Source of the DNA: Kordiimonas aquimaris
Lineage (GTDB): Bacteria > Pseudomonadota > Alphaproteobacteria > Sphingomonadales > Kordiimonadaceae
NCBI RefSeq assembly: GCF_025574485.1
Contig: NZ_JAOBPO010000007.1
Coordinates: forward strand, 1-64,000
DNA length: 64,000 bases
Direction: 5' to 3'
This document shows, one piece after another, positions 1-64,000 of this stretch (positions are counted from its first letter, which is position 1; each line of letters begins with the position of its first letter). A program made the translations under genes and the position numbers. Under the pieces are notes generated by a model, which worked only from the letters and a program-made list of their open reading frames with translations, was not told the DNA's origin and made no database searches.

Positions 1-30
1 TGAGATGCCCCTAGTTTGTTAGACACCTTG
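1..30. repeat. IS left terminal inverted repeat
   Basis: It begins TGAGATGCCCCTAG and ends TAGACACCTTG. It matches the reverse complement of 1208-1237 over both outer blocks, with a few mismatches in the middle. This is the orfB (3') end of the element. Confidence 0.9.
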
Positions 31-894
31 CGATTTCATTTTAGTTTGTTGTTCAAAATCGACGGGAGACAACAACCCGTTGTTACCATGCTTTCTTTTT
101 GGATTGTAAAACATTTCGATGTAATCGAAGACGTCTTGGCGAGCATCCTTGCGGGTTGCGTAGGTTTTGCGCCTGACGCGTTCGCGCTTTAACAGGTGGA
201 AAAAGCTCTCAGCAACAGCATTATCATGGCAGTTGCCGCGCCTGCTCATGCTGGCTTCCAAATTGTGAGCGCCGAGGAACTTCTGCCACTCATGGCCTGT
301 AAACTGGCTGCCCTGATCAGAATGAATGATCACCTTTTGCTTTGGTTTGCGACGCCAGACAGCCATCAGCAAGGCACTCAACACCAAATCCATCTGCATA
401 CGGGGTTGCATAGACCAACCCACCACGCGGCGGGAATAAAGATCAATGACAACGGCCAGATATAGCCACCCCTGATGCGTGCGAATATACGTAATGTCCG
501 TGACCCAGGCATGATCTGGCAGGGCCACTTTGAAGTCTTGCTGTAATCTGTTGGCTGCAACAATCGCAGGTTTGCCACCGTAAAAACCAGCTTTGCGCCG
601 GTAGCCTATTTGTGCTTTGACGCCCGCAATGCTTGCCAGTCGTGCCACACGGTTCGGGCAGCAGGTCTCACCGAGCGACCGCAGGTCGTCATGAAGTTTG
701 CGGTATCCATAAACACAACCACTCTCAAGCCAGGCTTGTTTGATGAGCCCGATAAGCCGGTTGTCATCTCTGGCCCGCTTACTGAGAGGCTTCTTGACCC
801 AGCCATAGAAACCACTGTGATGAACCTTCAGGACGCGGCACATCACCCGCACACGAAACACAGTTTGGTGCGCCTGAATGAAGGCGTACTTCAC
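19..894 (-). CDS. IS3-family transposase OrfB (DDE integrase domain)
   Basis: This 291-residue frame is the catalytic half of the transposase. It starts with an HTH_21-like segment (about residues 40-100), followed by an rve integrase core. The DDE triad is visible as D133 (WVTDITYI), D193 (IIHSDQGSQFTG) and E229 (DNAVAESFFHLLK), with the usual 35-residue spacing between the last two. The frame starts at GTG, which shares one base with the orfA TAG stop. In this family OrfB is mostly made as an OrfAB fusion by -1 frameshifting, so the GTG may be little used. There are no internal stops and the length is normal. Confidence 0.93.
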   Translation of the reverse strand: MKYAFIQAHQTVFRVRVMCRVLKVHHSGFYGWVKKPLSKRARDDNRLIGLIKQAWLESGCVYGYRKLHDDLRSLGETCCPNRVARLASIAGVKAQIGYRRKAGFYGGKPAIVAANRLQQDFKVALPDHAWVTDITYIRTHQGWLYLAVVIDLYSRRVVGWSMQPRMQMDLVLSALLMAVWRRKPKQKVIIHSDQGSQFTGHEWQKFLGAHNLEASMSRRGNCHDNAVAESFFHLLKRERVRRKTYATRKDARQDVFDYIEMFYNPKRKHGNNGLLSPVDFEQQTKMKSQGV

Positions 895-1172
895 TACGCA
901 TCCCTTGCGAAGTACGCCGTTGCCTTTTTTAGGATATCTCTTTCTTCGGTGACTCGAAGCAACTCAGCTTTTAACCGCCTGATCTCAGCGCTGTCAGCAG
1001 CTTCCTGCTTGCGTTCCTTGCTTGGCTTTGAAAAAAGCTTCTTCCAATCATAAAGGGACTTTGTACAAACACCAAGCCGTTCAGCCACCTCTTTGACGCT
1101 GTACCCTCGGTCTGTGATCTGAGCGACCGCATCGCGCTTGAATTCTTCTGTATAACGAACACCTATCGGCAT
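894..1172 (-). CDS. IS3-family transposase OrfA (HTH_Tnp_1)
   Basis: This 92-residue protein begins MPIGVRYTEEFKRDAVA and continues into a helix-turn-helix (SVKEVAERLGVCTKSLYDWK, residues 25-44). A leucine-zipper-like coiled coil follows (RRLKAELLRVTEERDILKKA). This is typical of the IS3 DNA-binding subunit that recognises the terminal repeats. Near its 3' end, CTA AAA AAG forms the slippery heptamer that lets ribosomes move into the orfB frame. Confidence 0.92.
   Translation of the reverse strand: MPIGVRYTEEFKRDAVAQITDRGYSVKEVAERLGVCTKSLYDWKKLFSKPSKERKQEAADSAEIRRLKAELLRVTEERDILKKATAYFARDA
924..930 (-). promoter_or_regulatory. Programmed -1 frameshift slippery site (A AAA AAG)
   Basis: On the minus strand the orfA codons CTA AAA AAG contain the heptamer A-AAA-AAG. 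It lies ten codons before the orfA stop. The orfB frame is -1 relative to orfA and is open across this point, so slippage would give the OrfAB transposase. This matches the established IS3 mechanism. Confidence 0.8.
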
Positions 1173-1207
1173 AATCTATAAACTCCTTGCTTCCATTTTA
1201 TAATGAA

Positions 1208-1237
1208 CAAGGTGTCTACAAATCTAGGGGCATCTCA
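1208..1237. repeat. IS right terminal inverted repeat
   Basis: It reads CAAGGTGTCTA through CTAGGGGCATCTCA and is the mirror of 1-30. It lies 35 bases upstream of the orfA start, so the IS promoter should lie in or next to this repeat. Confidence 0.9.
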
Positions 1238-1361
1238 GTTCGATAATTGAGAATTATTGGAGTCGATGTCTCAATCATCCGCGTATTTCCAATTAGCAAG
1301 GTGTACATTTGGGATAAAAGGCCATGTTTACGGCTTTTTTGGCATTTGATGCATTTTTCTC

Positions 1362-1390
1362 TTGCGTCAAAAACACACAGAACCTATACG
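1362..1390 (+). promoter_or_regulatory. Putative promoter of tRNA-Pro
   Basis: A TTGCGT box (1362-1367) and a TATACG box (1385-1390) are separated by 17 bases and end 11 bases before the mature tRNA-Pro. The spacing and position suit a housekeeping sigma factor. This is an inference from sequence only. Confidence 0.4.
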
Positions 1391-1401
1391 GTTCACCGCG
1401 T

Positions 1402-1478
1402 CGGGGAGTGGCGCAGCCTGGTAGCGCACCTGTTTTGGGTACAGGGGGTCGCAAGTTCGAATCTTGTCTCCCCGACCA
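1402..1478 (+). tRNA. tRNA-Pro (TGG)
   Basis: This 77-nt cloverleaf has the acceptor stem CGGGGAG/CTCCCCG, a D-loop GCGCAGCCTGGTAGCGC, and the anticodon loop TTTGGGT with anticodon TGG. The T-loop is GTTCGAATC and CCA is encoded at the 3' end. It lies 164 bases from the IS right end, so the insertion did not damage the tRNA. Confidence 0.95.
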
Positions 1479-1500
1479 GTTATTCGCTCGAAAGAGCATA

Positions 1501-1533
1501 AAGGGTCAGATCACCAGGGTCTGACCCTTTTTT
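1501..1533 (+). terminator. Rho-independent terminator after tRNA-Pro
   Basis: The arms AAGGGTCAGA (1501-1510) and TCTGACCCTT (1520-1529) form a perfect 10-bp stem, followed by a T run to 1533. It lies 22 bases downstream of the tRNA-Pro CCA. Confidence 0.85.
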
Positions 1534-1700
1534 AACACCTTACTAATGTGTAAAATAAGAAGGTGAATGAGGCATTTTCCCATTTTCTTTCTTTGCATCA
1601 TGATATAGGGTGCGCTTCCGGTGTGATGTTAAGCTATTTTTAAGGCGTAGCATCGCATTATTGGCTTAAACAATGGACATTTGGTTGGAAGGAAAATTTC

Positions 1701-1979
1701 GTGAAAGCACGCATTTATCGACCAGCAAAAAACGCAATGCAGTCAGGCTCAGCAAATACGCGCGAGTGGGTGTTGGAGTTTGAGCCTGAAACAGGCAAAA
1801 CCATCGATAATGTGATGGGGTGGACTGGTTCAAGCGACATGCGGGGACAGGTAAAACTTCATTTTGATACCCTAGATGATGCTAAAGGATATGCTGAGCG
1901 CAACAAATTACCATTTGATGTAAAGCCGGAGCACCGAAAAAAGCGCCGTATTCAGGCATATTCCGATAACTTTAAGTAG
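1701..1979 (+). CDS. Complex I accessory subunit, NDUFS4-like (ETC complex I subunit family)
   Basis: This 92-residue protein matches the small alphaproteobacterial homologues of mitochondrial NDUFS4, the 18-kDa subunit of NADH:ubiquinone oxidoreductase. Recognisable segments are ARIYRPAKNAMQSG, WVLEFEP, the WTGSSDM core and the C-terminal HRKKRRIQAYSDNFK. The family stabilises the NADH-dehydrogenase arm of complex I and is cytoplasmic and peripheral to the membrane. It starts at GTG with a good GGAAGGAAAA ribosome site 7 bases upstream. It sits alone between two tRNA genes, so it is probably monocistronic. It is a useful marker of alphaproteobacterial origin. Confidence 0.88.
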   Translation: MKARIYRPAKNAMQSGSANTREWVLEFEPETGKTIDNVMGWTGSSDMRGQVKLHFDTLDDAKGYAERNKLPFDVKPEHRKKRRIQAYSDNFK

Positions 1980-1987
1980 TTTGGTAC

Positions 1988-2064
1988 GGACCCATAGCTC
2001 AACTGGATAGAGCAGCTGCCTTCTAAGCAGCAGGTTCGAGGTTCGAGTCCTCGTGGGTTCGCCA
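1988..2064 (+). tRNA. tRNA-Arg (TCT)
   Basis: This 77-nt cloverleaf has the acceptor stem GGACCCA/TGGGTTC with one G-T pair. The anticodon stem GCTGC/GCAGC encloses loop CTTCTAA with anticodon TCT. The T-arm is GAGGTTCGAGTCCTC and the 3' CCA is encoded. It lies 8 bases after the NDUFS4-like stop, so the two may share a transcript. Confidence 0.94.
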
Positions 2065-2195
2065 TCTATTTTTTAAGACATTGTAACTAAAAATTATTTA
2101 GAACATGTGTCCAACTGGTTTCGGAAGCTAGACAACTTATCGGCTGTGATTTCAGCCATTACAGCCTGTTTGCATCACGAGTGTAGCGATTAATC

Positions 2196-3074
2196 TCACT
2201 GCTGGTTTTGTGGCCTCAGGTCTTCGATTATCTGCGCATCGATCCAGTAGATATCAACATTTACATTGCGGCCACTTCCCGAGATCGTACGGTCAAACAT
2301 TAGGAATTTTCCGTCTGGTGTGACGCTGCCGTAAAAATCATCTTTGTCTGAATTCACACGCGGTCCCATATTGATTGCAGGTCCCCACGAACCATCTGTC
2401 TGACGATAACTGATGTAAAGATCAGATTCGCCGTAGCCTCCCTCGCGTTCGCTGTCCCATATCAGGTAACTTTCATCGGGCGCAATGAAGGGGTGTGCTG
2501 TGAATTCTCCGCTGTTGATATGCTCAGGCAGTCCCGTAGGCGCTTGTCGCTTGCCGTCCACTATTCTTGATACGCGGACTTCACTGCTTTTATAATCGTC
2601 AAACACATAGGTGCCGCGCGTTGATGCGGTCAGGCGCATAATGCCCCAATCGTCATGATCGAACATTGGACCCTTACTTTGTACCTCTGACCAACCTGAA
2701 GCAGTGCGATGTCGGTGGCCTTTTGCCAAATGCATTGTCTGACCGTCTGCGGTTATGAACGGCTCGCCGGTACGTGGCATTTCTGTAAACTTATGCCACT
2801 TATTATCATCTAGCCGAAATCCGTAAATTGTTGCGCGCCCTTCTTCATTGTCAGTGACAAAATAAAACTCTTCCATGCCCGGCGCGAACACAGCTTCCAG
2901 CTCCCAACCATCAGTTGAAATGATGCCGGGCGCGAACACTTCTGCCGTTTTACCGGGTGGAGTTTGCCCCATATAAGGACCTTCAAAAATTGGGAATTTA
3001 TCTTGGGCGCTGCTACCGCTAGTTAATGTCAGCGCAGAAAGGAATATAATTACCGAAGGAAAGATTGGTTTCAT
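2196..3074 (-). CDS. Secreted PD40 beta-propeller-repeat protein, paralogue 1
   Basis: This protein of about 292 residues belongs to a four-member family in this window. I chose the start at MKPIFPSVIIFLSALTLTSG, a signal peptide, because a GCGAGG ribosome site precedes it; a longer frame exists upstream. The mature N-terminus carries the family signature GPYMGQTPPGKT and FAPGIISTDGWE. Two PD40/WD40-like motifs follow, APDESYLIWDSEREGGYG and TPDGKFLMFDRT. The end is DIYWIDAQIIEDLRP. PD40 repeats form propeller blades like those in TolB. The substrate or partner is unknown. It is the last gene of the minus-strand run that begins upstream at the BlaI-type regulator. Confidence 0.75.
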   Translation of the reverse strand: MKPIFPSVIIFLSALTLTSGSSAQDKFPIFEGPYMGQTPPGKTAEVFAPGIISTDGWELEAVFAPGMEEFYFVTDNEEGRATIYGFRLDDNKWHKFTEMPRTGEPFITADGQTMHLAKGHRHRTASGWSEVQSKGPMFDHDDWGIMRLTASTRGTYVFDDYKSSEVRVSRIVDGKRQAPTGLPEHINSGEFTAHPFIAPDESYLIWDSEREGGYGESDLYISYRQTDGSWGPAINMGPRVNSDKDDFYGSVTPDGKFLMFDRTISGSGRNVNVDIYWIDAQIIEDLRPQNQQ

Positions 3075-3157
3075 GGCTTGCCTCGCTTGGTTTTCATTAA
3101 TTACGTGCATCTGCCTCAGGTTTAGGAAAGGCAACAGCACTGAACGTAAAAAGGTTT

Positions 3158-3790
3158 CTACTCAGGGAATGAAAATTTCGCCCAAGTTGCCTTATCATTA
3201 TCTACCGCATTTTCAGGATATAAGAACTCTACGTCATCGCTCTCTTCATGATTAATGCCGCCTACACCAATCATCATATTCCAAGTATTACCTGCAAATT
3301 TTTTACGCGATATTTGCAGTTGCCTGTGTGTTCCCAGTGCGAATTTAAGGCGTCTCCCGTTTTCGGTATTCTCAGTCCCAAAAAAAGGCACCCAGAATCC
3401 GGCATAACCTTTTAGATCCCACGTGGCAGATGGCCCCCATCCTTCATCTGTACGTACTCGCTCTCCCATTTGAGCGGAAAGATGAAATTGATGAAGGTGT
3501 CTAGTTTCAGCATGTTCCACGTATAGATTTAAGGCTGTAAAGTCTTCTGCCTTACCTTTGGCGCATAGGTAGAAATAATCTTTATCGTACATAAGATAAA
3601 TGGAAACCTGCGCTGGCAATTCAATTTTTGTTGCTACATCCCATTCATCGTTACCACAACGGCCATCTAATAGTCCTGCCTTACTGGTTGGGTTAATAGT
3701 GACGGTTTCAGAAGCGTTCACTTCAGTAGCTGCAAATGACAGGGAGGTGCTCAATAACAGCAATTTTATCATATTTTGCATGGGATTCAT
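3158..3790 (-). CDS. Secreted CBM9/DOMON-like protein
   Basis: This 210-residue protein has a signal peptide (IKLLLLSTSLSFAATEVNAS). The rest reads as a single beta-sandwich: LDGRCGNDEWDVATKIELP, then IYLMYDKDYFYLCAKG, then a tail with KFAGNTWNMMIGVGG. An 'LDG..DEW' opening followed by a Y.M.D..Y.Y.. strand is characteristic of CBM9-like and DOMON-type domains. Those bind carbohydrates or haem, but no ligand can be assigned here. It lies between PD40 paralogues 1 and 2 on the same strand, so it is probably co-expressed and co-secreted with them. Other in-frame ATG codons within the first seven residues make the exact start uncertain. Confidence 0.6.
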   Translation of the reverse strand: MNPMQNMIKLLLLSTSLSFAATEVNASETVTINPTSKAGLLDGRCGNDEWDVATKIELPAQVSIYLMYDKDYFYLCAKGKAEDFTALNLYVEHAETRHLHQFHLSAQMGERVRTDEGWGPSATWDLKGYAGFWVPFFGTENTENGRRLKFALGTHRQLQISRKKFAGNTWNMMIGVGGINHEESDDVEFLYPENAVDNDKATWAKFSFPE

Positions 3791-3828
3791 TGGGTTATTT
3801 CTAATTAAGAAGGGGTAGGGGTAAACGA

Positions 3829-4719
3829 CTATGACTTAGGTTTCAGGCTTTCAATGAGCTGCGCATCAATCCAGTATAAATCTGATTGAGCGCCTATATC
3901 ACTGTTTGCTAATGGGATCATTCGATTAAAGAACAGGTATTTTCCGTCAGGCGTGATCTGTGGGCCGCCTTCTTCAGCTTCTGTGTTTACTGTGTCTCCC
4001 ATATTAATCGCTTCACCCCACGAGCCATCTTCTTTGCGGAAGCTGATATAGAGGTCATTACTGCCAAACCCGCTCTCTCTTTCGCCGTCCCACATGATGT
4101 AACTCTCATCTGGTGCAATGAACGGGTGGGCGTTCCACTTGCCTGTATTAATGCTTTCTGGCAATGGCTTGGGGTCTTCGCGTTTACCATACACTAGCTG
4201 TGAATATCGAAGAGTGCCAACTCCGCCTGCGCCCATCTCGTCAAGAACCAAAGTGCCTTGAGTTGAAGCGGTCAGGCCCATGATGCGTATGCTTTCAAAG
4301 GCAGGGCCGAGGCTTTTCATCTCTGACCAGCCTGAAGCTGTGCGTTCTTTGTATTGAGCGCCGTAATGCAAAGTGTTGCCATCTGGTGAGTGGAATGGTT
4401 TACGCGTTCCAGTTGGCACAGATACCTTACGCCACTTATTATCCACTTTTTTAAAGATGACAGACTCTGGTTCCTTTGCGTCGCGCGTATGCCGCCACCT
4501 GCTGACATGAAGCTCGTTCATATCTGGTGAGAAGCCAATAGCGTCTCCCCATTCTTCTGTATTAACAAGACCGGGAGCAAAAGGTTTGGCGGTTAAGCCG
4601 GGCGGTGTTTGGCCGAGATAAGGACCCTTGAGCAACGGAAAATCATCTTCAGCATGACTGCTGTTACTCAGCGTAATTGCAGAAAGTAATAGGGCTACTG
4701 GGACACAAGTATTTTTCAT
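3829..4719 (-). CDS. Secreted PD40 beta-propeller-repeat protein, paralogue 2
   Basis: This 296-residue protein has a signal peptide ending near SNSSHAEDD and a strong AAGGAAAA ribosome site. The family signature GPYLGQTPPGLT and FAPGLVNTEEWG follows. PD40 motifs are SPDMNELHVSR, APDESYIMWDGERESGFG and TPDGKYLFFNR, and the end is DLYWIDAQLIESLKP. It is closest by eye to paralogue 4. The conserved tail suggests a functional interface rather than a random C-terminus. The role is unknown; a periplasmic or extracellular propeller is an inference from the signal peptide. Confidence 0.75.
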   Translation of the reverse strand: MKNTCVPVALLLSAITLSNSSHAEDDFPLLKGPYLGQTPPGLTAKPFAPGLVNTEEWGDAIGFSPDMNELHVSRWRHTRDAKEPESVIFKKVDNKWRKVSVPTGTRKPFHSPDGNTLHYGAQYKERTASGWSEMKSLGPAFESIRIMGLTASTQGTLVLDEMGAGGVGTLRYSQLVYGKREDPKPLPESINTGKWNAHPFIAPDESYIMWDGERESGFGSNDLYISFRKEDGSWGEAINMGDTVNTEAEEGGPQITPDGKYLFFNRMIPLANSDIGAQSDLYWIDAQLIESLKPKS

Positions 4720-4772
4720 AACTTTTCCTTAATGAACAAACGCAAGCAGAATGGTTATTGAAACCTGAGTCA

Positions 4773-5687
4773 TTATTGTTTGGGTTTGAGTTCTTCGATA
4801 AATTTCGCATCAACCCAGTAGATAGTCACATCTTCGTTTCCGCGTTTTGTCCGACGGTCAAAGAAGAGGAATTTTCCGTCAGGCGACACGCTTGGATTTT
4901 TCTCAGAGAAGCCAGTATTTATCTTGTCACCCAGATTGATGACAGGGCCCCATGAGCCATCGGCCTTCCGATAGCTGATGTAGAGATCAGATGAACCGTG
5001 CCCAGCGTCTCTTACGCTATCAAAGACAATATAGCTTTCATCCGGCGCAATATAGGGATGGGCATTATACCTGCCGATGCCAAACTGCGGCCCCAGTAAT
5101 TTCGGTTCTTCGTATTTGCCGTTAACCAACCGTGAATAGCGCAGGGGAATGTCTAGTGCCGGGTTGTAGGTATCAAAATAAATCGTCCCGTTAGATGAAA
5201 TTGCAGACCGCATAATGCTGATACTTGAGAAAGGTTCACCAAGGCTTTTCATCTCTGACCATCCGGTATCGGTGCGTTCTACATAAGCTTGTTTTAACAA
5301 GATGGTATTGCCGTCAGGAGAGATAGATGGTTCGCTCACTGCCTTGGCTACAACCGACTGCTGCCATTTATTATTTTTATATTCAATAACAGCCAGTCCG
5401 TAAGAAACGTCATCTCCTTTATATTCTCCAACTTTAACTACGCCGGCATATTCTTCGCCTTCTCTAACGAAGTAAAAGCTATTCATGTCCGACCCGAACA
5501 TGCCCTCAAGATCAATAGAATCTTCTTTATTCACGTTGCCGGGCGCGAAAATCTCAGGCGTTGAGCCAGGCGGCGTTTGTCCCAGATAAGGCCCTGTGAG
5601 CTCGGACAAGTCATCCCCTGCATAGCTGGCGCTACTCATCACAGATGCAGATAGGATTAGTACCGTTGATCCGAAAATAGACTTCAT
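4773..5687 (-). CDS. Secreted PD40 beta-propeller-repeat protein, paralogue 3
   Basis: This protein has 304 residues from the chosen start MKSIFGSTVLILSASVMSS, preceded by AAGGGCGAAGAC. A longer frame would overlap the previous gene by 11 bases. After a signal peptide it has GPYLGQTPPGSTPEIFAPG, then SPDGNTILLKQ, APDESYIVFDSVRDAGHG and SPDGKFLFFDRR, ending TIYWVDAKFIEELKP. It starts 10 bases after the serine-hydrolase stop, so the two are almost certainly co-transcribed. It is the most divergent of the paralogues near residues 60-110. Confidence 0.75.
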   Translation of the reverse strand: MKSIFGSTVLILSASVMSSASYAGDDLSELTGPYLGQTPPGSTPEIFAPGNVNKEDSIDLEGMFGSDMNSFYFVREGEEYAGVVKVGEYKGDDVSYGLAVIEYKNNKWQQSVVAKAVSEPSISPDGNTILLKQAYVERTDTGWSEMKSLGEPFSSISIMRSAISSNGTIYFDTYNPALDIPLRYSRLVNGKYEEPKLLGPQFGIGRYNAHPYIAPDESYIVFDSVRDAGHGSSDLYISYRKADGSWGPVINLGDKINTGFSEKNPSVSPDGKFLFFDRRTKRGNEDVTIYWVDAKFIEELKPKQ

Positions 5688-5697
5688 GTCTTCGCCC

Positions 5698-6900
5698 TTA
5701 TTCAGCAAATGCAGGTACGATGGTGTTTAAAATCTGAGGCATGATTGTTTCGTCGTCTCTGTCATGACCGGTGATCACGATGGTTAGATCAAGGTCTTTA
5801 ACCACGATGATGCGTTGTCCGCCGCCACCCCAAGCTAGTTTGACATCATAGCTTTTATCACCGGCTGTAATATTCGTTTGATACCAAAAATAACCATAGC
5901 GATACGTTTCTGGCTGCCACTCTGCAGCGGCCTTAGTAATGCCACTGGTGGCTTTGGCCAGATACTCTATTGGAATAAGCTGTTCGCCGTTCCATTTGCC
6001 TTTGTTGATAACCAAGTGACCTAACTTCAGCATGTCGCGCGATGTCATGCTCGTGCCGGCACCTGCACTTGGCAGCCCGCTCACGCCGTCCCGCCAGCTA
6101 TAATTTGTAATACCTATTTTATTGAGAAGTTCATTTTTGATGAAATTCTGTGCGGTGCCGGGCACAACGGCCTCAATGACTTGCATCACCAGATCCTGAT
6201 CCCAGCTGTATAGATAACTCTGGGATTCTGCAGTAATCGGCGCGCTATGCTCAAGCCAAGCCTGAACCAGCCCTTGACCTTTTAACGGGCCGGGGTTTTC
6301 ATTAAGCTCACTCCTTTTATCATCACTGATGCGAATACCTGAGCGCATGGTTGATGCCTTGTGAAGCGTGATTTTTTCTGCCCCATCAACAAGTCTTGTG
6401 GTGTCTAGGTCTTTTAAAAAGCTGATCAGAGGTTTGTTCAAGTCAGTCATTGCCAGATAACCGAGCTGGATAGCACGGCCTAGTGCCAAGCTGGTGTAGG
6501 ACTTAGTCGCTGAGGCTTGGAAATGAGGCAAGTTGACACGACCGCGCAGATAGTAACTTTCGAACAAGAGCTTGCCTTTATGAGTTATAAGCAAGCTGTC
6601 GTAGAGACCATATTTTTTGTCGGCAACCTCCTGAGCCAACTGGGCGATTGCAGCTTTTTCACCGCCGTCTACACCCAGTTCACCAACAACAATACCGTCT
6701 TCTCGAGCCGCTGGCGTTGTATCGATAAAGGCTTTTTCAAGATACGGTAAATCCCAGAATGAGATTGCAGCGTCGGCGGCTGTTGCCTCCGGTGCGTTAT
6801 CATTATTTTCTTGCGCGCTTACTGCGGCAAAGCTGCTGAAACTGCTCAGTATTATCGCGGCAATTAAACTCTTAAATTTCAAATTGATGGTCATGGACAT
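5698..6900 (-). CDS. Exported serine beta-lactamase-like hydrolase (class C / CubicO type)
   Basis: This 400-residue protein has a signal peptide (KSLIAAIILSSFSSFAAVSAQ). The catalytic S-x-x-K is S130-A-T-K133 in QASATKSYTS. The second motif is probably YSWD rather than the classical Y-x-N. The third is GGGGQR rather than KTG, as in many CubicO-type esterases and peptidases. The family includes class C beta-lactamases, DD-peptidases and esterases; the altered second and third motifs argue against a true beta-lactamase. An ATG two codons downstream (6894) has better ribosome-site spacing. The gene lies directly downstream of the BlaI/M56 pair, which suggests it is a regulated effector. Confidence 0.8.
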   Translation of the reverse strand: MSMTINLKFKSLIAAIILSSFSSFAAVSAQENNDNAPEATAADAAISFWDLPYLEKAFIDTTPAAREDGIVVGELGVDGGEKAAIAQLAQEVADKKYGLYDSLLITHKGKLLFESYYLRGRVNLPHFQASATKSYTSLALGRAIQLGYLAMTDLNKPLISFLKDLDTTRLVDGAEKITLHKASTMRSGIRISDDKRSELNENPGPLKGQGLVQAWLEHSAPITAESQSYLYSWDQDLVMQVIEAVVPGTAQNFIKNELLNKIGITNYSWRDGVSGLPSAGAGTSMTSRDMLKLGHLVINKGKWNGEQLIPIEYLAKATSGITKAAAEWQPETYRYGYFWYQTNITAGDKSYDVKLAWGGGGQRIIVVKDLDLTIVITGHDRDDETIMPQILNTIVPAFAE

Positions 6901-6956
6901 CTCTTTTATGCAGGTGTATTTTTTGAAGCTGGCTTCTAGAAAAGCTCGAATTGGAT

Positions 6957-8246
6957 TTATTGAAGAAACTCGCTTAGTTGAGGGTTTAATTCCTCAAGCG
7001 TGTCGCCTGATATCGTAAAGTGGACTTTTACAGCCGCGTTTCTGATTTCTATTTCTTGAGGTTCAGTCACCCATTGGGCCACAGCAGCTTTGGCTTCCTC
7101 TTCGAAACATGAATGTGTGGAATAAGAGACCTGTAGGTTCTTTGTTTGCCCATCTCTGCGAACATCATGTGTCACAACGACGATCCCTAAGCTCATGATA
7201 TGTTGAGAAACGAGCTGACCATTAACCGTAAGTTCTTTCAGTTCAGTCTTTACGTCTTCCTCATTGAAACCGGGACAACTTGCAGGTAATCTCCAAGAAG
7301 TTTGTTTAACGTATGCAACTTGGTCATATGCTATATCGATCACCTTGTTGACTGAAGCAGCCGCGCTCATTAAGCCAATTGCGCTTGCGCCGATAGAAGT
7401 ACAGAGCAATGCAGTCCCCCAACGGCGCTGTCGCACCCTAGGTTTATTTTCGATGATTTCGGCCAGCCTCATTTTGACGCTACGATGACGCGTTGAGCCA
7501 AGTTTGGCTGTGGGATACGGTAGTGTTACTTCCTCATCTCCGACTGAGCGTAAGCCATTTAGCAGGAGTGTCGCATAATCTTTGCGTTCTGATGGGGTGA
7601 GCGTCTTCGTTGCTGCATGATCTGCGCGTAATTCAATTGCCAGTCGCCATTGCCGGACAAGATAGCTGACCCCTGGGGTTCGCAACATCATATCCTGCAA
7701 TAGTAGAAGGAATAATGTCAGTTCCGCGTCATTGTAATATAGATGGGCGCGCTCATGTCGTATTAATGCTGATTGGGTCTGGAACCCTTGAGGGATAACA
7801 ATGACTTTGCGCGGCCAAGAAAGTGTCAAAGGCGGCACTTTAGAAGTCGTTGTGAAGACATCAGGTTCAATCGTCGGTGCAAGGGCCAAGCTTTGTAAAC
7901 GTGACCATCGCCATAAGGTGCGGCACATAAGCAAAATGCCAATACCTAAATATATTGATAAATAATCCAGCGACTCCGAGCTTCCTGCTGTGCTCTCGCT
8001 GATTGGCGCCGTGATCAACTCGGGTATCTCTATATCGGGAAAACCGACGACTGTGCCAATGGGCATCAAATACAGGACGCCCGGCAAGAAGCACAATATG
8101 ACCAAAGTCAGCCAAACATTTGACGAAGGAAAACGTATCCCGATCCGTTCATCAACATCGCGTTGCAACAGCCACGCTCCAACCGCTACGACAAAACTCC
8201 AGAGATGTACAAGGATCAAAGCCTTAATCATCATCGTGACTTTCAT
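6957..8246 (-). CDS. M56 (BlaR1/MecR1-like) membrane metallopeptidase with TonB-like C-terminal domain
   Basis: This 429-residue protein has hydrophobic segments near residues 7-27, 45-67, 97-112 and 279-298. A zinc-peptidase HERAH motif (164-168) is followed by ELRADH (205-210), as in BlaR1/MecR1, where the cytoplasmic protease triggers destruction of the repressor. BlaR1 ends in a penicillin-binding sensor. Here residues after 320 instead look like a TonB C-terminal fold: GIVVVTHDVRRDGQTKNLQV, then CFEEEAKAAVAQWV. Two cysteines (324, 380) could pair. It overlaps blaI by 23 bases. The signal sensed is unknown and is probably not a beta-lactam. Confidence 0.82.
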   Translation of the reverse strand: MKVTMMIKALILVHLWSFVVAVGAWLLQRDVDERIGIRFPSSNVWLTLVILCFLPGVLYLMPIGTVVGFPDIEIPELITAPISESTAGSSESLDYLSIYLGIGILLMCRTLWRWSRLQSLALAPTIEPDVFTTTSKVPPLTLSWPRKVIVIPQGFQTQSALIRHERAHLYYNDAELTLFLLLLQDMMLRTPGVSYLVRQWRLAIELRADHAATKTLTPSERKDYATLLLNGLRSVGDEEVTLPYPTAKLGSTRHRSVKMRLAEIIENKPRVRQRRWGTALLCTSIGASAIGLMSAAASVNKVIDIAYDQVAYVKQTSWRLPASCPGFNEEDVKTELKELTVNGQLVSQHIMSLGIVVVTHDVRRDGQTKNLQVSYSTHSCFEEEAKAAVAQWVTEPQEIEIRNAAVKVHFTISGDTLEELNPQLSEFLQ

Positions 8247-8595
8247 TGAGAAGGTGGTCTAATTCCAACCATTCTTCTTCGGACAGCATTTCGCTGTCGT
8301 GAAAGGCGGCTGTTGGAAGCGGACCTTTCATTTCTAACACTGTGTCGAAGAACTCGCGCATGACGCCAGACAACGTCCGGGCTTTACTTTGAACAGGCGT
8401 ATAAACCCGAACTCCGTGCTTTGTATCGAGTTGGAGTAGCGTTTTTTCTACCATTCGGGATAGAGTCGTACGAGTGGTCGAAAACGACCACTCCAATTGT
8501 GGACCAACTTTCTCTTGTATCTCGCGCGCAGATAGCGGCGCTTCAGACCAGAGGGCTTTAAGAATAGCCAATTCAGATTTACTTGGTTGTGACAT
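8224..8595 (-). CDS. BlaI/MecI-family winged-helix repressor
   Basis: This 123-residue protein starts SKSELAILKALWSEAPLSAR and carries the helix-turn-helix segment WSFSTTRTTLSRMVEKTLL, with VYTP.QSKARTL as the wing and linker, typical of BlaI/MecI. These bind inverted TACA/TGTA operators as dimers and are released by cleavage through the partner M56 protease, which overlaps its 3' end here. A palindromic operator lies 13 bases upstream of its ATG, so autoregulation is likely. The rest of the minus-strand run downstream is the obvious regulon. Confidence 0.9.
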   Translation of the reverse strand: MSQPSKSELAILKALWSEAPLSAREIQEKVGPQLEWSFSTTRTTLSRMVEKTLLQLDTKHGVRVYTPVQSKARTLSGVMREFFDTVLEMKGPLPTAAFHDSEMLSEEEWLELDHLLNESHDDD

Positions 8596-8608
8596 ATGTA
8601 AACATGTA

Positions 8609-8624
8609 TGTTACATGTGTAACA
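8609..8624. promoter_or_regulatory. BlaI-type operator
   Basis: TGTTACA-TG-TGTAACA is a perfect 7-bp inverted repeat with a 2-base centre, the form expected of a BlaI/MecI box (TTACA..TGTAA). It lies just upstream of the blaI start. A second, looser pairing TGTAA...TTACA (8597-8615) overlaps it and may allow cooperative binding. I found no other copy of this palindrome upstream of the other cluster genes. Confidence 0.75.
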
Positions 8625-8763
8625 TGAGTCAAGTTTGTATTTAAAATTTGTATGAGTAGCGTCAGTAGACGCCCTTCTCTGAAGTGATGAGGCAAGCGGT
8701 AATCAGTAAACCATAAGTCAGTGGTCACTTAAATTCTCCAGATTGTAGGCACCTCTTCGCCAC

Positions 8764-8792
8764 AGAAGCCAATACCGCGCATAATGGCTTCT
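8764..8792. terminator. Stem-loop after the esterase gene, possible terminator
   Basis: The arms AGAAGCCA (8764-8771) and TGGCTTCT (8785-8792) form a perfect 8-bp stem with a 13-base loop, 29 bases past the esterase stop on the minus strand. There is no clear T run, so it may be a processing or stability hairpin rather than a terminator. The remaining sequence up to the blaI operator shows nothing recognisable. Confidence 0.35.
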
Positions 8793-8820
8793 GCTGATAA
8801 GGTTAAAAACTGGCGTCTCT

Positions 8821-9666
8821 TTAGGTTGCTGGACTAGCGGCAAAATATAGTTGCAGCGCCTTGGCAATGGATATTGCGCCATTGCTCGTATGATTAGCGC
8901 TATCGTGGACCTCATGGTGTAATTTCACTTCCTCCGGAAGGTGTCGCCTTAGCAGTGCAGTTAAGCGGTAGTATTCTGGCAGCAGCCCTGCGTCTGACAG
9001 CGGCCCTGGCGACCCGTCTCCACCAACACTGAGATAGACAAGGCCAGGGAAATCCTGATCCTGTTTTAGAGTTTGTTCCAACGCATCAAAAGTTTTACTG
9101 CTCCATTCCCCAACATCTCCAAACGCTGGGCTGGTTATGAAGTAGGCATCAAACAGACCTGGTGATTGACTGAGGGCATACGTTAAAAATTGTCCTCCCC
9201 ATGAATGTCCGGCAAAGACATCATCACCATTGGTGTTGAATTGATTGTTTGCAAAGGGAATGAGTTCGTTCTCAATATATGCTAACAGCTTACCACCGTT
9301 ACCGAACACTTGTTCACCATCAATCTCTGTATGATAATAGTGCGGGAGGAAATCTAAGCCCCGACGAATGTTTTTAAGACCGATCACAATCACCTCGGGC
9401 ATTAAATCTCCCCAATGGTAATAGCTGGCCATTTCCGCCGTCAATTTATCTTTTGCACCCGCATCCAACATATAGATGACGGGATAGCCTTCCTCATTAT
9501 TTGGATCATAATTCTTGGGTAAATGGACGACAATTTCCCTTGTTTCCTGCGTCGCTTCAGACTCGATACTGAACTCCTGTTGCGCCGTGGCTAACGGAGC
9601 AGATGCCACCCCGAAAACCACACAGAACAGGAACTTTTTTGCAAGTGATATGCTGAGTTTATACAT
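8821..9666 (-). CDS. Secreted esterase, alpha/beta hydrolase (esterase D / IroE-like, PF00756 type)
   Basis: This 281-residue protein has a signal peptide ending near ASAPLATAQQ. It shows the fold landmarks REIVVHLPKNYDP and YPVIYMLDAG, the nucleophile elbow GHSWGG, and a candidate catalytic histidine in DSANHTSNG. The family includes siderophore esterases, S-formylglutathione hydrolase and feruloyl esterases, so the substrate is unresolved. It is transcribed upstream of the blaI operator. Whether it belongs to the same regulon depends on whether the hairpin at 8764-8792 terminates transcription. Confidence 0.82.
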   Translation of the reverse strand: MYKLSISLAKKFLFCVVFGVASAPLATAQQEFSIESEATQETREIVVHLPKNYDPNNEEGYPVIYMLDAGAKDKLTAEMASYYHWGDLMPEVIVIGLKNIRRGLDFLPHYYHTEIDGEQVFGNGGKLLAYIENELIPFANNQFNTNGDDVFAGHSWGGQFLTYALSQSPGLFDAYFITSPAFGDVGEWSSKTFDALEQTLKQDQDFPGLVYLSVGGDGSPGPLSDAGLLPEYYRLTALLRRHLPEEVKLHHEVHDSANHTSNGAISIAKALQLYFAASPAT

Positions 9667-9731
9667 AATATTTTATCTCTTTTGCTAAGTATGTTTGATT
9701 GTGAAACACCCGTTCGTTTGCTTTAGAGTAT

Positions 9732-10607
9732 TTATTCTTTGGGCCTGAGGTCTTCGATGATCTGTGCATCTACCCAATATATGTCGACGTTTTCATACTT
9801 GTCTGAGCCCACATTTCTATTGAAGAAAAGGTATTTACCGTCTGGCGTCACGCTCGCGCCAGCTTCCCAGGCTTCTGTGTTTACCTTGTCGCCCATGTTG
9901 ATGGCATTACCCCATGAGCCATTATCCTGTCGAAAACTGATATAGATGTCAGCATGACCAAATCCGCTGTCTCTTCTGCCATCCCAAATAATATAGGATT
10001 CATCTGGCGCGATGAAGGGGTGGGCATTCCACGTTCCAGTATTAATCTCTTTGCTAAGTGGCTTGGGCTCTTCACGTTTGCCGTCTATTAACCGTGAATA
10101 GCGAAGAACACCATCGCCGTCTGTGCCGGCCTCGTCAAAAACATAAGTTCCTGCAGATGAAGCCGTAAGACGCATGATGCGGATATCTTCGAAAGATGCT
10201 CCAAGGCTTTTTATCTCTGACCAGCCAGTGTCCATGCGTTCTTTATATCGCTTACCTAAATGCATGGTTTTGCCATCGGGCGCGATGACAGGTTGACCTA
10301 CCCTGGGCGATATAATCGATTCGAACCACTGGTTATTTTTATATTGAAATACAACAAACTCTTGTTTTTTAGCTTCTTCATTGTTTCTGATAAAATAGAA
10401 CTCTTTCATGTCAGGTGTGAAGGTGCCGCCGACCTCCCAACCTTTGGTTGAAACAATACCTGGCGCAAAAGGTTTGGGAGTTAAACCGGGAGGTTCTTGC
10501 CCGAGATAGGGGCCGTCGGGAATGGAAGCGGCATCTTGACTATGACTTCCGCCACTCAAAATCAGCATAGAGAACAACAAAGCAATAGGCGTTGAAAAAC
10601 GTTTCAT
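9732..10607 (-). CDS. Secreted PD40 beta-propeller-repeat protein, paralogue 4
   Basis: This 291-residue protein has a signal peptide (STPIALLFSMLILSGGSHSQ). It carries the family signature GPYLGQEPPGLT and FAPGIVSTKGWE, and the PD40 motifs TPDMKEFYFIR, APDESYIIWDGRRDSGFG and TPDGKYLFFNR. It ends DIYWVDAQIIEDLRP. It lies between the two esterase genes, 28 bases after the first, apart from the other three paralogues. This spread across the regulator suggests that the regulator pair was inserted into, or duplicated within, an older PD40 and esterase cluster. The role is unknown. Confidence 0.75.
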   Translation of the reverse strand: MKRFSTPIALLFSMLILSGGSHSQDAASIPDGPYLGQEPPGLTPKPFAPGIVSTKGWEVGGTFTPDMKEFYFIRNNEEAKKQEFVVFQYKNNQWFESIISPRVGQPVIAPDGKTMHLGKRYKERMDTGWSEIKSLGASFEDIRIMRLTASSAGTYVFDEAGTDGDGVLRYSRLIDGKREEPKPLSKEINTGTWNAHPFIAPDESYIIWDGRRDSGFGHADIYISFRQDNGSWGNAINMGDKVNTEAWEAGASVTPDGKYLFFNRNVGSDKYENVDIYWVDAQIIEDLRPKE

Positions 10608-10635
10608 AATATTATCTTTCGTTAGCTGTGGAAAA

Positions 10636-11475
10636 TCACTCAGCTATTTGCTGTGACAACCATTTTATGCTGCGGATTACGGTCTCAGGAAACGCTGTGC
10701 CGTGGTTAGAGCCTTCAATTACTTCAAGCCCAGAAAATGTTAAGCTTGCTTCACTTCTACGCTGCAATATGGAAGCGAAACCTTCAGTCATCTCCATCTT
10801 GTCTTTCTCAAGCTCGCCTATGGCCACAAAAACATTGACGTTCAGGTCTTGCTGCTGAGACGCCGGTTTAGTTTCGTGCATATCGATGAATCCAGCAATC
10901 TGCGGCGTGGGACTGCCCAGGATGTAGTGTTTGAAAGTGTCGGATTGCTCAAACAAGACATACACACCAAATGTCCCGCTCAGAGAATATCCAAAATAAG
11001 CGCGCTCATCAGGGTCTGTACGATAATTGTTTTCTACATAAGGTATGACGTTAGCCCTTATGAAGGGCAGGTGATTACTGGCTTGTCCAAATTGATACTT
11101 GGCTTGATGCACAGGATTGCTTGACTTCTCAATGGAATAATCTCGATATCTGCTTACATGAGCTCTTTCATCATCAAGGCCTTTTTGCCAAGAGATGCCG
11201 ACCACAATCACATTTGGCATCAAATATTCAGTTGCACCAGACAGCATGTCCATGTGCCAGACGGCATCAGCCGCAAAAATTACAGGGTAGTGGGTATTGG
11301 TATTTTCCGCGTAGCCTTCAGGTAACCTTATATATAGTTCGTATTGCCTGTCATTTTTAGTATCTTGAATAGGCACAACTTGTGTTCTTGGCATTTCATA
11401 TGCCTTTTGTTCACTGGCCTTAACACCAATGAAAGGCAGTGAAACCAAGAAAAAAAGAACAGTGATTTTCTTCAT
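10636..11475 (-). CDS. Secreted esterase, alpha/beta hydrolase (PF00756 type), second copy
   Basis: This protein has about 279 residues from MKKITVLFFLVSLPFIG; the GGGGAATATA ribosome site just upstream decides this start over an ATG four codons earlier. Landmarks are YELYIRLPEGY and YPVIFAADAVWH, the nucleophile elbow GYSLSG and the histidine in EGSNHGTAFPE. It resembles the esterase at 8821-9666 in architecture but is clearly divergent. It is the first gene of the esterase/PD40/esterase run, so the promoter should lie in 11476-11760. Confidence 0.8.
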   Translation of the reverse strand: MKKITVLFFLVSLPFIGVKASEQKAYEMPRTQVVPIQDTKNDRQYELYIRLPEGYAENTNTHYPVIFAADAVWHMDMLSGATEYLMPNVIVVGISWQKGLDDERAHVSRYRDYSIEKSSNPVHQAKYQFGQASNHLPFIRANVIPYVENNYRTDPDERAYFGYSLSGTFGVYVLFEQSDTFKHYILGSPTPQIAGFIDMHETKPASQQQDLNVNVFVAIGELEKDKMEMTEGFASILQRRSEASLTFSGLEVIEGSNHGTAFPETVIRSIKWLSQQIAE

Positions 11476-11631
11476 TATATTCCCCAATAATTTTGACGTG
11501 TGTAGTTGCCGTCAAGATCAACACTATTGCGTGTATGCATATATCGGAAGGTGTACGACGAAAGTGCGTTGAATCGTTCTATCTAAACGATAAAATGTGA
11601 GGTTATAACAATTCTTTTTTAAATTGCTTTA

Positions 11632-11681
11632 AGCAACCTCGTGTGCCTTTCTTCAATGAATTCATGCGAGAAGAGGTTGTT
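11632..11681. repeat. Large imperfect inverted repeat between the cytochrome and esterase genes
   Basis: AGCAACCTC (11632-11640) and GAGGTTGTT (11673-11681) pair at 8 of 9 positions, with a TTCTTC/GAGAAG pair and the palindrome ATGAATTCAT inside. It could terminate cytochrome transcription or be a binding site upstream of the esterase operon. The rest of 11476-11760 is AT-rich and shows nothing else I recognise. Confidence 0.3.
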
Positions 11682-11760
11682 GATTAAGTTCATTGAATGG
11701 TGTGCATGGTGTTGATTATGCAAATGAGATAGCTGTATAGAGAGGTATGACAAACTAATG

Positions 11761-12503
11761 TTATTGGTCATCCTTAAGGCTTTTTAGCCACTTAATGATG
11801 GCTGCCCGGTCTTCCGGTTTAGACAGCCGGGCAAACGCCATATGACTGCCTTGCTCAAATTTCTTTGATTCCAGGAAGAATGCACTCAGTGTTTCAATAG
11901 ACCAACTTCCTGTGCGTCGCATCAGGCGTTCACTGTAATTAAACCCTGCCGCGCTTGCTATATCGCGGCCAACTACGCCCCACAGATTAGGGCCTATTCT
12001 ATGCGGCGCGCCCTGAGCTGCTGCATGACACGCAAGACACGCAGATGCTATGTCTTGGCCGCGTTCAATATCGACCGTTTCAACAAGTGTGTTCAGGGTC
12101 TGATCTGGCGATACGTACGAATTAGGGTTTGTCTTAAGCCAGGCGATTAAGTCCGCACGCAAATGAGGGCTGGTTAGGCCAGGAAAAGGCATCTGGTTGC
12201 CAGGGACGGCAAGTTTTGGTCGCGCAATGTAACGATTAAGCTTTTCTGTCGTCCAAATGCCGTTCATCTGTTTTAACGCATTGCTGTATGTAAATCCTTC
12301 AGCGCTAGCAATTGCACGGCCATAGATACCATAAAGATTAGGGCCAACCAGATGTTTGCCGCCTTTATCAAGCGTGTGACACATGGCGCATGTCTTGAAA
12401 GCAAGCAGTCCTCGTTCAGCTACTGCGCGAGTTTCTGCATTGGCTGAAGTAGTTGTTATTAAAAAAATGCAGTGGAAGCAATGATTGTTCTTAAAGTTGA
12501 CAT
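11761..12503 (-). pseudogene. Di-haem cytochrome c, frameshifted in the signal peptide
   Basis: Two class I cytochrome c domains are visible, each with a C-x-x-C-H haem site: CAMCH near the start and CLACH in the second half. Axial-methionine regions are NQMPFPG and HMAFARL. The obvious start, ATG at 12503, reads MSTLRTIIASTAFF and then hits TAA after a T7 run (12461-12467). Adding one T restores LITTTSANAETRAVAERG...CAMCH, a perfect signal peptide and intact domain. As the sequence stands, the downstream ATG (12384) falls inside the first haem motif and gives no export signal. This may be a real null allele, phase variation or a homopolymer read error. It would be a periplasmic electron carrier. 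Confidence 0.7.
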
Positions 12504-12578
12504 ACTTATATACTGACTATTCACATATGCGTGATATACAATGCGTTTGTAGCGGGGGCAAGTGGTGAAGGATGTAGT

Positions 12579-14540
12579 ATGACAGATGGCGTGTCTGGCG
12601 TTGAATCAAGAGCAAATTCTGAAGATGTAGCTAAAACTGGAAATGATGCATTAGATAGCTTGTTATCAGGCACAAGATGGGTGAGCGACTCTGGTTCAAA
12701 TATTACCACCATCAGTTTCAGCTTCCCCGATGAGAACAGTAATTTTAGTGAAGACCCTGATCTTGGGTATGGCACTTCTGGTAATGAACCCCACACTGGT
12801 TTGGCAGGACTGTCGGAATATGGCCAAGGTCTTTTCCTAAGCGCAATAGCTAATCTCCAGACATTTACGAACTTGGCATTTACACAAGTGCCGGATGAAG
12901 GGGACAGCGCAGGCACCATTCGGGTGGCGTTTACAGGCATCACTGATAATGATTCTGTTGCGTTTGCCTATCTGCCAGGCGCATACCAGGCCGCAGGCGA
13001 TATATGGGTTCTCTCGGAAAATCATACCGAGGATGACACAGACTTTCTACAAACCCTGACGCATGAACTTGGACATGCACTTGGGTTAAAGCACCCTCAT
13101 GAAGCCGAGGGGGGATTCCCTCAGATTGCGTCTGGTTTAGACGGCATGGATTATACTGTGATGTCGTACAATATTTCCATGCGGTACGCGAACGCGACAT
13201 TCGCTGACTTGTTCCCTCAAACATACATGTACGGCGATATTCTAACTCTTCAGCATATGTACGGCGTTGATACTGTTACAACGGCAGGGACAGATACATA
13301 CACATACGATCTCAATGAGCGTTACTATGCAACTGTTTGGGATTATGGAGGAAATGATACTATTGCTATTTCTGGAACAGGTAAGTCTGTTAAACTTGAC
13401 CTCACGCCTGGTTCCTGGAGCAATGTCGGTACAACGATTAAGTTTTTTGGTGACGGCGAAAGTTGGGATGACAAAGACTCACTGTTTATTGCCCCTGACA
13501 CTATTATTGAGAATGCAACAGCATCTGACGGTGATGACACGCTGCAAGGTAATGATGCCTCTAACAAGCTAAGAGGCAATGATGGGGCTGACAAGTTATA
13601 CGGCGCTGCTGGTGCTGATGTGCTGTTCAGCGGTAACGGTGATGATATTGCCATGGGCGGCTCGGGCAATGATTTTTTATGGGCGGGCGCAGGCGACACC
13701 GGAGATGATGTGTCAGCAGGCGGCGCTGGCGATGATGTTGTTGCGGGTGGTGCTGGTAATGATTTTCTGATTGGCGGCGGCCTTGATGACGGCAACAACA
13801 TGGATGTTGCGGCAGCGAATGAAGATTCCACAGATGATGGCAACGACACTATTTTTGGCGGTTCAGGCGATGACACCTTACTTGGCGGCGGCTGGGATGA
13901 CGGCGCAGGTAATGATGACGGAAACTATGATGACGGTGAAGCTGTTGTATCAGGCACGTCAAATGATGCGATCTGGGCTGGTGCAGGCAATGATCTGATT
14001 ATTGCCGCTGCTGGTAATGATGCGCTGGGTGGTGGCACGGGCGACGACACAATCAATGGCGGCGACGGGAATGACACAATATACGGCGGTGTTGATGGTG
14101 GTGATACTGGTGTTAATGACGTAATTGACGGCGGTAACGGCAATGATGTGATTTTCTCTGCTGCGGGTAATGATTCGGTTGTTGGCGGCGCTGGTAACGA
14201 TGAAATTTTCTCAGGCGGTGGCACCGACACTGTTGATGGTGGTTCAGGAAACGACACGCTTTGGGGCGGTGGAGGCAACGATGATTTCACTGGTGGTAGC
14301 GGTGATGATTTGTTCATTTTTGAAGCCGGACACGGTGATGACACGATCACTGATTTTGACATCGGTGATGATTCGATAAATCTTGCTGAAGTAACGGCAG
14401 CCTTTGCTGATACGGCCAGCGTTATTGCCGCAGCATCGCAAGTGAGCGGTGGTATAAGCATTGATCTAGGTGGTGGTGACAGCTTAACCCTTGAAGGTTT
14501 AAGCTTGAATGATTTGGATCAGGTAACTTTTATTTTATAA
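12579..14540 (+). CDS. Serralysin-like M10 metalloprotease with RTX repeats
   Basis: This protein has about 653 residues from MTDGVSGVES, chosen because AAGGATGTAGT precedes it; a longer frame from 12531 exists. The zinc site HELGHALGLKH (about 162-172) and the Met-turn YTVMSYN mark an M10 serralysin-type catalytic domain. From about residue 315 to 600 there are many glycine- and aspartate-rich nonapeptides (GGSGNDFLWAG, GNGDDIAMGG), which bind calcium and form a beta-roll. Such proteins leave the cell through type I secretion using a C-terminal signal. There is no N-terminal signal peptide and no type I transporter in the window, so a remote exporter is needed. The start of the broken cytochrome gene lies 75 bases upstream on the other strand. 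Confidence 0.92.
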   Translation: MTDGVSGVESRANSEDVAKTGNDALDSLLSGTRWVSDSGSNITTISFSFPDENSNFSEDPDLGYGTSGNEPHTGLAGLSEYGQGLFLSAIANLQTFTNLAFTQVPDEGDSAGTIRVAFTGITDNDSVAFAYLPGAYQAAGDIWVLSENHTEDDTDFLQTLTHELGHALGLKHPHEAEGGFPQIASGLDGMDYTVMSYNISMRYANATFADLFPQTYMYGDILTLQHMYGVDTVTTAGTDTYTYDLNERYYATVWDYGGNDTIAISGTGKSVKLDLTPGSWSNVGTTIKFFGDGESWDDKDSLFIAPDTIIENATASDGDDTLQGNDASNKLRGNDGADKLYGAAGADVLFSGNGDDIAMGGSGNDFLWAGAGDTGDDVSAGGAGDDVVAGGAGNDFLIGGGLDDGNNMDVAAANEDSTDDGNDTIFGGSGDDTLLGGGWDDGAGNDDGNYDDGEAVVSGTSNDAIWAGAGNDLIIAAAGNDALGGGTGDDTINGGDGNDTIYGGVDGGDTGVNDVIDGGNGNDVIFSAAGNDSVVGGAGNDEIFSGGGTDTVDGGSGNDTLWGGGGNDDFTGGSGDDLFIFEAGHGDDTITDFDIGDDSINLAEVTAAFADTASVIAAASQVSGGISIDLGGGDSLTLEGLSLNDLDQVTFIL

Positions 14541-14568
14541 TTGGCTATTTTGAAGGCCTAAAGCGATC

Positions 14569-16470
14569 CTATTTGCCCATGCGGTCCAGAATTACATCTG
14601 CAGCGTCCATAAGGCGCGCCATTCGGGTCATTAACGCTTCGTAAGGTGCACTGGTTGTTAAATCAACGCCGGCTTTTGTTAGCAAGGCATGAGGGTAGTC
14701 TGATCCACCAGCTTTTAGTAAAGCGATATAATTATCTTTCGTTACTTTGTTTCCTGCGAGCAAGCGATTAGCAAACATTGTTCCACCAACAATACTTGTG
14801 GCATTCTGATACACATAAAAATTAGAATAGAAGTGCGGAATATATGCCCATTCGATAGCATAAGAAGGGTCAATAGTCATAATACCCTGGTCGTGACCGT
14901 GATACTTTTTGAGAATCTTCAAATATATCTCGCTGAAACGCTTGCCTGACAGTTCTTCTCCTGCCTCTGCTATTTCATGGATACGTAGTTCAAACTCCGC
15001 GAACATTGTTTGCCTGAAAAAACTGGCCCTAATCCCTTCAAGAGCCTGATCTATATAATATAAATAGTCCTCATCGCTCAGGTCTTGAAATAGCATAAAT
15101 TCTTGTAATAGAACCTCGTTGCTGGCGGCTGCGAGCTCTCCAACAAACGGGTTGTAACTGTATGTTTCAAAATCATTATTTTGCCTTGAAAACAGGGCAT
15201 GAACTGCATGCCCCCATTCATGTGCAAATGTTGATACGCCATCAAAGCGTCGATTGTAATTCAATAAAATATAGGGATGTATATCGTACCCTGCATTTTG
15301 CGTGTAGGCGCCGCTTTGTTTTCCAGGTTGAGGGTAAACATGCATCCATTGCTCATCGAAGCCACTGGTAAGGTTTGCAATATAATCTATGCCATAAGGC
15401 ACTAACGCTTGCAGTGTTATGTCTTTCGCTTCTTCCAAGGTGAAGCGTTGTTCCTGATAGGTAGTGGCTGGATAAATGTCGTAATAATGTGAGTTGGTTA
15501 TTCCCAGCATTCGTTCGCGCAGTTTCAGATAGCGGTGTAGTGATGGTAAATTGTCATTAGCCGACTGAATGAGGGAACTGTATACCTCCGTTGGCAGACG
15601 CGGTCCTGACATAGCCTGAGAAAGAGCATTATCAAAACCACGAATTTTAGCTGAAGAAACATGGCTTTTCACAACCGTGCTTAATATGCGTCCAACATTG
15701 GTTTCGTATGATCTCCATGATTGCCAGAAGGCGTCAAAAATGTTCTTTCGGTCGGCTCTGTTATTGATGCCGCGGTACCGCGCATAAGTATCCGGGTTGA
15801 GCGTGATACCTTGGCCAGAATCAAGTGTGACCCAAGGCCATAAAATCGACTTACCTACTGTATTTCTGTAAGCTTGCTGGGCTTCGAGAATAGTTTTTTC
15901 TTCCTGGGCTAACAGAGCAGCAGTTTCCGGTTTGGCATTCGACGCGTATAGAAAAATATCCTTGAGGCGAAAAGCATGTTTCGAAAGCTCGGGTGTTTGC
16001 GCTATCCACCTATCAACAGTTTCTTGTCCGATGACACGTACTTCTGGTGCAACAAAAGTGGTTGCTTGCTCCAATGCCGTAAACAACTCCAATGCACTGT
16101 TTAACATGGCTCTGGAGTTGGCATCACGCATATCCTCATTGGCATTAAGGGAGGCGTATATGAAAACACGTGCCGCTTTTTCATTTATTTGGGAAATTGT
16201 ATTAAGAGCCAGAAGTATGGTGGCCGGATCGTTATTTAGTTTGCCTTCAAAGCTGGTGAGGTTTTCGATGTCTTCCTCAACTTTAGCTTTGGTTTGATGC
16301 CAATCACTTTCATTTTCAAATATATCGTTCAGATTCCAGCGAATTTGGCCTTCAATATCTTCGGCATAAAGGTGATTATCAGGCGTTAAAAAACCTACTA
16401 GAAGTAGGGCTGTGGCCATTATTAATCTGGAAAGTTGGATTCTATCCAAGGTTTGCACCGAATGCTCCAT
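14569..16470 (-). CDS. pepF: Exported oligoendopeptidase F-like M3 metallopeptidase
   Basis: This 633-residue protein shows PepF landmarks: WNLNDIFENESDW at the N-terminus, then the zinc site FAHEWGHAVHALFS (HExxH), then AIEWAYIPHFYSNFYVYQNA near the C-terminus. M3B oligoendopeptidases cleave short peptides and are usually cytoplasmic. This one has a hydrophobic N-terminal segment (LIMATALLLVGFL) ending near LYAEDI, which reads as a signal peptide and suggests periplasmic peptide turnover. It converges with the serralysin gene, 28 bases apart. There is no obvious terminator between them. Confidence 0.88.
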   Translation of the reverse strand: MEHSVQTLDRIQLSRLIMATALLLVGFLTPDNHLYAEDIEGQIRWNLNDIFENESDWHQTKAKVEEDIENLTSFEGKLNNDPATILLALNTISQINEKAARVFIYASLNANEDMRDANSRAMLNSALELFTALEQATTFVAPEVRVIGQETVDRWIAQTPELSKHAFRLKDIFLYASNAKPETAALLAQEEKTILEAQQAYRNTVGKSILWPWVTLDSGQGITLNPDTYARYRGINNRADRKNIFDAFWQSWRSYETNVGRILSTVVKSHVSSAKIRGFDNALSQAMSGPRLPTEVYSSLIQSANDNLPSLHRYLKLRERMLGITNSHYYDIYPATTYQEQRFTLEEAKDITLQALVPYGIDYIANLTSGFDEQWMHVYPQPGKQSGAYTQNAGYDIHPYILLNYNRRFDGVSTFAHEWGHAVHALFSRQNNDFETYSYNPFVGELAAASNEVLLQEFMLFQDLSDEDYLYYIDQALEGIRASFFRQTMFAEFELRIHEIAEAGEELSGKRFSEIYLKILKKYHGHDQGIMTIDPSYAIEWAYIPHFYSNFYVYQNATSIVGGTMFANRLLAGNKVTKDNYIALLKAGGSDYPHALLTKAGVDLTTSAPYEALMTRMARLMDAADVILDRMGK

Positions 16471-16787
16471 TGGCCATCATGGTCATTGTTATTAATAACC
16501 GACAATAAATCTACAATTAACAGGTGATCGGCTAATTATCATATCATGGTATCCTGAATTTTGGCTTGTATGTGCATAGCTGTATGCCAAAAGTGTTACC
16601 TTAATTTTCATTTATCGTTAATATAATCAAGAGTAAGAATGTTTTGTATCACTGGCTAGTGAATTAGTATGAGTTAACATTTTGCAATGGAACTGATAAG
16701 ACTTTGAATGAACGTGGCTGTAATTGTGCAATTATGAGCTGTGTTTATACTTCTTTTATCAGGTTATGGGGAAACGGAGCATAAAGT
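16471..16787. other. Intergenic region, divergent promoters expected
   Basis: This is 317 AT-rich bases between the divergent pepF-like and cupredoxin genes. It must hold a promoter for each. I see no reliable box pair, repeat or riboswitch. The only clear element is the ribosome site CGGAG before the cupredoxin ATG. Confidence 0.5.
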
Positions 16788-17453
16788 ATGCGCATGACTT
16801 TAAGAAAAATTCTGGGAGTCATGGTGACTCTGGGAACTTTAAGTTCATTTTTGGCTAGTGCTGCCGTTGCAGGAAATTTGATAGTTTCTGTCTCCAATAA
16901 AAAAGGTGAAAGTTTAGAAAATGCGGTTGTCATGTTAACGCCGCAGTTTACTCTTTCAACACCTGTCGTTGCTGCAGATAGTCCTGAAATGCGTCAGGAA
17001 GGTGCTTTGTTTTCACCGTTTGTTTTACCGGTTAAAGTAGGTACTAAAGTTTCTTTCCCCAATTTTGATGAGTTTCGTCACCACGTCTATTCGTTTTCCA
17101 AAACAAAACGTTTTGAGTTGCGCCTATACGGCAAAGACGAAACGAATTTTATCACTTTTGAAAAACCGGGTATTGTAGCGTTAGGCTGTAATATACATGA
17201 TAATATGTTGTCATATATTTATGTGACCGAGGCACCAATCATGAAGAAAACAGATGCAAATGGTACTGCAACGCTTACTGACCTGGAGCCTGGTCAATAT
17301 AAAATGGAAATTTGGCATCCTGGCGTTAAACGCAAAGGTATGCCTACGCCCAAAATCATTACGATCGCTGATGGAAACCGTTCAGAGAGTGGTCAACTGG
17401 ATCTTCGACGTGTTTGGGGTATTCAAACGCAACCAGCTGAAGGCCAGTACTAA
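16788..17453 (+). CDS. Secreted cupredoxin (plastocyanin/methylamine-utilisation-like)
   Basis: This 221-residue protein has a signal peptide ending near FLASAAVAGN. The copper-site ligands are visible: H98 or H99 in FRHHVYSFS, then C134, H137 and M140 in ALGCNIHDNM, the C-x2-H-x2-M arrangement of type 1 copper proteins. A carboxypeptidase-regulatory-like beta segment follows (DANGTATLTDLEPGQYKMEI). Family members are often named methylamine utilisation proteins, but no amine dehydrogenase is nearby. The stop lies two bases before the next gene, a membrane c-di-GMP phosphodiesterase. A functional link, such as copper or redox state feeding the sensor, is an inference. Confidence 0.82.
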   Translation: MRMTLRKILGVMVTLGTLSSFLASAAVAGNLIVSVSNKKGESLENAVVMLTPQFTLSTPVVAADSPEMRQEGALFSPFVLPVKVGTKVSFPNFDEFRHHVYSFSKTKRFELRLYGKDETNFITFEKPGIVALGCNIHDNMLSYIYVTEAPIMKKTDANGTATLTDLEPGQYKMEIWHPGVKRKGMPTPKIITIADGNRSESGQLDLRRVWGIQTQPAEGQY

Positions 17454-17455
17454 CT

Positions 17456-19792
17456 ATGGCTATGCGCTTTCAATCAAAACTTACACTCGTTTACCTGGCA
17501 TTGTTTTTGGTTGTGCAGGGCGTAGTTATTTTATCGATAAACCGGTACGTAACAGAAAATGTTAGAGAACAAATTGCTGGGCAACTTGACGCGTCTTCAA
17601 GAACTATTGCGCGACTGATTAGAGATCGAAACGATATTTTGGGTACGCGTGCTCAAGACCTTTCCAAAGACTTTGGCTTTAGGCAAGCTGTTGCAACCTT
17701 GGATGACGCCACAATTAAAAGTGCGCTTGCTAACCTCATAGACCGATCTGATCTTGATATTGCATTTGTCGTTGACCTGGATGGTCAATTAATCGGTTCT
17801 GTTGGTGATATGGCCGTAACGGATAATGCAACGTTACTGTCAGACGAGCTGATTGAAGCAGCAGAAGAACAAGGTGTGGCTGCACGATTTATCGAGTCAA
17901 ACGGTGAATTATTTGAAGTCGTGATTGCACCAGTCTTTGCACCTGTGACAATAGGGTGGGTTGGTCTTGGTTTCCAGCTTGACCGGGAAATTGCAATTGA
18001 ATTTAAAGAATTATCACCCGTGGCTATTGATGTTGCTTTTATTTTTGGTGACAAAGGCCAACCTGAATTGTCTGCAGCAACCACCAATGTTCAAGACCTT
18101 GCCGAGTTTTTAGCTGAAAACCCTCAGGTAGGGTTGGAGACTGAATATGAAAGCGTGTTTGTTGACCAAGACTATATGTTTAGGCGCGTACCGCTTGTTA
18201 GTGAGTTTTCTCAAGGGCGGCAAATGGATGCACTTGTTTATTACTCTGTTGATGTAGGCCTTCAGGCTTTCCAATCGCTTATAGTTACACTGCTGAGTAT
18301 CTTGGTTGTTGGCTTGCTGCTTCTTATTTTGGGAAGTGTTGCGGTTTCGAGAGGTGTAACAAGGCCACTGCGATACATAGCAAATGCAGCTGATCGCATC
18401 TCGCGCGGTGAATATATTAAAGTGGATGCTCCATCGGAAGATATAGAGTTTGCACGCCTCAGTAATAGCTTTAATCATATGATTGAAGGGATTCGCGATC
18501 GCGAAGCTAGCATTAGGTACCATGCCAACCATGATATCGATACAGGGCTACCGAACCGTAACTGGTTTGAAGAGCAAATATCACCATCAATTGATACTAA
18601 GAAGCCGTTTTCAATAGCAATTTTGGAATTGCAAGGCATAGCTGACATGCGGACAGTGTTGACGCATGATCACATTAATGAACTGGTGCGCAGTATTGCA
18701 GAACGGCTTGAGACAGTGAATGTTCAGTATCTGGCACGCTTATCAACCGAGACATTTGTTTTTGCTCAATTCGGTGAAGATGATGATGATATTAGTGCTG
18801 CCATGATAATTAACGGATTTATTGACCCCTTTAGTGCTGGCACAGTAATGGTTGATGTGCGAGCATTCATGGGGTTAACAAAGTTTCCAGCTGACGGCGA
18901 TAACCTCACAACGTTACTGCGGCGGGCTAACGCTGCACTTGATACCAGCCGGACATCTGCCAAATCGTATGCTTGGTATGATCGTGAACGAGATACAGCT
19001 AAACAAGATCATTTGTCGATGATGAGTGATCTTCGCGATGGTATCAAAAACGAGGAAGTTAAATTTGCTTATCAGCCTAAGCTGGACCTCTCAACAGGTA
19101 AAATAGCTTCCGCCGAAGCGCTTGTTCGCTGGATTAGTCCAACGCGCGGTTTTGTTGCGCCAGATGATTTCATTCCTTTGGCCGAAAAAACAGGCGATGT
19201 GCGTTACCTGACTGATTGGGCTTTAAAAGAAGCTATATCACAGATAGCCAAGTGGCGGGGTGATGGTATAGATATTATGGTCGCGGTCAATCTTTCAACA
19301 AATGACTTGATGAACACGAATTTGCCCGGTGCTGTACTTACGTTGTTAACAGAATATTCAGTGCCACCATCATCTCTTAAGTTGGAAGTCACGGAAAGTG
19401 CTGTCATGAATGATATGTCACGTGCTCTTGATGTATTAAACATGTTGAGCTCTATGGGCGTAGTATTGTCAATCGATGATTACGGTACGGGATATAGCTC
19501 TTTGAGTTATATCAAGGAGTTACCTGTACGTGAAATTAAAATCGATAAATCCTTTATACTGAAACTGGCTGAGGACGACGAAGATAAGATTCTTGTGCGT
19601 TCGACCATTGAACTAGCGCACAATCTAGGTATGGAAGTGACAGCTGAAGGTGTGGAAGACGAGCAATCGGTTGATTTATTGCGCGAATATGGATGTGACA
19701 CTTTGCAAGGGTATCATATTTGTCGTCCGGTGCCTGTCGAAGAATTCGAGGCATTTTTAAAGAGCCATAAAGAAAACTCACAAAACATTTAA
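17456..19792 (+). CDS. Membrane c-di-GMP phosphodiesterase: periplasmic sensor, HAMP, degenerate GGDEF, EAL
   Basis: This 778-residue protein has a transmembrane segment near 9-29, then a periplasmic CACHE-like domain of about 240 residues. A second transmembrane segment (about 275-300) leads into a HAMP (RGVTRPLRYIANAADRISRG). The GGDEF-type domain has STETF at 430-434 in place of GGDEF, so it should not make c-di-GMP. The EAL domain is intact: EALVRW at 554-559 and DDYGTGYSSLSYIKELP from 674, with KIDKSFI. The predicted activity is hydrolysis of c-di-GMP to pGpG, lowering its level and favouring motility over attachment. It is translationally close to the cupredoxin gene upstream. Confidence 0.9.
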   Translation: MAMRFQSKLTLVYLALFLVVQGVVILSINRYVTENVREQIAGQLDASSRTIARLIRDRNDILGTRAQDLSKDFGFRQAVATLDDATIKSALANLIDRSDLDIAFVVDLDGQLIGSVGDMAVTDNATLLSDELIEAAEEQGVAARFIESNGELFEVVIAPVFAPVTIGWVGLGFQLDREIAIEFKELSPVAIDVAFIFGDKGQPELSAATTNVQDLAEFLAENPQVGLETEYESVFVDQDYMFRRVPLVSEFSQGRQMDALVYYSVDVGLQAFQSLIVTLLSILVVGLLLLILGSVAVSRGVTRPLRYIANAADRISRGEYIKVDAPSEDIEFARLSNSFNHMIEGIRDREASIRYHANHDIDTGLPNRNWFEEQISPSIDTKKPFSIAILELQGIADMRTVLTHDHINELVRSIAERLETVNVQYLARLSTETFVFAQFGEDDDDISAAMIINGFIDPFSAGTVMVDVRAFMGLTKFPADGDNLTTLLRRANAALDTSRTSAKSYAWYDRERDTAKQDHLSMMSDLRDGIKNEEVKFAYQPKLDLSTGKIASAEALVRWISPTRGFVAPDDFIPLAEKTGDVRYLTDWALKEAISQIAKWRGDGIDIMVAVNLSTNDLMNTNLPGAVLTLLTEYSVPPSSLKLEVTESAVMNDMSRALDVLNMLSSMGVVLSIDDYGTGYSSLSYIKELPVREIKIDKSFILKLAEDDEDKILVRSTIELAHNLGMEVTAEGVEDEQSVDLLREYGCDTLQGYHICRPVPVEEFEAFLKSHKENSQNI

Positions 19793-19826
19793 GCTCCATG
19801 AGTTCACATGTGTAAAAGTGAAAAAG

Positions 19827-21014
19827 TTAAACTGTTTCCTTGAGAAACGCACTATAGCGCAATAATCCTGCTTCAAGTTCTGCGATAAGGTCATCAGTAT
19901 CTTCGAGACCGATGTGCAATCGAAGCAGTGGTCCTTCAGCGCTCCATGGTCTAGCTGAGCGGTCCTCTGTGGGGTCACTAGGTAGAATTAAACTTTCATA
20001 ACCGCCCCAACTAAAGCCCATCTTAAACAAATGCATGTCATCGACCATTCTGGCAGTGTCAGCATAGTCTCCGCCGTTAAGAATGATCGAGAATAAACCA
20101 CTGGAGCCAGCAAAATCGCGTTGCCAAATTTCATGACCTGGGCATTCCGGAAATGCAGGGTGTAATACCTGCGCAACTTCGGGTCGGTCTTTTAACCATG
20201 CTGCAACCTTCAGGGCATTTTCTTCATGTGCTTTAAGTCGCACCCCTAATGTGCGCAGGCCACGAGAGGTCAGGAATGCATCATCGGGTGATATAGTTTG
20301 CCCCATTTGATATGCAGTTCGGCTCAGTTTTCTCCATGCGCGCTTATTCGCTGTGGCGCTGCCAACCATTACATCGGAGTGACCACTAATATATTTGGTA
20401 CACGCCTCGACTGACACATCTGCACCAAAATCAAGTGGCTTAAATAATAGCGGTGTTGCCCATGTATTGTCCGTGATTACATAGGCGCCGCATTTTTTAG
20501 CAGCGCTCGCAATTGCAGGGATATCCTGTATCTCAAATGTGTTGGACCCAGGGCTTTCAGTTAGAATAACACTGGTGTTGTCGCGTAGTAGTTTTTGAAT
20601 GTCAGCACCGATCAATGGGTCGTAATATTCGGTTTCAACATTCATTGTTTTTAGTATGCCGTTAGCGAAGGAGCGTGTTGGCGCATAAGCACTATCAGTC
20701 ATCAAAATATGATCACCGGCCTTCACAAAAGATAAAATCGCAGTTGTTACAGCTGCAATGCCACTAGGAAACAGCATAGTTCCTTCGCCGCCTTCAAGTT
20801 CAGTAAGCGCCTCCTGAAGCGACCACTGCGTCGGTGTACCTTTGCGACCATAAAACAAATGCCGCGCAGTTGGGTCTGCAACGCGCTCACGGTATTCGGC
20901 ATATGTATCAAATAAACATGTTGAAGCGCGGTAAACAGGCGGATTAACGATACCATGTGTCCATTCCTTACGCCGACCAGCTGTTACGAGTTTGGTATCT
21001 TCATTATCGGACAT
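19827..21014 (-). CDS. metC: Cystathionine beta-lyase
   Basis: This 395-residue PLP enzyme of the Cys/Met metabolism family should convert cystathionine to homocysteine, ammonia and pyruvate in methionine synthesis. Landmarks are GIVNPPVYRASTCLF, FYGRKGTPTQ, LFPSGIAAVT, ESPGSNTFEIQD and TDNTWATPLLFKPL, and the PLP lysine K207 in EACTKYISGHSDVMVG. The sequence SWGGYESL is typical of the lyase branch. It starts 14 bases after the sulfurtransferase stop, so they form an operon devoted to sulfur amino acids. Confidence 0.93.
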   Translation of the reverse strand: MSDNEDTKLVTAGRRKEWTHGIVNPPVYRASTCLFDTYAEYRERVADPTARHLFYGRKGTPTQWSLQEALTELEGGEGTMLFPSGIAAVTTAILSFVKAGDHILMTDSAYAPTRSFANGILKTMNVETEYYDPLIGADIQKLLRDNTSVILTESPGSNTFEIQDIPAIASAAKKCGAYVITDNTWATPLLFKPLDFGADVSVEACTKYISGHSDVMVGSATANKRAWRKLSRTAYQMGQTISPDDAFLTSRGLRTLGVRLKAHEENALKVAAWLKDRPEVAQVLHPAFPECPGHEIWQRDFAGSSGLFSIILNGGDYADTARMVDDMHLFKMGFSWGGYESLILPSDPTEDRSARPWSAEGPLLRLHIGLEDTDDLIAELEAGLLRYSAFLKETV

Positions 21015-21028
21015 TTGTTTTCCTCGCG

Positions 21029-21874
21029 TTATAAGCCCTTTGAAACGGGTGCGTTTTTATATGCACCCCATTCACTCCAGGAACCGTCATAGACAGCAAC
21101 ATTTTTATTACCAAGGGTATAAAGCGCATGAGCCAGATTGCAAGCAGTGACACCTGAACCGCAACTGGTTGTGATAGAAGCATTGATATCAACACCTGCG
21201 GCTTTGAAAATATCTATCAATTCTTGCCGTGTTTTAAGTGTGCCATTGCCGTTGTAAAGCTGCGTGAACGGTACATTAATCGCACCTGGTATATGTCCAG
21301 CAGCTAAACCTGCACGTGGTTCAGGTGTTGTTCCTTCAAAGCGTGCTGCGGCGCGTGCGTCTATGACTTGCGACACGTTACTTTCAAGGTTGCTGAGCAT
21401 TTCAGTAATTAACCTTAACAAATCTACATTTGGCCGTGCCTTGAAGTCTCCAGTTTTGATAATTGGAGTTGTTGTTTCAATATTTCCGCCAACAGCTTTC
21501 CAAGCTTGAAGGCCACCATCTAATACAGAAACATTTTTATGGTCCATGTATCGCAGCATCCACCAAGCGCGAGCAGCGCTCCGAAGCGGGCTATTATCAT
21601 ATATAATTATGTGATCATTATTGTTGATGCCTATTTTCTGCATATGTTGCTCGAAGGCCGCTGTTTGAGGCATTGTATGGGGTAGGGTACTTTCAGGATC
21701 ACTGATGGCATCGATATCAAAAAAATGAGCATACGGAATATGGCCTTCCATATATTCACGGTGGCCATTTCTGCCACTGTCAGGCATATGCCATGATGCA
21801 TCGTATATTTTGATGCCTGTATGACTGTTGATTTCTAACAGGCTTTGGGCGGATATAATTCCTGTTCGTTCCAT
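21029..21874 (-). CDS. sseA: 3-mercaptopyruvate sulfurtransferase
   Basis: This protein has about 281 residues from MERTGIISAQS, with ribosome site GGAGAA. It carries two rhodanese domains, the first with YDASWHMP and AWWMLRYMDHKNVSVLDGG. The active-site loop of the second is CGSGVTA (C238), the form diagnostic of mercaptopyruvate rather than thiosulfate specificity. It transfers sulfur from 3-mercaptopyruvate to thiols or cyanide. Its position directly upstream of metC supports a role in cysteine and methionine metabolism. A longer frame from 21922 exists but lacks a good ribosome site. Confidence 0.92.
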   Translation of the reverse strand: MERTGIISAQSLLEINSHTGIKIYDASWHMPDSGRNGHREYMEGHIPYAHFFDIDAISDPESTLPHTMPQTAAFEQHMQKIGINNNDHIIIYDNSPLRSAARAWWMLRYMDHKNVSVLDGGLQAWKAVGGNIETTTPIIKTGDFKARPNVDLLRLITEMLSNLESNVSQVIDARAAARFEGTTPEPRAGLAAGHIPGAINVPFTQLYNGNGTLKTRQELIDIFKAAGVDINASITTSCGSGVTACNLAHALYTLGNKNVAVYDGSWSEWGAYKNAPVSKGL

Positions 21875-21957
21875 CTTATTCTCCGTGAAAATTAGATAAA
21901 ACAACTTATGATAAGCCTGCACACATGCAATGACTTATGTTAATTTATTAATTTATT

Positions 21958-22287
21958 TTAGTTGATGTGGCGGCGTGCAGATAGCGCCCCGGTATCAGGC
22001 TTGTCAAAATAGTTATTTAATAGAGGGTGGTTAAATTCGACCCGGCTATCAATGCCCGTTGCTGCTTCCAGATTGTTTTCGGAAACATAACTGGCATGAT
22101 CTTCACCATCTACCAACACATGATACCATGGGATGGTGCCAATAGGGTCCATTAAGTCGAATTTTTCTAACCAGGATGCTTCCTTGTTAAACTGCGGATC
22201 AACATCAAAAACCAACCCTCGATAACCATAAACTTTATGGCGTACTATTTGCCCTGGTGCGAAGAGCGCTGTGATTACTGTTGTCAT
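21958..22287 (-). CDS. hspQ: Heat shock protein HspQ / hemimethylated-DNA-binding family
   Basis: This 109-residue protein has the family pattern FAPGQIVRHKVYGYRGLVFD, VDPQFN, PWYHVLVDGEDHASYVSENNLE. In E. coli HspQ is a small heat-shock protein that specifies Lon substrates and binds hemimethylated DNA. It is a single gene transcribed leftwards. No heat-shock promoter is evident in the sequence upstream. Confidence 0.92.
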   Translation of the reverse strand: MTTVITALFAPGQIVRHKVYGYRGLVFDVDPQFNKEASWLEKFDLMDPIGTIPWYHVLVDGEDHASYVSENNLEAATGIDSRVEFNHPLLNNYFDKPDTGALSARRHIN

Positions 22288-22524
22288 GGCACGCTCCTAT
22301 TTCTAGTGGGTTACATGCGTTTTTCGTATTGATAGTTTCATATGTGTTACCAAAATGAGTTTAACAAACCCTGAATCAGAGTGAGTGTTTATGTTAATGC
22401 TAATAATTAAGAGAGTTTGGCGGAACTGGCTGATTTAGTTTTTGACAAATGCACCTCTAGTGGCTCATAGCATGGCTAAGTTTTAGAGAGATTGGCTTTA
22501 AGCTTAAAGGTAAAGGGTAAAGTG

Positions 22525-22989
22525 ATGACCAATTCGATTTACGAGAATTTAGACCAGCTTGGAAGCAGTGGTAAAGCACCTAAAAACCCTGAAGAAGCTG
22601 TTCTTGAATATGTTTCTAACCCCCGTCCGAATAGCCATTATCTGGTGCGGTTTACCTGTCCTGAATTTACGAGCCTTTGCCCTGTAACAAGGCAGCCTGA
22701 TTTTGCACATTTGATGCTGGACTATGTGCCAGATAAATTACTTGTGGAAAGTAAATCATTAAAACTATTTCTGCAGTCTTTTCGCAATCATGCTGCTTTT
22801 CATGAAGATTGTACAGTTGGCATAGCCGAGCGGTTAGTGGATGAAATGAAACCAAAGTGGTTGCGTTTTGCCGGATACTGGTACCCGCGTGGTGGTATTC
22901 CAATTGATGTGTTTTTTCAAACTGGCGAAGCCCCCAGGGATGTTTGGGTACCAAATCAGGATGTGCCTACTTATCGCGGCCGAGGGTAA
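22525..22989 (+). CDS. queF: NADPH-dependent preQ0 reductase QueF
   Basis: This 154-residue enzyme reduces preQ0 to preQ1 in queuosine synthesis. I chose [13 protein letters not shown] because AAAGGGTAAA precedes it; a longer frame starts at 22492. The catalytic cysteine is C52 and the general acid is D59 in [23 protein letters not shown] and [12 protein letters not shown] are conserved. The short length marks the single-domain (YkvM-type) class. The upstream 230 bases show no preQ1-riboswitch consensus. queC and queE lie about 3 kb away on the other strand. Confidence 0.95.
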
Positions 22990-23039
22990 TTGGAAGTTCC
23001 ATAATTTAACGTAAAGCAATTGTTATGTACTTAGGAATA

Positions 23040-24668
23040 TTATGGCGTTATTTTTCTAACTTCCAAATCTGCTCCAATATACGTAATCTCTTGCTGTTCC
23101 ATCTTATTTTTGCAAAAATTATTCTCCGTTAATTCGTCTGCACTAATCATAGACCACGCAGAAAAAATGCATTCAAAATAGTACAGTGAATGAAACTTCT
23201 TTTCAGCTAGAGCATCAATGTTTTTACCCGCTAATATTAATGGTACTCGCAGAGAGCTTATATCGACGTTTTTGCGGATATCGTGAACCAAGGGTCTTGC
23301 GGTTTCAATGCTAGTTAGACCATGATCTGAAAAATAGATAAAACTACCGTGCGCTTGTTTTGTTTTCCTTATGATTTCCGATAGTAGTTGATCAATATAG
23401 CGTATGCTGTTGTCATAAGAATTTAATATTGTTTCTAAATCAGATGCATTACCAGTATTTTTAAAGTATCCGCTTCCTCTTGGGTAGCGCATTTCGAAAG
23501 GTGAATGGGTGGCATATAAGTGAAGTATAATCAGCTTTTTTCCTGTATCTTCAATGGCGCGATTGAAGTGGGGTATTAGTTCACTATCTAAGGGTACATT
23601 TGCTTCGCCGGAATTGATGAAAATGCTTTTATTTACTTGATCAGTTATGTTGACTAATGCGCGGCCCCAATCATCAGATTCTTGTTGATTGGATATCCAA
23701 TAAGGCTTGTAGCCAGCTTGTTTAGCTAACTTAATTATTGTTTGACTTTGAATGCTGTTATGAGGGGTGTGAGTTAATAGCTTTGGTAGGGAATTCCAAG
23801 TGTTGGTACCTGCACTATATACATTTTTATATGCCTTTATGTGACCAGTTTCAGACAACCTATTCAGATTTGGCGTTGTGTCCCGTTCATATCCATAGAT
23901 TGACATATTATCGGCTCGCGTCGATTCTCCAATAACAATAACAAGAAGCTCAGGAGCATTCTTTTTCACTACTACATTCGTCCAACTATTATCTGAAATT
24001 GTATTAGAAAATGCGATATAATCTATTGATTGTACTAAGCCGGATAGACTTTTAAGCAGTGCAAAACGATTGCCTATTTCGTGCATTATAAACTGAGTTT
24101 TAGCGGATACCTGCGACGAGCCAGAAGCTAATCTGGTTTGAATATAATTCTGATACTCAAGTGTTTTATAGTGATAAGGGAGATTTATACTTGCGGGAGC
24201 AACTACATAAAGCAGGCTGATCATTATTGCTGTTATTGTTATTTTACTGGAGAACTTGGGCCTTGGTAGTAAGACTAACAATGTCATCAAGAGAAAGCTT
24301 GAAGCGATGATAAATATATTGTCGGTAAGAAATGCTGAAGTTTCTGAAGATTGAGTCTGTAATAGACTCATCCAAACACTTATCGTCATTTCACTAGCAT
24401 AAGCATATTTGACGACAGCATCTGTGAAAATGATAACGACGAGTATTAAAAGAATGAAACGAGATTTTGATGCCAGGTATGTGAGTGTAGCAACAGCTAT
24501 AGTTTGTAGCGTGAAATGAGCTATATACTTTAACGTGCTTTCATGAATTACGTCCATTTGCGCAATGTATGAGATAACACTTGCATAGGCTAACCATAGT
24601 GTAAGCGTTGCGAGGTTTTTACTATCGATTGGTCTAATAAAATTAACTGGCAAAAATTCATCTCTCAT
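23040..24668 (-). CDS. Phosphoethanolamine transferase-like membrane protein (EptA/CptA, sulfatase fold)
   Basis: This 542-residue protein has about five N-terminal transmembrane segments (to about residue 165), then a periplasmic sulfatase-like domain. The nucleophile is T250 in VIGESTRADNMSIYGYERD, the hallmark of the family, with TPNLNRL, YATHSPFEMRYP and YFSDHGLT following. It should move phosphoethanolamine from phosphatidylethanolamine to lipid A, a core sugar or another acceptor, which often increases polymyxin resistance. It overlaps the GDPD gene upstream by four bases, so they are translationally coupled. The base composition is noticeably more AT-rich than its neighbours, consistent with transfer. 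Confidence 0.87.
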   Translation of the reverse strand: MRDEFLPVNFIRPIDSKNLATLTLWLAYASVISYIAQMDVIHESTLKYIAHFTLQTIAVATLTYLASKSRFILLILVVIIFTDAVVKYAYASEMTISVWMSLLQTQSSETSAFLTDNIFIIASSFLLMTLLVLLPRPKFSSKITITAIMISLLYVVAPASINLPYHYKTLEYQNYIQTRLASGSSQVSAKTQFIMHEIGNRFALLKSLSGLVQSIDYIAFSNTISDNSWTNVVVKKNAPELLVIVIGESTRADNMSIYGYERDTTPNLNRLSETGHIKAYKNVYSAGTNTWNSLPKLLTHTPHNSIQSQTIIKLAKQAGYKPYWISNQQESDDWGRALVNITDQVNKSIFINSGEANVPLDSELIPHFNRAIEDTGKKLIILHLYATHSPFEMRYPRGSGYFKNTGNASDLETILNSYDNSIRYIDQLLSEIIRKTKQAHGSFIYFSDHGLTSIETARPLVHDIRKNVDISSLRVPLILAGKNIDALAEKKFHSLYYFECIFSAWSMISADELTENNFCKNKMEQQEITYIGADLEVRKITP

Positions 24669-25486
24669 GGATAAGTTTGCTCAAAGAAGTTTTCATCTGT
24701 AAGGATGATTTTTACCCTATTATTTTCCCCTAATTTATCCAGTGTATCAATATCGTTGACTGTAAATAGATAAAAATCAACATTGGGAAACAAATCAGCA
24801 TATCTCTCTTCAAAATTATTATAATCCATCGATAGTGCTGTGAATTTATAGGCGCTGATATGTTTCCGCGTTTGTAAAACATCTGACCAAAACCGAAGTC
24901 TTCCTGATGAAGAGTTCAAGTTGATCCAGTAACTGACATTTAGCCCTTTACTTGCCAAAACAGATAAGTTTTGCGGATTTTGTGATTCAACCACCACATG
25001 TTTTGTCAATTCATAGCTTGATATTTTTTCATGTAACTTCTCAGTTGCAGCAACTAATTCATTTTCAGAAAGAAAGCGTAGGTTCTTAAAGTCTAACCAA
25101 TAGTTTGTTTTTTTACCAAGCTGATTGAAAACTGTATCTAATTTTAAGGATTTATCAATCTCTGAAATGTGTGGCTTATCATGAGATACAGTGAAAACAT
25201 TTAAATTAAAGTCGTAGAATATATCAACCTCAATACCCTTGGCTCCGAGGTTTATAGCGGCTTCAAAAGCGGCAATTGTGTTTTCTGGGTGTTTTTTAGA
25301 AAAACCCCTATGTGCCCATACTTTGTTTTTAGCTGTATAGAAGTGACGGTCATTGTTAGGAGCCCCAATATTTGTAAGGAACGGCCAACTTAATATAATG
25401 TATGAAAATGTAATTCCTGTTATAAGAAGAAGTAAATAAACTGCATTTAATAGCCGTTTCTTAGTTTTTGGTTTTTTCATTCTCAT
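24665..25486 (-). CDS. Membrane-anchored glycerophosphodiester phosphodiesterase
   Basis: This 273-residue protein has one N-terminal hydrophobic anchor (about residues 14-36). All GDPD catalytic landmarks follow: H59-R60-G in WAHRGFSKKHPENTIAAFEA, E86 and D88 in GIEVDIFYD, and H102 in VSHDKP. GDPDs split glycerophosphodiesters into glycerol-3-phosphate and an alcohol. The anchor would place the domain on the periplasmic side. Coupling to a phosphoethanolamine transferase suggests work on the same phospholipid-derived headgroups, which is an inference. The gene is AT-rich like its partner. The 204 bases to queE show no gene. Confidence 0.85.
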   Translation of the reverse strand: MRMKKPKTKKRLLNAVYLLLLITGITFSYIILSWPFLTNIGAPNNDRHFYTAKNKVWAHRGFSKKHPENTIAAFEAAINLGAKGIEVDIFYDFNLNVFTVSHDKPHISEIDKSLKLDTVFNQLGKKTNYWLDFKNLRFLSENELVAATEKLHEKISSYELTKHVVVESQNPQNLSVLASKGLNVSYWINLNSSSGRLRFWSDVLQTRKHISAYKFTALSMDYNNFEERYADLFPNVDFYLFTVNDIDTLDKLGENNRVKIILTDENFFEQTYP

Positions 25487-25690
25487 TCATTTCAATGATA
25501 TTTACCAAGCTGGTTTTTTGGGTATTACGCAAATAATCATTAAGCGTTGCTCATAATTTTTCAACCTAATGTATATATAATTATACAAGCCACATAATTA
25601 TATTAGTTGATTATGGTATCATGCGTCAGCTGTTTCAGGTTTATAGAGCTAGCCAGAAGTCTCTACCGAAATAAAGGAGCACCAACTATA

Positions 25691-26323
25691 CTAAGGGATA
25701 TCAATTGCTTTGTGGGTCTGCACGCTGAGGCGCCATTTAGGGTGGGCTTTGCAGTATGCAACGGCATCTTTAGTGTTGGCTGCCTGAGCAGGGCTGTCCA
25801 TTGGTTGCAGGTAAAAGTTATCGAATGACAGGTTTACAAATTGCTCTGGATCGCCTCCAACTTGGGGATAAACCAACTTCAATTCCTGACCAGCTTTAAC
25901 AATGAGCTTTGAGCCAATTTTGGGGCTGATACAAAGCCAATCTATACCTTCAGGTGGTTCAACTGTACCATTGCTCTCAACCGCGATCTCAAAGCCTGTC
26001 GCGTGTAACGCCTCAATCAAAGGCTCATCAAGTTGCAATAGTGGTTCTCCGCCTGTGCAAACCACAAACGGCGTTCCGCCTTCACCCGTCCATGCTGCTT
26101 TTATGGCTGCTGCAAGATCGGCTGGTGTTTTGAACTTGCCGCCGCCTTCACCATCGATGCCAACAAAATCGGTGTCACAGAATTTGCATATTGCCTTTTC
26201 ACGGTCTTTCTCAAGCCCTGACCAAAGATTACAACCAGCAAAACGGCAAAATACCGCAGGACGACCAGCATGCTTACCTTCGCCTTGAAGCGTGTAGAAT
26301 ATTTCTTTGACAGAATAGACCAT
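25691..26323 (-). CDS. queE: 7-carboxy-7-deazaguanine synthase QueE (radical SAM)
   Basis: This protein has about 210 residues from MVYSVKEIFYTLQGEGKHAG; the start lies 7 bases after the queC stop, and longer frames only extend into queC. The cluster-binding cysteines are C31, C46 and C49, a C-x14-C-x2-C spacing instead of the usual C-x3-C-x2-C. This spacing is known from one structural class of QueE. Other landmarks are VCTGGEPLLQLDEPL and ESNGTVEPPEGIDW. It converts 6-carboxy-tetrahydropterin to CDG, upstream of QueC. Confidence 0.93.
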   Translation of the reverse strand: MVYSVKEIFYTLQGEGKHAGRPAVFCRFAGCNLWSGLEKDREKAICKFCDTDFVGIDGEGGGKFKTPADLAAAIKAAWTGEGGTPFVVCTGGEPLLQLDEPLIEALHATGFEIAVESNGTVEPPEGIDWLCISPKIGSKLIVKAGQELKLVYPQVGGDPEQFVNLSFDNFYLQPMDSPAQAANTKDAVAYCKAHPKWRLSVQTHKAIDIP

Positions 26324-26330
26324 GACGCCT

Positions 26331-27029
26331 TTATGCCTGATAGCGCGTAGGGTCAGCAAGTCCTGCTTCATAAAAGCCTTTTTTGCGTAAGGCACAGCTA
26401 TCGCAGTGACCACAGGCATTGCCCTGTGCATCAGGGTCATAGCAACTGATGGTCATTGCGTAATCAACGCCAAGCTTTGTTCCTGTTTTGATAATCTCGG
26501 CCTTGGTCATGTCAATCAACGGTGTACGAATGCGAATGCGGGCATCATCAGTAACACCGGCTTTGGTTGCCAGGTTTGCAGTTTCCTCGAATGAAGCGAT
26601 GTATTCAGGGCGGCAATCCGGGTAGCCACTGTAATCCAGCGCATTAACACCGATGAAAATGTCTTTTGCGCCGACAACTTCGGCGTAGGCGAGAGCAAAT
26701 GATAAGAAGATAGTGTTGCGTGCGGGTACATAAGTTACAGGGATATCAGTGCTCATATCTTCATCGGACCGGTCTTTAGGTACATCAATATCAGCGGTTA
26801 GTGCGCTGCCACCAAACAAGCGTAAGTCCAGCTCTGCGGTTTTGTGTTCCGATACGCCTAAATGTCGCACAACCTTGTCTGCAGCAGTTAATTCAACGTC
26901 ATGGCGTTGACCGTACTGAAACGAGATAGCATGCACATCATAACCTTCGCTGCGTGCAATCGCGACAACTGTTGCGCTGTCTAACCCACCAGATAATAGA
27001 ACTATTGCTTTTTTTCTCATCGTCATCAT
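26331..27029 (-). CDS. queC: 7-cyano-7-deazaguanine synthase QueC
   Basis: This ATP-dependent enzyme of about 232 residues turns CDG into preQ0, the QueF substrate. The PP-loop is [16 protein letters not shown]. The C-terminal zinc site is [38 protein letters not shown] and [10 protein letters not shown] are family-typical. Several in-frame ATG codons sit at the start (27029, 27026, 27020), and I chose the first. Transcription continues into queE. A terminator separates it from the symporter gene upstream. Confidence 0.94.
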
Positions 27030-27044
27030 CAAACTCTATAAAAT

Positions 27045-27080
27045 AAAACCGCCCGGCGTATAACACCGAGCGGCTATTTT
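27045..27080 (-). terminator. Rho-independent terminator after the symporter gene
   Basis: On the minus strand CCGCTCGG and CCGGGCGG pair over 8 positions (one G-T) around a 9-base loop and are followed by TTTTATTT. It lies between the symporter stop and queC, separating the two transcripts. Confidence 0.75.
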
Positions 27081-27105
27081 GATAAGAAAAAAGCACCACA
27101 CTCGA

Positions 27106-28353
27106 TTAGTCGACGGGTGGAGCGCGGAAAATGTCCTCGTCAAATTCATCTTCCCACTTGGCAACAGCTGTTGCGACGGATAAGTCACCAGTCACATTCA
27201 CCACGGTTCTTACCATGTCCAATGGGCGATCAAACGGGAATACAAAGCCTACAATGATAGCGGTTTGCGCAGCATCAATACCCAAGACGCTTAGAACTGC
27301 AGCAAGTAGGAACAATGAGGCTGAAGGTACCGCCGCTGTGCCGATAGATACCAGTGTTGTAGCCAAAGCGATCAGCAGATATTCGGTTAAACCTAGCGGA
27401 ATGTTAAAGACTTGAGCGGAAAATACAGCGAGAATACCTACATAAATAGCCGTTCCGTCCATATTAATGGTCGAGCCAAGTGGCAATACGGATGAAGCAA
27501 CAGGTGTTTTTACACCCAAGTTATCTTCTGCTGCGGCAATTGTTACCGGTAAAGTACCTGAACTGGTTGAGGTCGAAAATGCAACAAGCTGTGGTCCGCG
27601 CACGCCCTGAAAGAACCGCATTGGCGGTAATTTCAGAAGGAATTTAATAATGAAGGTGTGCGTAATGACAATGTGTACGAGGCAGGCTGCCAAGAAGGCA
27701 GCAGCCAGTGGGAACACAGTAAACAACTGATCTATACCGCCTGTTCCGACAACACCGGCAATAAGCGAGAACACACCAAACGGTGCAACTTCCATAACCA
27801 AGTGCGTAACCTTAAGCATGACCTCTGAGCCAGCATCAAAAACCTTGGCAAGAGGGTCTGCTTTCTTGCCTGTAAGCAAAATTCCAGCTCCCAGCATGAG
27901 AGCAAAGAAGATGATGGCCAGCATGTTACCTTCAGCGAGTGCTGTAACTGGGTTAGTGGGGATGATAGCAAGTAAACGGTCTTGCAACGAAGAGCTTGAG
28001 CGTCCAATTTCCTCGTTTGGTACAACACCGGCTAAATCAACACCAACGCCTGGTTCCACGATCACAGCCAGCGCTAAACCAATACTGATAGCAAACGCTG
28101 TCGTTGCCATATAAAGCCCAAGTGTTTTAATGCCCAATGATCCAAGTCTTTTTGGGTCTCCCATTGCAACAACACCGGTAACGAGTGTCACAAATACAAG
28201 AGGAACAACGATCATGCGAATAAGGCGAATGAACATTTGCCCGATCCATCCGATACTCATTGCACTTTCGCCAGCAAGCGTGCCGAAAATGATACCAAGC
28301 ACTAACATGCCCAATATGCGTTTCCATAATGGCGTATCAAACCAGAATTTCAT
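27106..28353 (-). CDS. Dicarboxylate/amino acid:cation symporter (DAACS family)
   Basis: This 415-residue inner-membrane transporter starts MKFWFDTPLWKRILG after a strong GAGGGGAGC ribosome site. The family signatures are FSTSTSSGTLPVTIAAAEDN (the serine-rich hairpin), LPLGSTINMDGTAIY, and a C-terminal DRPLDMVRTVVNVTGDLS that holds the substrate and cation site. GltP, GltT and DctA are relatives. The aspartate in TVVNVTGD suggests C4-dicarboxylate or glutamate/aspartate uptake with Na+ or H+, but specificity cannot be fixed by eye. Confidence 0.92.
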   Translation of the reverse strand: MKFWFDTPLWKRILGMLVLGIIFGTLAGESAMSIGWIGQMFIRLIRMIVVPLVFVTLVTGVVAMGDPKRLGSLGIKTLGLYMATTAFAISIGLALAVIVEPGVGVDLAGVVPNEEIGRSSSSLQDRLLAIIPTNPVTALAEGNMLAIIFFALMLGAGILLTGKKADPLAKVFDAGSEVMLKVTHLVMEVAPFGVFSLIAGVVGTGGIDQLFTVFPLAAAFLAACLVHIVITHTFIIKFLLKLPPMRFFQGVRGPQLVAFSTSTSSGTLPVTIAAAEDNLGVKTPVASSVLPLGSTINMDGTAIYVGILAVFSAQVFNIPLGLTEYLLIALATTLVSIGTAAVPSASLFLLAAVLSVLGIDAAQTAIIVGFVFPFDRPLDMVRTVVNVTGDLSVATAVAKWEDEFDEDIFRAPPVD

Positions 28354-28649
28354 AATTGCTCCCCTCAGTTCACCGACCGACAATAGTACCAATTATAATT
28401 TGGCATATAATTGCGATGGTAATTAATCTTCGAAGAGAGGCTAAGCGGTGCTCTTGACAATTGCCAATGTTTTCTTGTTCGCAGTAATGACTTTGTTTTC
28501 ACAAGTAGGTTTGCTTGTTTCACAATTCATCGTGGCGAAAATGCAATAAAAATAAAATCTTAGACAAGTTTTCGCCAGTTTTTAACGTTAACACTTGATT
28601 AGGTATAGCTGTTTCATGCTGTTTGTTCATGAACAGAAAGTGATGGTGA
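28354..28649. other. Intergenic region between divergent genes
   Basis: This is 296 AT-rich bases between the symporter and the small secreted protein. A TTGACA at 28453 resembles a -35 box, but no convincing -10 follows at the right distance. No repeat, riboswitch or small gene is recognisable. Confidence 0.4.
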
Positions 28650-29123
28650 ATGAAAATCAGGCAATTCATTTCAGCGGTAGTTGTTTTATCATCTACTTCT
28701 TTACAGGCAGCGGAAACATGTATGCGACCACATGAGGTGAAGGCAGACCAAATCCGATTTGTTGATACGCAACTTCGGATTGCTGCGCTTCAATGTGTTA
28801 ATGCTGGGTTGCGTGATATGACGGTGCTTTACAATGATTTTGCACGTTCAAAGCGTCCATATTTCATTGAGGCAACCAAGCCACTCAAGGACTTTTTGAA
28901 ACGTACAAAACGCGGTAATATTGATAAGTATGTGGTTTCTTTGGCTAACCGGTTATCACTGGATAGCGCACAACAAACCCAATTTTGTGAACGGTCAAGA
29001 TTTGCTATGCAAATGTCGGCCAAGATGCCTAATCCTGCAGGGCTTATTACTTTGATGCCAATTGTTTATCAACAACCCGAGCGAACCTGCTCGGCTGTCT
29101 CAAGCGCAGATTTGTATAATTAG
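28650..29123 (+). CDS. Small secreted protein of unknown function
   Basis: This 157-residue protein has a signal peptide (ISAVVVLSSTSLQA) and a mature helical-looking domain with four cysteines (TCMRP, LQCVNAG, QFCERS, RTCSAV), which suggests two disulfides in the periplasm. I do not recognise a family. It stands alone, between the symporter and the convergent OmpA-like gene. Codon use looks like that of the neighbours. Confidence 0.7.
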   Translation: MKIRQFISAVVVLSSTSLQAAETCMRPHEVKADQIRFVDTQLRIAALQCVNAGLRDMTVLYNDFARSKRPYFIEATKPLKDFLKRTKRGNIDKYVVSLANRLSLDSAQQTQFCERSRFAMQMSAKMPNPAGLITLMPIVYQQPERTCSAVSSADLYN

Positions 29124-29153
29124 CCTGTTTAAAAAATTGTTTGCCACGCATGT

Positions 29154-29189
29154 AAATAAAAAACCGCACAGGCATCTGCCTATGCGGTT
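29154..29189 (-). terminator. Terminator of the OmpA-family gene
   Basis: The arms AACCGCA (29162-29168) and TGCGGTT (29183-29189), with an inner AGGCA/TGCCT pair, form a long hairpin. On the minus strand it is followed by TTTTTTATTT. It lies 25 bases past the OmpA-family stop and may also slow convergent transcripts. Confidence 0.85.
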
Positions 29190-29213
29190 CAATGTTTGTT
29201 TATTAAGCTTATT

Positions 29214-30323
29214 TTAGCGTTTCAAAACAATCTCTACGCGTCTGTTTTGCCATTCGCGTACGCCGTCACCTGTCGCAACCAACGGAGAGCCTTCGCCTTC
29301 GCCGCTAACAGAAATTCTTGACGCTGGTACACCTTCATCTATCAAGCGCGCTTTAACGATGTCTGCACGGCGCTGTGCTAGCTTGTCGTTGTAGGCATCA
29401 GCACCAGAGCGATCTGCGTGACCGGTTGCGTTGATCGAGACAATACCAAATTTTTTGTATGCCTCTGCTGCCCGTTTAATAATTGATGCTGCATCATCTG
29501 TAATGACAGTGCTGTCAAAATCGAAGAACACCATAAATGGTCCAGGAATCGGAACTGGCTTTGGTTCAGGTGCTGGAGCCGGTGCTGGTTGTGGTGCTGG
29601 TTTAACAACTGGCGCCGGTGCCGGGGCAGGGCGAGGTGCCGGCTGCGGGGCTGGGCGTGATGTTTCACCAAATTTGAAGCTAAAGCGTGCAAAAATTTCA
29701 TTATTCACAAACTTATATCGAGCACCGCGTGCTTCCGTTCCAAATTTACCGCTTAAGCTGCGGAAATGACGAAAACCCAAGCCAAATTCAGTATGTTCAC
29801 CAAATGATTTTGCAAATTGGACCATCGCTTGACCAGCCGGCTCCCAATCGCGACTGTCAGCAACAAGTGTGCCTGCAGCAGTGCGGAACTCTTCAATCTT
29901 CATGCGAGTTACACCGATACCGAGACCGGCAAGGGCTTTCCAGTCAGTACCGCCAGCAAATTGATAATGACCGTTAATCATAAAGCTATTTGACTGTTGT
30001 TCACCTTCAGCATCGAAAGCTCCAGGAGCTAACGGCAGAGTTGCAGCGTCGCGGACATTAAGATCGCTGTAGCTGTTGCGACGATAGGCATATTCAAGTT
30101 CATAGCGCCACTTGCCAATGTTACGGCCGAAAAATGCGCCAGCAACAGGACCAAGTGATTTATCATCTTCGACATTAAGCGTGTTGTTCGCTCTACCACG
30201 CAGTGTTTGATTGGGTGACTGTGTTAAGCCCAATTGTAGACCGCCGTAATAATAGTCATCACTATCAGCATTAACGGGTAGGGCGATGCCAGCAAGGCAT
30301 GCAGTTGCAAGTGCTAAGCGCAT
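29214..30323 (-). CDS. OmpA-family outer membrane protein
   Basis: This 369-residue protein has a signal peptide (MRLALATACLAGIALPVNA), an eight-strand beta-barrel segment (about 25-225, ending FARFSFKFG), and a proline/alanine-rich linker (about 230-262). The C-terminal OmpA domain binds peptidoglycan: FFDFDSTVITDDA, INATGHADRSGAD, YNDKLAQRRADIVKARL and QNRRVEIVLKR. The expected role is to tether the outer membrane to the wall. It is a single gene with its own terminator. Confidence 0.93.
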   Translation of the reverse strand: MRLALATACLAGIALPVNADSDDYYYGGLQLGLTQSPNQTLRGRANNTLNVEDDKSLGPVAGAFFGRNIGKWRYELEYAYRRNSYSDLNVRDAATLPLAPGAFDAEGEQQSNSFMINGHYQFAGGTDWKALAGLGIGVTRMKIEEFRTAAGTLVADSRDWEPAGQAMVQFAKSFGEHTEFGLGFRHFRSLSGKFGTEARGARYKFVNNEIFARFSFKFGETSRPAPQPAPRPAPAPAPVVKPAPQPAPAPAPEPKPVPIPGPFMVFFDFDSTVITDDAASIIKRAAEAYKKFGIVSINATGHADRSGADAYNDKLAQRRADIVKARLIDEGVPASRISVSGEGEGSPLVATGDGVREWQNRRVEIVLKR

Positions 30324-30626
30324 GGGGAAACCTCTTTGCGTTAAGTTATTTTAACCTCTAAACGTGCTTAATTCGTTGGATACAGGCCAATTTTGGCAGA
30401 AACAAGGGTAAAGTAGAGTTAGTAATGTTGTGGTGATAACGCTATCCAAAATCTGTGATATTTTTGCATATCATTTGGCTTTATCTGCCTGTAGGCACCT
30501 ATTCTATCATGAAATGCAAGCGCGATTTTTGCTGGATTTTAGCTATTTCCAGTAAAGACTCTTCCGATTTTGCCGTTGCTCGGCTACTCTCTGCTTACTT
30601 GGGAAATTAAACGAGGGGGATATCTT
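30324..30626. other. Intergenic region with divergent promoters
   Basis: This is 303 AT-rich bases between the divergent OmpA-family and S9 peptidase genes. No clear promoter boxes, repeats or small genes could be recognised. The GAGGGGGA ribosome site at its right end fixes the S9 peptidase start at 30627. Confidence 0.45.
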
Positions 30627-32672
30627 ATGTCACAAAGAATATTGGCGGTATTTACTGTTTGCGTGCTTGTGCTTGCAAACGTAGTAAATGCAGAACCGCT
30701 TAAATTAGAAACATATCTTGATCTGGAGCAAGTGGGTGACCCACAGATTTCTCCAGATGGAGAGCAAATAATTTTCACGCGATCACATATTGATAAGATG
30801 AATGATCGTAACTCCGCATCTGTCTGGATTATGAATGCTGATGGCAGTAAAGCGCGGCAATTGATGAGCAGAGGCGGTAACGTGCGCTGGTCTCCTGATG
30901 GGACTCGAATTGCATTTATTTCGGCTGACGATGCTGGAAAACCGCAGTTGTTTATTCGATGGATGGATGCTGAAGGAGCTGTCAGTCAAATTACACACGG
31001 TACAGAGAGACCGCGCGGCGTCTTCTGGTCGCCTGATGGGCAAAGCATCGCATTTATGTCTCGTGTGCCACGCCATAGCGATTTTACAGTAAAATTACCC
31101 GGGAAACCTGCTGGCGCAAAATGGAAAGAAGACCCACTTGTAGTTGAAGAGTTCCTTTGGCATCAGGATCGCATTGGCCCTATGAATAATGGTTGGGACC
31201 ATGTTTTTGTTGTGACCGCAGATGGCGGCACGCCGCGCCAGTTAACATCTGGTAATTGGCATGCAAATACACGCCGTTTGGGTGCAATACGTTCTGGAGC
31301 CAACCTTTCCTGGACGCCTGACGGCAATAAGATTATTTTTGACGGCTTGGCAGAAGAAGATGATGGGCGCCGTTATACGGAAAGCTACATTTACAGCGTC
31401 GATGTTCAGTCAAAAGAAATAAAACAGCTAACTGATAACTCAATTGGTGCACAAGATCCTGTGGTTTCGCCTGATGGCGAGATGGTGGCATTTACTGCTT
31501 TCCACGAATCAGTCATGAGTTACAGACATTCAAATATGTATGTTGTTGGTATTGACGGATCAAATCAGCGCCGTGTTGTTGGTGATCTGGCATCAGCTCC
31601 GGCATCGCTGCGTTGGGCCTCTAATTCACGCGGTGTTTATTTTGCGCTGGATAAAGAGGGTGACCGTAACATTCATTATACGGATATGAATGGTAATATG
31701 AGAGACGTGACTGAAGGTGATCAAAACATCTTTCTCTCCAATGTCTCTGACCGTGGCGTAGCCGTCGCATTACAGTCTGACGCAGACCACACACCAGATG
31801 TAGTTAGGTTTAACCTATCTAATGGCAGAAATTTCGAGAAGCTCACTAATGTCAACGCCGATATATTTGATGGCGTGGATATGTCAGAGACGATTGAATT
31901 CTGGTACGATTCAACAGAAGGTACAAGAGCACAAGGTTGGGCGGTTTTGCCACCAAACTTTGATAGCTCGAAAAAATACCCAATGATTCTCTCTATTCAT
32001 GGTGGTCCGCATGCGATGTACCGTGAAACGTATAACTTCATGTTCCATCATTTTGCAGCGCAGGGTTATGTGGTTCTGTTTACTAACCCGCGTGGTTCTA
32101 CAGGATACGGTGAAGACTTTGCTGCGGCGATTGAAAACATATATCCAGGCCCACGTGACTTTGCAGACTTGATGGGCGGTGTCGATCATATGATCGAGCA
32201 AGGTTATGTTGATGAAGACCGCTTGTTTGTAACAGGTTGTTCTGGCGGCGGTATTTTGACGGCCTGGACAATTACACAAACGGATCGTTTTAAAGCTGCG
32301 GCTTCTCGCTGTGTGGTTTCAGACTGGATTGGCATGGTTGGTACAACTGATGTTTCTGGTTGGATGATTAATTTCTTCGAGAAACCATTCTGGGAAGACC
32401 CTACGCAATGGTATGAGCATTCAGCGATTATGCATTCTGAAAATGTTAAAACACCAACATTGTTCATGACAGGTGATTTGGATCGTCGGACGCCGGATCA
32501 GCAAGCAAAACAAATGTATGCTGTGCTTAAATACCTTGGTGTGCCAACGAAATTCATTTCTGTTAAAGGCGAATACCACGGTACAGGTTCGATTCCTTCA
32601 AACTACCTGCGTCGTCAGCTCTATTTAAAGAAATGGTTCGATATGTATGACCCTGCACATGCTGCAGAATAG
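30627..32672 (+). CDS. Exported S9-family prolyl oligopeptidase / dipeptidyl peptidase
   Basis: This protein has 681 residues from MSQRILAVFTVCVLVLANVV (signal peptide), chosen for the GAGGGGGATATCTT ribosome site. The N-terminal half is a beta-propeller with PD40-like blades (ISPDGEQIIFTR, WSPDGTRIAFIS, VSPDGEMVAFTA). The C-terminal half is the alpha/beta hydrolase, with nucleophile GCSGGG, aspartate GDLDRRTPDQQ and histidine GEYHGTG. Members cleave oligopeptides, often after proline, in the periplasm. It ends at a strong terminator shared with tRNA-Asn. Confidence 0.92.
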   Translation: MSQRILAVFTVCVLVLANVVNAEPLKLETYLDLEQVGDPQISPDGEQIIFTRSHIDKMNDRNSASVWIMNADGSKARQLMSRGGNVRWSPDGTRIAFISADDAGKPQLFIRWMDAEGAVSQITHGTERPRGVFWSPDGQSIAFMSRVPRHSDFTVKLPGKPAGAKWKEDPLVVEEFLWHQDRIGPMNNGWDHVFVVTADGGTPRQLTSGNWHANTRRLGAIRSGANLSWTPDGNKIIFDGLAEEDDGRRYTESYIYSVDVQSKEIKQLTDNSIGAQDPVVSPDGEMVAFTAFHESVMSYRHSNMYVVGIDGSNQRRVVGDLASAPASLRWASNSRGVYFALDKEGDRNIHYTDMNGNMRDVTEGDQNIFLSNVSDRGVAVALQSDADHTPDVVRFNLSNGRNFEKLTNVNADIFDGVDMSETIEFWYDSTEGTRAQGWAVLPPNFDSSKKYPMILSIHGGPHAMYRETYNFMFHHFAAQGYVVLFTNPRGSTGYGEDFAAAIENIYPGPRDFADLMGGVDHMIEQGYVDEDRLFVTGCSGGGILTAWTITQTDRFKAAASRCVVSDWIGMVGTTDVSGWMINFFEKPFWEDPTQWYEHSAIMHSENVKTPTLFMTGDLDRRTPDQQAKQMYAVLKYLGVPTKFISVKGEYHGTGSIPSNYLRRQLYLKKWFDMYDPAHAAE

Positions 32673-32693
32673 GTTTAACTGAAAACAAACAAA

Positions 32694-32720
32694 AAAGCCC
32701 GGAGCGATGCTCCGGGCTTT
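32694..32720. terminator. Bidirectional rho-independent terminator
   Basis: A perfect 12-bp stem AAAGCCCGGAGC/GCTCCGGGCTTT with a 3-base loop has T-rich tails in both directions. It serves the S9 peptidase gene on the plus strand and tRNA-Asn on the minus strand. Confidence 0.92.
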
Positions 32721-32727
32721 CTTTTAT

Positions 32728-32803
32728 TGGCTCCGCCTGCTGGGCTCGAACCAGCGACCCAATGATTAACAGTCATTTGCTCTACCAACTGAGCTAAGGC
32801 GGA
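32728..32803 (-). tRNA. tRNA-Asn (GTT)
   Basis: This 76-nt cloverleaf has the acceptor stem TCCGCCT/AGGCGGA, D-loop TAGCTCAGTTGGTAGAGC, anticodon loop TGTTAAT with anticodon GTT, T-loop GGTTCGAGCC and an encoded CCA. Confidence 0.95.
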
Positions 32804-32839
32804 TCAAGGCTCCGGGGTGTTCCCCGTGAGGTGGGGCTC

Positions 32840-32867
32840 TTTATACTCAAAAAAATGTCCGTGCCAA
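32840..32867 (-). promoter_or_regulatory. Putative promoter of tRNA-Asn
   Basis: On the minus strand TTGGCA (32867-32862) and TATAAA (32845-32840) are 16 bases apart. A CGGGG/CCCCG hairpin lies in the short leader before the tRNA. The rest of the gap to luxR (32868-33099) shows nothing I recognise. Confidence 0.45.
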
Positions 32868-33099
32868 GCAGAATTTTACATTTTTATGCCAAGCGACAAT
32901 AAAAACGTGGATACCGTTCAAAAATAACGAATGAAGCTGGTTTGATTTTGCGAGAAAAACTTAGGCCTTGAGGTGAAAATTCACAAGAATATCCAGTTTT
33001 ATAGATCGTAACCTTAAAGTAGATTTATTTAACAATATTGGCTCCGCGTCATTTCTTTGCTAATGTACATCTTCAAGATGTATTCAAGAGCACTAAAAG

Positions 33100-33828
33100 A
33101 TGACAGTTAACAGCCCCCTTAGTGATTTCATCAAATTTCAGCATAAGCTGGAGACAGCCACTACTGTAAATGAAATTACAATGCTTTTTGCTGATTATGC
33201 AAAGCCTATGGGCGTTAACTATTTTGTGTGTGCAGCGATACAAGGCGCATATTGTACGCCCGAAATGTCGCGCATGCTCGGCTACAATGATAGTGAATGG
33301 TCCCGCCATTATATGGCTAATAAATACTACCTTGATGATTTGGTTATTAAGTACGGTGCGATTGCCCGTAAAGTGTTTACCTACGAGGAAATGATTAATT
33401 CTCACGATATGACTGAGCGGCAAAAACTCATCATGCGTGAAGCGCACGATTTTGGTCTTGCTGAAGGGCTGGTTGTGCCTTTGAGGTCATCTGACGATCA
33501 TTTGGCTTTGTTCTCTATTGCTGGGCGCGGTTTTAGTAATGACCCGAAATGCCGCGGCCAATTACATATGGGCGCAATTTACGCACATGAAAGAGCCTTG
33601 CAGGTGCTTGATGGGGCTTATGAAATTGGTGGTGTTAATATTACTAAAACGCAGCATGACGTATTGAGCTATGCGGCACTCGGTAAAACCGACGGCGAAA
33701 TCGCGACGATTTTGAATATTACAGAAGGCTCTGTTTCGAAACATATTGCTGCCGTTAAACAAAAGTCTGGTGCGCACACGCGATTGCAGCTTGGTGCCAT
33801 TTTACGCAGCGGTAGGTTGATTCACTAA
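33100..33828 (+). CDS. LuxR-family quorum-sensing regulator
   Basis: This 242-residue protein has an N-terminal autoinducer-binding domain (about 15-165) with W-x-x-H-Y (WSRHYMANKYYLDDLV). The conserved aspartate of the acyl-homoserine lactone pocket is present, but the following proline of typical LuxR is leucine here. The C-terminal GerE helix-turn-helix reads ITKTQHDVLSYAALGKTDGE, then IATILNITEGSVSKHI. It is followed 91 bases later by a LuxI-type synthase, so the two form a cognate pair. No classical lux box is obvious between them, although a spaced dyad is present. Confidence 0.9.
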   Translation: MTVNSPLSDFIKFQHKLETATTVNEITMLFADYAKPMGVNYFVCAAIQGAYCTPEMSRMLGYNDSEWSRHYMANKYYLDDLVIKYGAIARKVFTYEEMINSHDMTERQKLIMREAHDFGLAEGLVVPLRSSDDHLALFSIAGRGFSNDPKCRGQLHMGAIYAHERALQVLDGAYEIGGVNITKTQHDVLSYAALGKTDGEIATILNITEGSVSKHIAAVKQKSGAHTRLQLGAILRSGRLIH

Positions 33829-33839
33829 ACCAATAAGTG

Positions 33840-33886
33840 TACACCACCCAAGTTCCTGCCATAACATTGTATCATAATTTGGTGTA
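33840..33886. promoter_or_regulatory. Spaced inverted repeat upstream of luxI
   Basis: TACACCA (33840-33846) and TGGTGTA (33880-33886) are perfect inverted copies 33 bases apart in the luxR-luxI gap. This does not match a standard 18-20-bp lux box. It could be a pair of half-sites or chance. Confidence 0.3.
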
Positions 33887-33919
33887 AATTTCCTTTGTCA
33901 TAACCAAGGGAGAATACGG

Positions 33920-34795
33920 ATGATACTGATTATTACCCCGGAAAACCGGCAAAAATACGCAGGCTATCTAGAAGATATGCACCGCATGCGTCACGATGTA
34001 TTCGTTGATCGTGCTGGATGGAGCGAACTAGAAAGTCCGTTTAAGCTAGAAATTGATGAATATGATACGCCTTGGACAACATATTACATTAAGTTGTCAG
34101 AGAAGGGTAACGTCATGGCAGGGATTCGCACAATCCCTACAGTTTACAAAAGCATGCTCGCTAATTTTTACTACCCTAAGTTTCCGGACCTTTTTGACCC
34201 TGAGGCCTTGCCTGCTGATCCACTTGTTTGGGAGATGTCTCGTTATTTTGTGGTCGACCCTGAATACAAGACACAATCAGGGCATGCCGCGAAGATGGAA
34301 CTTTATGTTGGCATGTTTGAACATGCACTCGAGCAGGGAGCTAAAGCACTTTGTGGTGTTACCGAAAGTTACATAATCGCGCGGGCACTGCGTTTGGGTT
34401 GGAGCGTTAACCCGCTAAGCATGCCTTTTGAATATAGCGCTCCCGATTTTGAAGGAAGCATGACAGCCATTAAGATGGATGTTAACGCAGACATGGTTGC
34501 TTCAACCAGAGATGCCTGGAAGCTTTCGCATCAAGTTCGTCCAGAGGCTATCAACGAAATTGCACCTAAGCCTGCGCATTTCAGAGCATCTGACTATGTT
34601 CTGTTAAAGGAATTTGCTGAGAAACGGCCAGACAGCATGAACGATTTTCACAAGATGATAAAGATGCTTTCCAGCCCTGATTCTTCGCAGCGAAACCTTG
34701 CTGAAGGTTATCTTGATCGTTGGATTGAAGAGGCATTGTCAGAAGGTTTGATGTTTGATGGAAATGTTTCACCATCAAGTACATCAGTGAATTAG
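33920..34795 (+). CDS. LuxI-family acyl-homoserine-lactone synthase with C-terminal extension
   Basis: This 291-residue protein has the LuxI fingerprint in its first 190 residues: MRHDVFVDRAGW, then EIDEYDTPWTTYYI, AGIRTIPT and WEMSRYFVVD, matching the conserved R, F, W, E-x-D, R and E/R positions of autoinducer synthases. These join an acyl chain from acyl-ACP or acyl-CoA to S-adenosylmethionine. The usual length is about 190-230; here about 80 extra C-terminal residues (from about 210) hold helices such as ASDYVLLKEFAEKRP and LDRWIEEALSEGLMF. Ribosome site GGGAGA. The acyl specificity is unknown. Confidence 0.9.
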   Translation: MILIITPENRQKYAGYLEDMHRMRHDVFVDRAGWSELESPFKLEIDEYDTPWTTYYIKLSEKGNVMAGIRTIPTVYKSMLANFYYPKFPDLFDPEALPADPLVWEMSRYFVVDPEYKTQSGHAAKMELYVGMFEHALEQGAKALCGVTESYIIARALRLGWSVNPLSMPFEYSAPDFEGSMTAIKMDVNADMVASTRDAWKLSHQVRPEAINEIAPKPAHFRASDYVLLKEFAEKRPDSMNDFHKMIKMLSSPDSSQRNLAEGYLDRWIEEALSEGLMFDGNVSPSSTSVN

Positions 34796-34845
34796 CGCAA
34801 CCTGACAAAGCGACCTTGTTTATGATGACATAATGATGAAGGAGT

Positions 34846-34919
34846 TGGAGGCGCGAACGAGAATCGAACTCGTGTACACGGATTTGCAATCCGCTGCGTC
34901 ACCACTCCGCCATCGCGCC
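34846..34919 (-). tRNA. tRNA-Cys (GCA)
   Basis: This 74-nt cloverleaf has the acceptor stem GGCGCGA/TCGCGCC, anticodon stem CGGAT/ATCCG with loop TTGCAAA and anticodon GCA, T-loop AGTTCGATTCT and an encoded CCA. It is convergent with luxI. Confidence 0.94.
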
Positions 34920-34947
34920 TCAATGTGGTAACTCGCTCGGTGTCGAG

Positions 34948-34976
34948 GATATAACAAAGGTGTTAAGCACCAGCAA
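34948..34976 (-). promoter_or_regulatory. Putative promoter of tRNA-Cys
   Basis: On the minus strand TTGCTG (34976-34971) and TATATC (34953-34948) are 17 bases apart, about 29 bases upstream of the mature tRNA end. The inference is from spacing and position only. Confidence 0.4.
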
Positions 34977-35101
34977 ACTCTTTTTCACAAATTCTCACTT
35001 GTGTCTTCGTTTTGCTCGTTCTGAGTATATTTTTCACCGCTTATAAGCTGGTATCTCTTTCCGTGAATTGTTAAACTCAGGCATTATCGGTGGAGGATAC
35101 A

Positions 35102-35614
35102 ATGAAAAATATTATAAAATACACACTTCTAGCACTTACTGCTCTTGTCGCTTTACCTGCTTTTGCAGCAGAAGCACCGGCTATTTATTTGGTGCGCCAT
35201 GCTGAAAAATTAGCTGATACAGATCCAGGTTTAACCGAAAAGGGTATTGCACGCGCAGAAGCACTGGCGCATTTAATGAAATCTGCTGACCTGAAGGTGG
35301 TTTATTCAACACCTTACAAGCGTACAATGATGACAGCAAAGCCATCAGCAGAACAAGCGCACCTCGAAGTTCAGTCCTATGATCCCCGCGCACTGAGAGA
35401 TTTCGCAGAGAAATTAAAAGCTGATTTTAATGCTAATAGCCAGTCTGTGCTTGTTGTTGGGCACAGCAACACAACACCTGTGCTCGCCAGTATGTTGACA
35501 GGAACCGAACACCGTATGCTTAACGAGGATGAATATAGCTACTTGTTTGTGGTGCGACCGGAAGGAAACGCGCTGCGTTTTGACATTCGGTATTTTGAAC
35601 CTGCTGACCATTAA
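35102..35614 (+). CDS. Exported histidine-phosphatase-superfamily protein
   Basis: This protein has 170 residues from MKNIIKYTLLALTALVALPA (signal peptide), preceded by GGTGGAGG. The phosphohistidine is in YLVRHAEK (the RHG-type motif), with YSTPYKRTMMTA and VVGHSNTTPVLASML completing the pocket. These enzymes remove phosphate from small molecules or sugars, or resemble SixA. A periplasmic location is inferred from the signal peptide. The following 227 bases hold a small ATGCGG/CCGCAT hairpin (35645-35660) without a T run. Confidence 0.85.
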   Translation: MKNIIKYTLLALTALVALPAFAAEAPAIYLVRHAEKLADTDPGLTEKGIARAEALAHLMKSADLKVVYSTPYKRTMMTAKPSAEQAHLEVQSYDPRALRDFAEKLKADFNANSQSVLVVGHSNTTPVLASMLTGTEHRMLNEDEYSYLFVVRPEGNALRFDIRYFEPADH

Positions 35615-35841
35615 TGGCGAAAATAATTGATAGGTATCATGAAAATGCGGATTGCCGCATGGCTGGATCATGTTGTCGCAAGACTAGTATGATCAGTGGA
35701 AGCGCGTGATATTGCCAGAATACTGAATGAATTTTAGCACAGAATCGCGTTGTTTCTGTTTGTAACTGCCTATATAAAGCCTAGAAAATATGTGATTCCA
35801 CTTTATGTCACATGCTTATGTAACTGTTTTGAGGTGATACC

Positions 35842-36495
35842 GTGAGTGAATCTGCTGTAGCCCTGTCTCACATGATTGATTGCCAGTTGCGCCCGAATGA
35901 GGTGAACGACGAGCGTATTATAGCTGCCATACAAGCTGTGCCGCGTGAGGTTTTTGTGCCAAAGGTCAAGCGTTCTGTTGCGTACGTTGATGAAGATATA
36001 TGCGTTGGCGGCGACCGTTTTCTTATGGAGCCTCGGGTGTTTGCTCGCTTGTTAGTGGCGGCAGATGTGCAAGACACAGACATTGTGCTCGATATTGGCT
36101 GTGCAACGGGCTATTCATCGGCTGTTATCGCAGGCCTTGCTGACGCTGTTGTCGCTGTCGAGGAACAAGAAGACCTTGCCGCGCTTGCTGAGAAAAAGCT
36201 GGCAGAACTGGATGTAATGAACGTTGCCGTTGTGACGTGTGCCATGTGCGATGGTGTTGCCAAGCAAGGCCCTTTCGATGTGATCTTTATTGAAGGAGCA
36301 GTCGAAGAAATTCCCGCAGCATTGCTCAAGCAGCTAAAAGATGGTGGCCGTTTGGTTTGCATAAAACTTGAACGCGGCGTTGGTCGCGCCCATATCATTA
36401 CAAACACTGATGGTGTTCTAGAGCATAATAATCTGTTTGATGCAGATGTTGCCGCACTTCCGGGGTTTGAAAAAACACAGTCCTTTGTATTTTAG
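35842..36495 (+). CDS. pcm: Protein-L-isoaspartate O-methyltransferase family protein
   Basis: This 217-residue protein has the Pcm pattern MIDCQLRPNEVNDERIIAAI, VPREVFVP, MEPRVFARLL, and the SAM-binding motif I VLDIGCATGYSSAVIAGL. Pcm methylates damaged isoaspartyl residues. In alphaproteobacteria this form commonly sits directly upstream of a TolC-type gene, as here, and its true substrate there is uncertain. The stop is 167 bases before tolC, with a weak hairpin between. Confidence 0.88.
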   Translation: MSESAVALSHMIDCQLRPNEVNDERIIAAIQAVPREVFVPKVKRSVAYVDEDICVGGDRFLMEPRVFARLLVAADVQDTDIVLDIGCATGYSSAVIAGLADAVVAVEEQEDLAALAEKKLAELDVMNVAVVTCAMCDGVAKQGPFDVIFIEGAVEEIPAALLKQLKDGGRLVCIKLERGVGRAHIITNTDGVLEHNNLFDADVAALPGFEKTQSFVF

Positions 36496-36511
36496 GACTG
36501 CATAACGAGAG

Positions 36512-36537
36512 TGACGGCAATAATTCCGTCATGTTTT
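36512..36537 (+). terminator. Weak terminator-like hairpin after pcm
   Basis: The arms TGACGG (36512-36517) and CCGTCA (36526-36531) form a 6-bp stem with an 8-base loop, followed by TGTTTT. It is weak and may only attenuate read-through into tolC. Confidence 0.4.
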
Positions 36538-36662
36538 GGTGCTTAGGTGCCATAACTTAAAGGAAAAAGTGTTATAAGCGCTTTTCCAGCCAGATGTTTG
36601 CAGTGAATGTTGATGCTGGTACTAATAAAAAAAATAAACAGCGAGGAACTGAGGAGTTGAAT

Positions 36663-38048
36663 ATGAAATTGGGGATCAAGTCTTTACTGGCAGTAACGAC
36701 AATTCTTGCCGGATCAAGCATGGCTTCAGGCGAAAGCCTAAAAGAAGCTTTGGCAGCAGCATACGCGAGCAATCCACAACTGATGGCACAACGTGCTGCT
36801 TTAAGAGCTACTGACGAGGGCGTTTCGCAAGCAAATGCGGGATTTTTACCGTCTGTGAACGGTACAGGGCAATTTACACGCGGAGCAAGTAATTTCCAAA
36901 GAATTGGTGTTGATCCTGATCCAAACCCACAAGATGTTAATAGTGATAACTACTCTGTAAATATTGATCAGAATATTTTTCGTGGGTTTCAAGACGCGAA
37001 CGCTAGAAAGCAAGCAAAACGTCAGGTAAGAGCAGGGCGAGCACAGCTTGTTTCTGTTGAACAACAGGTTCTTTTGAATGCAGTTACTGCATATATGAAT
37101 GTACTACGTGACGAATCTGTTGTGGAATTAAATACAAACAATATTCAAGTATTGGAGCGCCAGCTTCAAGCTAGTCGTGATCGTTTTCGCGTTGGGGAAG
37201 TAACGCGTACTGATGTGGCGCAATCAGAGGCGCGCCTTGCTGGTGCAAAATCAACACTTTTGTCGGCGGAAGCAACGCTTGAAGCAAGTCGTGCACTATA
37301 TCAGCGGGTTATTGGTCGCCCACCAGCGACGCTTGAAACACCTTCAGTTAAGCCTACTTTGCCGATAAACCTTGATGAAGCAATCGAGATTGCCGTCGCT
37401 GAAAGTCCTAATGTTAAAACAGCGCGTTTTAATGAAGAGGCTGCACGTTATGCCGTTAAATCAGCCAAGGGTAATTTATTACCTTCTGTTGACCTTCGGG
37501 CTACATACAACCGCAACGAAGGTTTGGCTGTGAACCCTGCAGCTCCAGGTACGGTTGATGCAATTTCAAATCGTCGTAGCGTAACACTTCAAGTAACTGT
37601 GCCATTCTATAATGGTGGTCAGCGCCATTCAGGTATCCGTCAGGCGAAGCAAGTGCGTAGTCAGCGTATGATGGAAATTTATCAGGCTGAACGTGTTGCA
37701 CAGGAAACGGCACTTGTTGCATGGAATAATTATCGTGCCGCGCAAGGGCAAATTTTAGCTAATGAATCGCAAGTGCGCGCCAATGAAATAGCGTTGGAAG
37801 GCGTGCGACAGGAAGCTTATGTAGGGTCACGGACAACACTTGATGTATTGAACGCTGAACAGGAATTACTTAATTCACGAGTGCTTCTCGTGCGGGCACA
37901 GCGCGACGAATCTGTTGCCGCGTATAATCTTGTCTCTGCGACAGGGCGCTTGACTGCGCAAGATCTAGGCTTGGGCGTAGATGTTTATGACGAAGAAGCA
38001 TACTACCGTAAGGTTGAAGACAAGATTATCGGGGCTGACATTGAGTAA
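36663..38048 (+). CDS. tolC: TolC-family outer membrane efflux protein
   Basis: This protein has about 461 residues from MKLGIKSLLAVTTILAGSSM (signal peptide), preceded by GAGGAGTTGAAT. Two OEP repeats give the trimeric outer-membrane channel: SLKEALAAAYASNPQLMAQR with FRVGEVTRTDVAQSEARLAG, and NLDEAIEIAVAESPNVKTAR with EAYVGSRTTLDVLNAEQELL. The duplicated alpha-hairpins and the beta-strand segments (GTGQFTRGAS, VDLRATYNRNEG) are in the usual order. It would serve type I secretion or RND efflux. It could be the outer channel for the serralysin, although the rest of such a system is not in the window. Confidence 0.93.
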   Translation: MKLGIKSLLAVTTILAGSSMASGESLKEALAAAYASNPQLMAQRAALRATDEGVSQANAGFLPSVNGTGQFTRGASNFQRIGVDPDPNPQDVNSDNYSVNIDQNIFRGFQDANARKQAKRQVRAGRAQLVSVEQQVLLNAVTAYMNVLRDESVVELNTNNIQVLERQLQASRDRFRVGEVTRTDVAQSEARLAGAKSTLLSAEATLEASRALYQRVIGRPPATLETPSVKPTLPINLDEAIEIAVAESPNVKTARFNEEAARYAVKSAKGNLLPSVDLRATYNRNEGLAVNPAAPGTVDAISNRRSVTLQVTVPFYNGGQRHSGIRQAKQVRSQRMMEIYQAERVAQETALVAWNNYRAAQGQILANESQVRANEIALEGVRQEAYVGSRTTLDVLNAEQELLNSRVLLVRAQRDESVAAYNLVSATGRLTAQDLGLGVDVYDEEAYYRKVEDKIIGADIE

Positions 38049-38076
38049 TACTTATTCGTCAGTAACGTACTAAAAT

Positions 38077-38102
38077 AAAGGGAGCCAAACGGCTCCCTTT
38101 TC
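38077..38102 (+). terminator. Rho-independent terminator after tolC
   Basis: A perfect 10-bp stem AAAGGGAGCC/GGCTCCCTTT with loop AAAC is followed by T residues. It lies 28 bases past the tolC stop. Confidence 0.9.
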
Positions 38103-38236
38103 TGTTAGGGCTTTATAAACACTTGTTGCTTAGTGTTCATTCAGTATAACACCTTTAGTTCTTTTAAGAATTATTGACAGGGTAGTCGCAAGACGGTACC
38201 TGTTTTATACAGATTGTTTTAATAATTGGCTGGTCT

Positions 38237-38839
38237 ATGAGCGCAGACGCATCTGAAGATGAACCAACTATGGAAGAAATTCTGGCGTCTATACGCCGAA
38301 TAATTTCTGACGAGTCGGAAGAAGAGGGTGAAGCCCCTCAAGATGATGAGGAATTGCCTGAGGAAGCATTAGCTGAACCGGAGCCTGAGCCGATTCCGGA
38401 ACCAGAACCTATTCCAGAGCCTGCGCCTGAACCTGAATCAATTCCTGAACCTGAGCCAGAGCCAATGCCTGAACCGGCACCCGAGCCTGAGCCCGAACCT
38501 ATTCCGGAGCCTGCGCCTGAACCTGAACCAATTCCTGAACCTGTTGCCGCAGCACCAGAGCCTGAACCTGAGGAAGATGTTCTAGAGCTGACGGACTTTG
38601 CTTCTGACGGCGACATTGAGGCCATCGTGTCACGCCCGGTAGAAACCGTTGCGGCAGAAAGCTTTTCACATCTGTCACATTTGATGGTTCAAGGGTATGG
38701 GGGCGCTGAAAACACGCTAGAATCGCTTGTTAGAGCGATGTTAAAGCCGATGCTACAGGGCTGGCTTGATGAACATTTGCCTGAAATTGTTAAAGACGCT
38801 GTTGAACGCGAGGTTGCGCGGATAGCCCGCCGTCACTAA
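38237..38839 (+). CDS. popZ: PopZ-type cell-pole organising protein (DUF2497)
   Basis: This 200-residue protein has the N-terminal helix [18 protein letters not shown], known in PopZ as the partner-binding region. A long acidic proline linker (about 38-115) follows, made of PEPEP/IPEP units. The C-terminal DUF2497 helices, [20 protein letters not shown] and [17 protein letters not shown], drive oligomerisation. PopZ forms the polar matrix that anchors ParB and cell-fate regulators. In relatives it lies directly before valS. Here two reverse-strand genes intervene. The repeat-rich linker may vary in length between strains. Confidence 0.92.
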
Positions 38840-38866
38840 TGACATAGAACTAGTTTCACTAAGGCG

Positions 38867-39949
38867 TTATTGCGATTTTTTTTCTTGTTTTGCTGCCTGC
38901 CGATCAGTGAACGGCGAATAATTCTTCGAATTTTCCGTGTACAAAGTTAATACTGGCGTTATCGGCACTTTTGGACCAAAGAATTTTATCAAAAAATCTT
39001 CGTTGTTTGGTGTGTATACGGCACCGTCAATAACCTGGAATGGGTCACCTTCTTCATCTTTCAACGGTGATAACAGCAAGCGATTGTCTGCAAAGTTAAC
39101 GACATGGCGATACTGTGACAGGATGCTTGCACCGATAAGGCCATCGCGCCCTTGTGCTTGTTCAGGCACCGAGCTGGCGATAAAAATAGGCATATTTTCA
39201 AAGCGTAAGCTACCAAACTTAACAGTTGCAGCTGTCAAAACACCCATGCCTTTGGGAACTAACTCTTTGCGTTCCCTCAAGCTTGTTACCTGCATGAAAT
39301 GCCGGTTGCTCCAAATGACCATTCCACCAGGGTAACCACTATCAAGCATCATATTTTTTCGACTAACCGATTTTTCCCAAGGTAAGCGCGAACGGAAGGT
39401 GATGTAAGGTGTACGGTCTTCTAGGCGAATATAGTGTTCAATTTCATAATCCTGCCGCAAATCTGTACCATTGGGGTAAAGACGCATTATTTGGGCTTGA
39501 GGATCGATTTCAACTACGTACCGAGTGAAGATTTCTTGTCCAATGATACCGTTGAAGTCTGCTTCGAGGGCTGTCATCAAGTCATCGCCGTCACTAATGA
39601 GCAGACCGTTTTGACTTTCAAATACCTGATCACCGGCACGTAAAACATAATTGCTTACTCGAGTGCCAACGACAGATTTACCTACGGCGGGAAATTTTAT
39701 CTGGGCTTCTTCACCGTCCATGTAGGCGTCTTGAGGAATATCCGAAGTATCAAAAAATACAGAAGTGGTTGCGCCTGTGTCTAGAAGAAAAGGGCGAGGC
39801 AACCCATTAGGCCCATCAAATAAAATATGGGTTCTGTTGTCGATGACTTTAATCGGGAATTCAGCCAGCGGTTCAGTTTGCGCATAAGAAATTGTTGCAG
39901 GCACTGCAGCAAAGCAAAGAAACAATATAAATGACGTAATGTTTTTCAT
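38867..39949 (-). CDS. Secreted retropepsin-like aspartic protease, two-lobed
   Basis: This 360-residue protein has a signal peptide (ITSFILFLCFAAVPATISYA). The first lobe has FLLDTGATTSVFF, the D-T-G-A active loop of clan AA proteases, and a FNGIIGQEIF strand. A second, later loop, NMMLDSGYPGG, with DGLIGASILSQY, repeats the pattern. It may therefore fold as a single-chain two-lobe aspartic protease, as pepsins do, rather than as a retropepsin dimer. Bacterial relatives are mostly uncharacterised. It interrupts the usual popZ-valS neighbourhood and converges with popZ. Confidence 0.78.
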   Translation of the reverse strand: MKNITSFILFLCFAAVPATISYAQTEPLAEFPIKVIDNRTHILFDGPNGLPRPFLLDTGATTSVFFDTSDIPQDAYMDGEEAQIKFPAVGKSVVGTRVSNYVLRAGDQVFESQNGLLISDGDDLMTALEADFNGIIGQEIFTRYVVEIDPQAQIMRLYPNGTDLRQDYEIEHYIRLEDRTPYITFRSRLPWEKSVSRKNMMLDSGYPGGMVIWSNRHFMQVTSLRERKELVPKGMGVLTAATVKFGSLRFENMPIFIASSVPEQAQGRDGLIGASILSQYRHVVNFADNRLLLSPLKDEEGDPFQVIDGAVYTPNNEDFLIKFFGPKVPITPVLTLYTENSKNYSPFTDRQAAKQEKKSQ

Positions 39950-40334
39950 GATGGCTTCTTATGCTTCCTAACTCTTTACTACAACTAATGGTCAGTCAAA
40001 TTTAAGTTATTAGCCTGATGTTGACTGTCATTTTGAAGCCTCATCCGCATTACAATTACACACCATGCGACTTTTCGGCTTCATTCTGGATGATATTTGT
40101 AGTTGCCTTGATAATGAAGGCTTGTGCGATGAAGTATAGGATTCCTGCGGTTAACAGATGCTTGATTTGTGAAATTGCGACGAGTTGCACACTGAATTCA
40201 ACTCAACGCACGGAAAAGTTCATGATGAAGTCAAGACAGACGGCTGCACCTAATTGATACTGATTGTGCAATTTAATGCCCATTTAAATGGAAGTGATAG
40301 GATGCGAGTTTGAGGTTTTAACGACAACGTAAGA
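39950..40334. other. Intergenic region without a convincing gene
   Basis: These 385 bases hold the promoter side of the retropepsin-like gene and the 3' flank of the DUF1295-like gene. A plus-strand frame of 79 codons (40018-40257) lacks a ribosome site and a plausible protein composition, so I do not call it. No RNA gene or repeat is visible. Confidence 0.5.
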
Positions 40335-40955
40335 TTATAAAATAAACGGAATAATGAGCTTACTGCGTTTTTTGTAAGCTGCGAAACCCTCATAACGGCT
40401 TAGCGACTTATCTTTTTTGATCATGTTGGGAATCCACTCAGCGGCAATCATAACGGTGAGCCACAGCACAGGCAGCCAATGCCAAGCCAAACAGGTAAAG
40501 CCAAGGTATATCAATAATTCGCCAAAATAATTTGGGTTGCGCGTTCGGCCCCAGACGCCTTCCTGTATCAAATGATCTGGTTTTAATTTAAGCGAAATGT
40601 GTTTTTGCATGTCGGCTGTGAAATGAAAGAAAACACCAATAGTAAAAACGAAGATAGCGGCACCCAGGAACCATGCGGGCACTTCAAAATCTGTTGTTAA
40701 AATGAGGTAAGGGGCTATCCAGTAGCCTGTCAGTGCAATCCAGATGACAATCCCATACCAGAGACTGGTTGGTTGATCCCATTGCCTGTCACCGAAGAGG
40801 GTACTTTTCAGCATCCATAGCATACCGTATGCACCATGAAGGCCAAAATATACCCACGCTGTTGTGTTGTCGAGGTTGCCAGTCCAGAACATCATACCTA
40901 AAACGGCAAACGCTGTTGCGACCTTATGGCTGTCGATAAAATGTTTCTTTTTCAA
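40335..40955 (-). CDS. DUF1295 / isoprenylcysteine-methyltransferase-like integral membrane protein
   Basis: This 206-residue protein has about five or six transmembrane segments. The C-terminal signature GVWGRTRNPNYFGELLIYLG, with EWIPNM and KKRSKLIIPFI, is shared by DUF1295 proteins, steroid 5-alpha-reductase-like proteins and ICMT-type methyltransferases, where R-N-P-N-Y lies at the cofactor site. The substrate cannot be predicted. It lies alone, divergent from valS by 276 bases in which I see no RNA element. Confidence 0.78.
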   Translation of the reverse strand: MKKKHFIDSHKVATAFAVLGMMFWTGNLDNTTAWVYFGLHGAYGMLWMLKSTLFGDRQWDQPTSLWYGIVIWIALTGYWIAPYLILTTDFEVPAWFLGAAIFVFTIGVFFHFTADMQKHISLKLKPDHLIQEGVWGRTRNPNYFGELLIYLGFTCLAWHWLPVLWLTVMIAAEWIPNMIKKDKSLSRYEGFAAYKKRSKLIIPFIL

Positions 40956-41231
40956 AATATGACCCCTTACTCATTCCTATAACAGAATTTGGAGCGAAAA
41001 GAAATATGGGTTGTATTTCCTATGTTTAGGTTGAGTTGCAAATGCTGGCACACACGTCAGTGTGACCATCATTTCATTGTTAAAATGCGTAGTTTTCATG
41101 TGCGGCTTGTGTAAGAGTGATAATTTCAGGGTAAAACTAAAATCAAAGCTTTTGTTTTGCTGTAATTTTGTGCATTTTGCTGCGCTGTTTCACCGGCAAT
41201 CCGGTCATAATAAGTACATCAGGTTAAATAC

Positions 41232-43877
41232 ATGCTCGATAAGACATATTCACCCAACGACATAGAAACGAAATGGTACCAGCATTGGGAAAGCACAGGT
41301 GCATTTGCTTGTGGCCAACGCCCTGACGCTGAACCTTATGTCATTGTAATGCCGCCACCTAATGTGACGGGCAATTTGCATATGGGGCATGCGCTTGACA
41401 ACAGCTTGCAAGATGTTCTGACGCGGTTTGAACGATTGCGCGGTAAAGATGTTTTATGGCAGCCGGGCACAGATCATGCTGGCATTGCAACACAAATGGT
41501 AGTTGAACGCCAAATGGCGGCAGAAGGCAGTAATGTTTCGCGTCGTGAAATGGGGCGTGATGCCTTTATCGACCGTGTGTGGCAATGGAAAGAAGAGTCT
41601 GGCAATGCCATCACGCAGCAACTGCGCCGATTGGGTGCTAGCTGTGACTGGTCGCGTGAAGCTTTCACAATGGATGAGCCGCGTTCAGAAGCCGTTTTGA
41701 AGAAGTTCGTTCAGCTATATAAAGACGGGCTACTATACAAAGATAAGCGCCTGGTTAATTGGGACCCGAAACTTAAAACAGCAATTTCGGACCTTGAGGT
41801 TGAGCAGAGAGAAGTTGATGGCCACTTTTGGCACTTCCGTTATCCAATTGACGGGATGGAAGGGCGATATATGGTTGTCGCTACAACACGGCCAGAAACA
41901 ATGCTTGGTGATACGGCAGTGGCTGTACACCCGTCTGACGAGCGTTACAAAGATGTTATTGGCAAGCATGTGCGTTTGCCGCTTGTTGACCGCCTTATAC
42001 CGATTGTTGCTGATGAACATGCTGACCCGGAGCAGGGCTCAGGCGCGGTTAAGATTACGCCTGCACATGATTTTAATGATTTTGAAGTAGGTAAACGCAA
42101 CGACCTACCGATGATTAATATCTTTGATCAGGATGCGGCTATTAATGCAAATGCACCTGAAAAGTACCGTGGTATGGACCGCTACGAAGCGCGTAAGGCA
42201 ATCGTTGCTGATATCGATGACCTAGGCCTCCTTGAGAAAGTAGAGCCGCGCAGGCATATGGTGCCTTACGGTGATCGCGGCGGTGTAGTTATCGAACCAT
42301 GGCTCACAGAGCAATGGTATGTAGATGCAGAAACGCTTGCTAAACCTGCAATCGAAGCTGTTGAGACAGGTAAAACTAATTTCATTCCGAAGAATTGGGA
42401 AAAAACCTATTTTGAATGGATGAGAAATATTCAGCCATGGTGCGTGTCGCGGCAACTATGGTGGGGTCATCGTATTCCAGCATGGTATGCACCAGACGGT
42501 ACTGTATTTGTTGAGGAAACAGAGGAATTAGCGCAGGCTGCTGCTACAGAAAAGTTTGGGGAAAACGTTTCTCTTACGCGTGATGAAGATGTTCTGGATA
42601 CATGGTTTTCCAGTGCGATGTGGCCGTATAGCACGATGGGTTGGCCGGAAGAAACGCCTGAACTTGCTAAATATTATCCAAACGCCACGTTGATCACAGG
42701 CTTTGATATTATCTTTTTCTGGGTTGCTCGCATGATGATGTCTGGCATTCATTTCATGGGCGAAGTGCCATTCAAGAACGTTTATGTGCACGCGCTTGTG
42801 CGAGACGCTAATGGTCAAAAGATGTCAAAGTCCAAAGGCAATGTGATTGACCCGCTTGAGCATGTCGAGAAATACGGTGCGGATGCACTGCGGTTCACAC
42901 TGGTAGCGATGGAAGCGCAAGGGCGAGACATCAAGCTTGATGAAAAACGGATCGAAGGGTACCGAAATTTTGGCACCAAATTATGGAATGCCGCCCGTTT
43001 CTGCGAAATGAACGGTATTAACGGTTCTGACGGTGTTCAGCCGCAGCCAAACCTTGCCGTAAATAAATGGATCATGAGCGAAGTCACAAAAACGGCACAA
43101 GGCCTTTCAGGGGCACTGGATGCCTTTCGTTTTAACGACTCTGCAGATACAATTTACCATTTCACATGGGGTACTTTTTGTGACTGGTATGTTGAGTTGA
43201 TCAAGCCTGTTTTCTGGGGCGACGATGAAGATGCTAAAACTGAGACACGTGCCGTTGCTGGGTGGGTGTTGGACCAAATATTGGTGCTATTGCATCCGTT
43301 TATGCCATTCATTACAGAGGAGCTTTGGCATGCTACGCGGGAAAGCCGTGCGACGGACCTGATATTGGCTGAATGGCCGACGATTGATGCGGTTGATGAG
43401 ACTGCAGCAGGCGAGGTCAACTGGGCCATTAAATTTATTACTGAAATTCGATCAATACGGGCCGAAATGAATGTACCGGCAGGTGCCAAAGCAACTGCTT
43501 TGGTTGTCGGCGCAAACGATGTAACAAAACAGCGCTTGGCCGATTGGCAAGATATGATCTGCAGGTTGGCACGCCTTGAAAAGGCAGAATGCGTGAATGC
43601 AGCAGAAAGTAAAGGCGCCGCTCAGCTTGTTGTTGATGAAGTCACCGTTTATTTACCATTGGCAGATTTGATGGATTTGGACGCAGAAAAAGCCAGACTT
43701 GAGAAAAATATCGAAAAGCTCAGTAAAGAAGCCGACGCTTTGAAGGGGCGTCTGTCCAATGAGAAATTTGTTGCAAAAGCACCTGAGCATGTTGTCGCTG
43801 AGGCAAAAGAGCAACTAAATGACCACGAAGAACAGATTGATAAACTAAAAGAGGCCCTTAAACGGCTTGCTTTATAG
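41232..43877 (+). CDS. valS: Valyl-tRNA synthetase
   Basis: This class I synthetase of 881 residues charges tRNA-Val. The HIGH motif is [20 protein letters not shown] near residue 40, and KMSKS is [16 protein letters not shown] near residue 530. The editing domain includes [19 protein letters not shown] and [16 protein letters not shown]. The C-terminal coiled coil ([20 protein letters not shown]) is the tRNA-binding arm. The length is normal and all domains are present. Popz-valS proximity fits alphaproteobacterial synteny. Confidence 0.97.
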
Positions 43878-43982
43878 ATTTCAAGTAATTGATTTTAAAT
43901 AGTAAACATCCTTCGTGTTCAAGTTAACATTGCGTCTTATGCTTGTTAATAGGAGTATATTTCCTCTGATGAGGGGGAATGT

Positions 43983-44504
43983 TTGTTCCATTGGCATAGT
44001 GATTTACAGTCTATTTGTGATGCGCCGTTAGCGTATCTTGATGCAGATGCCATTGATCTTGCGCACCCGGCAGGCGCTTTTGTTCAATATTGGAATAGCC
44101 TGAACGCCGGTCAAATCCCTGATCGGGGGCAGTTTTCACCGCAAGCTATTCCAAAGCTACTGCGTTGGCTTATGATGTTTCGTCGGGAAATGAACGGCGA
44201 CAACGATGAATATCTTTTGTACCTTCAGGGGAATTCCGCTGCAGAAATGACACGGGGGTCTCTTCAAGGGCAGTACTTACATGAGTTCACAGCAACAGGT
44301 TGCTTTGATACCCGGCGCGACGTTATGCGCCATGTGTTGGAGACTAGCCAACCAGCCTTTGCGCGCATCATTGTTGGGAACGATCAATCAGAGTTTACCA
44401 CAAATGTGACAGTCGGTGCCTTCCCAATGACAGACGGTACTAACCAACCTCAGGTCATAATGTTGCCTGCGCCAGACTCGCTTGAATTGCGAATGTATCT
44501 ATAG
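43983..44504 (+). CDS. PAS_5-family (PF07310 type) protein
   Basis: This 173-residue protein matches the single-domain PAS_5 family of alphaproteobacteria, by the pattern PAGAFVQYWNSLNAGQIPDR, FSPQAIPKLLRWLMMFR, YLLYLQGNSAAEMTRGSLQG and YLHEF. The start is TTG, decided by a GAGGGGG ribosome site 6 bases upstream; the ATG just before it is out of frame. The role is unknown, and a sensory or ligand-binding function is only inferred from the PAS fold. It converges with the MBL gene 8 bases away. Confidence 0.75.
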   Translation: MFHWHSDLQSICDAPLAYLDADAIDLAHPAGAFVQYWNSLNAGQIPDRGQFSPQAIPKLLRWLMMFRREMNGDNDEYLLYLQGNSAAEMTRGSLQGQYLHEFTATGCFDTRRDVMRHVLETSQPAFARIIVGNDQSEFTTNVTVGAFPMTDGTNQPQVIMLPAPDSLELRMYL

Positions 44505-44512
44505 GTAATGCC

Positions 44513-45337
44513 CTATAATTTAGTGCATTCGCCTTCGTTGGCGACAATAACAGCATTGTCAAAAGCTGCTGCTGCTGCTTGCTTTAGTTTTCCAAAACCA
44601 CCAAATTGTTCCATCCACGCTGCTGGTTTTGCGGAAAAATGTGTAGGAACGATACGTGTATATGACCAGCTTTCATCAATGGTTGCTCGTTGTTCATTAT
44701 CATTCATGCCAAACCAGAAAGGGATAAGTAAGGCATCAACTGCTAGTGCGTTCACGCCGCTTCCGGATAATTGATCGCGTGTTGTGTTGATATCACCAGT
44801 ATGAAACACACTTTTGCCATCAACAGAGATGCGGTAGCCGTTATTTTGCGGCATGTTAGGGCCGTGATCAATATCGTAAACCTCAACGGTAACGCCATCA
44901 AAATTGTAGCTCGACTGTGTATTGTCGGGAGCAAATGTTATGCGTGATTGTTCTTCCTGGGTTAAACCATTGGCTTCAAGAGAGGATAGAGTATCTGCAG
45001 GTAGCACATAGTTAACTGTTGGATTGGTACGAAGGTGAGCAACCGTTGCTTTGGGGTCAAAGTGATCACCGTGAAGATGTGTTGCAACCACAACGGACAA
45101 ATTGTCATAAAGGTTTGTGCGCTTCATCATTTGTTCTTGTGTTTCTTGAGATGGCAGAGCAAACCGGCCTTCATATTGATCTTCGATCATAAGCCCATCA
45201 ATTAACACAGACGTTTTTTCACCTTTAACGAGGAATCCAGCATTTGCTACATGGCATATTTCGGTAGTTTGCCCAGGCGCAGACACTGCAAAAAGTAATG
45301 CACATGACGAAATGATAGGGATGGTTTTCGAGCTCAT
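44513..45337 (-). CDS. Exported MBL-fold metallo-hydrolase
   Basis: This protein has about 274 residues from MSSKTIPIISSCALLFAVSA (signal peptide), preceded by GAGGAAATAAC. The zinc motif is ATHLHGDHFDPKA (H-x-H-x-D-H). Further ligand regions are FHTGDINTTRD and VPTHFSAKP. The pattern resembles UlaG- or MBL-fold lactonase-like proteins acting in the periplasm. The substrate is unknown. A homoserine-lactone lactonase role would be tempting given luxI about 10 kb away, but nothing in the sequence supports it. Confidence 0.82.
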   Translation of the reverse strand: MSSKTIPIISSCALLFAVSAPGQTTEICHVANAGFLVKGEKTSVLIDGLMIEDQYEGRFALPSQETQEQMMKRTNLYDNLSVVVATHLHGDHFDPKATVAHLRTNPTVNYVLPADTLSSLEANGLTQEEQSRITFAPDNTQSSYNFDGVTVEVYDIDHGPNMPQNNGYRISVDGKSVFHTGDINTTRDQLSGSGVNALAVDALLIPFWFGMNDNEQRATIDESWSYTRIVPTHFSAKPAAWMEQFGGFGKLKQAAAAAFDNAVIVANEGECTKL

Positions 45338-45545
45338 AGTTATTTCCTCGCTTAAGCTGTCAGTTCTCATGTTTCTAGCATGCAATTGTTTAAAAATAAG
45401 TCGTAAATAAGTTTAGTAATAATATTTCAAAAATAACGCGTAAAACTACCTAAAAATTATCGACTTTGGGAATTCATATAGCTAAAGTCTCGCTAAACTG
45501 ACTACGGTCAGGCAAGTGGTTTGTAAGATTTGAACGGAGCGTAAA

Positions 45546-47396
45546 ATGGGTCACTATCGATCGCGCACATCAACACACGGTCGTAACATGGCAGGTGCTC
45601 GTGCCCTTTGGCGGGCAACGGGCATGCAAGATGATGATTTTGAAAAACCTATCATTGCAGTAGCAAACAGTTTTACCCAGTTTGTGCCCGGGCATGTTCA
45701 TTTAAAAGACATGGGTCAGCTTGTTGCCCGCGAAATCGAGGCCGCAGGTGGTGTTGCAAAAGAGTTTAATACCATTGCCGTAGATGACGGTATCGCAATG
45801 GGACATGATGGTATGCTCTATAGCTTGCCTAGCCGTGAAATTATTGCAGATAGCGTAGAATATATGGCTAATGCACACTGTGCGGATGCATTGGTTTGTA
45901 TCTCGAATTGCGACAAAATCACGCCTGGTATGTTAATGGCTGCGATGCGTCTCAATATTCCAGCGGTTTTTGTGTCCGGAGGCCCAATGGAGGCTGGCGA
46001 AGATGACTATGATGGCACTGAACGCAAACTGGATCTTGTAGATGCCATGGTCGATGCTGCCAATCCGGATATCTCTGACGAAGACGTTGCGCGCATAGAG
46101 AAAGCGGCGTGTCCTACTTGCGGGTCCTGTAGCGGGATGTTTACGGCCAATAGCATGAACTGCTTGATGGAAGCGCTTGGTTTGGCTTTACCAGGCAATG
46201 GTACTGTTCTGGCAACGCATGCTGATAGGCGGTCTTTGTTCTTAACGGCTGCACGGTTGATAGTGGATATTACAAAACAACATTATAAGAATGATGATAA
46301 CTCAGTCTTGCCGCGCTCTGTTGCAGATTTTAAAGCATTTGAAAATGCGATGACACTTGATATCGCAATGGGGGGGTCCACGAACACGGTTCTGCATTTG
46401 TTAGCTGCCGCACGTGAAGGGCAGGTCGACTTTTCAATTTCGGATATTGATCGTCTGTCGCGCAGGGTACCAAATTTGTGCAAAGTTGCGCCCGCAACAC
46501 CTGACTATCATATTCAAGATGTACACCGTGCAGGTGGGATATTTGGCATATTGGGCGAGCTAAACAGGGCCGGACTGTTGAACGGCGAATGTAGCACAAT
46601 ACACACGCCTTCAATGAGTGAGGCTACTCAAAGGTATGACGTTAAAATAAGTAATGACAAAGAGTTACAGCATTTTTTTAAAGCAGCACCTGGTGGTGTG
46701 AGAACGCAAACCGCTTTTAGTCAAAGTCGTCGCTTTAAGGATTTGGACCTGAACCGTGAAAGTGGATGCATTCGTAGTAAATCAAATGCATATAGCCAAG
46801 ATGGTGGCTTAGCGGTGTTGTTTGGTAACATTGCCGAAGAAGGGTGCATCGTCAAAACTGCAGGCGTAGACGAAAGTATATTGAAATTTTCAGGACGCGC
46901 CCGTGTGTTTGAAAGTCAAGATGCTGCCGTGGCTGCTATTCTTGGTAAAGACATCGCGGCAGGTGATGTTGTACTCATAAGGTATGAAGGCCCTAAAGGC
47001 GGACCGGGGATGCAGGAAATGCTATATCCTACCAGCTACCTAAAATCTATGGGGTTAGGCGCTGAGTGCGCACTGTTCACTGACGGGCGTTTTTCTGGCG
47101 GAACAAGCGGACTTTCAATTGGACACGCAAGCCCGGAAGCAGCTGAAGGCGGCGCTATTGGTCTGGTAGAAGAAGGGGATATGATTGATATCAATATTCC
47201 TGAGCGCAGTATCAACGTGCGAGTTAGCGGCGAAATTTTGGCCGCCCGGCGTTTAGCTATGGATACTTTAGGTACAGGTGGCTGGAAACCGGCTGCGCCT
47301 CGTGCGCGCAAAATCACAGCAGCGCTTAAGGCATATGCCGCGCTCACGACCTCAGCCAGTAAAGGGGCGGTGCGCGATGTGTCGCAAGTGGAATAA
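45546..47396 (+). CDS. ilvD: Dihydroxy-acid dehydratase
   Basis: This 616-residue Fe-S enzyme makes 2-oxo acids from 2,3-dihydroxy acids in valine, leucine and isoleucine synthesis. Landmarks are [31 protein letters not shown], the cluster cysteines in [12 protein letters not shown] and [39 protein letters not shown], and the C-terminal TDG..SG region. The length fits the E. coli type. It starts after GGAGCG. No leader peptide or attenuator is evident upstream. Confidence 0.96.
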
Positions 47397-47490
47397 CGCC
47401 TCATTGTAAAGTTGATCGTCATAAACGCTGTTAATACTTGCATTATATACAAGCATGAGTAGCGTTATGCTTCAATTTAAGGGGGCATAT

Positions 47491-48326
47491 ATGCAAAAAA
47501 AATTTCCGACAATGGCTGTATTTAAAGAAGCAGCTAATTTACCATTGCAGAATATTGGCAGTGTTTTTACATCATTGCTTGTCTTCATTGTGGCGAGTAT
47601 TGCTGCGATAATCATTGCTTTTATACTTGTATTGCTCTCTGGCTTTGATGTAGCGAACGCTGAAGTTTTGCTTCAAAGCGTTCAAAATGGCCAACTTGAC
47701 GGCATTGGCGGTATCGCATTCGCATCTTTAGTTGCATTGATCATTTTTCTTGGCGCGACGTCACATGTTTTTAATTATTGGGTCAATCTTTCTGCATTTG
47801 GACCTAGCGGCGCTAGTTGGTCATTTGCGGATGGGCGTTTCAAAGCCATGGCGATTAATTCACTCAAATTACTATTAATCGGCATTCTAATCACGCTCGT
47901 TGGTATTTAGTAACATTGGTATTGAGCGCTTTGGGGCTAACTCCCGGTTTTGTTGAGCAAGCAACTAATCCAGACGCCGTAGCTCAATATAGAAACGGCC
48001 TTGCAGGTAGTATAATCATAACGGTTTCATATTGTTTTATCTATTCGATGTTTTCTGCAAACCTTACATACACTGCATTACAGTCTTCAACAGAAGGGAT
48101 GGAAAACCCGTATGTCACCGACTTTGGTGTCGTTTTGATAATGCTTTACGCGGTGTTTGTTATTCCATCGGCAATTGCCGCATTTAGCGACATCGCAGTT
48201 CTATTCTGGGTCGTTCAATTTGTAGTAGGGTTTTATATTACCTTCGCTATTCCAGCCGCGCATGGTGTTCGGTATCGTTTTTGTACTGCACAAGTTGACG
48301 AGGCTTCTGTGGATACTAATGAGTAA
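47491..48326 (+). pseudogene. Integral membrane protein split by a -1 frameshift
   Basis: Two consecutive frames look like one gene. The first starts MQKKFPTMAVFKEAANLPLQ after AAGGGGG. It runs through three membrane segments and stops at 47910 in LKLLLIGILITLVGI. The second resumes 5 bases later at a TTG with no ribosome site, as LVTLVLSALGLTPG, and adds further membrane segments. Reading -1 at about 47900 joins them into one helix and a protein of about 280 residues with five or six membrane segments. There is no slippery heptamer, so a one-base deletion or sequence error is more likely than programmed shifting. I do not recognise the family. Confidence 0.65.
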
Positions 48327-48376
48327 CGGATTTATGTAGGCGGCGGTTTGATAAACTGTTGTTTAAAGTTTTAGGA

Positions 48377-48408
48377 AAAGCCGAACGTTTTGTTCGGTTT
48401 TTTTTTAC
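48377..48408 (+). terminator. Rho-independent terminator after the split membrane gene
   Basis: GCCGAAC/GTTCGGT arms around TTTT are followed by a long T tract ending near 48406. It lies about 50 bases past the stop of the second half, so both halves share one terminated transcript. Confidence 0.8.
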
Positions 48409-48451
48409 GCGCGAAAGGTAAAAGGGTGGCATTCAAATATAGGTGCTGACC

Positions 48452-49039
48452 ATGAAATTTACCGCGATAATGATATTGATTGTTACTTTGGTGAGTGAAC
48501 CTGCTCAAACTCAAGATATTTCCATGTCACATATTATTGGGGAAACGCCATACGAAAGTCCCAGCTGTACCAGTACTGACCACCATGAGATGGATTTTAT
48601 GCATGGTATCTGGGACATGAAGGTTCTGGTTGATGAACGATGGGTTGAGGGTGGTTTCTCTGTGCACCGTTCTGCACTCGGGGGGTGTGCTTCACTTGAA
48701 TTCGTTTCGTATGAAAACTGGGGAGAGATATTTGCTCCCCTGACAGGTCGAAATGGTTTAGCTGAAATTACTGTAAGTACCTATGATACCAAGGAGAAAA
48801 ACTGGCGGCAAGTATGGGTGGACGACACAGGCACTGTTGTTACCAGTTTTCGGGGCAAAAGATTTGCAGACAGTATGCGTTTTGTAGGGCATGCCCCTCA
48901 TGATAACGGTTCTGAGCTGCAACGCATGATATGGAAAATCACCGGTGATGGTTTACGCGAAATGACACTTGATCAATCAACAGATGGCGGTCAGGAATGG
49001 ACACGTATGGCAACGGTTCAGATGGTGTTGCGCCAATGA
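48452..49039 (+). CDS. Secreted DUF1579-like protein
   Basis: This protein has 195 residues from MKFTAIMILIVTLVSEPAQT, a signal peptide. The body has the layout MDFMHGIWDMKVLVDERWVE, WRQVWVDDTGTVVTSFRGKR, MRFVGHAP and DQSTDGGQEWTRMATVQMVL, a 'fold of W..G.W' pattern shared with DUF1579-type proteins of unknown function. A GTG three codons upstream is an alternative start. It is monocistronic and convergent with xthA; the 134 bases between them hold nothing recognisable. Confidence 0.65.
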   Translation: MKFTAIMILIVTLVSEPAQTQDISMSHIIGETPYESPSCTSTDHHEMDFMHGIWDMKVLVDERWVEGGFSVHRSALGGCASLEFVSYENWGEIFAPLTGRNGLAEITVSTYDTKEKNWRQVWVDDTGTVVTSFRGKRFADSMRFVGHAPHDNGSELQRMIWKITGDGLREMTLDQSTDGGQEWTRMATVQMVLRQ

Positions 49040-49173
49040 CGTTGGATACCTGATTGAATTTCATGGCGCTGCTCACACTGATGCAACAAGCAACACAAGC
49101 CTTGATGAGTATAGCACACCAAGCTTTGATGGCTTAATCTGCTGTAAATTGCATAGATGAAGTTTATCGCTTG

Positions 49174-49959
49174 CTAAATGTCTAATGTAATCCATACCGG
49201 CGTATGATCACTGGATTTTTCCTTACCACGCGGAATACGGTCCACATCGCAATCTAGCAAGATATCCGCTGCTTGCGGTGAAAGTAAAAGGTGGTCGATG
49301 CGGATACCGTGGTCTTTGGGCCATGCCCCGCGCTGAAAATCCCAATAACTGTATGCTGCACCTTCAGGTTTTATTTGGCGAAGAGCGTCTGTGTAACCCA
49401 GGTTGATTATTGCCCTTAACCAGCCGCGGCTTTCGGGTTGAGTAAGTGCGTCGTCCACCCAGGCAGGTGGATTGTGACAGTCTATATCTTCTGGAATGAC
49501 GTTGTAGTCGCCAGCAAGCACGGTTGGCAGTTCACTATTTCGCAGCCGTGCTGCATGGGCAGTCAAGCGTTCCATCCATGCCAACTTGTAGTCAAATTTA
49601 GGCCCTGGGCGCGGATTGCCATTCGGTAGATAAATTGACGCAATACGCACGCCCTTGATTGTGGCCTCGATATAACGCGCTTGTTCATCAGTATCTTCAT
49701 TGCTTCCATCGACAGATGGCAGGCGACGCATAACATCAGTAATAGGGTGGCGCGATAACAGAGCAACGCCGTTGAATGATTTTTGGCCATGTGTTTCCAG
49801 ATGCCAGCCACGTTCTTCAAACTCCAGGCGAGGGAAGTTTTCATCAACGCTTTTTATTTCCTGCAAGCAGGCAACATCAGGCTCAAATTCATCAAGCCAT
49901 TCTAACAATCGCGGTAAACGTGCCTTGATTCCATTGATATTGAAGGTCGCAATTTTCAC
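49174..49959 (-). CDS. xthA: Exodeoxyribonuclease III
   Basis: This 261-residue AP endonuclease and 3' exonuclease of base-excision repair shows the EEP-fold motifs MKIATFNINGIKARLPRLLE (N), ACLQEIKS (metal-binding E), IYLPNGNPRPGPKFDYKLAW, LAGDYNVIPEDIDCHNP (D and N) and KSSDHTPVWI (catalytic H). It is transcribed after erpA with a 94-base gap, the order common in this class. Confidence 0.95.
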   Translation of the reverse strand: MKIATFNINGIKARLPRLLEWLDEFEPDVACLQEIKSVDENFPRLEFEERGWHLETHGQKSFNGVALLSRHPITDVMRRLPSVDGSNEDTDEQARYIEATIKGVRIASIYLPNGNPRPGPKFDYKLAWMERLTAHAARLRNSELPTVLAGDYNVIPEDIDCHNPPAWVDDALTQPESRGWLRAIINLGYTDALRQIKPEGAAYSYWDFQRGAWPKDHGIRIDHLLLSPQAADILLDCDVDRIPRGKEKSSDHTPVWITLDI

Positions 49960-50053
49960 AATACTGCCTTTGGATTGCCGATGATGAACGAGATTTTAGG
50001 CAACAATAGATTTGATTGCCATATTGTCCAGCGGAATGTGGTTTGCAAATCAG

Positions 50054-50434
50054 CTATATGGCGAAGGATGAACCACACCCGCAAGATGAACTTGCATTGG
50101 GGTTTACAACTTGAAAGGACGCACCAACAAGATCTTCAACATAATCAACTTCCGAGCCTGTCAGATACAACAGCGACATCGAATCAACCAACATCGTTAC
50201 GCCGTTTTTTGTGACGACGATATCATCTGGTTTTTGAGCGTCTTCAAAGCCAAAGCCATATTGAAAACCGCTGCAACCACCACCGGAAACAGAAAGGCGT
50301 AATTTTAGTTCAGGATTACCTTGTTGCTCAATTAAGTTTGCCACACGTGCAGCTGCTCGTGCGCTTAATCCAACCGGAGCAGGGCGCTCGGAAGGCTTGG
50401 CATCAGTTACAGCAGTTTTTGTAGCATCATTCAT
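50054..50434 (-). CDS. erpA: Iron-sulfur cluster insertion protein ErpA
   Basis: This protein has 126 residues from [12 protein letters not shown]. The A-type carrier motif is intact: [18 protein letters not shown], with the two C-terminal cysteines in [13 protein letters not shown]. ErpA delivers Fe-S clusters to apoproteins. A 19-codon longer frame upstream has no support. It is divergent from dgt, a pairing usual for alphaproteobacteria. Confidence 0.94.
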
Positions 50435-50691
50435 TTGTTTCACTCGGTAAGCTGTCAAATATGACCTTATATTTAGGTGTTCACCAGTCAAAGGTCAAAC
50501 CCCTGTGCGCAGTTAATTCATCTAAGGCATCAATATTCTAAATAATTGTCAGTTAAGACCGAAAAAAATTGCCCTGCAACGAGCTCGCATATAGTGTGCG
50601 TTCATACAGATTTTTGCGGCTTACATTGCGCGGAATATTTACGCGAATTTGGTGTAGTTTGCCGGGGCATTTTAACGATCAGGAGATCAAT

Positions 50692-51903
50692 ATGACAAAC
50701 ACTCTGCCACACTATGAGGAAATACTTGCGCCGTATGCCTGTAAACCCTCGTTGAGCAGTGGCCGATTGTTTTCTGAGCCGGAACAGCCATCACGCAGTT
50801 GCTATCAGCGTGATCGTGACAGAGTGATCCATTCATCTAGCTTTAGACGCTTAAAGCACAAGACGCAGGTTTTTGTGTATCATGAAGGCGATCATTTCCG
50901 CACAAGGCTAACGCATTCACTTGAAGTGTCACAAATTGCACGCTCTATCTGTCGTTCAATGCACCTCAATGAAGATTTAGGCGAGACACTGGCACTAGCG
51001 CACGACCTCGGGCATCCGCCATTTGGTCACATAGGTGAAAGTGTATTGAATGAATGCATGGCTAATTACGAAGGATTTGATCACAATGCGCAATCGCTGC
51101 GTATTTTAACGCGCCTGGAAAGCCGCTATGCATCATTTAAAGGCCTAAATCTTACATGGGAAACTCTTGAAGGTTTGGCCAAGCATAATGGGCCGCTTGT
51201 TGATACAGCAATTGACCATGAAAACCCGCCGGCTCATTTGTCATTTGGTTTTCGTGATTACTCGCCCGAACAGGATTTGAAATTACATACATACGCTAGC
51301 GCTGAGGCACAAATAGCAGCATTGGCAGATGATATTGCTTACTCGAGCCATGATCTTGATGATGGTTTAAGGGCAGGGCTGTTTGAGTTGGACGAATTGA
51401 AGAAAATCCCTGTTGTAGCACAGCTGATTGATGAGGTTTTGCTGACATATCCCGGTGCAAGCAAGGATGTACTGATTCATGAGTTGGTGCGCCGCATGAT
51501 CAATCGTCTTGTTGCGGACTTGATGGTTGAAAGTGGGCGCCGACTGAAGGAACTTGCGCCTGAGCACCCTGATGATATTCGCAATGCTGGTGCACCAATT
51601 ATTGCTTTTGGGCGGAATATGTCGACTGCGGTTAGCGAGCTAAAAGAGTTTTTACATGGGCGTATGTACCGACACTATTTGGTTAACCGAATGGGTAGCA
51701 AAGCGCGCCGGGTTGTTACTGATCTGTTTGAGTTATATATTTCTGAGCCTGGTTGTCTGCCTACAGACTGGAGCGAAAAGGCGCCAGAACCAAACACTGC
51801 TGAAACAGCGCGTGTTGTAGCTGATTTTATTGCTGGCATGACTGACCGTTTTGCGTTTAGAGAACATGCTAAATTATTTGATCTGTCGAAGGTTTCGCTG
51901 TAA
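50692..51903 (+). CDS. dgt: Deoxyguanosinetriphosphate triphosphohydrolase-like protein
   Basis: This protein has 403 residues from MTNTLPHYEEILAPYACK, preceded by AGGAGATCAA; a longer frame is unsupported. The HD metal site is RLTHSLEVSQIARSI and AHDLGHPPFGHIGE, with ADDIAYSSHDLDDGLRAG as the later ligand. It hydrolyses dNTPs to deoxynucleosides and triphosphate, controlling pools. It is followed 31 bases on by argS. Confidence 0.94.
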   Translation: MTNTLPHYEEILAPYACKPSLSSGRLFSEPEQPSRSCYQRDRDRVIHSSSFRRLKHKTQVFVYHEGDHFRTRLTHSLEVSQIARSICRSMHLNEDLGETLALAHDLGHPPFGHIGESVLNECMANYEGFDHNAQSLRILTRLESRYASFKGLNLTWETLEGLAKHNGPLVDTAIDHENPPAHLSFGFRDYSPEQDLKLHTYASAEAQIAALADDIAYSSHDLDDGLRAGLFELDELKKIPVVAQLIDEVLLTYPGASKDVLIHELVRRMINRLVADLMVESGRRLKELAPEHPDDIRNAGAPIIAFGRNMSTAVSELKEFLHGRMYRHYLVNRMGSKARRVVTDLFELYISEPGCLPTDWSEKAPEPNTAETARVVADFIAGMTDRFAFREHAKLFDLSKVSL

Positions 51904-51934
51904 GGCGCAGCTAACTGACCAGAAAGACTATAAA

Positions 51935-53689
51935 ATGAATATATTTACCCTTTTCAGGGATGTGGTTGTTGAAGCGCTCAACAATCTATCCAAGACAGGC
52001 GCACTGCCATCTGATCTTGAGTATAAAAATTTAACTGTAGAACCACCTCGCGACGCAAGTCACGGTGATTTAGCAACAAATGCAGCGATGGTTCTGGCCA
52101 AGCAAGCACGCCAAAACCCACGTGCGGTTGCAGAGATGCTGGCGCCGCAATTGGAAAAACATGCAGATATTGAATCTGTAGATGTAGCGGGGCCAGGTTT
52201 TATTAACATGCGCGTTGCGGCTAGTTTCTGGCAACAGCAAGTAAGCACAATCCTGTCCTCGGGAACGGATTACGGCGCAAGCGATATGGGCGGTAACGAA
52301 AAGATTAACGTTGAGTATGTTTCCGTTAATCCAACTGGCCCGCTACATGTAGGTCATGTAAGGGGAGCTGTTTTTGGTGATGCACTCTCTAACTTGCTGA
52401 TCAAGGCTGGTTTTGATGTGACAAGGGAATATGTGATTAACGATGCAGGCGGCCAGATTGACGTTTTGGCGCGGTCTGCTTATTTGCGTTATTGTGAGGC
52501 GCATGGCCGTGATGTTGGCGAAATTCCTGAAGGCCTTTATCCTGGGGACTATCTGGTTCCAGTTGGTGTCACACTCAAGGAAAAGTACGGCGATCAATGG
52601 CTAGATGCTGATGAAAGTGTCTGGTTAGAACAAATCCGCCTTGATGCTACGGCAGCCATGATGGAATTGATACGTGCTGATCTGAAAACACTCGGTGTGG
52701 TTCAAGATGTTTATTTTTCCGAATTATCGCTGCATAAGGATGGTCGCATTCAAGACGCGATCGCGGATTTACGTAGTAAAGGCCATATCTATGAGGGTGT
52801 TTTAGAGCCACCGAAAGGGCAAAAGACCGATGATTGGGAGCCGCGTGAGCAAACACTGTTTCGTGCTACAGCATTTGGTGATGATGTAGACAGAGCGCTA
52901 CAGAAATCAAACGGTGACTATACTTATTTTGCGGCTGATATTGCTTACCATTACGATAAATACAAACGTGGATTCCATTCAATGATTGATGTCTGGGGTG
53001 CCGATCATGGTGGTTACGTTAAACGAATGCAGTCCGCTGTTAAGGCACTTGCTGATGATGGTAATTTAGATGTCAAAATCTGCCAATTGGTTAGGCTCTT
53101 TCGTGACGGTGAACCGTTTAAAATGTCTAAACGAGCTGGAAATTTCATTACGCTTCGCGATGTCGTTGAAGAAGTTGGCCGTGATGTAACGCGGTTTATA
53201 ATGCTGACGCGTAAGAATGATGCGCCGCTGGATTTTGATTTTAAGAAAGTGACAGAACAGTCCAAAGATAACCCTGTGTTTTATGTGCAGTATGCGCATG
53301 CTCGCATTTGTTCTGTTCTTAAAAACCGAACGCCAGAAGCTTTTCCTGATATGAAGACAGACGATAGCACTCTTGCAAGTGTTGCTTTGGATGGTTTGAC
53401 GGATGAAAGTGAAATTTCACTTATAAAACAGTGCTGCGCTTTTCCGCGTATCATTGAAGCTGCAGCTGAGGCGCATGAGCCACACCGAATAGCTTTTTAT
53501 CTTTACGATCTAGCATCAGAGTTTCATAGCCTTTGGAATAAAGGTAATGATAATAAAGGGTTACGCTTTATTGTTGATGATAATGCGGCGATAACACAAG
53601 CGCGGTTAGCAATGATCCGTAGCGTAGGTTTGGTAATTTCCAGCGGACTTGCTATTCTGGGTGTCAAACCGGTAGAGGAAATGCGTTAG
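51935..53689 (+). CDS. argS: Arginyl-tRNA synthetase
   Basis: This 584-residue class I synthetase starts at MNIFTLFRDVVVEALNN; a longer frame that reads into dgt is unlikely. HIGH is VNPTGPLHVGHVRGAVFGD, and the KMSK-like loop is FKMSKRAGNFITLRDVVEEV. The C-terminal DALR anticodon-binding domain includes YVQYAHARICSVL and LYDLASEFHSLWN. The stop abuts the ATG of the SPOR gene (TAGATG), so translation is coupled. Confidence 0.96.
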   Translation: MNIFTLFRDVVVEALNNLSKTGALPSDLEYKNLTVEPPRDASHGDLATNAAMVLAKQARQNPRAVAEMLAPQLEKHADIESVDVAGPGFINMRVAASFWQQQVSTILSSGTDYGASDMGGNEKINVEYVSVNPTGPLHVGHVRGAVFGDALSNLLIKAGFDVTREYVINDAGGQIDVLARSAYLRYCEAHGRDVGEIPEGLYPGDYLVPVGVTLKEKYGDQWLDADESVWLEQIRLDATAAMMELIRADLKTLGVVQDVYFSELSLHKDGRIQDAIADLRSKGHIYEGVLEPPKGQKTDDWEPREQTLFRATAFGDDVDRALQKSNGDYTYFAADIAYHYDKYKRGFHSMIDVWGADHGGYVKRMQSAVKALADDGNLDVKICQLVRLFRDGEPFKMSKRAGNFITLRDVVEEVGRDVTRFIMLTRKNDAPLDFDFKKVTEQSKDNPVFYVQYAHARICSVLKNRTPEAFPDMKTDDSTLASVALDGLTDESEISLIKQCCAFPRIIEAAAEAHEPHRIAFYLYDLASEFHSLWNKGNDNKGLRFIVDDNAAITQARLAMIRSVGLVISSGLAILGVKPVEEMR

Positions 53690-54502
53690 ATGTCTGATAA
53701 TCATGACAACAATAATGATGTGCCACCATGGCTACAGCCTGTTCCAGAAGCAGAAAATGAAGCTGGGTTCTTCTCTGGCAAGAGAGGTACTATATTTGCC
53801 GCTGGTGCTGCTGTTGGCTTGGTTATTGTGTTTGTTGTTGCGATTGTACTTTTATATGATGACGCACCGCGGCAAGCGCCGCGCGTTGTTACGGCTGACA
53901 CGTCCCCAATAAAACAAAAGCCTACCGACCCGGGCGGTATGGAAGTTGAGCACCGCGATAAACGGGTATTTGATGTAGCAAACGGCAATGCTGCCTCAAG
54001 CCGTGTGGAACTTGGTGAGCAGCCGGAACAACCCGTTGATGAAATTCCTAATCTTCCAGAAGAACCTGTAAATACTATTGTGGCTCAAACCGCTGATAGA
54101 ATTGGAGATTTGGCAGAAGCTGCAACTAATCAGACTACAGAAGTTGTCGCGGACGTGCCAAATGATGCGACTGTGAATGCCCCGACAGAACCTAAGCCAG
54201 AACCTGCTGAAGAGCAGCCTACACCAGAAGTGTTGCAGCCAACAGCAATTGCAGCTGATAAGTATCGCGTGCAACTAGGTGCTTATGGCTCAGAACAATC
54301 TGCAGCAACAGCATGGCGTACTGTGAGAGGTAAATTTTTAAATCAGCTCCGTGATTTGCAACCTCAATATGAAGCCGTTCAAACTGGTGACAGGACATTA
54401 TATCGTCTGCGCGTTGGTCCACTTGAAACACGCACAGATGCTGATCAGGTTTGTATTGCACTTAGAGCGCAGCAACAGGCCTGTATTGTTGTTAATCCAT
54501 AA
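53690..54502 (+). CDS. SPOR-domain membrane protein
   Basis: This 270-residue protein has a short cytoplasmic N-terminus, one transmembrane helix (about 31-54, TIFAAGAAVGLVIVFVVAIV) and a disordered proline/glutamate-rich periplasmic stretch. The C-terminal SPOR domain (about 190-268) reads KYRVQLGAYGSEQSAATAWR, LYRLRVGPLETRTDADQVC and ACIVV. SPOR domains bind denuded glycan strands at the division septum. The position between argS and nagZ fits alphaproteobacterial wall-metabolism clusters. Confidence 0.9.
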   Translation: MSDNHDNNNDVPPWLQPVPEAENEAGFFSGKRGTIFAAGAAVGLVIVFVVAIVLLYDDAPRQAPRVVTADTSPIKQKPTDPGGMEVEHRDKRVFDVANGNAASSRVELGEQPEQPVDEIPNLPEEPVNTIVAQTADRIGDLAEAATNQTTEVVADVPNDATVNAPTEPKPEPAEEQPTPEVLQPTAIAADKYRVQLGAYGSEQSAATAWRTVRGKFLNQLRDLQPQYEAVQTGDRTLYRLRVGPLETRTDADQVCIALRAQQQACIVVNP

Positions 54503-54529
54503 TTCGGCATTTCAACTGAGAGTGCTAGT

Positions 54530-55549
54530 ATGAAACCAGTTATATTTGGTTGCTCAGGTCCTGTTCTAACCGATACAGAACGCGTGTTTTTTGAGGAACA
54601 GCAACCTGTTGGGTTCATTCTTTTTGCACGAAATATTCAAACACCACAGCAAGTGAAAACCTTAACAGCCGATTTGCGCTTATGCGTTAATCGATCGGAT
54701 GTACTTATTCTGATTGATCAGGAAGGTGGCCGTGTACAGCGCATGACATCGCCTCATTGGCGTAAATATCCACCGATGATGACATTTGGTTTAGCTGCAG
54801 CGCACGACGAAGCACTGGCGAGGCAAGCGTTAAATTTGAATTGCCGTCTGATAGCTGATGACCTGCGCAGGGTGGGGATCAATACCAATTGCTTACCACT
54901 ACTTGATGTGCCGATAACTGACGCGGACCCTATTATTGGCGATCGCGCTTTTGGTCAATCGCCGCAAATTATAGCTGAATATGGGCAGCTGGTTATAGAT
55001 ACCTTTATGCAATCAGGTGTTTTACCGGTAATGAAGCATATTCCAGGACATGGCCGGGCAACAGTCGATAGTCATTTGGCTTTGCCAAGAGTGTCTGAGC
55101 CGCTAGATGTTCTTGAAAAAACTGATTTTGCACCGTTTAAGGCTGTTAGAAATTGCCCACTTGGTATGACTGCTCATGTTGTTTATCAATCGATTGATGA
55201 TGTAAATACCGCAACACTGTCGGAAGATGTAATAAAGAATGTTATTCGAGAATACATTGGATTTGATGGTTTGTTAATGACAGATGACCTTTCCATGAAA
55301 GCCCTTGAAGGCAGCCTTGACGATTTGGCTTCACGGTCACTTGCTGCTGGTTGCGATATTGTGTTGCATTGTAATGGTGATATGGCAGAAATGACGGCTA
55401 TATCTCATGCTTTAGATGGTATCTACGCTGAATACAGCAATACAATTGCAGAGCATGTTGCTACGGTTGAGACTGTTAGTCATGATGACCGTCATGTGCT
55501 TGAAACTGAATATGATGCAGTAATGACACAACTAACTGCGCTGCAATAG
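54530..55549 (+). CDS. nagZ: Beta-N-acetylhexosaminidase (peptidoglycan recycling)
   Basis: This 339-residue GH3 enzyme removes GlcNAc from recycled anhydromuropeptides in the cytoplasm. Key motifs are LILIDQEGGRVQRMTSPHW, GDRAFGQSP, KHIPGHGRATVDSHLALP (the acid/base histidine loop) and the nucleophile aspartate in LLMTDDLSMKALEG. There is no signal peptide, consistent with cytoplasmic NagZ. In other bacteria NagZ products control AmpR-type beta-lactamase induction; no ampR is seen here. Confidence 0.95.
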   Translation: MKPVIFGCSGPVLTDTERVFFEEQQPVGFILFARNIQTPQQVKTLTADLRLCVNRSDVLILIDQEGGRVQRMTSPHWRKYPPMMTFGLAAAHDEALARQALNLNCRLIADDLRRVGINTNCLPLLDVPITDADPIIGDRAFGQSPQIIAEYGQLVIDTFMQSGVLPVMKHIPGHGRATVDSHLALPRVSEPLDVLEKTDFAPFKAVRNCPLGMTAHVVYQSIDDVNTATLSEDVIKNVIREYIGFDGLLMTDDLSMKALEGSLDDLASRSLAAGCDIVLHCNGDMAEMTAISHALDGIYAEYSNTIAEHVATVETVSHDDRHVLETEYDAVMTQLTALQ

Positions 55550-55558
55550 GGACTTACA

Positions 55559-56212
55559 TTGGAATATTTCGCAGATAAATTTTACCTGATCAGCATAATG
55601 GCATTACCATTTTTGTTAGCGGTAACACTGCATGAAGCTGGCCATGCGTTTGCAGCAAATGCGTTTGGTGATCCAACACCCAAGAATGACGGTCGATTAT
55701 CACTTGATCCATTGGTTCATATGGATTTGGTTGGTACTGTTATTATTCCACTATTTGCCGTTCTTACCGGTTTCCCGTTTCTAATTGGTTACGCAAAACC
55801 CGTAATAATTCAACCTGGTAACTTCAAAGGCAACAGGAAGAAAGCCATGGTTTTGGTTGCCTTGGCTGGACCTGCTGGAAATGTGATTGTTGCTGTGTTC
55901 TGTGCGTTGGTATTGAAGTATGCGATCAGCGCTGGCGGTTCAGGTGAAGATTGGCTAATCAACGCTATGTATTATGGTGTGTTTATGAATTGCCTGTTCA
56001 TGGTGTTTAATTTGCTTCCCATCCCTCCGTTAGATGGTGGTGCCGTAGTTGAGCAATTCCTTCCTTATGAAGCCGCCCAGAAGTATCGTTCTATTGCACC
56101 ATACGGATTCTTTATTCTTATCGGGATTATAATGCTGGCAAGTAGTATCATTACAGTGCCTACACAATTTATGACGGGCCTCGTTGTTTGGGCCGTTGGT
56201 GTGCCTATATGA
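55559..56212 (+). CDS. Site-2 protease-family (M50) membrane metallopeptidase
   Basis: This 217-residue protein starts with TTG, 9 bases after nagZ, with AGGGAC as ribosome site. The zinc motif is VTLHEAGHAFAANAFGDPTP (H25-E26-x-x-H29), and the third ligand aspartate lies in NLLPIPPLDGG. It has about five membrane segments. Small M50 proteins of this type are widespread between nagZ and scpA, and substrates are unknown. It overlaps scpA by four bases. Confidence 0.9.
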   Translation: MEYFADKFYLISIMALPFLLAVTLHEAGHAFAANAFGDPTPKNDGRLSLDPLVHMDLVGTVIIPLFAVLTGFPFLIGYAKPVIIQPGNFKGNRKKAMVLVALAGPAGNVIVAVFCALVLKYAISAGGSGEDWLINAMYYGVFMNCLFMVFNLLPIPPLDGGAVVEQFLPYEAAQKYRSIAPYGFFILIGIIMLASSIITVPTQFMTGLVVWAVGVPI

Positions 56213-56988
56213 TGGAATTCGAAGAAGACACGGATACACCGGCTGCATATGCAGCAAGTAACCAGTTAACCCTTGAAATAGATGGGTTTGAGGGACCGCT
56301 TGATGTCTTGTTGACATTGGCGCGCACACAGAAAGTAGACCTGACACAAATTTCTATTCTTGAGCTTGTTGAGCAATACCTGAAATTCGTTGCTGAAGCC
56401 AAGCGCCTCAAACTAGAATTAGCAGCAGATTATCTAGTGATGGCAGCGTGGCTTGCTTACTTGAAGTCGCGGTTACTGCTTCCCAAGGAAGAAGACGAGG
56501 AACCATCCGCTGAAGAACTGGCGTTTCGACTTCAGTTGCGCCTGCAGCGATTAGAGGCAATGCGTGAAGCAGGTGCCAGAATTATGGCACGTGACCGTAT
56601 GGGGCGGGATGTGTTTCGGCGCGGTATGCCTCAAGGACTGAAGTTATTGAAACACGGTCATTATGATGTGACACTATATGAGTTATTGAAAGCGTATGCA
56701 GATAATCGTCAACGCTTCTCCATTACTGAAATTAGAATTGAACGTCGGCCTATTTTTTCACTTGAAGATGCTATTGAACGACTGTCAGGCTTGATAGGTG
56801 ATGCTTTCAACTGGGCACAGTTGTCAGAGTTTTTGCCAGAAGACCTTAAAGATAAACGCTTGCGTAAATCGGCGCTAGCGAGCATGTTTGCTGCCAGTTT
56901 GGAATTAGCACGCCAAGGCGGTGCGGACTTAAGGCAGATGGAGACGTTTGGTCCCATATATTTGCGACAAAAACAGAACGAAGAATAA
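56209..56988 (+). CDS. scpA: Segregation and condensation protein A
   Basis: This 259-residue kleisin of the SMC-ScpAB condensin begins at the ATGA overlap. It has FEGPLDVLLTLARTQKVDLT, LAADYLVMAAWLAYLKSRLL and the C-terminal winged-helix stretch PIFSLEDAIERL. ScpA bridges the two SMC heads. It is translated in coupling with the M50 gene and followed by scpB. Confidence 0.94.
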   Translation: MMEFEEDTDTPAAYAASNQLTLEIDGFEGPLDVLLTLARTQKVDLTQISILELVEQYLKFVAEAKRLKLELAADYLVMAAWLAYLKSRLLLPKEEDEEPSAEELAFRLQLRLQRLEAMREAGARIMARDRMGRDVFRRGMPQGLKLLKHGHYDVTLYELLKAYADNRQRFSITEIRIERRPIFSLEDAIERLSGLIGDAFNWAQLSEFLPEDLKDKRLRKSALASMFAASLELARQGGADLRQMETFGPIYLRQKQNEE

Positions 56989-57003
56989 ACAGGTTTTCTG
57001 ACT

Positions 57004-57714
57004 ATGAGCGAAAATGATAACATCGACGAACGTTCTGATGACTTGTCAAATGATGTTGAACATATGCTGAAGCATCGGCGGATGGTCGAAGCAATTCTGT
57101 TTGCTACAGAAAAACCTATTTCAATTACAGAAATTGAAGAGCGTGTTCCTGAAGGTATAGATGTTGCGCTACATATTGATGCTTTGCAGGAAGATTATAG
57201 CGCTCGCGGCGTAAACCTTGTCATGCTGGCCGGTAAATATATGTTTCGGACAGCAGAGGATTTATCATTTTTATTGCGCCGCGAAATAGATGAGCCACGT
57301 AAGCTTTCTAGAGCAGCTGTGGAAACGATGGCAATTATTGCATATCACCAGCCTGTGACGCGGACCGAGATTGAAGAAGTGCGCGGCGTTACTATATCTA
57401 AAGGCACGCTGGATGTATTGATGGAAGCGGGGTGGGTGAAAATGGCAGGACGCCGGAGAACGCCCGGGCGACCTGTGACATATGGTACGACAGATGAGTT
57501 TTTAGTGCATTTTGGCATTGAAACTATTAAAGATTTGCCTGGTGTTCAGGAATTGAAAGCAGCAGGACTGCTGGACAGTGTTGATGTTGCGCTAGATAAG
57601 ATGGGCGGAATGCCGGAAGTGGACGGTGATAACGATGATGGGCAGATTGATCTTGAAGAGGCAATCGCTGCATCGGAGCAGGAAACCATAGCATCGCAAA
57701 ACACTGTCGAATGA
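57004..57714 (+). CDS. scpB: Segregation and condensation protein B
   Basis: This 236-residue partner of ScpA has two winged-helix domains, with landmarks VEAILFATEKPISITEIEER, LSRAAVETMAIIAYHQPVTR, EIEEVRGV and GRRRTPGRPVTYGTTDEFL. It binds the ScpA kleisin linker as a dimer. It starts 15 bases after scpA. The acidic tail (DGDNDDGQIDLEEAI) is not conserved in all relatives. Confidence 0.94.
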   Translation: MSENDNIDERSDDLSNDVEHMLKHRRMVEAILFATEKPISITEIEERVPEGIDVALHIDALQEDYSARGVNLVMLAGKYMFRTAEDLSFLLRREIDEPRKLSRAAVETMAIIAYHQPVTRTEIEEVRGVTISKGTLDVLMEAGWVKMAGRRRTPGRPVTYGTTDEFLVHFGIETIKDLPGVQELKAAGLLDSVDVALDKMGGMPEVDGDNDDGQIDLEEAIAASEQETIASQNTVE

Positions 57715-57822
57715 GAAGATGAAAATATATAAAATAGCAATGATTTAGATGTGACTTTAAAAAATGCATAACTTTAAAAAACATATCTAACATATTGTTT
57801 AATAATTCTTTGGAGAAAAGAA

Positions 57823-58071
57823 ATGTTCCCTGGTTGGATGCAAATTGCACTTGTTGCTTTGCTTATTATTCTTTTGTTTGGTCGCGGCAAAATCTCAGAC
57901 CTGATGGGTGATGTTGCAAAAGGTATCACGAGTTTTCGTAAAGGTTTGAAAGAAGACCCAGCTGAAGAAACTGATAAAGCTGCTCCTGAAGCTGCAAAAC
58001 CTGTGACTGATAGCAGAGTTATTGACGGTGATGCTGTTAAGGTCTCTGAAAAAGACAAAGCTGACGCATAA
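57823..58071 (+). CDS. tatA: Sec-independent translocase TatA
   Basis: This 82-residue protein starts [20 protein letters not shown], with an N-terminal helix followed by the [20 protein letters not shown] amphipathic helix and an acidic tail. TatA oligomers form the passage for folded proteins. It heads the tatABC cluster. Confidence 0.95.
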
Positions 58072-58134
58072 GTTCAGCGATACTAACTTTTATCTTGAGT
58101 AAAACCTTAACTTCCTGATTTCGGAGCTTCCCGT

Positions 58135-58611
58135 ATGTTTGACATCGGTGCCATGGAGTTATTTGTGGTCGCGACGCTTGCGCTTGTTGTCGTTGGGCCT
58201 AAAGAGCTACCTAAGTTACTGCGCACAGTTGCTGGCTTTGTAAGGCGCATGCGTGAGATGGCCGCCGAATTTCGCTCTGGTGTGGAAGACTTGGCTGCTG
58301 AGGTTGAACGAGAAGTCGATCCATTTGCCGACCTGCGAAAAGAAGAGGGATTGCGCCCGGGTATGAGTCCGTCTGAAATTACCGAACATATTATGACCAA
58401 CCGCGAAGAAGAAAATTCGATCGCTTCACCGAAACAAAAAGCAACAGCGTCTAATCCTCAAAAACCACCTACCGAAAGTCAAAAAGCAGAGAAAAAGCCA
58501 AAATCTAGCAAGTCTAGTGCTCAAAAAGATAAGAAAAAGTCTGATTCTGGAGCAAAACCTAAAAAACCTGTGAAAAAAAATGCAGAAAAATCTTCTGAGG
58601 TAAAATCATGA
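58135..58611 (+). CDS. tatB: Sec-independent translocase TatB
   Basis: This 158-residue protein has the TatB-type N-terminus MFDIGAMELFVVATLALVVV, then GPKELPKLLRTVAGFVRRMR and a long lysine-rich, disordered tail (about 95-158). TatB with TatC forms the receptor for twin-arginine signals. Its 3' end overlaps tatC by four bases. Confidence 0.94.
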   Translation: MFDIGAMELFVVATLALVVVGPKELPKLLRTVAGFVRRMREMAAEFRSGVEDLAAEVEREVDPFADLRKEEGLRPGMSPSEITEHIMTNREEENSIASPKQKATASNPQKPPTESQKAEKKPKSSKSSAQKDKKKSDSGAKPKKPVKKNAEKSSEVKS

Positions 58612-59453
58612 TGGGTCCTGAAGAGTTAGGCTTTGAGGGTAAAGGCCCGGATATTGATCCAGAAGAAGACGAAGTAGACGCTAGCCGCGCACCTTTGCTT
58701 GATCATTTGAACGAGCTGCGTAGTCGTTTAATAAAGGTAATTATTGGAATGATGATTGCTTTTGTTATTGGACTTTACTTCGCAGATGAGGTTTTCAACA
58801 TTCTTGCTAAACCTTATATGGATGCGCAAGCGGACGGGATGCCGCGACGCATGATTTTCACCGCGTTAACGGAAGGTTTTTTTGTTAACCTGAAAGTGGC
58901 TCTGTATGCAGCTTTCCTGGTTACATTCCCTTTGCTTGCCTCACAAATATGGAAATTTGTTGCACCGGGACTGTACCGCGATGAAAAGCGCGCGTTTTTA
59001 CCGTTTTTGCTTGCAACACCAGTGTTGTTTGCAATGGGCGCATCGCTTGCATATTTTGTTGTAATTCCATGGGCTTGGGAGTTTTTGCTTGGTTTTGAGC
59101 AAAGCGGCGGTATTGGTGCTGTTGAAATTTCTGCCGAGGCGAAAGTTAGCGAATATCTGTCGCTCGTTATGCAGATGGTTTTCGGGTTTGGTGTGGCCTT
59201 CCTACTGCCGATCGCATTAACTCTGATGGGGCGCGCCGGCATTGTTACAGCGCAGGGATTAAAAGAAAAAAGACGCTATATGATTGTTGCCACTTTCATG
59301 ATTGCTGCTTTTCTGACACCACCTGACCCAATTAGCCAAATCGCCCTTGGCATTCCTATTATGCTCCTGTATGAGCTGTCCATCTTACTCATCGGTGCTA
59401 CGGAGCGCAAACGCGCTGCAGCCCTTGAAGAAGACGACGAAGACGAAATTTAA
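58608..59453 (+). CDS. tatC: Sec-independent translocase TatC
   Basis: This 281-residue protein has six membrane segments. The family signatures are PLLDHLNELRSRLIKVIIGM, SQIWKFVAPGLYRDEKRAFL, and FMIAAFLTPPDPISQIALGI. TatC recognises twin-arginine signal peptides. The start overlaps the tatB stop (ATGA), so expression is coupled. Confidence 0.96.
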   Translation: MMGPEELGFEGKGPDIDPEEDEVDASRAPLLDHLNELRSRLIKVIIGMMIAFVIGLYFADEVFNILAKPYMDAQADGMPRRMIFTALTEGFFVNLKVALYAAFLVTFPLLASQIWKFVAPGLYRDEKRAFLPFLLATPVLFAMGASLAYFVVIPWAWEFLLGFEQSGGIGAVEISAEAKVSEYLSLVMQMVFGFGVAFLLPIALTLMGRAGIVTAQGLKEKRRYMIVATFMIAAFLTPPDPISQIALGIPIMLLYELSILLIGATERKRAAALEEDDEDEI

Positions 59454-59509
59454 TAAATAGCATAAGCTCTTATGCTAAACTTCCATATTCATGTCGTAGG
59501 ACATAAGCC

Positions 59510-60790
59510 ATGCTTGATCTAAAATTTATTCGTGAAAACCCTGAAGAGTTTGACCGCTTGCTCGCTCGCCGCGGCGAGGATGCAATGGCGCAAGAAGTCT
59601 TGTTTTTGGACAAAGACTATCGGGCCGTTCAAACTGAAGCACAAACATGCCAGGCTCGCAGGAACGAAGCGTCCAAGTTGATTGGTCAGGCTAAAGCTAA
59701 GGGCGATGAAGAGCAGGCGGCAGCCTTGATGTCTGAAGTAGGCGAGCTTAAAGAAAAACTCGCAAGCCTTGAGGCCAAAGAGCGCGATATGTCTGAAAAG
59801 CTCAATATGATTTTAATGAGCTTGCCTAATACAGTGTACGACGATGTACCGGATGGTGACAGCGAAGACGATAACATTGAAGTTCGTACATGGGGGAAGC
59901 CTTCCACGTTCGACTTTGAAGCGAAAGAGCATTTTGATCTGGGTGAAAACCTTGGTGGCATGGACTTTGAACGTGCAGCAAAGCTTTCAGGCTCTCGTTT
60001 TGTTGTTCTGAAGGGTGGTTTGGCAAGGCTGGAAAGAGCGCTTTGTCAATTTATGCTTGATTTGCATACCCGTGATCATGGCTATACTGAGGTATTAACA
60101 CCTGCAATGGTGCGAGAAAGTGCACTCTTGGGTACTGGCCAGTTACCAAAGTTTGGTGATGATGCCTTTACAACCAATACAGGTCATTGGCTTATCCCAA
60201 CTTCAGAAGTCACGCTGACAAATTTACATTCTGGCGAGATTCTAGATGAGGCTGAATTGCCTTTTCGTTTTACGGCACATGGTCAGTGTTTCCGCGCCGA
60301 AGCAGGTGCTGCTGGCCGTGATACACGCGGCATGATCCGCCAGCATCAGTTTGAAAAAGTCGAGATGGTTTCGATTACTACACCGGAACAATCTGACGAC
60401 GAACTAGAACGCATGACAGGATGCGCCGAAGAGGTGCTTAGACGCCTCTCTCTGCCATACCGTGTTGTAAAGCTATGTACCGGAGACATTGGTTTCGGCG
60501 CACGCCGTACGTATGACCTTGAGGTTTGGTTACCGGGACAAGGAAAGTTTCGTGAAATTTCAAGCTGCTCTACATGCGGAGACTTTCAGGCGCGTCGGAT
60601 GAAGATGCGCTGCCGCCCTAAAGGTGAAAAACAAACGCGATTTGTACACACCTTGAATGGTTCAGGGCTTGCCGTAGGCCGTACGCTGGTTGCTGTTATG
60701 GAAAATTATCAGCGTGCAGATGGTTCCATTCGTGTGCCTGATGTATTGATCCCGTATATGGGCGGTCTTGAAGTAATTGAGGCTGTATAA
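59510..60790 (+). CDS. serS: Seryl-tRNA synthetase
   Basis: This 426-residue class II synthetase has an N-terminal coiled-coil arm (about 30-105) that binds the long variable arm of tRNA-Ser. Motif 2 includes [20 protein letters not shown] and [15 protein letters not shown]. Motif 3 includes [18 protein letters not shown]. The [15 protein letters not shown] loop is typical. Its stop overlaps the surE start (TAATG). Confidence 0.96.
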
Positions 60791-61578
60791 TGAGTGTTCC
60801 AACTAGGCGAATACTTATCTCTAATGACGACGGCATTAATGCGCCGGGTTTAAAGGTTTTAGAGAAAGTCGCTCGTCAATTCTCGGATGATGTCTGGGTA
60901 GTTGCGCCTGAGAGTGAACAATCAGGTGCGGGTCATTCGCTTACTCTTACACGACCACTGCGTATTAGAAAGCTTGAGGAAAAACGCTGGGCGGTTGACG
61001 GAACACCTACTGACTGTGTGATGATGGCACTGAACGAGATTATGAAGGATTCGCTTCCTACTCTTATTTTGTCCGGTGTGAATCGCGGCGCAAACCTTGC
61101 TGAAGATGTTACATACTCAGGCACGGTATCTGTTGCAATGGAAGGCACGCTTGCGGGTATCCCGTCTATCGCTATGAGCCAGTGTATACGCCCGCCTGCA
61201 CGTACGAAGTGGGAAACGGCCGAAATATATGCCCCTCAAGTTTTAAAATTACTACTTGATGCTGGGTGGCCTCAGGACGTGCTGATTAATATTAATTTCC
61301 CTGCATTTGTACCTGATGAGATTGAGGGTATTCGCGTAACAGAGCAGGGTAGGCGCGAAATGCTTGGTAATAATATTGATAAACGCACTGATCCACGCGG
61401 TTTTAGTTACTATTGGTTTGGGCTTGGTCGGGAAGTGGGTATTCCGGGTCATGAGACAGACCTTAAGTCCGTGCGGGAAAAATGGATTTCTGTTACACCG
61501 TTGCATCTTGATCTTACGCATCACGAGACTCGACGTGCAATAGCTGGTGCTGTCGCAACAAAATTTGAACAAACATAG
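60790..61578 (+). CDS. surE: 5'/3'-nucleotidase SurE
   Basis: This 262-residue phosphatase removes phosphate from nucleoside monophosphates and possibly exopolyphosphate. Landmarks are RILISNDDGINAPGLKVLEK (metal-binding DD), VAPESEQSGAGHSLTLTRPL, VDGTPTDCVMMALNEIM, and SGVNRGANLAEDVTYSGTVS. The start overlaps the serS stop. It is followed by a LysM/LytM gene, a pairing reminiscent of surE-pcm-nlpD operons. Confidence 0.95.
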   Translation: MSVPTRRILISNDDGINAPGLKVLEKVARQFSDDVWVVAPESEQSGAGHSLTLTRPLRIRKLEEKRWAVDGTPTDCVMMALNEIMKDSLPTLILSGVNRGANLAEDVTYSGTVSVAMEGTLAGIPSIAMSQCIRPPARTKWETAEIYAPQVLKLLLDAGWPQDVLININFPAFVPDEIEGIRVTEQGRREMLGNNIDKRTDPRGFSYYWFGLGREVGIPGHETDLKSVREKWISVTPLHLDLTHHETRRAIAGAVATKFEQT

Positions 61579-61635
61579 ACAAAATATTGCCCTTCTTCTC
61601 ATGCCTTAGTATCGTTATTGGTGAAGTGGGACTTT

Positions 61636-62739
61636 ATGAAACGAGAAAAACATAGTTTGTGTGCTTATATGATGCCGTTGCGTAGTTTCGGCGTTTTGAC
61701 GCTATGCATGTTTTTATCAGCATGCTTTGGTGGTTCACGTCCATCTCCTGCGGATATTAAGCCGGTTTATCAAGTTCGTAATTCACCAACACCTGTACCT
61801 GCACCGAGATGGAATCCGCGCCGCCCACCATATGCAGCCGCTAATGTTCAGCCGCGCACACAAGTTGCTGTTAAGTCAACGCCAACAAAGCGCCCAACTG
61901 CTCAATCTTCTGTGCCTGCGCCAACAACGAGGCAAGCTTCAAGTAGATCATCTCTTCAAACTGTCGCGGTGCGCCGGGGAGAGACGCTATATGCGCTTTC
62001 CAGAAGGCACGGTGTTCCAGTTCGTAGTATTATTGCAGAGAATAATCTGCGTGCCCCTTATAGTCTGGCTATTGGCCAGAGGTTGCGCATTCCTGTCGCG
62101 CTAAAGCATACAGTCGTAAAAGGAGATACTGGATACAGTATCTCGCGTCGTTACGGTGTTAATCTTGCTGCATTGATGCGCGCGAACGGTATCAAAAAAC
62201 CATATCGATTGAGTGTTGGTCAGGTGCTTGCTTTGCCTGGCGGTGCAACTCCGGCCAATGTTGGTCCCTCTTCAACGCAGGTAGCAACAGTATCACCTCC
62301 GCGTGGCCGCACTGTGCCATTACCGGAACCGCCGGCGCGCAGTCAAAGCGGTTTTATCTGGCCAGTGGATGGTAAGCTGGCGTCCCGTTTTGGTCCGAAA
62401 GAGGGTGGTTTGCACAACGACGGTATTAATATTTTAGCACGGCAAGGTACGGTTGTTCGCTCTGCTGAAGCTGGTGTTGTTGTATATGCGTCGAACGCTC
62501 TTGAGGGTTATGGAAATTTGCTTTTGCTCAAGCATGCTGATGGCTGGTTGACAGCATATGCTCATAATGAACGGTTACTGGTTAACAAAGGTGATCAAAT
62601 TACCAAGGGGCAGGTGATTGCACGTGTTGGTTCAACTGGTGGGGTGCAAGAACCGCAATTGCATTTTGAAATTAGAAAAGGTAGGCGGGCACTTGACCCT
62701 CTCGACTATTTGAATAACAAAGTTGCTTCGGCTCGTTAG
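61636..62739 (+). CDS. LysM/M23 lipoprotein, NlpD-like with degenerate catalytic residues
   Basis: This protein has about 367 residues. A lipobox FLSACFGG after a hydrophobic N-terminus marks an outer-membrane lipoprotein. Two LysM modules (about 115-160 and 165-210) bind glycan: VRRGETLYALSRRHGVPVRS and VKGDTGYSISRRYGVNLAAL. A C-terminal M23/LytM domain follows, but active-site residues look changed: GINI where active enzymes have a G-x-D, and QLHFEI where they have HLHFEV. This suggests a non-enzymatic activator of amidases, as in NlpD or EnvC, rather than a peptidase. Confidence 0.88.
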   Translation: MKREKHSLCAYMMPLRSFGVLTLCMFLSACFGGSRPSPADIKPVYQVRNSPTPVPAPRWNPRRPPYAAANVQPRTQVAVKSTPTKRPTAQSSVPAPTTRQASSRSSLQTVAVRRGETLYALSRRHGVPVRSIIAENNLRAPYSLAIGQRLRIPVALKHTVVKGDTGYSISRRYGVNLAALMRANGIKKPYRLSVGQVLALPGGATPANVGPSSTQVATVSPPRGRTVPLPEPPARSQSGFIWPVDGKLASRFGPKEGGLHNDGINILARQGTVVRSAEAGVVVYASNALEGYGNLLLLKHADGWLTAYAHNERLLVNKGDQITKGQVIARVGSTGGVQEPQLHFEIRKGRRALDPLDYLNNKVASAR

Positions 62740-62753
62740 CTTAAAATGAGACT

Positions 62754-63674
62754 TTAAAAGCTAACGGACTTACCTTGTTTGCCAGCTAAGTTTTGCACAA
62801 ATTGCCATGCGGTTCGACCTGACCTGTTTCCGCGCGTTTTAGCCCATTCCAGTGCAGAAGTTTGCCATTCAGAACTTATCTGCAGCGAAAAATTACTAAT
62901 GTAATTTTCAATCATTGTTAGATATTCTTCTTGATCACATGTGTGGAAACCAAGCCACAACCCAAAACGGTCGGAAAGCGCGATGGTTTCGTCCATAGAC
63001 TCATTTGGATGAATGCCTGTAGCACTTTCTTGTTCCGCAAGGCTGCGAGGGAGCAGGTGCCTTCGGTTTGAAGTTGCGTAAAACAGAATGTTTGTTGGGC
63101 GACCTTCTAAGCCTCCTTCAAGGACAGATTTTAGCGCCTTAAAGTCTTGATCAGGTCGATTGAAGGAAAGGTCGTCGCAAAACAAAATGCATTGCCTATC
63201 AACGACACTGAGTGCGCGAAGTAGTTGAGGCAACGATGCGATGTCTTCCCGATGAATTTCAATCAATGCCGGTTTAACCTCAACTTCATCTAATATCGCA
63301 CGGTGTACTGACTTAATGAGCGTACTTTTACCCATGCCACGTGCGCCCCATAATAATGCATTGTTGGCACCGACCCCATTAGCAAACTGACGTGTATTTT
63401 CGAGTAACGCTGTTTTGGCGTGGTTTATACCATGTAACAAATTAAGGGATGGTGCTGACACTGCGGTGACAGGGTGTAAATTGTGGGAAACGGCATCGAA
63501 AACAAATGCATCTGCTTGTTTAATCGCATTATCGAATGTTAGCTGAGGTTTGTCAGGCGTTTTTAATTGGCTGGTGAGAGCGTTGACTGCCTGACTTAAT
63601 GCGTTAATTTCTGACTGAAGTTCAGATATGTCATCCGTGGTGTTTTTGGTAGGATTTTCTACAGGCACTTGCAA
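62754..63674 (-). CDS. DUF815-family P-loop ATPase
   Basis: This 306-residue protein has the Walker A sequence NALLWGARGMGKSTLIKSVH, Walker B ILFCDDLSF, and YATSNRRHLLPRSL, the pattern of DUF815 AAA-type ATPases common in alphaproteobacteria near yajC. A short coiled coil lies at the N-terminus (about 14-40). The function is unknown. It converges with the LysM gene (14-base gap) and diverges from yajC. Confidence 0.88.
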   Translation of the reverse strand: MQVPVENPTKNTTDDISELQSEINALSQAVNALTSQLKTPDKPQLTFDNAIKQADAFVFDAVSHNLHPVTAVSAPSLNLLHGINHAKTALLENTRQFANGVGANNALLWGARGMGKSTLIKSVHRAILDEVEVKPALIEIHREDIASLPQLLRALSVVDRQCILFCDDLSFNRPDQDFKALKSVLEGGLEGRPTNILFYATSNRRHLLPRSLAEQESATGIHPNESMDETIALSDRFGLWLGFHTCDQEEYLTMIENYISNFSLQISSEWQTSALEWAKTRGNRSGRTAWQFVQNLAGKQGKSVSF

Positions 63675-63853
63675 CCGTCCTTTTGTTGCCCCATTTAGTC
63701 AAAATGGCATATCATGGGAAATGCGCTAAAGCGAGCCTCGCTTTTGTTGCAATTGGCTTTTAACTGGCTATAGTCCCGCCGATAGTGAGGTACGATGATC
63801 AGAGCGACTGAGCATTGATACTAGATTAAGACAGATAAAAAGAGGGGTAACAT

Positions 63854-64000
63854 ATGTTTTCTTCACCCGCATTCGCTCAAGCTGCTGGCGCACCTGCAAC
63901 TCCCGGCCTTCTCGAAAGCTTTTTGCCACTCATTTTGATTGGTGTAGTTTTCTGGTTTCTTATTTTACGACCGCAAAATAAGAAAATGAAAGAACACCGT
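63854..64000 (+). CDS. yajC: Preprotein translocase subunit YajC (truncated by window end)
   Basis: Only the first 49 codons are inside the window. They read MFSSPAFAQAAGAPATPGLL and then ESFLPLILIGVVFWFLILRP, followed by QNKKMKEH, the standard YajC N-terminus with one membrane helix. Ribosome site AGAGGGG. YajC associates with SecDF, so secD and secF probably follow outside the window. Confidence 0.93.
   Translation, partial: MFSSPAFAQAAGAPATPGLLESFLPLILIGVVFWFLILRPQNKKMKEHR

Follow-up and report, generated by a model that had tools for sequence, protein, structure and literature searches.

For most GGDEF-EAL receptors the periplasmic input is, to our knowledge, not known, and the locus described here, in a window of 64,000 nucleotides from Kordiimonas aquimaris, raises the question of whether the input of one such receptor could be a protein encoded next door. 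The initial annotation had described a type 1 copper-site protein with a signal peptide, followed two bases later by a membrane protein with CACHE-like, HAMP, degenerate GGDEF (STETF) and intact EAL domains. The spacing is confirmed, with open reading frames occupying exactly 16788-17453 and 17456-19792, both on the + strand, and the domains are recovered as listed below.

16788-17453, +: gene A, 221 aa, cupredoxin with a C-terminal transthyretin-like β domain, predicted exported (ORF, AF2, Foldseek)
16788-16871, +: gene A signal peptide, residues 1-28, called by eye (sequence; hydrophobic helix in AF2 model)
16872-17228, +: gene A cupredoxin domain, approximate boundary, about residues 29-147 (AF2 model, fold search)
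17079-17081, +: gene A predicted copper ligand H98 (invariant, 81/81 rows)
17187-17207, +: gene A ligand loop C134-N-I-H137-D-N-M140 (ligands invariant in both alignments)
17229-17408, +: gene A C-terminal β domain with conserved W176-H177-P178 (sub-cut-off Pfam CarboxypepD_reg at residues 154-183; AF2 strands)
17456-19792, +: gene B, 778 aa, dCache_3-HAMP-GGDEF-EAL membrane receptor (ORF, Pfam)
17567-18196, +: gene B periplasmic dCache_3 sensor, residues 38-247, without Cys or His (Pfam, AF2, fold matches to dCache receptors)
18344-18499, +: gene B HAMP, residues 297-348 (Pfam)
18524-18952, +: gene B degenerate GGDEF, residues 357-499, STETF motif at 18743-18757 (Pfam)
19028-19729, +: gene B EAL phosphodiesterase domain, residues 525-758, nine catalytic positions intact (Pfam, alignment)

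An exported cupredoxin beside a dCache receptor

Gene A begins with a hydrophobic leader, helical over residues 2-22 in the AF2 model, with cleavage placed by eye after AVA at residue 28. Pfam leaves its cupredoxin domain unnamed, returning only CarboxypepD_reg-type matches below cut-off in the C-terminal part, and NCBIfam gives zero matches. The AF2 model (mean pLDDT 92.1) matches amicyanin, pseudoazurin, plastocyanin and purple cupredoxin in Foldseek searches, with E values down to 6e-8; by sequence profile, the solved cupredoxins nearest to gene A are the Nitrosopumilus purple cupredoxin and domains found in proteins of nitrite-reductase type. The putative ligand set H98, C134, H137 and M140 is invariant in all 11 rows of a first alignment and in all 81 of a larger one, where C134 and H137 were part of the pattern of the underlying scan and H98 and M140 lay outside it. 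The loop has the C-x2-H-x2-M spacing of amicyanin. By ligand set and fold, gene A is thus a type 1 cupredoxin, predicted to bind copper, and the ligands have not been lost in most homologues, an outcome that would have spoken against the first reading of the locus. In the C-terminal domain, W176 is kept in 81 of the 81 rows and H177 in 78.

Gene A ends with a TAA codon at 17451-17453, and gene B starts after two bases (17454-17455) with an ATG at 17456, a second in-frame ATG lying at 17462. The gene B sensor is matched by Pfam dCache_3 (2.7e-16) and forms a double Cache domain flanked by membrane segments and followed by HAMP; its AF2 model (pLDDT 93.8) has dCache receptors as fold matches. 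No alignment column of the sensor family holds Cys, His or Met at 40% or more, so that any copper chemistry would sit in the cupredoxin. Conservation within the sensor includes the stretch 72-97. In an alignment of 66 rows (65 relatives and gene B), all nine EAL catalytic residues are intact in gene B and in 63 of the 64 rows covering the domain. The STETF site of gene B departs from the GG(D/E)EF active-site requirement of active cyclases. The earlier suggestion that the receptor lowers c-di-GMP is therefore plausible, from its sequence, for gene B with its intact EAL and degenerate GGDEF domains. It does not extend to the family: a [GSA]G[DE]EF motif is retained in 19 of the 66 rows, and some receptors beside a cupredoxin contain no c-di-GMP domain at all, so that c-di-GMP is not a constant part of the system.

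Conservation of the pair

The pairing had been expected to occur elsewhere in proteobacteria, and a survey of 398 Pseudomonadota genomes bears this out: 49 contain both cupredoxin and sensor, 4 the cupredoxin only, 1 the sensor only and 344 neither. A sensor gene lies downstream on the same strand of 46 of the 58 cupredoxin genes, within 150 bases in 45 cases and beyond an intervening gene in one. Eight of the 12 unpaired cupredoxins occur in genomes with a receptor elsewhere, two of these being second copies, and 9 of the 58 sensor matches have no adjoining cupredoxin. Among the 'cupredoxin only' genomes, a divergent receptor adjoins the cupredoxin in G424, G331 has a kinase whose match to the sensor is weak, and the locus of G500 stops at a contig end. 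G303 has a cupredoxin-globin-DUF3034 arrangement with no receptor within 12 kb. The receptors of G424 and G331 were missed by the survey, which accordingly has limited sensitivity for such divergent members.

A wider set of 80 named loci, retained from at least 589 relatives and with neighbouring genes assigned by homology, gives the same picture. The receptor is present in the cluster at 76 of the 80, and at 2 more the partner is truncated by a contig end (L044 and L046). An adjacency script placed the receptor downstream in 65 loci; the other 15 were sorted by hand from coordinates. They include a receptor split across two frames (L043), overlapping ORFs (L093, L116), the order EAL, OMP-like gene, cupredoxin (L062, L090, L095, L117), a convergent arrangement (L068) and a receptor upstream of the cupredoxin (L052, L055, L060). 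L065 has no receptor in its cluster, and at L077 there is just a 77-aa fragment, which lies on the opposite strand. No ORF at the 80 loci matches both proteins, as a natural fusion would. Promoter-like sites (11 against 8.5 in shuffles) and terminator-like sites (4 against 2.9) are at chance level. The pair, far from being rare and unlinked in relatives, is conserved and adjoining across phyla, which is more than chance would give. Shewanella frigidimarina and Pseudomonas chlororaphis are among the species that have it.

One sensor, several outputs

While cupredoxin and sensor stay the same, the sensor is joined to different cytoplasmic outputs: GGDEF-EAL at 65 of the 80 loci, a class III cyclase at 9 and a histidine kinase at 2, with a Ser/Thr kinase in a further genome. 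The cyclase partners include an Opitutae type. When built solely from EAL partners, a sensor profile recognizes the sensor domain in each of the 11 cyclase and kinase partners at the 80 loci (E 6e-43 to 7e-81, computed in a 13-protein set), and the output label requires 4 changes on the cupredoxin tree. Pairwise distances of cupredoxin and sensor correlate better (0.725) than those of sensor and EAL within one chain (0.585) or of cupredoxin and EAL (0.569). The cupredoxin-sensor partial correlation is 0.588, reached in 0 of 500 permutations; p-values overstate the significance, since the profiles derive from paired members and the genomes share ancestry. Between loci that differ in output, the correlation of cupredoxin and sensor is only 0.35. 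That the same pair is retained while the signalling parts inside the cell differ suggests that the receptor listens to the copper protein, and conserved adjacency, co-occurrence, co-divergence and output exchange around a constant pair together imply joint function.

We propose that the cupredoxin is probably a dedicated periplasmic partner of the receptor, docking on its dCache_3 sensor and setting its output through HAMP. The proposal builds on features read from sequence or from models: gene A has an export leader, type 1 ligands and a cupredoxin fold, gene B has a dCache sensor and an intact EAL, and the two are tightly linked, co-occur and co-diverge. Once exported to the periplasm, the cupredoxin would load copper at its type 1 site and dock on the sensor; the information carried would be its state, whether copper-loaded or empty, oxidized or reduced, or gas-reacted; and this state would be relayed by HAMP to the cytoplasmic domain, here the EAL phosphodiesterase, which it may either activate or inhibit. 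More tentatively, the pair may represent an envelope signalling class in which dCache receptors of a dedicated family take a blue-copper protein as their 'ligand'. At least four outputs are joined to the pair (c-di-GMP phosphodiesterase/cyclase, class III nucleotide cyclase, histidine kinase, hybrids among them, and Ser/Thr kinase), and in many lineages exported hemoglobin and DUF3034 would provide the input, gas or redox.

What the cupredoxin may report

Many relatives of the pair also carry DUF3034 and a putatively exported HbN-like hemoglobin, and a weak guess on this ground is that the signal is redox or gas rather than mere copper level. DUF3034 is found in 38 of the 398 genomes, 37 of which have the cupredoxin (31 within 6 kb), and all 38 have a globin no further than 1.5 kb from DUF3034. 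The globin profile has HbN as its nearest solved structure, and leaders were recognized on the globins by eye. HbN and the purple cupredoxin are both associated with NO chemistry. An exported group 1 hemoglobin and DUF3034 could then supply the cupredoxin with a signal of NO, oxygen or electrons, which it would pass on to the receptor, the lineage of the window keeping only the last two parts linked; the nitrite-reductase-type and purple cupredoxins nearest to gene A fit such a relay. We nonetheless regard it as doubtful: among the 53 cupredoxin genomes, DUF3034 is absent in 16 and a strong globin match in 14 (counting rows at E <1e-35, which excludes weaker, ordinary truncated hemoglobins; 113 of the 398 genomes match the profile at E 1e-8), the exported-type globin of the window genome is unlinked to the pair (C21:292502), the congener G567 has none, and FNR/ANR boxes at two mismatches or fewer occur in 7 of 81 upstream regions against a shuffle mean of 8.7. 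Such a relay is a refinement of the partner reading, which it supplies with a named signal.

The cupredoxin might instead merely report periplasmic copper through its holo and apo forms. The invariant type 1 ligands and a sensor devoid of conserved metal ligands are compatible with this, as is copper binding in vitro by the CHASE4 domain of Pseudomonas aeruginosa PA14_37690, reported in PMC13277305. It is, however, unlikely, given that CueR-like boxes are at chance level (7 of 81 upstream regions, shuffle mean 6.5) and that no copper-resistance gene appears among the few profiled or annotated neighbours.

A role as electron carrier for a periplasmic enzyme, with the receptor regulating the same physiology without contact, would suit a fold close to that of amicyanin, itself an electron carrier, and locus L190, where the cupredoxin is separated from the kinase by a di-haem peroxidase (CCP_MauG). 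No constant redox enzyme was found in the neighbourhood, however; it is the receptor, irrespective of its output, that is always nearby, and cupredoxin and sensor co-diverge more closely than do sensor and EAL of one chain, which makes this role distinctly improbable. Methylamine utilization is very improbable, because it derives from annotation only (RefSeq names several gene A relatives at plasmid loci 'methylamine utilization protein'), no mau gene is otherwise named among annotated neighbours at three plasmid loci, and PF02975 (methylamine dehydrogenase light chain) is unmatched in the window genome, a weak point as control genomes are silent too.

If the cupredoxin is indeed the receptor's partner, the gene for a likely input protein adjoins that of the receptor, and the protein is recognizable. 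Its metal centre is predicted to be coloured, so that occupancy, redox state and binding should be traceable by simple spectroscopy. The widespread family with the RefSeq methylamine name and a dedicated dCache_3 subfamily would gain a function, as would, probably, DUF3034 and the exported hemoglobin, and a direct route would run from copper, redox or gas chemistry in the envelope to biofilm and other decisions.

Comparison with known systems

Literature searches returned no paper on this cupredoxin-receptor pair. Like gene A, amicyanin and the Nitrosopumilus purple cupredoxin have the cupredoxin fold and a type 1 ligand loop; gene A differs in its additional C-terminal β domain and in travelling with a receptor. 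Among solved chains, none is related in sequence to the gene B sensor. LuxQ is a receptor with a histidine kinase output. It has been solved with soluble LuxP docked (PDB 2hj9, 1zhh) and its fold matches the sensor model with TM-scores of about 0.4-0.6; LuxP, unlike the cupredoxin, binds AI-2. P. aeruginosa PA14_37690 and PA2072 resemble gene B in carrying a periplasmic sensor on GGDEF-EAL, according to PMC13277305 and PMC13380032, but in PA14_37690 it is the CHASE4 sensor itself that binds copper, and the word 'cupredoxin' has 0 occurrences in the main text of PMC13277305. Two other candidates for characterized relatives were considered and set aside: P. fluorescens PF08 proteins, for which the available text names GAF, REC and PAS domains, and PdeB of Shewanella.

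Two parallels in organization come from Vibrio cholerae. DbfQ is a small periplasmic protein encoded beside its receptor DbfS, binding its sensor domain and controlling biofilm; DbfS differs in being a histidine kinase, and copper is not described in the available text (PMC12714742). In NspS-MbaA, a GGDEF-EAL enzyme in the membrane is under the control of a soluble protein of the periplasm, as proposed here; in contrast to our pair, the ligands of NspS are polyamines, both activities are present in MbaA, and the available text describes neither copper nor output exchange (PMC8967002). One feature of systems of the NspS-MbaA type, conserved linkage of the genes for soluble partner and receptor, is present in the cupredoxin-receptor pair.

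A two-gene unit with a predicted type 1 copper site

Gene A, a predicted exported cupredoxin of 221 residues with a small C-terminal β domain, and gene B, a 778-residue receptor, lie where the initial annotation placed them, with 2 bases from the stop of A to the start of B. Both flanking genes are oppositely oriented, so that A and B form a two-gene unit:

14569-16470, minus strand: M3 peptidase gene, flanking A and B (ORF and domain search)
16788-17453, plus strand: gene A (ORF)
17456-19792, plus strand: gene B, with dCache_3, HAMP, GGDEF and EAL domains (ORF; Pfam)
19827-21014, minus strand: cystathionine beta-lyase gene, flanking A and B (ORF and domain search)

The divergent M3 peptidase also adjoins the pair in five relatives (L039-L043, 35-57% identity), which makes the position syntenic in a Kordiimonadales-like group. 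Window positions 12531-14540 encode a metallopeptidase-like protein (Peptidase_M10) that carries numerous calcium-binding repeats of the RTX kind (HemolysinCabind).

Neither Pfam nor NCBIfam calls a cupredoxin in gene A. With its single sequence as query, hits to a nitrite-reductase cupredoxin domain (0.11) and the Nitrosopumilus blue copper protein (0.17) are insignificant; a family profile matches the same two at 3.2e-5 and 0.0025. The AF2 model (pLDDT 92.1) finds amicyanin, pseudoazurin and plastocyanin as structural matches. The proposed type 1 copper ligands (H98, C134, H137, M140) show no variation, either in an alignment built without motif selection (11 of 11 rows) or in a larger one (81 of 81), for which C134 and H137 belonged to the scan pattern that collected the set. 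The window's genome holds a second cupredoxin-like gene (L008, G000 C11:559466-559783), with the four ligands aligned and without the C-terminal domain. On large plasmids of Caballeronia and Comamonas (L118, L119, L120) the cupredoxin of the unit bears the RefSeq name 'methylamine utilization protein', apparently a misnomer.

Linkage and co-occurrence

The pair is real and conserved. Within the window's class, 34 of 289 genomes, the window's own included, match gene A (E 1e-3). The best eight matches outside that genome (L009-L016, E 3.8e-16 or better) are each followed by a gene B relative; L016, whose next ORF is short, is counted by its sensor match only. None of 21 weaker loci fetched (L017-L037) has such a relative within 1.5 kb flanks. 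The window's genome carries five EAL genes besides gene B, and its only matches to gene A are gene A itself and L008. The flanks of L008 (1.5 kb) match neither EAL nor the sensor, and it shares its contig with one of the five EAL genes, about 515 kb away.

The annotation mentions the pairing in other proteobacteria. In a scan of one named genome per species, among the best 80 of at least 589 relatives, a receptor gene lies in the cluster at 76 loci (script and hand sorting). These 80 span Alpha-, Beta- and Gammaproteobacteria, Verrucomicrobiota, Rokuibacteriota, Methylomirabilota, Nitrospirota and deltaproteobacterial lineages. Their receptors are of GGDEF-EAL type at 65 loci (60 directly downstream, 4 upstream beyond an OMP-like gene, 1 convergent), class III cyclases at 9 (7 downstream, 2 upstream) and histidine kinases at 2 (1 downstream, 1 upstream). 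The cluster of L065 lacks a receptor gene; L044 and L046 end at a contig edge, and in each the incomplete gene that comes next matches the sensor. In Phenylobacterium the unit may be decaying, given a sensor fragment alone beside the cupredoxin of L077 (5605-5835, minus strand) and a long but convergent receptor in L068, labelled as that genus.

The frequency of the pair was surveyed in 398 Pseudomonadota genomes, where the cupredoxin (E 1e-30 or better) yields 58 genes in 53 genomes and the sensor profile 58 matches in 50. Both occur in 49 genomes, the cupredoxin alone in 4, the sensor alone in 1 and neither in 344 (Fisher p 8e-57, uncorrected for descent and with profiles made from paired members). 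A sensor gene follows 46 of the 58 cupredoxins on the same strand, at a distance of up to 150 bases in 45 cases and of 1.1 kb in the other. Eight of the remaining 12 are in genomes with a receptor elsewhere (two being second copies). The other four are G424, where a divergent receptor adjoins the cupredoxin; G331, with a kinase that matches the sensor weakly; G500, with the cupredoxin at a contig end; and G303, with a cupredoxin-globin-DUF3034 arrangement and no receptor found within 12 kb. Nine of the 58 sensor matches have no adjoining cupredoxin. In five of these cases the genome carries a cupredoxin at another place, three more are second sensors of their genome, and in G278 no cupredoxin was matched.

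Exchange of the receptor output

The constant part of the unit is the cupredoxin and the sensor; the output varies. By Pfam, the partners at L060, L073, L084, L089, L101 and L107 carry dCache_3, HAMP and Guanylate_cyc, the dCache_3 of L107 scoring below cut-off. The partner at L052 joins dCache_3 to a hybrid histidine kinase, and that at L064 shows HAMP-HisKA-HATPase with no sensor called; cyclase calls for L055, L086 and L102 come from BLAST only. A sensor profile built from GGDEF-EAL partners only matches 11 of 11 cyclase or kinase partners along nearly its whole length (E 6e-43 to 7e-81, searched among 13 proteins). When the three output labels are mapped onto a maximum-likelihood cupredoxin tree (76 sequences), 4 changes are required, the least possible being 2, and well-supported branches alone force 2 changes per label. 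This constancy across outputs is our strongest argument for assigning the cupredoxin to the sensor and not to c-di-GMP.

Hybrid histidine kinases also lie by the cupredoxin in L190 (G304; sensor profile 1e-15) and L191 (weak, 1e-6), both in small sets; Pfam detects dCache_3 in neither. A relative of the same sensor on a Ser/Thr protein kinase, in L193, is an unusual architecture.

L193 (G424), 2535-5258, minus strand: dCache_3-HAMP Ser/Thr kinase, directly after the cupredoxin (Pfam; sensor profile E 2.3e-13, small set)
L190 (G304), 5687-6754, minus strand: di-haem cytochrome c peroxidase/MauG-type gene between cupredoxin and kinase

Kimura-type distances over 63 pairs correlate more strongly for cupredoxin and sensor (0.725) than for sensor and EAL of the same chain (0.585) or cupredoxin and EAL (0.569). 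The partial cupredoxin-sensor correlation given EAL is 0.588, attained in 0 of 500 permutations; the plain correlation is 0.66 among 55 pairs of non-EAL loci and only 0.35 among 733 pairs of loci with differing outputs. As shared ancestry is still contained in the distances, this co-divergence is no more than supportive.

Catalytic sites and sensor of gene B

The annotation's reading of a degenerate GGDEF and an intact EAL domain holds: the GGDEF site is STETF, and the nine catalytic EAL positions are kept. In an alignment of 66 GGDEF-EAL-type rows (the window plus 65 relatives), the EAL domain is covered by 64, of which 63 keep all nine positions (L095 has one change), and [GSA]G[DE]EF stands at the GGDEF site in 19 of 66. 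Phosphodiesterase rather than cyclase activity is therefore the constant expectation for this branch.

The AF2 model of the sensor (pLDDT 93.8) gives moderate TM-scores to double-Cache domains, including amino-acid chemoreceptors and LuxQ from its complex with LuxP; no sequence relatives were found among solved chains. Conservation is dense at residues 72-97 (D72, G74, F75, A78, D83, T86, S89, N93, R97), followed by a conserved AP at 162-163. No alignment column has Cys, His or Met at 40% or more, and the window's sensor lacks Cys and His, which makes it unlikely that the sensor holds copper by itself. The annotation's proposal that copper or redox state of the cupredoxin may be sensed in the periplasm would be the natural reading. 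It is better founded than before, since the cupredoxin has an unvarying metal site that finds no counterpart in the receptor.

Neighbouring genes

Among the same best 80 of at least 589 loci, the fetched stretch contains DUF3034 and a truncated hemoglobin at 38, DUF3034 without hemoglobin at 2, a different, OMP-like gene at 10 (of those tested, one has a Pfam OMP_b-brl match, and that below cut-off) and none of these at 30, close Kordiimonadaceae relatives among them. DUF3034 occurs in 38 of the 398 genomes, 37 of which also have the cupredoxin, no more than 6 kb away in 31, and a globin lies within 1.5 kb of DUF3034 in all 38. Judged by eye, most of 18 aligned globins begin with a Sec-type or lipobox leader, and all 18 keep one His, which we take to be the haem ligand; their profile is closest among solved structures to HbN of M. 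tuberculosis. As a lead only, the putatively exported globin and DUF3034 suggest that chemistry involving a gas or redox change may precede the cupredoxin. DUF3034 has no match in the window's genome, whose one exported-type truncated hemoglobin (L121, G000 C21:292502-292903; leader by eye) is unlinked to the pair; an ORF near it resembles glutathione peroxidase by eye.

Comparison with known systems

Judged by title, none of the open-licence papers on cupredoxins with c-di-GMP, or on DUF3034, relates to the cupredoxin-receptor pair, which may be published elsewhere; nor is it a subject among the open-licence matches listed for combinations of methylamine utilization, truncated hemoglobin, GGDEF and EAL.

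Genes A and B most likely constitute a partner-receptor unit. Precedents for this working principle are LuxP-LuxQ, for which structures exist, NspS-MbaA and DbfQ-DbfS. In PrrC-PrrB, a Sco-type copper protein acts on a redox kinase. The sensor of gene B, unlikely to bind copper itself, differs in this from the CHASE4 domain of PA14_37690, which is reported to bind copper in vitro (PMC13277305).
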